A stretch of DNA of 22,605 nucleotides, taken from the IMG/VR virus record IMGVR_UViG_3300030329_003298, positions 1-22,605 of that record, one strand, 5' to 3'. Made by a program: the position numbers and the translations under genes. This document shows, in pieces, positions 1-22,605 of the stretch. The first letter of the stretch is position 1, and every line of letters begins with the position of its first letter. This DNA is from a virus. The notes below the pieces were generated by a model. The model was not told the DNA's origin. It saw only the letters and a program-made list of their open reading frames with translations, and ran no database searches.

Positions 1-398
1 TGTACTGGCTGCAGAAACCCAGATTTTTTCCCCCCCCCTCCCCTTTGCCGCTTCTCAGCAGCGGTTTTTCTGCCGTGGCAGGAATGGCACAGGGTCTGCA
101 GGTTAGACTCGGCGTGCGTGCCACCTGCCGACAGGGGCGTGATGTGGTCCACCTCAGTCCCTCGAACCGGTCCTCGTCCCTGCTCCATACATGACCGACA
201 CCAGGGCTCCCGTGCGATATGCGCGGGTCGTGTGCGAGTTTGCCATTGCCAGTCGTAGCCGCGCTTCGATGGCGACGCTCTGCCGCTGTCGTAGCGTTGG
301 TGCATGGCTCGCCGTGCCCTGCTCCCAGACCGATGCATCCCCGCCGCCTCCTGCGCCGGTTTGTATCGCTCTCGCATAGTCGGTGCCGTCGTGGTCAT
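1..398 (-). CDS. HNH endonuclease, cut by the left window edge
   Basis: Phage HNH nuclease, a type usually encoded next to the terminase and needed with it for genome packaging in several cos phages. The ATG at 398-396 overlaps the stop of the preceding gene (ATGA). The N-terminus is basic. The domain follows in order: a RGYDWQWQ segment, a first zinc pair CRSC, the core EVDHITPLSAGG with the DH pair, an Asn in ESNLQTL, then CHSCHGRKT with the second zinc pair and last His. The gene is open to base 1, giving 132 codons. Joined across the window ends it would run a further 12 codons to a TGA at 22571-22569, for about 144 residues. A run of nine G (minus strand) near the C-terminal end is a possible sequencing-error spot, but it lies after the catalytic part. 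Confidence 0.9.
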   Translation of the reverse strand, partial: MTTTAPTMRERYKPAQEAAGMHRSGSRARRAMHQRYDSGRASPSKRGYDWQWQTRTRPAHIAREPWCRSCMEQGRGPVRGTEVDHITPLSAGGTHAESNLQTLCHSCHGRKTAAEKRQRGGGGKKSGFLQPV

Positions 399-796
399 GG
401 TGTCATCACCGGCTCACACTGCACACGCGACACGAGGAAGAAGATCTGCCCACCGGATGCGGTGAACTTATGCTCGATGCGATAGGTATGCCCTCCCGTG
501 CTGCAGACGGTGTCGGCGACATCGTGACGAAAGTTGTAGCCCACGTCATCAGTCGTCCAGCGGTCATCGCTCTGCAGCGTGTCGAACACCACGTCAGCGA
601 CGGTCAGCGTGCCGGAATCCACGCTACTGGTTGGGTCGGTCGCGTCCAGATCCCAGACGGTGTATGTGATGCTGGTTAGGCTCGCGCGTGTGATCGCTGC
701 AGCATCCGCGCCGTAGACGCGGAACATCAGCGAGAAGTCGCTGTCCTCCAGGACCGTGAACTGATGCACGCGCTGTACGTGGTTAGATACGGGCAC
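395..796 (-). CDS. Probable phage structural protein (tail-associated), unknown function
   Basis: A protein of about 133 residues placed between the LamG-domain protein and the HNH gene. I chose the GTG at 796 because an AGGAG sequence lies nine bases before it and because it overlaps the stop of the LamG gene by a few codons. An ATG further in (MFRVYG) is possible. The longer open frame to 886 would overlap the LamG gene by over 100 bases without need. The middle reads like a beta-rich domain (SITYTVWDL, VVFDTLQSDDRW, GYNFRHDV, YRIEHKFT), a layout I associate with small phage tail or receptor-binding accessory proteins. No catalytic motif is seen. The stop overlaps the HNH start as ATGA, so translation is probably coupled. 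Confidence 0.7.
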   Translation of the reverse strand: MPVSNHVQRVHQFTVLEDSDFSLMFRVYGADAAAITRASLTSITYTVWDLDATDPTSSVDSGTLTVADVVFDTLQSDDRWTTDDVGYNFRHDVADTVCSTGGHTYRIEHKFTASGGQIFFLVSRVQCEPVMTP

Positions 797-1595
797 TCGC
801 TGTCGCTCCTGCCTGGCGACTCTGCGCCAGACTCGCCCCGCCCTGATGGCGTAGTCCAGTGGTCGCACCTGCGGACCACATGCCATGTGCGTCTATGCTG
901 TACGGTGGATTCACGACGGTCGCCGTCACGATATTGGGACACAGTCCGCTGCCGTCGTAGGTCATCACGACGGGTGCGCCGTTGGCTGCCGTTGGGCTGC
1001 CCGTCGCGGTCAGGCTCGTGGTGCCCATCAGGTCAATCTCGGCAGCGTGCTGACCCCAAAGGGGCCAATATCCCACCAAATTGCCGCCACGCACCAGCAG
1101 TGGATTAACACCTGACGCAAGCGCCGCGACCTCGTCATCGGTCAGGGCCGCGTCATAGACGACGGCGTGCTCGATTCTGCCCTGGAAGTAGTTGGTCGTG
1201 CTGCTGATGGTCCTGACACCAACCGACATCTCGCCCATTGTCACGGTCTTGTCGGTCGATTTCGTGACCTTGCCGCCGCCGTCCAAATACAGAGCACGGT
1301 CGTCGGTCGCAGCCGCCACCATGAACACGTGGTGCCATACGTCGGTGTCGTACAGGGCTCCTCCGAGGTTCGACCCGCCACCTGCAAATGTTCGCAGTCG
1401 AACCTTGCCGTTTGACGTGTTGAACTGCAGCGCCTCGTACGAACTGGACGACGCGTCCCCCAACATCATGCAGTCGTCCACGCCCGACGCCGCCGCATCG
1501 AGACGCACCCACGCGCCGAACGAATACGGCACAGCGCTGATCGGCGCACTGCTGGCTGTGTAATATTGCGAGCTGCCGTTGAATTGGCGCGCCAT
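783..1595 (-). CDS. LamG/concanavalin A-like domain protein, probable tail adhesin
   Basis: A protein of 270 residues beginning MARQFNGSSQYYTAS. Features of a LamG/laminin-G-like jelly roll are visible in order: the opening FNGSSQY strand, PYSFGAWVRL, WHHVFMVAAATDDRALYLDGG near residues 88-107 (the typical 'W-x-H-V ... LYLDG' core), YFQGRIEHAVVYDAALTDDEVAALASG near 137-163, and VGYWPLWG near 175. Such proteins bind sugars or cell-surface glycans, and in phages they sit in tail fibres or head/tail decorations. The last 70 residues lie outside the domain. The start ATG overlaps the previous stop as TAATG. The role as adhesin is inferred from fold and position in the structural operon. Confidence 0.8.
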   Translation of the reverse strand: MARQFNGSSQYYTASSAPISAVPYSFGAWVRLDAAASGVDDCMMLGDASSSSYEALQFNTSNGKVRLRTFAGGGSNLGGALYDTDVWHHVFMVAAATDDRALYLDGGGKVTKSTDKTVTMGEMSVGVRTISSTTNYFQGRIEHAVVYDAALTDDEVAALASGVNPLLVRGGNLVGYWPLWGQHAAEIDLMGTTSLTATGSPTAANGAPVVMTYDGSGLCPNIVTATVVNPPYSIDAHGMWSAGATTGLRHQGGASLAQSRQAGATASARI

Positions 1596-1843
1596 TAGCT
1601 CATCCCCGTGCGTCCCTCAATCACGGCAGAAATCAATTGCGCCTTCTGCTGATCGTTTGCCTCATCGGCAAACGGTTGTGGGACGCTATCAATCCATTGT
1701 CCCTGCGCCGCCTCCACCAGCACATCCGTGGCACGCACGGCCGCGAGTATGGTGTCGGTGTCGCTGGTCGCAGGACTGTCTGCGTAGGCTGCGCGGCTGA
1801 ACCGACGCACCACCTCCAGTTCCTGGGATTCAGTAAGCGGCAT
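1595..1843 (-). CDS. Small phage protein, unknown function
   Basis: An 82-residue, mostly helical protein beginning MPLTESQELEVVRRFSR. The pattern of a short helix, an acidic SDTDTILAAVRATD stretch, then QPFADEANDQQKAQLISAVIEGR resembles small phage proteins found next to tail-fibre genes. I know of no defined role for them. The stop overlaps the LamG start (TAATG), so the two are probably translated together. No membrane segment, signal peptide or metal motif is seen. Confidence 0.7.
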   Translation of the reverse strand: MPLTESQELEVVRRFSRAAYADSPATSDTDTILAAVRATDVLVEAAQGQWIDSVPQPFADEANDQQKAQLISAVIEGRTGMS

Positions 1844-1846
1844 AAT

Positions 1847-2338
1847 CTACTCCCAAATCACGCACGCGATATGCGTGGACGCTACCGCTAGGGTCGTCCC
1901 TGAGTCCTCGAAGACCAGGTCCATGACGATGACCTCGCCGGCGACGACGGTGTCGGCATCTAGTGTGATTTTGGTCTGCTTGTAGACGTCGTTCTCGCCG
2001 GATGACCAGGTGATTGTGCTGGTCCCTTCCGCGTTCAACGTCGCACTGGATGGGTCCTCGGACGCAGCGACGGACGCCCATTTGGGGTTCACCTTCAATG
2101 CGCCGGTCGTCGCGTTTGCTAGGGACATAATCCACAGCGTGCAGGTGCCGGTGGGCAGGCTAGGCGGCATAAAAAATCGCAGTCTCCAGGTGGCGTCCGC
2201 GTTCAGCGTCGTCGCGTCGCAGACACCCAGACCCACGTCCTGCTTGCTGTTGGAGCCTGCTCCCGCGTGGATTCGCTGAAACACGAGTCCCGAATCCACC
2301 GGGTACGCGCTGGATGGAAATATCGGTCCGCCTGCCAT
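1847..2338 (-). CDS. Probable beta-rich structural protein
   Basis: A 163-residue protein beginning MAGGPIFPSSAYPVDSG. The sequence is rich in Thr, Ser, Ala and Val and reads as alternating beta strands (TWRLRFFMPPSLPTGTCTLWIM; STITWSSGENDVYKQTKITLD; GEVIVMDLVFEDSGTTLAVAS), like decoration or tail-fibre domains. Its general style matches the 172-residue protein at 9981-10499, although I see no clear repeat between them. It has no catalytic motif. It starts two bases after the stop of the small membrane protein upstream. The structural role rests on composition and neighbours. Confidence 0.65.
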   Translation of the reverse strand: MAGGPIFPSSAYPVDSGLVFQRIHAGAGSNSKQDVGLGVCDATTLNADATWRLRFFMPPSLPTGTCTLWIMSLANATTGALKVNPKWASVAASEDPSSATLNAEGTSTITWSSGENDVYKQTKITLDADTVVAGEVIVMDLVFEDSGTTLAVASTHIACVIWE

Positions 2339-2339
2339 G

Positions 2340-2549
2340 TCATTGTTCCGTGCACTGCATCAGACAAATCAGAACGCATGCGCCAGCTAGGATTGCCAGC
2401 AGAACCAGCATGTCGCGTCTAATCCCGCGTAGCCGAATTCGCAGTCCCCTAAATCGGATCAGCGTCAGCAGAATGAGCCGCAGAAGGGTCAAACTGAGAT
2501 ACCGCACGACGAATCCAACGCAAATCTGCCTGAATAGTCGCCAGGGCAT
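2340..2549 (-). CDS. Small holin-like membrane protein overlapping its upstream neighbour
   Basis: A 69-residue very hydrophobic and basic protein. Two hydrophobic stretches, about residues 9-32 (with two Arg inside) and 46-65 (MLVLLAILAGACVLICLM), are separated by a basic loop (RGLRIRLRGIRR). The start at 2549 lies about 100 bases inside the preceding gene. It is supported by a GAGG six bases upstream (2556-2559). The second hydrophobic segment lies outside the overlap, so it is not a by-product of the other frame. The gene ends just before the next ATG. A holin-like or lysis role is inference from size, topology and position after a lipoprotein and a coiled-coil membrane protein. A shorter start at 2411 cannot be excluded. 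Confidence 0.5.
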   Translation of the reverse strand: MPWRLFRQICVGFVVRYLSLTLLRLILLTLIRFRGLRIRLRGIRRDMLVLLAILAGACVLICLMQCTEQ

Positions 2550-2724
2550 TGCTCACCTCATGCAGTAGTCGCTCTGCCTCACTAACCCGCTGGTGCATCT
2601 GCTCGTTGGCCGTCTCGAGCTGCCGCACTCGGTGGTATAGGACGGACACAGACCCCAGCGCCCCCAGCAGCGCCAGCAACGCCACGATCCCGCCCAGTGT
2701 TGCCACGAGATCGTCCATTTGCAC
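2449..2724 (-). CDS. Membrane-anchored coiled-coil protein
   Basis: A protein of up to 91 residues with one N-terminal membrane segment (about residues 6-30) followed by a heptad-like coiled coil (about 33-72, rich in Glu, Gln, Arg and Leu) and a polar tail. It starts at GTG 2724, five bases after an AGG, or at ATG 2718. The upstream lipoprotein stops two bases before. One membrane helix plus a coiled coil fits an inner-membrane spanin or holin-associated protein, and the adjacent lipoprotein would fit the outer-membrane partner. Against this, the charges flanking the helix (Asp-Asp before, His-Arg-Val-Arg after) suggest the coiled coil may be cytoplasmic. Function is therefore open. Confidence 0.65.
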   Translation of the reverse strand: MQMDDLVATLGGIVALLALLGALGSVSVLYHRVRQLETANEQMHQRVSEAERLLHEVSNALATIQADLRWIRRAVSQFDPSAAHSADADPI

Positions 2725-2726
2725 TT

Positions 2727-2990
2727 CTACCTGACCGAGTCGTCCCCACTGGGCATGACGCCGCCCGACTCCTCGTAGAAGGTGTCGTAGTCGGGTCCAG
2801 ACCAGAATCGGCCGGTTTCCTCGATCTGGACGGTCATGCTGACGGTGGGCGACGTGATCGCGACCGACGCTGGTCCTCGAACCACCCGGTAGGCCTCGTC
2901 AGCCTGCGCCTGCCACGGCGCCACGCAGCCGGGAATCACCAGCAGCGTCGCGACAATTAGGCCCCGCCTCATAAATGGGCGTGGATGCAT
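2727..2990 (-). CDS. Small lipoprotein
   Basis: An 87-residue (or 81, from ATG 2972) protein with a lipoprotein signal peptide: basic MRRG, hydrophobic LIVATLLVIP and the lipobox IPGC, with the lipidated Cys at residue 22 of the longer form. The mature part of about 65 residues is polar and beta-like. It is the first gene after the non-coding control region. The ATG at 2990 lies only eight bases beyond a TATAAT box, so the message would be almost leaderless, and no clear ribosome binding site precedes either start. A role as outer-membrane spanin-like lysis protein or superinfection/surface lipoprotein is a guess from context. The host envelope must support lipoprotein export. Confidence 0.7.
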   Translation of the reverse strand: MHPRPFMRRGLIVATLLVIPGCVAPWQAQADEAYRVVRGPASVAITSPTVSMTVQIEETGRFWSGPDYDTFYEESGGVMPSGDDSVR

Positions 2991-2998
2991 AGATCCAT

Positions 2999-3027
2999 AT
3001 TATAGGGGTTTCCCCTAGTTCCAAATC
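2999..3027 (-). promoter_or_regulatory. Probable promoter of the downstream (late) operon
   Basis: On the minus strand a perfect TATAAT lies at 3004-2999. No good -35 hexamer sits 16-18 bases upstream (GATTTG or ATTTGG at best), which suggests an activator-dependent promoter. The predicted start of transcription (about 2992) nearly coincides with the ATG at 2990. The operator-like dyad at 3003-3017 overlaps the -10 box. Confidence 0.55.
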
Positions 3028-3085
3028 AGGTGGTATTGGCCAGATGTGCAATTTAGGCCCATCAATAGTCTGCCCCTACTAGGGG
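3003..3085. promoter_or_regulatory. Two dyads sharing the half-site TAGGGG, overlapping the promoter
   Basis: At 3003-3017 the plus strand reads TAGGGG-TTT-CCCCTA, a perfect inverted repeat whose edge overlaps the TATAAT box. At 3073-3085 the same half-sites occur in the everted order CCCCTA-C-TAGGGG. Sharing one half-site between two nearby dyads suggests binding sites for one dimeric regulator. The position of the first would block polymerase. No regulator gene could be assigned. Confidence 0.45.
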
Positions 3086-3095
3086 GGGGTCAGGT

Positions 3096-3148
3096 GGTAA
3101 CTGTTACCAATGGTGGTAACTGTTACCAATTCGGCCGTAACAGTTACC
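3096..3148. promoter_or_regulatory. Three dyads GGTAACNGTTACC, probable operators
   Basis: Perfect 13-bp dyads GGTAACTGTTACC at 3096-3108 and 3115-3127, and a third CGTAACAGTTACC at 3136-3148. The centre spacings are 19 and 21 bases, about two helical turns, so all three face nearly the same side of the DNA. They lie about 90-150 bases upstream of the TATAAT box. They suit cooperative binding of a dimeric activator or repressor, or an initiator. Confidence 0.6.
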
Positions 3149-3230
3149 CGTGAAATCTCTATGGTGCGCAATATGGTACGCGGCAGAATCGCTAAGTCGT
3201 GATCAAATAAAGAGTAGAGAAATTTGCAGT

Positions 3231-3269
3231 GGTGCGCGCGTGGTGCGCGCGTGGTGCGCGCGTGGTGCG
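3231..3269. repeat. Tandem array of an 11-bp unit GGTGCGCGCGT
   Basis: Three perfect units at 3231-3241, 3242-3252 and 3253-3263, then a partial unit GGTGCG. The 11-bp period is close to one helical turn, as in iterons. A related GGTGCGCA/GGTACGCG pair precedes it at about 3163-3182. Confidence 0.7.
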
Positions 3270-3283
3270 ATAACCTCACTGCC

Positions 3284-3343
3284 GATTTTAGTTTGACGCC
3301 TAAATGAAACTAAAATCTGCACCATGAAACTAAAATCTGCACC
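3284..3343. repeat. AT-rich twin 20-bp repeat with inverted half copy
   Basis: Two identical adjacent 20-bp units, ATGAAACTAAAATCTGCACC, at 3304-3323 and 3324-3343. An inverted partial copy, GATTTTAGTTT, at 3284-3294 pairs with AAACTAAAATC at 3307-3317, making an 11-bp stem with a 12-base loop. The stretch is notably AT-rich for this genome and lies directly beside the 11-bp GC-rich array, the arrangement expected for an unwinding element next to iterons. Confidence 0.55.
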
Positions 3344-3408
3344 ACAACACTGATTTTTTGTCAACGGCGGCACGCAGCCGGGGTTCACCAGGGGGGGGTT
3401 GGGGATGT

Positions 3409-3444
3409 GGTGAGTAGGCCGGTGAGTAGATTTCTACTCACCGG
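3409..3444. repeat. 26-bp perfect palindrome with an extra half-site
   Basis: Arms CCGGTGAGTAGA (3419-3430) and TCTACTCACCGG (3433-3444) are exact inverted copies around TT. A further direct half copy, GGTGAGTAGG, lies just to the left at 3410-3419. There is no T-tract, so a terminator is unlikely. It could equally be read as 9-bp arms around an 8-bp centre, the geometry of a tyrosine recombinase core site. It could also be an operator. Confidence 0.55.
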
Positions 3445-3452
3445 TCACGCCA

Positions 3453-3512
3453 GAGTGCAGCGGAGTGCAGCGGAGTGCAGCGAATCGCAGCGGAGCGCAG
3501 CGGCACGCAGCG
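3453..3512. repeat. Six tandem 10-bp units, consensus GAGTGCAGCG
   Basis: Units at 3453, 3463, 3473 (all GAGTGCAGCG), 3483 (AATCGCAGCG), 3493 (GAGCGCAGCG) and 3503 (GCACGCAGCG). The last five bases are constant and the first half drifts, which suggests the GCAGCG part is the recognised core. Spacing is exactly one unit per 10 bases. Confidence 0.7.
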
Positions 3513-3663
3513 GGCGGCAGAATCGCTAAATCGTGACCCCATCAGGTCCGAATTGCGGTGCCGTTGCAGCTTGATACCGCTAAGTCTCTATCCGGGCTAT
3601 AGATACGAATCTCAGAATTGCAGAATCCGTTGCAGATTCCGAATTACAACACGTTTGCAACGG

Positions 3664-3720
3664 CGGCACGCCGCGGGGTGCAGCGGCGTGCCGCGGATGC
3701 CAAGCGGATGCCAAGCGGAT
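3664..3720. repeat. 11-bp-stem hairpin followed by an 11-bp tandem repeat
   Basis: CGGCACGCCGC (3664-3674) pairs exactly with GCGGCGTGCCG (3683-3693) around an 8-base loop. There is no T-tract on either side. Directly after it, GCGGATGCCAA is repeated at 3693-3703 and 3704-3714, with a partial third copy. Confidence 0.55.
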
Positions 3721-3734
3721 GGGTACGGGATTGC

Positions 3735-3838
3735 GCGCAATTTCGCGCAATTTCGCGGCGGTTTTCCTATCAGATCCCCCATTTGTCGGTTTTGTCGGTT
3801 TCATGTCGGTTTCATGTCGGTTTCATGTCGGTTTCATG
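3735..3838. repeat. Two further arrays: 10-bp GCGCAATTTC and 11-bp TCATGTCGGTT
   Basis: GCGCAATTTC occurs at 3735-3744 and 3745-3754. After a short spacer, two degenerate TTTGTCGGT copies lead into three perfect TCATGTCGGTT units at 3801-3811, 3812-3822 and 3823-3833, plus a partial TCATG. Confidence 0.65.
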
Positions 3839-3880
3839 AGCGCGCGCAACGGGCGTAGGGTTCACCAGGGGACGTTTGAT

Positions 3881-3906
3881 GAGCGCAAATGAGCGCAAAT
3901 GAGCGC
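3881..3906. repeat. 10-bp tandem repeat GAGCGCAAAT
   Basis: Two perfect units at 3881-3890 and 3891-3900 plus a partial GAGCGC, ending about 20 bases from the stop of the lipoprotein gene. A related ATGAGCGCGCGCAA lies at 3836-3849. Confidence 0.6.
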
Positions 3907-3926
3907 GCTATACAGCGGGAGCTCAT

Positions 3927-4175
3927 TTATCGCTCTCGGTCGCGGTCAGCCTGGGCGACCCCGTCCACGGCTGCGATCAGGTCGTCCGCGACCGCCGTTG
4001 AGATGTCCCGGTACGCCCTCAGACCTGCACGGACGGTCCCGCATCCCGACAGCGTCGCGAGGATGACGCACAGCAGCGTGGCCCTGACCACGCTGCCCCA
4101 GGCGCCTAGCACATCAGTGCGTCGTTGTATGCAGCGCGAATGCAGCGCGGATGCGTCGTTCACTGGATTATTCAT
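3927..4175 (-). CDS. Small lipoprotein at the end of the early operon
   Basis: An 82-residue protein. I chose ATG 4175 because a strong AAGGGG lies eight bases before it. An ATG at 4193 would add six residues. A polar N-terminal region of about 30 residues precedes a hydrophobic signal segment (VVRATLLCVILATLSGC) ending in the lipobox LSGC. The short mature part reads GTVRAGLRAYRDISTAVADDLIAAVDG, a helical pattern like small lipoproteins of other phages. The n-region is unusually long for a signal peptide. The gene follows the methyltransferase and is the last one before the repeat region. A role in lysis or in superinfection exclusion is possible but not shown. Confidence 0.7.
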   Translation of the reverse strand: MNNPVNDASALHSRCIQRRTDVLGAWGSVVRATLLCVILATLSGCGTVRAGLRAYRDISTAVADDLIAAVDGVAQADRDRER

Positions 4176-4219
4176 GAGATTACCCCTTTTCAATCTTTGC
4201 TCTGTTAGAAAACGCCGGT

Positions 4220-5137
4220 CTATTGTTCACAACGGTTTACGTCGCTGTTGATGCTGTGTTGATGCTTCAGGATTCGCTCACCTACAAATTCGGCGACCTG
4301 GGGGACGACGGCGTTACCGAGTCCTCTAAGTCGGTCCACCCGTCGGGGAACCCCATCAGCCACTCGACCCACGTCGGGTTCAACTGACCACCACTCTGCG
4401 GCGCTACGGCATGGTTCGATAGCTGCTCGCCGCCCCCCGTCCCCGTCCCACGCTCGCCGTTCTTCCAGCAGTTCGCGTCCGGCGTCGGGAACCGCGCCAC
4501 GGCCGTCGCCAGCGGGTACATCCCGTTCTCGGCCGCGACCACCTGCATCTGAAGATCCGACAGGCAAATCCCCATGCTGTGTCCCCTCGCGACGCTCTCC
4601 CGCTTGCGCCGCAGAAAATCCTCCGGCGTTCCGTTCGCGGGATTCGCTACCGGCGTGGCCCACAATGAAGATGCGGTCCCTGATGTGCGGCGCGCCAACG
4701 TGGGAAGCCGGTACGCAATGCCATTCCGCGTCATACCCGACCGCGGCCAACGTCCCGAGAACGGCATCCAGCCCCCGAACAAGCAAAGCTGAGACGTTTT
4801 CCAGAAGCACGTATCGCGGTCCCATGACGCGAACGACTCGAATGAGTTCGTAGAACAGACCTGATCGCTCCCCGTCGAGTCCCGCGCCCTTTCCGGCAAA
4901 GCTGATGTCCTGGCAGGGGAATCCACCACAGATGAGATCGACGGCCTCTGCGTCGTCGGTGGGCCAAGTTCGGATGTCATCGTGTCGCCTCACGTCGGGC
5001 CAGTGTTTCGCCAGCACCCGTCGGCACCAGGGGTCTATCTCCACCTGCCACTTGACCTGCATCCCGCAACGCTCGAGGCCCAAGTCCAGGCCCCCGATGC
5101 CCGCGAACAGACTGCCAACGGTTATAGGTGTATTCAT
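4220..5137 (-). CDS. C5 cytosine DNA methyltransferase
   Basis: A 305-residue enzyme that transfers a methyl group from S-adenosylmethionine to carbon 5 of cytosine in DNA. Motifs: SLFAGIGGLDLGLE (I, residues 9-22), GGFPCQDISFAGKGAGL (IV, residues 71-87, catalytic Cys75), ENVSALL (VI, Glu113), IRDRIFIVGHA (VIII, 152-162) and RLRGLGNAVVPQ (X, near the C-terminus). ATG 5137 is chosen because it opens directly on motif I and overlaps the previous stop as ATGA. The longer frame up to 5668 is out-of-gene. No restriction enzyme partner is evident, so it is likely an orphan methylase that protects phage DNA. The target-recognition stretch (about 163-250) is Gly/Arg-rich and low in complexity, and coincides with another conserved-looking frame (4282-4980). 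Confidence 0.92.
   Translation of the reverse strand: MNTPITVGSLFAGIGGLDLGLERCGMQVKWQVEIDPWCRRVLAKHWPDVRRHDDIRTWPTDDAEAVDLICGGFPCQDISFAGKGAGLDGERSGLFYELIRVVRVMGPRYVLLENVSALLVRGLDAVLGTLAAVGYDAEWHCVPASHVGAPHIRDRIFIVGHAGSESRERNAGGFSAAQAGERREGTQHGDLPVGSSDAGGRGRERDVPAGDGRGAVPDAGRELLEERRAWDGDGGRRAAIEPCRSAAEWWSVEPDVGRVADGVPRRVDRLRGLGNAVVPQVAEFVGERILKHQHSINSDVNRCEQ
4282..4980 (-). CDS. Overlapping +1-frame ORF resembling a conserved phage protein family
   Basis: An open frame of 232 residues wholly inside the methyltransferase gene, shifted by one base. Normally I would drop it as a shadow. However, its protein contains segments I recall from stand-alone phage proteins often labelled as methyltransferase-related: CFWKTSQLCLFGGW (58-71), GRWPRSGMTRNGIAYRLP (76-93), FPTPDANCWKNG (164-175) and GGQLNPTWVEWLMGFPDGW (197-215). 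The ATG at 4980 has a GAGG seven bases upstream (4988-4991). It could be expressed by internal initiation or by frameshift, or be an ancestral frame retained by chance. Function unknown. The family resemblance is from memory and needs a search. Confidence 0.4.
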   Translation of the reverse strand: MTSELGPPTTQRPSISSVVDSPARTSALPERARDSTGSDQVCSTNSFESFASWDRDTCFWKTSQLCLFGGWMPFSGRWPRSGMTRNGIAYRLPTLARRTSGTASSLWATPVANPANGTPEDFLRRKRESVARGHSMGICLSDLQMQVVAAENGMYPLATAVARFPTPDANCWKNGERGTGTGGGEQLSNHAVAPQSGGQLNPTWVEWLMGFPDGWTDLEDSVTPSSPRSPNL

Positions 5138-5481
5138 GACTGGTGGGACCTCTGTACTTCGTCTCCCGACCGCGTCGTTTTGCTGCCATCGTCCATATCC
5201 ATATCTGCGACCAGGGCGATGGCGCAGTTCCTGCAGATCGAGTTGTAAAAAATCTCGTGCCGGTCGTGGGCGTCGCGCTCCAATCGTGTCAGTTCGTGTC
5301 GGCACTCCAGGCACCACCGACGCCTGGGCTCGTCTTTTTTGGTGGGTGTCGTCATATGTCTCACTCGATTTCTGCACTCGAACGAACAAACGAACACGGA
5401 GTCCCTCGCGAAGACCCAGAACGGCACCCCCATAGGACCCCCGCATTGGTCGCACGTGTCTGGCTTTTTCCTCCTGGTCAC
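5134..5481 (-). CDS. Small protein with paired Cys motifs (probable zinc binding)
   Basis: A 115-residue basic protein starting at GTG 5481, which overlaps the upstream stop as GTGA; its second to eighth codons encode TRRKKPD. The first Cys set is CDQCGG (near residue 9) with CSFEC about 20 residues later. The second set is CLEC (near residue 57) with CRNC about 27 residues later. This looks like two zinc ribbons in tandem. Such proteins often bind nucleic acid or act as adaptors, but I cannot name a family. The stop overlaps the methyltransferase start (ATGA), which suggests coupled expression with it. Confidence 0.7.
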   Translation of the reverse strand: MTRRKKPDTCDQCGGPMGVPFWVFARDSVFVCSFECRNRVRHMTTPTKKDEPRRRWCLECRHELTRLERDAHDRHEIFYNSICRNCAIALVADMDMDDGSKTTRSGDEVQRSHQS

Positions 5482-5867
5482 GGGTCCGGCCCGCCGCAGT
5501 AGGCGGGTGGTTGCCCCCGCCTGGGCTGGCTACGCGCCAGCCCAGGGGAACCAGGGGGGCTGTTATTCGCGTCAAATAGCACGGTCTGGACGCCCGTGGG
5601 AGCCTTGCGGTACATCCAGACGCGTCCTGGGAAGCACCGAGCCTCGACCTTGTGGGCGCCGAATTCATCCTTCCTCATGTCCCTGAGCCGCGCCGACACC
5701 GACGCCTCGGTGCCGCCGCAGGCGTGCTGTATCTCCTGCAGCGTGTGGTACCGTCCGTCCCCCATGAATTCCACGACGCGGTCGTAGAGGGACGACAGGT
5801 AGTCACCATCGCGTCGCTCGTCGTATGTCTGACCGGCGAACTTCTCGCCGTGATACTCGGTCGTCAT
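5478..5867 (-). CDS. Winged helix-turn-helix protein
   Basis: A 129-residue protein. Residues about 26-90 form a winged-helix unit: RVVEFMGDGRYHTLQEIQHACGG, then TEASVSARLRDMRKDEFG as recognition helix, then a wing HKVEARCFPGRVWMYRK. This type is common in phage early operons between replication and modification genes and is presumed to bind DNA. It is followed by GVQTVLFDANN, where QTVLF matches the general Q-x-x-L-F shape of sliding-clamp binding peptides, a hint and not proof. The last 26 residues are Pro/Gly-rich and are encoded by DNA that contains a perfect hairpin (5521-5545). The start overlaps the integrase stop (ATGA). Confidence 0.75.
   Translation of the reverse strand: MTTEYHGEKFAGQTYDERRDGDYLSSLYDRVVEFMGDGRYHTLQEIQHACGGTEASVSARLRDMRKDEFGAHKVEARCFPGRVWMYRKAPTGVQTVLFDANNSPPGSPGLARSQPRRGQPPAYCGGPDP
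5521..5545. repeat. Perfect 10-bp-stem hairpin inside the 3' end of the winged-helix gene
   Basis: Arms CTGGGCTGGC (5521-5530) and GCCAGCCCAG (5536-5545) are exact inverted copies around TACGC. It lies in the Pro/Gly-rich tail-coding part, followed on either strand by G- or C-runs and not T-runs, so it is not a standard terminator. It may slow translation or stabilise RNA, or be a REP-like element. Confidence 0.5.
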
Positions 5868-6973
5868 CCGATCACCTCCAGAATCTCGGTCGCCTGCTGC
5901 TCGTTGAGCTTTCGCTGTCGGATGTAGTGCTCGGTGGTGCCGGCGGCTGAGTGCCCAGCCACGCGCATCGCACCGGTCCGACCGAAGTCGGACTCGATCC
6001 GCTCAAGGGCGCTGTGCCGCAGTTGGTAGGGAGTCCAATGCGGAACGCCAGCCTCCGCACAGGCCCAGCTCACGCACGCACGCAGACGGGCGGGCGTCAT
6101 CGTCTGGGGGGTCGAGACGACGCCGGGACGACGCCAACCGGGGCTGAATACCAGACCACCCCCTCGGCACTGCGCCGCAGCCACTCGCGGCGCCAACCAC
6201 TGGCGAGCCTGTGGGCCGAACAGAATGGTCCGCTCCTGGTTGTGGTGGGACGTTTTGTGCTGTGGGGGTCCGTATCTCCACGTCGTGCCTGTAGCGTCCA
6301 AATCCTCAACGGTCATCCCGCAGAGTTCTGACGGTCGGGCCGCGGTGTGCCACAGCACCATCACCATCGCTCTCGGCACGTCGGGCATGACGTTGGCCGC
6401 CTTCTCCACGTCCTCGAACGGCACCGGCTCGACCGGAGGACGTTCCGCCGCCTGACTTCGGCCTCGCCTGATATTGCGCAGGCTCTGCCACGCCTGTGAA
6501 ACCCCCGGATTCATCAGGTCGTGCACGACGCACCAGCGTGCCCAGCGTCGAAGTCGGTTCGTGTAGGCGTTGATGCTCGAGCGACATAGGCCCCGCTGAA
6601 TCAGCGATTGTCTGTATGCCTCGAGGTGCACGGCTCTCAGGTCGTTGGGGTGCAATTTGCCGTAGAGCGCCACCAGGCTCGCCAGGGCCGACCGCAGCGT
6701 GCTAGCCTCGCCTGTGCGTGATCTATCCGCTCGCCTGTAGTAGTCGTCTGCGTGGGACAGATACCTGCCGACGGCGTCGGCGACGCGTCGGCAGGATGTC
6801 CCGCCCACGCCCTGATCCTCGACCCATCGCGTCCACGCCTCCATCACGTCGTCCCGGTCCTGGCTCACGACTGGTCCGAACGATTTGCTATGACGGCGCC
6901 CTGTGTCGTCGTACCACCACGTGCGCCAATATCCCCCCACGTCGCTGGGCTCAGTTGGTCGCGTCATCGACAT
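5864..6973 (-). CDS. int: Tyrosine recombinase (phage integrase)
   Basis: A 369-residue site-specific recombinase that would integrate and excise the phage genome. ATG 6973 is chosen because AGGAG lies just before it; the longer frame to 7162 would overlap the nuclease gene deeply. The N-terminal part includes a SAM-like core-binding domain (about 60-170: RRVADAVGRYL, DLRAVHLEAYRQSL, SSINAYTNRLRRWARW). The catalytic domain has Arg213 in HTAARPSEL, Lys240, Arg319 in YQLRHS, His341 in AGHSAAGTTEHY and the nucleophile Tyr350. The usual His of box II (HxxR) is Tyr316, a variant I associate with Planctomycetota integrases. The gene is embedded in a coupled early operon, so no attachment site can be adjacent to its end in the usual way. 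Confidence 0.92.
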   Translation of the reverse strand: MSMTRPTEPSDVGGYWRTWWYDDTGRRHSKSFGPVVSQDRDDVMEAWTRWVEDQGVGGTSCRRVADAVGRYLSHADDYYRRADRSRTGEASTLRSALASLVALYGKLHPNDLRAVHLEAYRQSLIQRGLCRSSINAYTNRLRRWARWCVVHDLMNPGVSQAWQSLRNIRRGRSQAAERPPVEPVPFEDVEKAANVMPDVPRAMVMVLWHTAARPSELCGMTVEDLDATGTTWRYGPPQHKTSHHNQERTILFGPQARQWLAPRVAAAQCRGGGLVFSPGWRRPGVVSTPQTMTPARLRACVSWACAEAGVPHWTPYQLRHSALERIESDFGRTGAMRVAGHSAAGTTEHYIRQRKLNEQQATEILEVIG

Positions 6974-7367
6974 CAAATCTCCTGATGATTTCCAGCCACG
7001 GCTCGCCGATCCGCGCCCGCGTGTCCTGGTGATCCACCACCTCGGTCGAAACCAGCACCCGCCGGATGTCGCTGATCGTCGCGGCGCTGCATATCGTCGC
7101 AGGCACACAGCGGAGCAACGCCCACCCCATCGCGGTCGCTGAGTTGTATTTCTCGATGTCACGCAGGAACCCGGTGGGTCGATTGTGTCGCCCGCCTCTC
7201 CAGATTCCCCCCTCGACCTCCAACGCGAGGCGCGATGCGGGCCAGGCGTAATCCAGCCGCCAGCGTCGCCTGGGGTGGAACCTGTACTCGGTGACAGGAT
7301 GCGGGATTCCCTCCTGGCGCCAGTGTTCCAGGATGACTGTGTCGTCCGGGGGTTTCCGAGCCCTCAT
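6951..7367 (-). CDS. PD-(D/E)XK-like (VSR/DUF559-type) nuclease
   Basis: A 138-residue protein. The core RWRLDYAWPASRLALEVEGGIW (about residues 35-56) gives the D ... E-x-E pattern of small PD-(D/E)XK nucleases. It is followed by GGRHNRPTGFLRDIEKYNSATAMGWALLRCVP (57-88), in which Arg/His and Lys-Tyr-Asn and the GW-x-LLR-x strand are typical of phage relatives. Such enzymes act as Holliday-junction, recombination or repair nucleases. The exact substrate cannot be told from sequence. The start overlaps the replication gene's stop (ATGA). The 3' end overlaps the integrase start by 23 bases. Its place between replication and integrase suggests a DNA recombination role. Confidence 0.75.
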   Translation of the reverse strand: MRARKPPDDTVILEHWRQEGIPHPVTEYRFHPRRRWRLDYAWPASRLALEVEGGIWRGGRHNRPTGFLRDIEKYNSATAMGWALLRCVPATICSAATISDIRRVLVSTEVVDHQDTRARIGEPWLEIIRRFDVDDATN

Positions 7368-8269
7368 GCCGCGTCCCCTCGTAGAATTCGCGCCGCCATG
7401 GCCCGGCGCATCCCCTGATTACGTCTGGGGTCGGCTCGCCTGTAGAGGTGTGGCAGCTCCTCGCGTACTGCGTCGGCCAGGTCGCCGAATCCATCCGGGC
7501 TGAGCCGTGCCAGCAGTTCGTCGCGGTCAGCCGTTTCTCGCTCAATCTGCTCACGCAGTCTCAGTTCCGCCTCCCGCTCCGCCTGCCGCCTGCCCTCGTG
7601 CCGACGCCTGTGGTCGGCCTCGGCGTCGTCGGCCAGATATACCGCCCTCGTCGCGTCCTCCAGCGCCCTGACAATCAGACCGGAGCGACCCCCCCGTCCC
7701 CTGGTGGCCTCGACGATGCGGCACACCTCCTCCGAAGTCATTCGCGCCTGCCGGATGGCAGTGACCAGCACGCCCAGCTTCGGCGAACCGATCCCCGCCC
7801 GCCTGAGCATCCCCTCCACATCAGCAGCAGGTCCGAAGGACCCCAGTCCCTTCTGCTGCTGTTCTTTCTGTTCTTTCTGTTGGGGCGCACTCTGAGTGCG
7901 CGTTTTAGGTGCCGATACTGCGCCTTTTATGGGCTCAGACTGCGCCCTTTCGCCCTCGTCACTGCGCCCCTTTGTGACGATGTGGTAGGTATTGGCCCTT
8001 CCTCGACCGCTGCTCGGCGTGATGACCAGGTGCCCGCCTGCCTCCAGTCGGCGCAGCGCCAGTTGGACGCCGCGACGACTCAGTCCAGATGCCCGGCACA
8101 GTGTTTCCACTGATGGATGCGATGCCCACGATCGGCACATCGAGCAGATCGCGAGGTACACCGCCAGCATCCCCCGGTCGGCGGCCGCCATGCAACCAGA
8201 CGCAATCCGCTCATGCGGAATTTTGCCGAACTGGGTCCCATCCTGCAGACAATCAGACCCCATGATCAT
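7364..8269 (-). CDS. Winged-helix replication-type protein
   Basis: A 301-residue protein with FGKIPHERIAS and a helical DRGMLAVYLAICSMCRSW near residues 15-48, then a winged helix-turn-helix (about 50-100: HPSVETLCRASGLSRRGVQLALRRLEAGGHLVI, wing NTYHIV). This N-terminal arrangement is typical of phage replisome organisers and plasmid-type initiators. A Gln/Lys-rich linker (about 128-141) leads to a middle helical domain (MLRRAGIGSPKLGVLVTAIRQARMTSEEV) and a highly charged coiled-coil (about 215-260). Two starts are possible, ATG 8269 and ATG 8263. It heads the early operon behind a TTGACA promoter. Being an origin-binding initiator is inference; the repeat region at 3-3.9 kb would be its natural target. 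Confidence 0.7.
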   Translation of the reverse strand: MIMGSDCLQDGTQFGKIPHERIASGCMAAADRGMLAVYLAICSMCRSWASHPSVETLCRASGLSRRGVQLALRRLEAGGHLVITPSSGRGRANTYHIVTKGRSDEGERAQSEPIKGAVSAPKTRTQSAPQQKEQKEQQQKGLGSFGPAADVEGMLRRAGIGSPKLGVLVTAIRQARMTSEEVCRIVEATRGRGGRSGLIVRALEDATRAVYLADDAEADHRRRHEGRRQAEREAELRLREQIERETADRDELLARLSPDGFGDLADAVREELPHLYRRADPRRNQGMRRAMAARILRGDAA

Positions 8270-8342
8270 CCCCCCACGCCTGCACCAGCGGCACCATCGC
8301 CATCAGACCCCAAACCACCATTACGCACCAGAACAGCGCCAT
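8253..8342 (-). CDS. Possible 29-residue membrane micro-ORF
   Basis: ATG 8342 follows a CGGAG by eight bases and opens a 29-codon frame that reads as one hydrophobic segment (ALFWCVMVVWGLMAMVPLVQAW), ending in DDHGV. Its stop lies 17 bases inside the start of the replication gene. It could be a short membrane peptide or a leader that couples translation into the replication gene. Too short to be sure. Confidence 0.35.
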   Translation of the reverse strand: MALFWCVMVVWGLMAMVPLVQAWGDDHGV

Positions 8343-8407
8343 ATGCCAGACTCCGTTACGTGCCGCCCTTAGGCGGTGCCGCCTGTGTCCGCGCTCGTCT
8401 AACTGTG

Positions 8408-8437
8408 AGCCTATCGGCCACGCCTCTGACGTGTCAA
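8408..8437 (-). promoter_or_regulatory. Early operon promoter
   Basis: On the minus strand TTGACA (8437-8432), an 18-base spacer and TAGGCT (8413-8408). Transcription would start about 8401 and run into the micro-ORF and replication gene. The leader (8363-8383) holds three short arms, CCGCC, GGCGG and CCGCC, that can form two mutually exclusive hairpins. TGAC-AC-GTCA overlaps the -35 box as a possible operator. The rest of the 8270-8504 spacer shows no gene. Confidence 0.6.
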
Positions 8438-8504
8438 CGGTTTATCGTCTGATTTTGCACGACTTGCTCCAAATCCGGTGGTTATACTGACTTTGCGGCG
8501 CAGT

Positions 8505-8843
8505 CTAGATTGCGCGTTTTTGGCTCCGACTCCACCGTCCGACTGGGCAGGATGTGGTCGCTAGCTTGATTTTTGCCTCAATGACGCACCCGCATGTCGG
8601 CGTGGACGGGTCCTTAAAATCACTCAGTTTGCCGCAACAATGCACGCGTTCGCCTAGACACCCGTGCATATGTCCACACTGCATGCATAGATCGCGTCGC
8701 GTGTCGATCACGTCGTCCGGGGCGCGGTTGATCCCCAGCGTGGACGTTGCGAGGCCCACAGCGCCAGCGGCACCAGCCTTTGCTGCCTCGTACGCCGCCT
8801 TCGCAGCGGCGCCGTTCCGATAGCGTGACCAGTCGATGCCCAT
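8505..8843 (-). CDS. Cys-rich small protein at the end of the tail operon
   Basis: A 112-residue protein starting at ATG 8843, whose A is shared with the TAA of the gene before (TAATG). The first 45 residues are an Ala-rich helix (AAAKAAYEAAKAGAAGAVGLA). The rest is a compact Cys-rich domain: CMQCGHMHGCLGERVHCCGKLSDFKDPSTPTCGCVIEAKIKLATTSCPVGRW, with nine Cys. CxxC spacing plus CGKL ... PTCGC recalls small metal-binding domains found in phage tail-tip regions. It probably binds zinc or forms disulphides. I do not know its role; position puts it with the distal tail. It is the last gene of the late operon. Confidence 0.7.
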   Translation of the reverse strand: MGIDWSRYRNGAAAKAAYEAAKAGAAGAVGLATSTLGINRAPDDVIDTRRDLCMQCGHMHGCLGERVHCCGKLSDFKDPSTPTCGCVIEAKIKLATTSCPVGRWSRSQKRAI

Positions 8844-9547
8844 TATGGGTCGATAGCTCGCATTGTTATTTTCCCACCGTAGTACCAGGGGATCGTATAG
8901 GTGGGCAGCCCAGGCCCGCAATCATTTTCCCACGCCTCGCCACTGGTGATTTCATTGACGAACACGTTGCGACCGAAGCAATCGAACGTGTCATTGATCG
9001 CGCGGAATGCATTTGGGCGACACCAGTGACACTCCTCCTCGCGACATCCCCAGGGCGACTCGTTGTGTATCCACAACACGATTTTGTGACCAGTGGGACC
9101 TGGATAGGTGGGGTCTGCGCTGGTGTCCGTAAAGGATTTTAGAATATACAAACCTGTGTCAGAGGGACCAGATGTTGTGGCTCCGCACTTATACCAGTCG
9201 TCGTCTTCGTACAGGTCGGTCAGCAGTTCCGCGTCACAGCACCCTGGGCCGAAATTTCCGGGCATAATGTATGCGCCGTTGATGTCCTTGATGGGATAGA
9301 AGCCTGGGTGATTACCTGGAGGGTCACAATGTCTGCAGGTGATTGACCCCGGATGCGGAGTAGATCCGGCGCACCTTTGCACCTCTGTGCAATAGATCTC
9401 GTTCGGCGTCAGACCCTCCAGGGTGACCTCCCAATAGCACGCTATACTGTCCTCGCCCTGGCAATCTGCGCCCGTGTCGTTGCATCCGGAGCAGGTCTCA
9501 GTGACTGGAGGCGTGCTACAACAGCAGTTCTGGTGCCAAGTGGCCAT
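8843..9547 (-). CDS. Cys-rich tail-region protein
   Basis: A 234-residue protein with 19 Cys by my count. It opens with MATWHQNCCCSTPPVTETCSGC and continues with CRHCDPP, GPGCCD and GCREEECHWCR. Pairs and triplets of Cys plus many Gly, Pro, Asp and Trp suggest a disulphide-stabilised extracellular fold, so it is likely exposed on the virion. No enzyme motif is seen. The start shares its first base with the previous stop (TGATG) and its end with the next start (TAATG). The Cys-triplet opening is a style I associate with proteins from Planctomycetota phage islands. The role in tail tip or host binding is inferred from its place after the tape measure gene. Confidence 0.65.
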   Translation of the reverse strand: MATWHQNCCCSTPPVTETCSGCNDTGADCQGEDSIACYWEVTLEGLTPNEIYCTEVQRCAGSTPHPGSITCRHCDPPGNHPGFYPIKDINGAYIMPGNFGPGCCDAELLTDLYEDDDWYKCGATTSGPSDTGLYILKSFTDTSADPTYPGPTGHKIVLWIHNESPWGCREEECHWCRPNAFRAINDTFDCFGRNVFVNEITSGEAWENDCGPGLPTYTIPWYYGGKITMRAIDP

Positions 9548-9981
9548 CAGGTACAGGTCCCGTCCTCGCCGTTAGCCTGCCACACCCAATACTCCACAAC
9601 GGAACCCCCACTGCCATCAGGCGCCACGACCTGTATGCCTGGATATATTCCCCCGACCTCGAGGGACTGCATTTTGAACCCGACTGGATAGTCGGTACCG
9701 TCGTGGTTGACCCCGTTACCCTGGCGCCCGTCCCCATCGTTTAGGTATTCACGAAAGTTGTAGGTTTGCAGCTCCGGCGCCCCGCGTTGTGTGTCCGCTG
9801 ACACCCAGCCGGCGTATCCGCTCGCGGTCTTCAGCACCCGCTTCGCCCGATATGTCCACTGCGTAGGGTTCCCGTCGTCGTCGTTAGATGTGGACACTTC
9901 AGTCTTTTCGGTGATCTGAACGACGACCAGGCCACTGTGCGCCTGGAACCCTCGCATGTGGTTAGGAAGTCCCGCAGTCAT
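9547..9981 (-). CDS. Probable tail-tip structural protein
   Basis: A 144-residue protein beginning MTAGLPNHMRGFQAHSGLVVVQITEK. Beta-rich with many aromatic residues (QWTYRAKRVLKT, ETYNFREYL-like stretch, VVEYWVWQANGEDGTCT). No known motif recognised. The TAATG and TGATG overlaps at both ends tie it to the neighbours at 9981 and 9547. The C-terminal VEYWVWQANGEDGTC pattern occurs in small structural proteins of other phages in my memory, but I cannot name a family. Confidence 0.6.
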   Translation of the reverse strand: MTAGLPNHMRGFQAHSGLVVVQITEKTEVSTSNDDDGNPTQWTYRAKRVLKTASGYAGWVSADTQRGAPELQTYNFREYLNDGDGRQGNGVNHDGTDYPVGFKMQSLEVGGIYPGIQVVAPDGSGGSVVEYWVWQANGEDGTCT

Positions 9982-10499
9982 TAGCTCGGCGTGCCTTCGT
10001 AGCTGTAGCCGATCACCATCATTGGGCCGGTCGCACCCGTGCTGCTCGTCACCGTCATGACCGCCTCTAAGTAATCCTCGTCGGCCAACGAGCTGCTGCT
10101 CAGCGTGCCGTTTTTCGGCGTGGCGTCGGCGTCGGTGTTTTGCAGTGGAATCGCCGCAGACAGGACAGTGCTGCTGGCTCCGCCGGCTGCCCCCTTGTGC
10201 AGATCAAACGAGATGTTCGTGCTGCTGCCGGTGTCCTTCAACCAGGCCTTGACATAGCGGATCGTACCCGTGCCCCCGACCACCGCGACCGGAACCGTCT
10301 TCGTGGTGGGCGTGTCGCCGCTGGCGAATCCGAATGTCACCGGGATCTCGACCAGGTGGTCCAGTTTGTCGTAGTCGATGCCCGCCGCCGCCTGGATATC
10401 TCCATTTGTCACGCTCGCCGCCTTGTGCGTCATTGTCGTCGCATTGGCCGCGTTTATAGACCCATTGAAAACTACATCATCGTCGAATACGGTTGCCAT
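9981..10499 (-). CDS. Probable tail fibre or decoration protein
   Basis: A 172-residue protein. The first part (VFNGSINAANATTMTHKAASVTNGDIQAAAGIDYDKLDH) resembles the repetitive linker and trimerisation segments of tail fibres. The second (VPVAVVGGTGTIRYVKAWLKDTGSSTNISFDLHKG ... YLEAVMTVTSSTGATGPMMVIGYSYEGT) is a beta-sandwich-like domain. An AGGGG seven bases before ATG 10499 supports the start. Rich in Thr, Ser, Gly and Ala, with no Cys, unlike the two genes that follow. Its role in the tail tip is inferred. Confidence 0.6.
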   Translation of the reverse strand: MATVFDDDVVFNGSINAANATTMTHKAASVTNGDIQAAAGIDYDKLDHLVEIPVTFGFASGDTPTTKTVPVAVVGGTGTIRYVKAWLKDTGSSTNISFDLHKGAAGGASSTVLSAAIPLQNTDADATPKNGTLSSSSLADEDYLEAVMTVTSSTGATGPMMVIGYSYEGTPS

Positions 10500-10508
10500 T
10501 TTGGACCC

Positions 10509-11321
10509 CTAGAGTGCGTCCGCTATCGTCTGCGGCTCAATGTTGAAGTTCTGCCCCTGATACCAGTCAATCCGCTTCCGTCCCGAATCGGTCAATCCTT
10601 CCGGTGGCAGCCCGGATACCGGGTCCTTCCATTCGACCAACGGGCTCCACCCACCGACCTGCAGACACCCCGCAAATGAAAAGTCGAACGCTACCCGAAA
10701 AGGCCACGGTTTCCACATGTTCACGACGCGCGGAGTGCATCCTATGCACATCCAGTGTGATTTAGGCAGTCCGAACCACGACGACGAATTTACGCGCGCC
10801 ACGTAATGCATGGACAGCATCTGTGGATGCGTGTTCTGTGGAAGCGTAAGTAGCACGGTCCGTTTGTACGTGAGTTCGGGGTTCACCACACTAACCTGCC
10901 CCACCAGCGTGACGCTACCGTGCTCCACCTCTAGCGGCTGACCCGCCGCATCAGATGTGGTGGTTAGGGATTTGAGACTGGTTCCACTCTGCCCCGAATT
11001 AACCAACGCGGCGCCGTTTAGCGTATTATCGAACGCCTGCCACGTAACCTGCACGGTAGCCATTGTCGGCGCCTGCATGGCCACCGTGCGATTCACCACG
11101 TGCAGCGTCTCGTCGTCGTCATCGGTCATGGGCGACCCTGGTGCTGGAAGACCTGCATTCACTGCAGCAACGCTAGTCAATAGCTTCTGCCCTGGGTTGT
11201 TCGTCCCAAAATCTTCAGGCAATCCCTTCACAATATAGCTGGATGTGTGCGTCTCTACTGCGCCGTTGCTTTCCGACGCACTCATGCCCTCAATTATATT
11301 TTGCGTGACTGTAAAGGCCAT
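10509..11321 (-). CDS. Distal-tail-region protein, unknown function
   Basis: A 270-residue protein directly after the tape measure gene, where distal tail and baseplate proteins are expected. The N-terminal half is Thr/Ser/Asn-rich and beta-like. The middle (VNPELTYKRTVLLTLPQNTHPQMLSMHYVARVNSSSWFG) and the C-terminal part (WMCIGCTPRVVNMWKPWPFRVAFDFSFAGCLQVGGWSPLVEW) are rich in aromatic residues and include a CxxC. I cannot match it to a named distal tail family. Start ATG 11321 overlaps the tape measure stop as TGATG. Confidence 0.65.
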   Translation of the reverse strand: MAFTVTQNIIEGMSASESNGAVETHTSSYIVKGLPEDFGTNNPGQKLLTSVAAVNAGLPAPGSPMTDDDDETLHVVNRTVAMQAPTMATVQVTWQAFDNTLNGAALVNSGQSGTSLKSLTTTSDAAGQPLEVEHGSVTLVGQVSVVNPELTYKRTVLLTLPQNTHPQMLSMHYVARVNSSSWFGLPKSHWMCIGCTPRVVNMWKPWPFRVAFDFSFAGCLQVGGWSPLVEWKDPVSGLPPEGLTDSGRKRIDWYQGQNFNIEPQTIADAL

Positions 11322-12451
11322 CAGTACGCCATCCCGGTGTTACCCGTGTTGTCTGCTATCTCTCGCAACAGCTCCCGCGTCCACCGTTCCGCGTCGTTGC
11401 TGTTGTTGCTGCCGCCTCGCCTCTGGTATTCCGTCTGGCCCAGTATGTCGAGAATATCACCAACGTCTCCACCAATGCCGGTGGGATCGCTAAAGTCTCC
11501 CGTTTTTATGGCGTTAGCGGTGTGCATTGATATGCCAATTGGAGACAATCCGCGAATGATTCGAATCGTCTTGATTGCCAGCGTAGCCCAGTCTGAAAAG
11601 CGTTTGAAAAGATTGCCCGCCCAGTCCACTATCTTCGCCATGCTGATGGCTATGTCCCCGATGATTTTTTTTACTTTATCTCCATTCCCCACCCACGCCG
11701 CGAATTGCCCCGCGACCGCTTCCACTATCGGCGCCATGGCGACCGCCAGCGTATTTTTCACGCCCTCAATTGCCACCCATGCCATGTCCAGATTCTCAGC
11801 CGCCGCCGCGATGGCCTTGCCGCCACCTTGCCCGATAGCTTGCCCTGTTTTCTGGGACATGGACACGACCTTCTCTAACTTACTCGCGCCCATATCCAGC
11901 AGTTGCAGCATGGCCACACCCTCTGAATCGAACAACTTCTGACTCAGCAGAACTTGTTCTCCTCGGTGCTGGATGTCGCCCATAGCCCTGGCAATTGCCT
12001 GAAGTTGCCTGTCGGGCGACAACTTCATCAGTTCCTTCGCATCCAATCCCAAACGTTCTAGTGCCGTGACCGCTTCGCCCTTGCCTAGCGTTCCGGCCTC
12101 CGCCAGTCGTCGCGTCAGGCGTTGCAGGCTCATGCCCAGGACGTTGGTTTCCACGCCCGCCAGGCGTGCCGCCGTCTGTAGGCCCATGAGCTTCGTTACA
12201 CTGAGCCCTAGGCGATCTGATAGTTTGACCGATGCATCCAGTGATCGGATGGTGCCCACCACCATGCGCCCCAGGCTGACGGCAGTAGCGACGGCTGCCG
12301 TGCCCAACGCCACGACGGCACCGGCGGCAGCAACGGCTCCCACCTTCAACATGCCCAGCCGTTTTTTACTGCTGGCTATGCCCTGGTTGAAACCCTTGTT
12401 GTTCAGGCTTAGCACTGCAGCGAGCCGCCCGATTACCGCTCTACGTGCCAT
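11321..12451 (-). CDS. Tail tape measure protein
   Basis: A 376-residue protein, helical and Ala/Gly/Leu-rich, in the canonical place after the tail chaperones. Residues about 35-66 form one long hydrophobic stretch (VGAVAAAGAVVALGTAAVATAVSL). The region 70-215 reads like TP901-type tape measures (SVKLSDRLGLSVTKLMGLQTAARLAGV, MSLQRLTRRLAEAG, ALERLGLDAKEL, QLQAIARAMGDI). A second amphipathic segment follows (about 225-300). At roughly 0.15 nm per residue it predicts a short tail of about 55 nm. The start overlaps the GT frame by 11 bases. Confidence 0.88.
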   Translation of the reverse strand: MARRAVIGRLAAVLSLNNKGFNQGIASSKKRLGMLKVGAVAAAGAVVALGTAAVATAVSLGRMVVGTIRSLDASVKLSDRLGLSVTKLMGLQTAARLAGVETNVLGMSLQRLTRRLAEAGTLGKGEAVTALERLGLDAKELMKLSPDRQLQAIARAMGDIQHRGEQVLLSQKLFDSEGVAMLQLLDMGASKLEKVVSMSQKTGQAIGQGGGKAIAAAAENLDMAWVAIEGVKNTLAVAMAPIVEAVAGQFAAWVGNGDKVKKIIGDIAISMAKIVDWAGNLFKRFSDWATLAIKTIRIIRGLSPIGISMHTANAIKTGDFSDPTGIGGDVGDILDILGQTEYQRRGGSNNSNDAERWTRELLREIADNTGNTGMAY

Positions 12452-12758
12452 GTCCGCGCCCCCCTGCGTTGTTCATCGCGTTGTGTTGCCTCGCAAACGC
12501 GCGAAACTTCCCCTCAAGTTCCCCATCGGTCAGTTTGGCTTTCAAGAATGTCGGCATAAACCTGTCGGGCGTGTAGTTCTTGCGCGTCATTGTGCTGGCG
12601 ACGGTCGCCGCCACAATCGCCCCCGCTGAATCCACCCGTCGCAACGTCCACGGGTCAATCAACCACATGGCGGTGATTTCCTGGAAATCTCGCACGGTGC
12701 AGCGTCGCCTCGCCTCGCTGGGTGTGCAGTGCAGCCACTGTGCGACGCGCAGCCACAT
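12441..12758 (-). CDS. Tail assembly chaperone T domain (made as G-T frameshift fusion)
   Basis: A 105-residue frame between the chaperone G gene and the tape measure. It begins MWLRVAQWLHCTPSEARRRCTVRDFQEITAMWLIDPWTLRR, a helical pattern like the GT/DUF4035-type region of tail assembly chaperones. The ATG at 12758 touches the stop of the upstream gene (TGATG). The perfect slippery heptamer at 12788-12782 lets ribosomes shift by -1 into this frame. The fused product would be 113 residues of G plus 113 of T, 226 in all. In lambda the fusion and G together chaperone the tape measure during tail tube assembly. Independent translation from 12758 remains possible. Confidence 0.78.
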   Translation of the reverse strand: MWLRVAQWLHCTPSEARRRCTVRDFQEITAMWLIDPWTLRRVDSAGAIVAATVASTMTRKNYTPDRFMPTFLKAKLTDGELEGKFRAFARQHNAMNNAGGRGHGT

Positions 12759-13120
12759 CAGACGCTCTCCGTCCCCGGCGATTTTCCCGCCAAAGTCTCC
12801 ACGTCCTCACCGAATCCGTTGCACGCCGACACCGCCTCAATCAGCGGTGCCAGACGCACCATCGGCACCCGCATCAAACTACCCGCCCCATCTGGGAATA
12901 GCGGCTTTCCCGTGTCGGGATGACTGACGGTTAGCGCAATCATCTCTAGAGTCGTCGCGGTATTGTCGTCACACTTCAGCGCGGCAGCTTTGGCTTTGCC
13001 CTTCTTCTGGCAACTGTCAATCTCGGCGGCGGTCATGGGACGGATTGCCACCGTCCCGAGTCCTTCGACCTCGACACAGTCGCCGCCGTCGTCATTCATC
13101 CAAGCGTCTACGTCTATCAT
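12758..13120 (-). CDS. Tail assembly chaperone G
   Basis: A 120-residue acidic-to-neutral protein right after the major tail protein. VEVEGLGTVAIRPMTAAEIDSC (16-37) and TTLEMIALTVSHPDTGKPLF (56-75) are typical of phage tail chaperone N-domains. The end (ETLAGKSPGTESV) contains the frameshift site at codons 112-113 (GGA AAA). It binds the tape measure with its GT form in the known systems. The start overlaps the major tail protein stop (ATGA). Confidence 0.8.
   Translation of the reverse strand: MIDVDAWMNDDGGDCVEVEGLGTVAIRPMTAAEIDSCQKKGKAKAAALKCDDNTATTLEMIALTVSHPDTGKPLFPDGAGSLMRVPMVRLAPLIEAVSACNGFGEDVETLAGKSPGTESV
12782..12788 (-). promoter_or_regulatory. Programmed -1 frameshift slippery site
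   Basis: The minus strand reads G GGA AAA in the zero frame of the G gene (residues Gly112-Lys113), an exact X-XXY-YYZ heptamer. It is one base from the lambda G/GT site G GGA AAG. After slipping back one base the next codons (ATC GCC GGG) are in frame with the 12441-12758 reading frame. Flanking GGCG and CGCC can form a short stem around it. Confidence 0.75.
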
Positions 13121-13503
13121 GATACGGAAATATTCCCTGTGAATTTGAAGGTGAGTGACGCTGTCATTTTGTCCTCAAGCGGCACACTGAAGCTTGCGTC
13201 ACGTAGAAACCCACTGCAGGTCCAGAGTGTTCCACTGGGGAATGTCACTGTGATCGTTTCCGCGTCTGCGTCGATCAGATCAGCCCAGCCCTCGGCCTGA
13301 TCGTCGAGGTTAGCCTCCACCGTCAAGCTGCCGCGATCGCTGAGCGGGTGCGGGATGAATGTGCGGTGATCGCTGGTGGACATGTTGGTCGTCTCGACCG
13401 CGTTGCGCGTCATGTCGCCCCAACTGACGTCATTGATTTCTGTGATCAGTGCGCCAGTCGTACCTAGCGTCAGGGTCGTGCCGTGACCAGTTGTCGTTGC
13501 CAT
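13117..13503 (-). CDS. Major tail (tube) protein
   Basis: A 128-residue protein with the profile of siphovirus tail tube subunits: TTLTLGTTGALITEINDVSWGDMTRNAVETTNMSTSDHRTFIPHPLSDRGSLTVEANLD, then WADLIDADAETITVTFPSGTLWTCSGFLRDASFSVPLEDKMTASLTFKFTG. The loop ETTNMSTSDHRTFIP and the closing ASLTFKFTG strand are characteristic. It would form the tail tube through which DNA passes. AGGAG nine bases before ATG 13503 is the best ribosome site in the tail block, as expected for an abundant protein. Confidence 0.88.
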   Translation of the reverse strand: MATTTGHGTTLTLGTTGALITEINDVSWGDMTRNAVETTNMSTSDHRTFIPHPLSDRGSLTVEANLDDQAEGWADLIDADAETITVTFPSGTLWTCSGFLRDASFSVPLEDKMTASLTFKFTGNISVS

Positions 13504-13515
13504 GTCGTGCTGCTC

Positions 13516-13947
13516 CTATGGTGCTGGGAATGTGGGAACAACGTCCCGGTACCAAATCGTGATGTCTACACTGCGTCTGTGCGTCTGCTCGTCCTCGCCT
13601 GTCCTGGTGTCTAACACTTCCATCCTGTCACCGTCCATTTGCACGGCGTCGAGCGTGACAGTGTCAAATTCCTCCGTCCGCAATCCATCCACGGACAGTC
13701 GCACCTGTTCTGCGATTTCGTCAGCGAGGGACACGTGGTTGGCATATCCGTCTATCTGATAGCCTGCCTCGTACAAGCCCGACGCTGCAGTCATATGGTG
13801 GTCTGAGTTCAAACTGATCTGCGTCAGCACCACGGTGGGCAGGTTCACGCCCTGCGGCACCGACGCCACGAAGATCTGGCCGGTCACGAGCGCAGCCAGG
13901 TCCTTGCGTCGCCTCAGGTAGTCGTGCAGCTCCGTGGCCAGGCTCAT
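13516..13947 (-). CDS. Tail terminator / tail completion protein (DUF3168-like)
   Basis: A 143-residue protein. ATG 13947 is chosen because it overlaps the previous stop (ATGA); the frame is open to 14073 but the extra part is just overlap. Pattern: LATELHDYLRRRKDLAALVTGQIFVASVPQGVNLPTVVLTQIS, a helix followed by the strand typical of the family. Later come VSLADEIAEQVRLSVDGL and RSVDITIWYRD. It caps the tail tube and joins it to the head in known phages. Position between gp10-like and major tail protein is canonical. Confidence 0.82.
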   Translation of the reverse strand: MSLATELHDYLRRRKDLAALVTGQIFVASVPQGVNLPTVVLTQISLNSDHHMTAASGLYEAGYQIDGYANHVSLADEIAEQVRLSVDGLRTEEFDTVTLDAVQMDGDRMEVLDTRTGEDEQTHRRSVDITIWYRDVVPTFPAP

Positions 13948-14543
13948 ACTGCCGCACCCCCGGCTTTCGTGATGGATTGGTTGTTGGCGGCAGCCTTTTT
14001 TGCTTCCTCTACTATTCCATTCCCAACCTCGTCCTCTAGTGTTCGTTGTACGTCTTGTTTCGCCGCAGCCCACGCTGGGCGCATGAACGGGCGAGCCCTC
14101 ACCCCGTGCACATCCACCACGCTGTACGGCTTCCCATCGACCGTTACCGCTTTTTTGCCGCGGCTGGGTCGTATGGTGTGCGATACGGTCCCAAACTCGA
14201 CCAGGTGGGCATAGTTCGCGGGCTCACGTTTGGCGTTACCCGCTGCGCCGCGTATTTTTGCCGCTGCCTTGCCGCCGACATTGCGACGCGGACCACAGAC
14301 GCCTACGACCGTCGAGCTACCCGCTCGCTTGTATTTTCGAACCACGTTCCCGATGGATATCTTCAGCAGCCCTGTCTGCGTGGGCGCTCGCAGTCTGGCT
14401 GCTTTGCGGAGTGGTCGCAGGGCCACGCCCATAGCCTTCGCCAGCACGCGCTTCGCGACTTTATCCTGCAGGATGGACAGCGTCTTCAGCAGTTCTTCAA
14501 CGCCGTCCAGCTCCAGTCTGATGCTAGACGAGGCTTGTGCCAT
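13944..14543 (-). CDS. HK97 gp10-like head-tail / neck protein
   Basis: A 199-residue basic protein: IRLELDGVEELLKTLSILQDKVAKRVLAKAMGVALRPLRKAARLRAPTQTGLLKISIG is the classic start of the HK97 gp10 family. It continues through YAHLVEFGTVSHTIRPSRG and VRARPFMRPAWAAAKQDV, with the VEFGT and RPFMRPA motifs diagnostic of the family. At 199 residues it is longer than the usual 130-150; an Ala/Lys/Arg-rich insert (about 80-107) and a helical C-terminus account for the excess. It overlaps head closure by 20 bases. Confidence 0.88.
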   Translation of the reverse strand: MAQASSSIRLELDGVEELLKTLSILQDKVAKRVLAKAMGVALRPLRKAARLRAPTQTGLLKISIGNVVRKYKRAGSSTVVGVCGPRRNVGGKAAAKIRGAAGNAKREPANYAHLVEFGTVSHTIRPSRGKKAVTVDGKPYSVVDVHGVRARPFMRPAWAAAKQDVQRTLEDEVGNGIVEEAKKAAANNQSITKAGGAAV

Positions 14544-14886
14544 CAGTCCGTTCCGTTGCCCAGCACTCGTGCACCATGTGACGCTCGTCCACGTCGATTA
14601 CGCGCGTTATTGAAAACGTGCGCCCCGACGCCGGCAGCATGATTCTGTGCCTCGTGGTAGGTCCCCTCATGCTCCACGACATGCGGATCGTGTGGGTCTC
14701 ATTCGTCTGTGCCTGCGCCGCTGCAAACGCCCCGGTGGGTCTCAATGCCTTAATACTCACCCACCGAAGGCCGCCGTCCTGCACCCAGTTCCGCTGTGGA
14801 TGCCCGTATCCATCGGGCGTTTCCTCTGCCGTTAGCAGCATCGCACGGTGCCGCATTGTGTCGCATGGAAGCGTCGTTTTAGGCAA
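14524..14886 (-). CDS. Head closure / head-tail joining protein
   Basis: A 120-residue protein starting at TTG 14886, preceded by a G-rich stretch and overlapping the stop of the gene before; ATG 14856 would give 110 residues. RHRAMLLTAEETPDGYGHPQRNWVQDGGLRWVSIKAL ... ETHTIRMSWSMRG ... RHRIMLPASGRTFSITRVIDVDERHMVHECWATE fits the SPP1 gp16-like head completion fold. The late RTFSITRVIDVDER segment is the characteristic part. It plugs the connector after DNA packaging in known phages. Confidence 0.8.
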   Translation of the reverse strand: MPKTTLPCDTMRHRAMLLTAEETPDGYGHPQRNWVQDGGLRWVSIKALRPTGAFAAAQAQTNETHTIRMSWSMRGPTTRHRIMLPASGRTFSITRVIDVDERHMVHECWATERTDGTSLV

Positions 14887-15295
14887 CGGACACCCCCGAA
14901 GCCTGGATATTCACCTCCAGCGTTGTGGCGTTGGTGGCCACGCCCAGCACAGTGGCAAAGTCGGCACTGGCAACGTCGGCCTCCAGGCAAATGCCGCCGG
15001 GGTTGGGGCTCACGTAATAGGCCCGCGCGACGGTCAGATTGCCCGTGACGGTCAGGCTGCCGCGCACCAGGTAGCGCACCGGCTGCTGGTCTGCTGCGTT
15101 GCTCAGCGCAATACCCACGACCGCTGCAGTGGCGGCGGCGCTATTCACCGCCGCCTTCAGGTCGCCGCTATCGGTCGCATCCTGATACAGCGGCTGACCG
15201 GCGGTGATAGTGCCACCAGCGATGCCCTGGGCCAGAACGTATTCTGCGCCTGCCCTCGGCTTTACGTCGCTCGCGGTGATCGAATGGTCAGCCAT
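14879..15295 (-). CDS. Capsid cement / decoration protein (DUF2190-like)
   Basis: A 138-residue protein starting at ATG 15295, eight bases inside the end of the connector gene. The open frame to 15397 is just overlap. GTITAGQPLYQDATDSGDLKAAVNSAAATAAVVGIALSNAADQQPVRYLVRGSLTVTGNLTVARAYYVS ... ILGVAT-like end fits the beta-rich small cement proteins that decorate phage capsids. The key pattern is AGQPLY-Q followed by VVGIAL and VRGSLTV. Placed between connector and head closure, away from the capsid gene, which is less usual but known. Confidence 0.72.
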   Translation of the reverse strand: MADHSITASDVKPRAGAEYVLAQGIAGGTITAGQPLYQDATDSGDLKAAVNSAAATAAVVGIALSNAADQQPVRYLVRGSLTVTGNLTVARAYYVSPNPGGICLEADVASADFATVLGVATNATTLEVNIQASGVSVA

Positions 15296-15869
15296 TGAGG
15301 ACCGGTTCCCGTGGATATACCTGTAGCTGTCTAATGGCCGACATAACGTCATCTGGAATATCGGCGGCGCCGGGGTTCCACCATCTATAGGTGGCAAGCG
15401 CCAGCACAGCGTTTTGCGCCATGTCAGGCACCTGCGCCTGATCGGTGCCGTACCCTGCGACGAACGTGACGGTCACCGCCTCCGTATCCGTTCGGGCGGT
15501 CGGCCAGGTCTGCCCGTACTGCAGCACCACGCTGCCGGGCGTTTCACTGGTCACGAGCTGGTAAACGCTGGCGGCGACGGTCTGGCTGTCGCCGTCGGAA
15601 TCCAGGTACGTGATGCTGGAAACGCTCGAAAGCGGCGCCTTGGGCATCCAAATCCTGCCACCCGCGTCGATCGGGAATGCGTCGAACGTATAGACCCAGG
15701 TGGCATTGAGTAGCTGCAACGCCGTCAGTCGCTGCACTTCCTCCGTTGCACCACGTAGCTGACGCAGCGCGCCCTCGTTGGCGTCGTCGCCGTCGATGCG
15801 TGCGTGACCCTTGAACTGTTCCAGCGTCACCGGCTCGCCGCTAGGCTTAGCTGATTGCGTCAGACCCAT
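15288..15869 (-). CDS. Head-tail connector protein (gp6-like)
   Basis: A 193-residue adaptor: LTQSAKPSGEPVTLEQFKGHARIDGDDANEGALRQLRGATEEVQRLTALQLLNATWVYTFDAFP (1-66) is the hallmark of the phiE125 gp8/HK97 gp6-type connectors. It is followed by RIWMPKAPLSSVSSITYLDSDG, VVLQYGQTWP, VTVTFVAGYG and a final helical MAQNAVLALATYRWWNPG. It binds the portal ring in the head-tail junction. AGAGGTG before ATG 15869 is a clear ribosome site lying inside the preceding gene. Confidence 0.88.
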   Translation of the reverse strand: MGLTQSAKPSGEPVTLEQFKGHARIDGDDANEGALRQLRGATEEVQRLTALQLLNATWVYTFDAFPIDAGGRIWMPKAPLSSVSSITYLDSDGDSQTVAASVYQLVTSETPGSVVLQYGQTWPTARTDTEAVTVTFVAGYGTDQAQVPDMAQNAVLALATYRWWNPGAADIPDDVMSAIRQLQVYPREPVLNG

Positions 15870-16080
15870 CGCTCACCTCTGAATCTGCGTTTTTTTTCGG
15901 TCGTCCCCGTCGCCGTTTCGGCGGCGCGTCGGCGGTTTCCGCCTCTGCCGCCACTGCGACGTTTCGCCGCATCCACCGGTAGGCGCTTTCGTCGGGCAGG
16001 TCATACGTCTCGCCCACGGCAAACTGCTCGCCGCCACTGCCCGGTTCCGCGCTGTGCGTGAATGTAATTCTCATATGCAT
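15847..16080 (-). CDS. Small AT-hook-like protein
   Basis: A 77-residue protein (75 from the second ATG). An N-terminal beta unit (RITFTHSAEPGSGGEQFAVGETYDLPDESAYRWMRRNVAV) leads to an acidic stretch and then PPKRRRGRPKKNAD, an AT-hook-like GRP motif flanked by basic residues. Similar small proteins lie between capsid and connector genes in many siphoviruses. Their role is not established; DNA or RNA binding by the GRP tail is plausible. It is the first gene after the terminator-like hairpin at 16087-16120. Confidence 0.75.
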   Translation of the reverse strand: MHMRITFTHSAEPGSGGEQFAVGETYDLPDESAYRWMRRNVAVAAEAETADAPPKRRRGRPKKNADSEVSDGSDAIS

Positions 16081-16086
16081 TACCCG

Positions 16087-16120
16087 AAAAGACCCCGCCG
16101 GCGTGGATTCCGGCGGGGCC
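16087..16120 (-). terminator. Rho-independent terminator after the capsid cassette
   Basis: On the minus strand 16120-16110 pairs with 16101-16091 (11 bp, one G-U pair, almost all G-C) around an 8-base loop, followed by TTTT. It lies about 25 bases past the stop of the capsid-associated gene. It would reduce readthrough into connector and tail genes and so raise the capsid to tail ratio. Confidence 0.7.
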
Positions 16121-16145
16121 GAGTGGAGAAAAGAGAGCTAAATAG

Positions 16146-16646
16146 TCAATCAATAGCCGACTGAGCAGAACCTGACGGCGCCCCGTAGCGAGCGTCCAGT
16201 CCAATATAAATCGCGCAGCCCAGTTGGGCGTTGGTTCCGACATCACCAACGGATGCCTGAATGTGCGTGAAGCCGCCGGCCACGTCGAGTTCGTCGGTGC
16301 TGAATTCGAGGACCCAGATAGCCTGGTCCTCAGCGCTAGTCGCGTCGGTATAGCTGGACGCGGCGGTTTGCGTGGTATGCGTGAACGTCGCAGTCGCTGC
16401 CAGCGACGTGTCTTGTTTGTACCAGATATCAGTAAAAGTCAGCGCCTTCTCGCCTGTGCCAGAATTATCTGACGCCTGGGTGATGGTCAACGTGGGATCG
16501 TCTCCCGCTGTGCCTGCACCCTTGACGAACAGCACCACGACCCGCTGGTAGTTGGCGCAGTTGAACCAATCCCCGTCATTAGCTGCGGCGCTCATGTCCA
16601 CAGGCGCGAATGCGCTAACGATCTGCGTGTTTTCGACAAATGCCAT
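16146..16646 (-). CDS. Capsid-associated protein, possible decoration protein
   Basis: A 166-residue protein directly after the major capsid gene. ATG 16646 is chosen for its AGGA nine bases upstream. Beta-rich and Thr/Ala-rich: VSAFAPVDMSAAANDGDWFNCANYQRVVVLFVKGAGTAGDDPTLTITQASDNSG, then FTDIWYKQD and QAIWVLEFSTDELDVAGGFTHIQASVGDVG. The pattern of a short N-terminal strand, 'YQRVVVLF' and late 'ELDVAGGF-HIQ' recurs in similar proteins next to capsid genes in my memory, with no assigned function. A terminator follows and a hairpin precedes, so it is transcribed in a short capsid unit. Confidence 0.7.
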   Translation of the reverse strand: MAFVENTQIVSAFAPVDMSAAANDGDWFNCANYQRVVVLFVKGAGTAGDDPTLTITQASDNSGTGEKALTFTDIWYKQDTSLAATATFTHTTQTAASSYTDATSAEDQAIWVLEFSTDELDVAGGFTHIQASVGDVGTNAQLGCAIYIGLDARYGAPSGSAQSAID

Positions 16647-16678
16647 CTGAGTGATCCTGTTTTTTGTCTGTGCTGAAT

Positions 16679-16712
16679 GGGTCCGGGGCGCCACCCGCGC
16701 CGCCCCGGACCC
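16679..16712. other. Strong 12-bp hairpin between capsid and capsid-associated genes
   Basis: GGGTCCGGGGCG (16679-16690) and CGCCCCGGACCC (16701-16712) are perfect inverted copies around a 10-base loop. No T-tract follows on the minus strand, so it is unlikely to terminate. It more likely protects the 3' end of the capsid message or is an RNase processing site. Confidence 0.6.
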
Positions 16713-16733
16713 GTGACCCCGTAACCCTACCGC

Positions 16734-18095
16734 CTACGCTCTAGCTGCAATAGTGACAATTGGCGACAGCGTGTTGCTGCCGTTCTTCGGCGACACAGCG
16801 GCGCTCCACCACGGCTGTCCACCCATACGCACGACAGCCTTAAAGGCGGTCACATCCCAGTCGAACCACAGGTGGATGCTCGACGACATCGTGATGCCGC
16901 CGCCCTTGGTCGTTGCCAGGTATTGCTTCAGATCCACCAGGATCACGTCGCCCACGTCGCCTACCGTCTTGCACGCCTGCTGCGGGATGACAGGTCGTCC
17001 CATCAGCGTGCCGTACGGGGCCTGGCTCAAACCGCCAGGTGGCGTATACAGCGAGATACCCCAGCCGCTGTCAGCGGCGCCCGTGTCCAATTTGCCGACC
17101 TTCATCAGCGTATTGAGCTGGACCTCGGTGTCCTGATTTACCAGCCAGACGGCATTGGCGCGGCTCGGACCCCACATGCGTGACCACATGTCGAGAATAT
17201 TCTGGCCCACGACGGTGTCAGCCACCTGGCTGCCGACCTTCGCCACGGACACGGCGGCGCCGCTATTGATCAATCCCAACGGTTGACCAGCACCCGTTCC
17301 CGCAATGATCGCCTCGTTGACCTTGTAGGTGATCACCTCGGGAAGTTTGCGGTTCAGATACGCCGACATCGCACTATTGTCGGCGAGCAGCTCGTCGGTC
17401 GCGGGCGCCAGCGCACGGAGCTTGTACAGGTCCACGCCCACTTCCTGGAGCACCGGCTTCGACTGGGTCGCTTGCGTCTGCTCCGCGTCCCAGTATGCCT
17501 GGATGCCCGTGCTGCCCCACGGTGCGCTTTCGTCCGTCGGGACGGTCAGTCGGTTGGATTCGACTGGGATTTCGTCGCACCGACCCAGCAGCGAATCCTC
17601 GCCCCTGATCAGCTCGTTGATTGTCCGTCGGGCATCAGGCGGCACCGCGAATCCACCCTCCGAGTCCATACCCTCATTGGCACCGTCCGGGTCGGCCCGC
17701 TGCTCGGTCAGCAGACGCTGGTCTATCTGCGCGCCTGGGCGGGACGCATGGGCGACGGCCTTGCCATATTCGCCCATGTCACGGAATCCCCACATCCCCC
17801 GGTCGTCATTACGGAATGTTCCGCCGGTTATCCGGCTCAGGCCCGCAGGCTCGGTGCTGGGTTCAGTCTGTGACGTGCGCCGCTCGGCGGGCTCAGCCAG
17901 CGTCTGCGTCTGCGTCTCCAACTGCTGCCGCTGTTCAATCTGCTGTGCAAGACTGGTAAATTCTTCGGTGTAGCCCTTCACGCGGGCGATTTCGTCATTG
18001 TTGAGTTGGCGCCCTTCGGCATCGGCTGCCGCGACAATCGCTGTGGCGTTGTCGTGGGACGCCTGCTGTGATTCCCTAAGCTTTTCGACGGTCAT
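16734..18095 (-). CDS. HK97-fold major capsid protein
   Basis: A 453-residue protein. ATG 18095 is used: it follows AAGGG by eight bases and opens a helical scaffold-like delta region (TVEKLRESQQASHDNATAIVAAADAEGRQLNNDEIARVKGYTEEFTSLAQQIEQRQQLETQ). The upstream 51 residues would be read through a terminator hairpin and are not believed. Core signatures: GGFAVPPDARRTINELIRGEDSLLGRC, VPTDESAPWGS, LYKLRALAPATDELLADNSAMSAYLNRKLPEVITYKVNEAIIAGTGAGQPLGLI (E-loop/spine region) and YGTLMGRPVIPQQAC near the C-terminus. The N-terminal region is expected to be removed by the adjacent protease. Confidence 0.95.
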   Translation of the reverse strand: MTVEKLRESQQASHDNATAIVAAADAEGRQLNNDEIARVKGYTEEFTSLAQQIEQRQQLETQTQTLAEPAERRTSQTEPSTEPAGLSRITGGTFRNDDRGMWGFRDMGEYGKAVAHASRPGAQIDQRLLTEQRADPDGANEGMDSEGGFAVPPDARRTINELIRGEDSLLGRCDEIPVESNRLTVPTDESAPWGSTGIQAYWDAEQTQATQSKPVLQEVGVDLYKLRALAPATDELLADNSAMSAYLNRKLPEVITYKVNEAIIAGTGAGQPLGLINSGAAVSVAKVGSQVADTVVGQNILDMWSRMWGPSRANAVWLVNQDTEVQLNTLMKVGKLDTGAADSGWGISLYTPPGGLSQAPYGTLMGRPVIPQQACKTVGDVGDVILVDLKQYLATTKGGGITMSSSIHLWFDWDVTAFKAVVRMGGQPWWSAAVSPKNGSNTLSPIVTIAARA

Positions 18096-18132
18096 TGTCG
18101 GACCCTTAGCAATTGCTGTCGGTCCGCTGCCC

Positions 18133-18179
18133 AATAAAAAACGCACCGACATACCCGTGAATTCAGGTATGACGGTGCG
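18133..18179 (-). terminator. Terminator-like hairpin just upstream of the capsid gene
   Basis: On the minus strand 18179-18166 pairs with 18155-18142 (14 positions, one mismatch) around a 10-base loop, followed by TTTTTTATT at 18141-18133. It lies between the protease stop and the capsid start, only 37 bases before the ATG, with no clear promoter after it. It may cut expression of upstream genes, or act as a regulated attenuator. Confidence 0.65.
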
Positions 18180-18275
18180 AGCCTGACTGAGCAGAAGCGT
18201 GCCGTCGTCGTGCCCATACGGTGCGGGCGGGCTGGGCCGCCGCGTCACTGCAGGACAGTGGGCTGGATTGTCTGT

Positions 18276-18899
18276 CTATAGTCTACGCGCGGGGTCGTTA
18301 TATCCAAATCGGTCTAGGTGTTTTTTTTGGCCAGCCAGCACCTCGCGCACCTGCGCATTCATCCGATGACCCTGGTGCGTGTTCCACTCTTCGAGCGTTC
18401 GTGTGCTGACCTCGGTGGATTCATATGCGGGATAGGTCACGACCGACACGTCAAACAGGTCCAGGTCTGACAAAAACCTATGGTCGCCGTCTTCTCGGCT
18501 TTCCCACCGCTGCCCGCCCTCAGCCACGCCGAAGGCGAAGGACATCTGCGACACGTCACCCCGGCGCACGCTTTCGACGATGTCGCGCCCCGTTGACGTG
18601 TCGGGCGGCTGAATTGTCGCCAGCAGTCCGTGCCGGTCCTCCTTCAGTGATAGCGTGCCCGACGTGGTGCGACCCAAAATCCTGCTGGGGTCGTGATCGA
18701 CCAGCGCCCGCACGTCTGGGGCTGTCGTGAGGGCACGACTGAAGGCGCCCGGCTCGATATGCTCGACGAAAAAACCACCGATGGGTTGGCTCGGCTCGTC
18801 GAACACTGCAGCGTACCCCTCCAGAACCGGCAGCTCGCCGCCGCCGGCTCGCAGCTCGGCGACCGTGGCGCTGCGGATTTCCCGCGTGGAGTCAATCAT
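18276..18899 (-). CDS. HK97-family prohead protease
   Basis: A 207-residue serine protease of the capsid maturation type. It cuts the N-terminal delta region from the capsid protein during head assembly. VLEGYAAVFDEPSQPIGGFFVEHIEPGAFSRAL (25-57) is diagnostic. The catalytic His69 lies in LVDHDPSRILGRTTSGTL and Ser120 in SQMSFAFGV. DLDLFDVSVVTYPAYEST (146-163) is the usual third block. ATG 18899 is used since it overlaps the portal stop; the frame open to 19010 is overlap. The C-terminal 45 residues are tail-like. It ends before a 97-base spacer and a terminator. Confidence 0.92.
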   Translation of the reverse strand: MIDSTREIRSATVAELRAGGGELPVLEGYAAVFDEPSQPIGGFFVEHIEPGAFSRALTTAPDVRALVDHDPSRILGRTTSGTLSLKEDRHGLLATIQPPDTSTGRDIVESVRRGDVSQMSFAFGVAEGGQRWESREDGDHRFLSDLDLFDVSVVTYPAYESTEVSTRTLEEWNTHQGHRMNAQVREVLAGQKKHLDRFGYNDPARRL

Positions 18900-20577
18900 C
18901 CGTAGACCCTTCCAAAAGCATTTTCGATACCCGGTTTGTGATGTCGCACGCCGCCTCCGGCGCCCGCTCGGCGCACCACAGGTCTGCGAGGCCCTCGATA
19001 TCGCCCGCACCCTCCAGGTCGGTGGTGCTGGTCGCCACGTGATCGGCTGCGTAGTCGCTGCACACTGCCCCCATCAGCCTGGCGTCGGCCTCAGTGACCG
19101 TCCCGCCCCGGATGCACCGCGCCAGCGCCATTGCCAGCGGCCGTATCGCGTCAGCGACGTCGGCCTCGTGCAGCTCGTAGAACGTATCGCGCTTCGCCGT
19201 CAGCTTGCCTCTACTGGATGCCTGCGCCATGGCTCTGCCCTCCTTGCGCAGCAGACGCTGCAGCGCCTCCGATATGGGCTCGAGCATGGCCACCCGAAAC
19301 GTCGCAGTCCGATCTTCGCCGTCCGGCTCTGGTGACGCTGGCGGCGCCGCCGGGGGGTCCGTGGTGTTAGTCCCTTCGGACGCGTCCTCCAGTGTTGTAA
19401 TGTTCATCTGCACCAGGTGCTCGTCACCGTTGTCGATCGGGTTTAGATCCTCCAGCTTCCGTATCTCGTTTACCGACATTACGCCCATCTGCCACATCTG
19501 ATGGTAGTAGGCGGCACGCCCCTGCTGATCCCCGCGCAGCAGCGCCTGGACGCTGAGCCGGGTGAAGAGCTTCCGGTTGGCGGGACGACCGATCAGCTTT
19601 CGCTGCGCCTCCGACTCCCACCCGTGGACGTTTGGAAGGATTGCCTCCTGCACCGCCTCGATGCTCTGGTGCTCAATGTTGGAAAACGTGGCGCGGTCCA
19701 GTTGCGCGACCTTGTGCGGCGGCACCCGATACCACCGGCATATGTCGGTCACCTGGAACTGGCGCGTCTGCAGGAACTGGGCGTCGTCAGGCGGTACGGA
19801 GACCTGTTTGTACTGGGTGCCGTTCTCCAGCAGGACCACCCGGTTGGCGTTTTTCGGTCCTCGGTGCTGCCCCTCGAATTGCCGACGCAGCGCCTCGACC
19901 CGGTCGGGCGACAGCGGCGTGGGACTCTCCAGCACGCCGCTGCCGTGGCTGCCGTTGCCGAACCACGTCGCACCGAACTGCTCCGTGGCTATTCCCAGGC
20001 CGACCGCCTGACGCGCCATGGCGATCGGGCTGTAGCCCACCAGGCCGTCGTACCCCAGTCCGCGCAGGTGGAACACGTCACGCCCTGGGAGAATAGTGGA
20101 CTCTGATGTGCCGTTGGAAATCTCGTAGACCAGCTCGCCGCTGTCGGCGCGTTTCGGAGTGACCCGGTCGGGTGTGATCGGCCACAGCTCTCGGGCTCGC
20201 ATTGACCCGTCCCGAACGATTTCGGCGTATCCGTTTCCCCACGTCTGACGGTGTGCCTCCAGCGTTCGCTTGAAATCGTAGGCCGACATCTCGCCATTGG
20301 GTGACTGAAAAATCATCCAGTGCAGGTCGCTATCGGTTTCCACGTCGGCACCGCCATCGGCGCGGCGGCGCATGAGCCGCCACGGCAGGCACGCGACCGT
20401 CTCGGAAATATAGCGCACGCACGCGTAGACGGCTGAATACTGTAGCGCCGTCTGCTCATCAACGTATACCCCCGACAGTTGCGGCACCCATATCGGCTGC
20501 CGCCCTGACGGCTGCGTCGGTCTGGAATCCCGGCGCCGCTCAACGATGCCCTGCCATATGCCTCGGAGACTTACCAT
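18892..20577 (-). CDS. HK97-family portal protein
   Basis: A 561-residue protein forming the dodecameric ring through which DNA enters the head. Visible: QTALQYSAVYACVRYISETVACLPWRLM (43-70), the start of the portal core. Next come YDFKRTLEAHRQTWGNGYAEIVRDG, ELWPITPDRVTP, DVFHLRGLGYDGLVGYSPIAMARQAVGLG and FGNGSHGSGVLESP. Then FQVTDICRWYRVPPHKVAQLDRATFSNIEHQSIEAVQEAILP, and VNEIRKLEDLNPIDNGDEHL, a portal hallmark. The C-terminal 140 residues are longer than in HK97 and form a helical tail. It overlaps TerL by 7 bases and the protease by 8. Confidence 0.95.
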   Translation of the reverse strand: MVSLRGIWQGIVERRRDSRPTQPSGRQPIWVPQLSGVYVDEQTALQYSAVYACVRYISETVACLPWRLMRRRADGGADVETDSDLHWMIFQSPNGEMSAYDFKRTLEAHRQTWGNGYAEIVRDGSMRARELWPITPDRVTPKRADSGELVYEISNGTSESTILPGRDVFHLRGLGYDGLVGYSPIAMARQAVGLGIATEQFGATWFGNGSHGSGVLESPTPLSPDRVEALRRQFEGQHRGPKNANRVVLLENGTQYKQVSVPPDDAQFLQTRQFQVTDICRWYRVPPHKVAQLDRATFSNIEHQSIEAVQEAILPNVHGWESEAQRKLIGRPANRKLFTRLSVQALLRGDQQGRAAYYHQMWQMGVMSVNEIRKLEDLNPIDNGDEHLVQMNITTLEDASEGTNTTDPPAAPPASPEPDGEDRTATFRVAMLEPISEALQRLLRKEGRAMAQASSRGKLTAKRDTFYELHEADVADAIRPLAMALARCIRGGTVTEADARLMGAVCSDYAADHVATSTTDLEGAGDIEGLADLWCAERAPEAACDITNRVSKMLLEGSTDD

Positions 20578-22115
20578 GAGAATTCCACCAGGTCATGCGT
20601 GTCGTAATATCCTGCAGCGGTCAGCGCCTCAGCCTGCCAAATGCCTATCGCCATGATTGCCGCCACTGCCACGTCAATCTTCTCCGTGCTCGCCTTCTTG
20701 GAGGGTTTGACGTTCCCAGCCGCGTCACGCTCAACAACTAGATTTGCCATATTCCAGCGCAGGACCGGGTTATTCCCGTGAATCAGCTTGTGCTCCACAA
20801 TCAGGCGCTGCAACTGTTTCGTCGGGTCGGCCATATCGCGAAAGCCCTGCCCGTGTTGCACGACGTTGGCGCCGTCGGCCATGAGCCGCTGCTGTAAGTG
20901 GGTGCTGTTCCACCGATCCACCGCAATCGCCTTCACGTCGTAGGTCTGGCACGCTTCCTGGATGTCGGACAGCACCCGCTCGTAGTCGATCGACATGCCA
21001 TCGGTGGCGGTGATCAATTCATCCCGCACCCAGGCCCCGTATGGGACGCGGTCACGTCGCTCGCGCGCACCCATGCGTCCCGAAGGGATATAGGCCGCCG
21101 GCAGCAGCGCCACCACGTCATCTTCGAGCGGGAAACACAACACCCACGCCGTCAGGTCGATCGTGGCCGACAGGTCAACGCCCATGTAGCACTCGCGACC
21201 CTCGAGTTCGGGCAGTAGCTCGGCCTGGGCGTCGTAGTCCATCATGGGCAGGTAACGAACGGCCTGCTCTGTCCATTGGTTCAAGTAGAGCTGGCGGAAC
21301 GTGTTTTCGTAGGCTGTGTCCTGCCTTGCCTTCTCACATTCTCGCTGCAGGAACTCGACGCTAACGCTTGTGCCCAGGTTCGGGTTTGCCTGACGCCAGA
21401 CCCGCTCATCTGTCCAGTCTGCGTCGTCCTCTGCCTGCCATATGGCAGGGAAAAACGCCGCGTCGTCGATCTGTCCGTCGTCCACCTGGTTCGCGTAATC
21501 CCACACCTTAGCGCAGATACTTTCCCGGTCCCATCCCGCGGTGGTAATGGACACCATCAGCGGCTGCGATCGGGCACCCATGCCGGTCTGCAGGACGTCG
21601 TACAGTTCGCGTGTTTTCTGGGCGTGCAGTTCGTCGAAGATCACCCCGGATGGGTTCAGTCCATGCTTCGTGAAGGCGTCGGCGCTGATCGGCTTATACG
21701 CCGCGCCGATCTCGTCGTAGACGATGGCATCCTTATAAACCTGGAGAATCTGACTGAGCAGTTCGGACCGACCAACCATTTCCTTCGCAATGTGGAAGCA
21801 GAGCCGGGCCTGGTCCTTGTCTGCTGCGGCGCTGAAGATTTGACCACCCGGCTCGTTGTCGAGCACCAGCATGGCCAACGCCCACGCCGCACCCATCGTC
21901 GTCTTGCCGTTTTTGCGCGGAATCGCCACCAGGGCCTCGCGGTACTGGCGCGTGCCGTTCGCGCGCTTGGCACCGAAGATCTTGCGCGTGATCTCCGCCT
22001 GCCAGGGTTCCAGGGTGAACGGTTTGCCCGACAACCTGCCCTGGACGTGCACTAGGTACCTGGCGCAGAAGTCCAGCACGCGCTGCCCGTCGTCGTGTGC
22101 GTCAGGCGCCGCCAT
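20571..22115 (-). CDS. terL: Terminase large subunit
   Basis: A 514-residue packaging ATPase and nuclease of the Terminase_1 type. ATPase: FTLEPWQAEI (33-42, adenine motif), IPRKNGKT (65-72, Walker A), VIFDELHA (158-165, Walker B) and ITTAG (190-194, coupling motif). Nuclease: Asp314 in GVDLSATIDL, Asp400 in AVDRWN and Asp481 in KIDVAVA. The start at 22115 overlaps TerS by 14 bases, and its end overlaps the portal. It cuts concatemers and drives DNA into the head through the portal, together with the small subunit and probably the HNH protein. Confidence 0.96.
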   Translation of the reverse strand: MAAPDAHDDGQRVLDFCARYLVHVQGRLSGKPFTLEPWQAEITRKIFGAKRANGTRQYREALVAIPRKNGKTTMGAAWALAMLVLDNEPGGQIFSAAADKDQARLCFHIAKEMVGRSELLSQILQVYKDAIVYDEIGAAYKPISADAFTKHGLNPSGVIFDELHAQKTRELYDVLQTGMGARSQPLMVSITTAGWDRESICAKVWDYANQVDDGQIDDAAFFPAIWQAEDDADWTDERVWRQANPNLGTSVSVEFLQRECEKARQDTAYENTFRQLYLNQWTEQAVRYLPMMDYDAQAELLPELEGRECYMGVDLSATIDLTAWVLCFPLEDDVVALLPAAYIPSGRMGARERRDRVPYGAWVRDELITATDGMSIDYERVLSDIQEACQTYDVKAIAVDRWNSTHLQQRLMADGANVVQHGQGFRDMADPTKQLQRLIVEHKLIHGNNPVLRWNMANLVVERDAAGNVKPSKKASTEKIDVAVAAIMAIGIWQAEALTAAGYYDTHDLVEFSW

Positions 22116-22572
22116 CTAGTTCCGCCCTCAATCGTTCAGCCGGGGTCCGCGTCTTTTCCTTACGTGGTATCCGTGTCCGCGCCGACGGCGTGAGCCCGAA
22201 CTGTTCAGACCACCGCAGCATCTCGGTGGCGGCGGTTTCCATAATCGGGACCGCCGGGTGCTTCAGGATGTTTCCGCTCGCTGCGGTGTACCACATCCCG
22301 GTGGTGGCGATTGTGTTTCTGGCCTCCACCCACCTCGCCCACGCCTCGCAATAGCACGCTAGCGCACGCTTATCCTGCTCAGACAGAATCCCGTTGTCAG
22401 CCAGCATCGGCGCTGTGGCATCCCATGCGCGCCTAGCACGCGCGGAAAGAGTCTGTCCCGGACGCAGACTCTCTGCTGCCGGCAGCGCCTCCTGCTCGAC
22501 GCGCCGGCTCGCCTGGAAGGTGCCCGCCAACTTTAGCTGGGCGGTCGGTTTGGGTTTTGGGCCGCGTTTCAT
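22102..22572 (-). CDS. terS: Terminase small subunit (P27-like)
   Basis: A 156-residue DNA-recognition subunit. MKRGPKPKPTAQLKLAGTFQ opens as in P27-type small terminases (GPKPKPT-x-LK-L-x-G). A helical body follows (LSARARRAWDATAPMLADNGILSEQDKRALACYCEAWARWVEA), then a stretch with GNILKHPAVPIMETAATEMLRWSEQFGLTPSARTRI, the typical 'P ... E-F-GL-TP-SAR' end. The ATG at 22572 overlaps the TGA of the HNH frame if the window ends are joined. No clear ribosome site precedes it, which fits translation coupled to the gene before. Confidence 0.93.
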   Translation of the reverse strand: MKRGPKPKPTAQLKLAGTFQASRRVEQEALPAAESLRPGQTLSARARRAWDATAPMLADNGILSEQDKRALACYCEAWARWVEARNTIATTGMWYTAASGNILKHPAVPIMETAATEMLRWSEQFGLTPSARTRIPRKEKTRTPAERLRAELDGGA

Positions 22573-22605
22573 TTGGTGTAAACTTGCTGAAAAATATGCC
22601 CCCCA
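22569..22605 (-). CDS. Probable C-terminal end of the HNH endonuclease, split by the window ends
   Basis: Reading the minus strand from 22605 in the frame left open at base 1 gives His-Gly-Gly-His-Ile-Phe-Gln-Gln-Val-Tyr-Thr-Lys and a TGA that overlaps the terminase small subunit ATG as ATGA. This is the same type of junction seen through most of the genome, and would complete the HNH gene to about 144 residues. If the window is a linear piece of something longer, these bases are simply upstream sequence. Confidence 0.6.
   Translation of the reverse strand, partial: GGHIFQQVYTK

Follow-up and report, generated by a model that had tools for sequence, protein, structure and literature searches.

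A phage C5-cytosine DNA methyltransferase gene with a probable small subunit nested in its +1 frame

The window, a single 22.6-kb virus record in which phage structural genes are present, carries a minus-strand gene from which two proteins appear to be made. Frame 0 (positions 4220–5137, minus; 305 aa) encodes the catalytic subunit of a C5-cytosine DNA methyltransferase with motifs I–VIII, an unstructured gap and motif X, and inside it lies an open +1 frame of 232 codons (4980–4282, minus). Comparison of relatives shows that both frames are protein-coding and under selection. The locus very probably encodes a C5-methyltransferase that is split by nature, with the coding region of the small subunit lying inside the gene of the catalytic one.

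We propose that one C5-cytosine DNA methyltransferase is made as two polypeptides from the same DNA. Frame 0 would supply a catalytic subunit with the elements for AdoMet binding and catalysis (motifs I–VIII), a closing helix (motif X) and a flexible, passive linker. An internal start codon with its own ribosome-binding site would direct synthesis of the +1 small subunit, comprising a β region, a target-recognition region built of PTP modules, and motif IX. The two chains would then assemble into one sequence-specific methyltransferase, both being required for activity. Orphan phage methyltransferases in general protect phage DNA from host restriction, and by analogy the role of this enzyme may be to shield the DNA of its phage in the same way.

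The locus and selection on its two frames

The frame-0 protein matches PF00145 at 3e-45 (residues 6–166) and phrog_363 at 1e-80. Motifs I–VIII occupy residues 1–165 (4643–5137, minus), with single-frame coding of the classic type over residues 1–90, and motif X, RLRGLGNAVVPQVAEFVGERIL, occupies residues 266–291 (4265–4342, minus). In the +1 frame, the proposed small subunit (4282–4980, minus) starts with an N-terminal β region, 'DxxTSSWRTSQ..FSETWPRSGMMRNGIAY' (4705–4845, minus; +1 residues 46–92), which lies over frame-0 motifs VI–VIII. Further along are the PTP-repeat target-recognition region (4396–4665, minus; +1 residues 106–195), with modules such as WATPVAN and FPTPDAN, and motif IX, LNPTWVEWLMGFPDGWT (4333–4383, minus; +1 residues 200–216), which is near-invariant among 118 sequences.

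The initial annotation had pointed out this open frame, together with a GAGG seven bases ahead of its ATG; we locate the GAGG, which is Shine–Dalgarno-like, at 4988–4991 (minus), 7 nt 5′ of the ATG at 4980. It had also credited the methyltransferase frame with motifs I to X, which holds for I–VIII and X and fails for IX, the canonical copy of which is in the +1 frame. The segments it had singled out (WPRSGMTRNG, TPDANCWK and NPTWVEWLMGFP-GWTD) cover the majority of the columns that scarcely vary in the +1 family. The identity of the +1 protein, absent from that annotation, is supplied by a match of the window's protein to phrog_1008, 'DNA methyltransferase' (5e-32 over residues 17–221), a profile matched by all 118 family members; searches of Pfam and NCBIfam with the +1 protein gave no match.

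Stop codons are depleted from the +1 frame over a defined part of the gene. Synonymous codon shuffles of the window gene give a mean of 3.9 stops in the +1 frame, compared with 0 observed (P = 0.003). Among 121 non-redundant relatives the depletion has a sharp onset and a sharp end, with 233 stops observed and 221 expected over frame-0 residues 1–55, 55 and 132 over residues 56–92, 0 and about 356 over residues 93–250, 3 and 68 over residues 251–270, and finally 78 and 28, a 2.8-fold enrichment, over residues 271–280; stops in the +2 frame are close to expectation. The search for frequent stops in close homologues, proposed with the initial annotation, hence returned none over residues 93–250. 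These expectations, as well as the z-scores given below, use a synonymous-shuffle null that ignores residual ancestry, with the +2 frame and the flanks as controls.

The same pattern extends well beyond these relatives. With the +1 protein as query, tblastn detected matches in 151 phage records and in at least 594 viral contigs, and 372 bacterial genome stretches also carry the arrangement, bearing out the earlier suggestion of a whole dual-coded phage family. All 80 viral loci fetched via the +1 protein have their match within a methyltransferase gene and in the identical +1 register. A second set of 80 loci was fetched with the methyltransferase protein alone, which removes ascertainment by the +1 protein, and the +1 match is again present in 80 of 80; this set has 0.93 +1 stops per gene versus 4.5 expected from synonymous shuffles, and 10.1 +2 stops versus 9.7 expected. 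A bacterial set (GTDB, 80 loci) has no +1 stops over residues 98–160, where 100 are expected. The valid negative control is a set of C5-methyltransferases related to that of phage IME-CF2, in which +1 stops are at expectation; an open +1 frame is therefore not general to C5-methyltransferase genes. Plasmid methyltransferases were dropped as negative controls, most having proved open in +1 themselves.

The frame that leads changes along the gene. Differences at the three positions of frame-0 codons (p1/p2/p3), counted over 99 sequence pairs, are 0.137/0.102/0.428 in the N-terminal part (residues 1–90), 0.162/0.071/0.234 over motifs VI–VIII, 0.453/0.325/0.390 in the recognition region, where frame-0 position 1 is the most variable, 0.260/0.137/0.180 in motif IX, and 0.235/0.175/0.426 in motif X and the tail. 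Position 1 of a frame-0 codon serves the +1 frame as its wobble position, so these values mean that the +1 frame takes over the lead from frame 0 in the recognition region and motif IX and that frame 0 regains it at motif X; the same relay appears in entropies calculated on the +1 alignment. Frame 0 dominates motifs I–VIII and X, and +1 dominates the target-recognition region and motif IX. Reduced synonymous change, a further check suggested at the outset, is seen in third-position differences, which fall from 0.43 to 0.23 over motifs VI–VIII and 0.18 in motif IX.

Measured against a null that keeps each frame-0 protein and its codon usage, conservation of the +1 frame is near the null over residues 1–55 and far above it from about residue 98 to 275. 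Across +1 residues 46–92, where they face frame-0 motifs VI–VIII and both frames are under constraint, z is 45–73. The peak, with z of 125, falls over the segment containing LNPTWVEWLMGFPDGW and motif IX; at LNPTWVEWLMGFPDGW the mean BLOSUM score is 5.43 in the +1 frame versus 3.90 in frame 0, so that the +1 frame is the better conserved. Conservation in the +2 frame is likewise raised at LNPTWVEWLMGFPDGW, because a frozen third position acts on all frames.

Translation of the nested frame

Between the last upstream +1 stop and residue 98, an ATG or GTG is present in 120 of the 121 genes (92 expected), and 58 genes have a +1 ATG with a Shine–Dalgarno-like site, compared with 14.8 expected. Start positions are not conserved and differ among lineages; where the last +1 stop lies near residues 85–87, the next start is mostly an ATG at 88 or a GTG at 89. 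For the window, the ATG at 4980 is most likely the +1 start, and other starts are possible. From the enrichment of start codons and Shine–Dalgarno-like sites we infer internal initiation in preference to frameshifting.

In place of internal initiation, or in addition to it, ribosomes could pass from frame 0 into +1 by a programmed frameshift, which would join motifs I–VIII to the recognition region and motif IX. Such a fused product would make a sensible enzyme, and in ShiLan gp70 and Ailee gp4 the parts do follow one another in this order within a single chain. We nonetheless regard frameshifting as unlikely, since the +1 constraint begins at about residue 98, some 60 codons ahead of the end of motif VIII, where a late shift would need none; since a search for a slippery motif found no invariant one at this onset; and since motif X stays in frame 0 in most family members. 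Of the two possibilities raised initially, a hidden second gene stands, and a C terminus reached by frameshift is the less supported, given this early constraint and the enriched starts.

Homology of the +1 protein and division of the motifs

The +1 consensus reads DxxTSSWRTSQxCLxEGWxxFSETWPRSGMMRNGIAYxLPPL..., followed by a varying number of WPTPTAxD modules and then by GGxLNPTWVEWLMGFPxGWTDL, which we take, by the M.HhaI motif, to be motif IX of C5-methyltransferases. Profile comparisons identify the +1 protein as a homologue of the C-terminal half of single-chain methyltransferases. In hhalign the +1 profile aligns to the recognition region and motif IX of single-chain enzymes (probability 97, E of 1.8e-10), and the frame-0 profile, compared with single-chain C termini, matches motif X only. 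Mycobacteriophage ShiLan gp70, encoded in a single frame, matches both phrog_363 (residues 1–385) and phrog_1008 (residues 196–388). Its in-frame C-terminal half, a member of the same family, is a homologue outside the overlap of the sort the initial annotation had proposed to look for, and together with the stops and the synonymous constraint it supports true overprinting.

The elements that follow motif VIII are distributed differently among relatives. ShiLan gp70 and Gordonia phage Ailee gp4 have the PTP modules and motifs IX and X together in frame 0, as one chain. Streptomyces phage Darolandstone (gp38) encodes the PTP modules in +1 and motifs IX–X in frame 0. The window and the majority of its relatives encode motif IX, along with the PTP modules, in +1, and motif X in frame 0. 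In Catdawg, RemusLoopin, DrYang and JetBlade, the +1 frame holds all three and frame 0 ends after motif VIII. Neither motif IX nor motif X is found in both frames in any of 176 classified loci, a tally that excludes 45 loci without a match to a simple motif-VIII pattern, and 148 of the 176 have the window's division, in which the large chain has I–VIII and X and the small chain has IX. As far as the sequences tell, motifs IX and X are each located in one frame only. The parts are conserved and their frame is not, as predicted for one enzyme of two chains. Even in ShiLan and Ailee, where frame 0 encodes all the parts, +1 remains open across motifs VI–VIII, so the N-terminal β region may have a further role.

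Two observations on individual relatives may be added. Magnar gp43 is another relative with a different split of PTP modules, motif IX and motif X between the frames. In Ailee (L251, 497–895), a LAGLIDADG endonuclease gene is annotated within the methylase gene, and the methylase record is joined from two pieces.

Structure prediction with AlphaFold2 from the frame-0 alignment yields a methyltransferase fold over residues 1–170, with pLDDT above 90 in most blocks (lower, about 75, in blocks 71–90), and also predicts the motif X helix with confidence, at a pLDDT of about 90 for residues 281–305. The best PDB matches of this model in Foldseek are M.HhaI (1.5e-15) and M.HaeIII. Residues 177–264 have pLDDT below 50, where the +1 frame takes over, and by AlphaFold2 and hhalign the frame-0 chain is without a structured target-recognition domain or motif IX. 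The frame-0 target-recognition region had been described as low in complexity; it is so, and it is also unconserved, as judged from the relatives' alignment and AlphaFold2. The model indicates that this stretch of frame 0 is an unstructured, passive translation. The +1 protein alone reaches a mean pLDDT of 62, with 82–88 over residues 51–80, and such modest values might be expected of a subunit that folds on its partner. Foldseek matches of the +1 model were sequence-driven or due to chance, and glycolipid transfer protein, which gave the sole PDB matches of the +1 profile in sequence searches, was judged a chance match.

The +1 protein could instead have a separate function, for example as a regulator or an anti-restriction protein, and merely overlap the methyltransferase, and the absence of any counterpart of its N-terminal β region in ordinary methyltransferases fits this, as does the lack of a clear fold from AlphaFold2 and PDB searches. 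Single-chain enzymes, however, contain homologues of its C-terminal part, namely their recognition region and motif IX, and exactly these two elements are missing from frame 0, which makes a separate function quite improbable and leaves the split methyltransferase as the preferred reading.

A second dual-coded subfamily comprises C5-methyltransferases of Firmicutes phages resembling that of Streptococcus phage Javan83, with a mean GC content of 42% (46 non-redundant genes, from L265 877–2133 and L270–L349). These genes have 0 +1 stops versus 269 expected over residues 61–180, and approximately the expected number elsewhere. Their +1 protein corresponds to phrog_16143, which weakly matches the N-terminal part of phrog_1008, and ends in SLSDILEEEVDERYFLS, a segment that the single-frame IME-CF2 enzyme has in frame 0. 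Dual coding in a subfamily of 42% GC rules out high GC as its origin and points to an ancient overlap. That the +1 frame looks conserved only through a conserved, GC-rich frame 0 has next to no chance of being right: frame 0 does largely dictate some +1 residues (MTxNG under GYDAEW is one example), but the idea is refuted by the null with frame-0 protein and codon usage kept, which predicts hundreds of stops and far lower +1 conservation, by the +2 frame, which fits the stop null, by the same effect at 42% GC, and by the +1 wobble position being the most variable in the recognition region.

Known split methyltransferases and breadth of the arrangement

A C5-methyltransferase split into two polypeptides is of a kind already known. 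The small gene of M.EcoHK31I reportedly lies within the large one, in a different frame (Lee, Kam and Shaw 1995, NAR 23:103). M.AquI and M.EcoHK31I are both C5-methyltransferases of two polypeptides (PMC3404938), and in M.EcoHK31I, termed naturally split (PMC3439449), motifs I–VIII and X are in the large chain and IX in the small (PMC3404938). Inactive methyltransferase fragments complement each other, and an artificial split between motif VIII and the recognition domain reassembles best (PMC3404938).

The window's division of motifs is that of M.EcoHK31I (YGGCCR, α/β, E. coli), to which it is likened by motif layout. The literature, however, places the target-recognition domain of M.EcoHK31I in the large chain, whereas that of the window is selected in the nested frame; moreover, the window's gene belongs to a phage, and no restriction enzyme was identified next to it. 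M.AquI (CYCGRG, α/β) also has two chains, split between motifs VIII and IX, but its small chain has IX, X and part of the recognition region, whereas motif X of the window is in the large chain. Catdawg gp6/gp5 and RemusLoopin gp34/gp35 are nearer to M.AquI's division than the window is; like Diva, they share the window's +1 family (PHROG 1008) and relative frame, and they differ in having motif X in +1 as well and a frame 0 that terminates after motif VIII. The pairs of Catdawg, RemusLoopin and Diva were annotated one by one, the internal ORF of Paenibacillus phage Diva g49 being already annotated as 'g49 internal gene'. A hidden out-of-frame HNH gene has been described within the phage DNA methylase ShiLan gp65 (PMC11855218). 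It resembles the window's in being concealed out of frame in a phage methylase, but is a mobile insertion in a different methylase, whereas the overlap in the window is part of the enzyme itself.

Several other loci were observed in passing. Bacillus subtilis YdiO/YdiP (M.BsuMI) is a candidate for comparison, from annotation alone. A Salmonella phage (MW790496; L263, 700–1434) and an Acinetobacter baumannii plasmid (L255, 898–1623) carry methyltransferases, each about 245 aa long, whose genes share the nested +1 frame, with motif IX at its end; such enterobacterial-phage and plasmid enzymes are of interest for comparison with M.EcoHK31I. Synechocystis plasmid pSYLC (L257, 805–1647) has a very diverged methyltransferase with no clear motif X in frame 0, and its open +1 frame reads FPTPTA...LIQGYPSNWF. 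In the window itself, a 432-aa ORF upstream of the methyltransferase (5864–7162, minus) is tyrosine recombinase-like (R..H..HYI, by eye), which suggests a temperate phage.

By sequence comparison, the arrangement is unexpectedly widespread, occurring in hundreds of phages and bacteria; a literature search found no account of this breadth, of a recognition region in the nested frame or of parts migrating between frames. To our knowledge, few examples of dual coding in double-stranded DNA phages have comparative support as clear or as broad, and the overlap here spans a functional domain, not a disordered tail. Several records annotate just one protein of such a locus or label the second hypothetical, and methyltransferases annotated as complete may be inactive if cloned from frame 0 alone. 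The locus also opens the question of which frame sets the sequence specificity of the enzyme.

We lean towards the broader view that dual coding is widespread in a large branch of the C5-methyltransferases of phages and bacteria, in which the hidden +1 subunit would hold the recognition region, and the PTP array, motif IX and motif X would shift between frames by indels, with at least two subfamilies, the window's and the AT-richer one of Firmicutes, keeping the overlap. A change in the hidden frame could then alter specificity while leaving the catalytic chain nearly intact.
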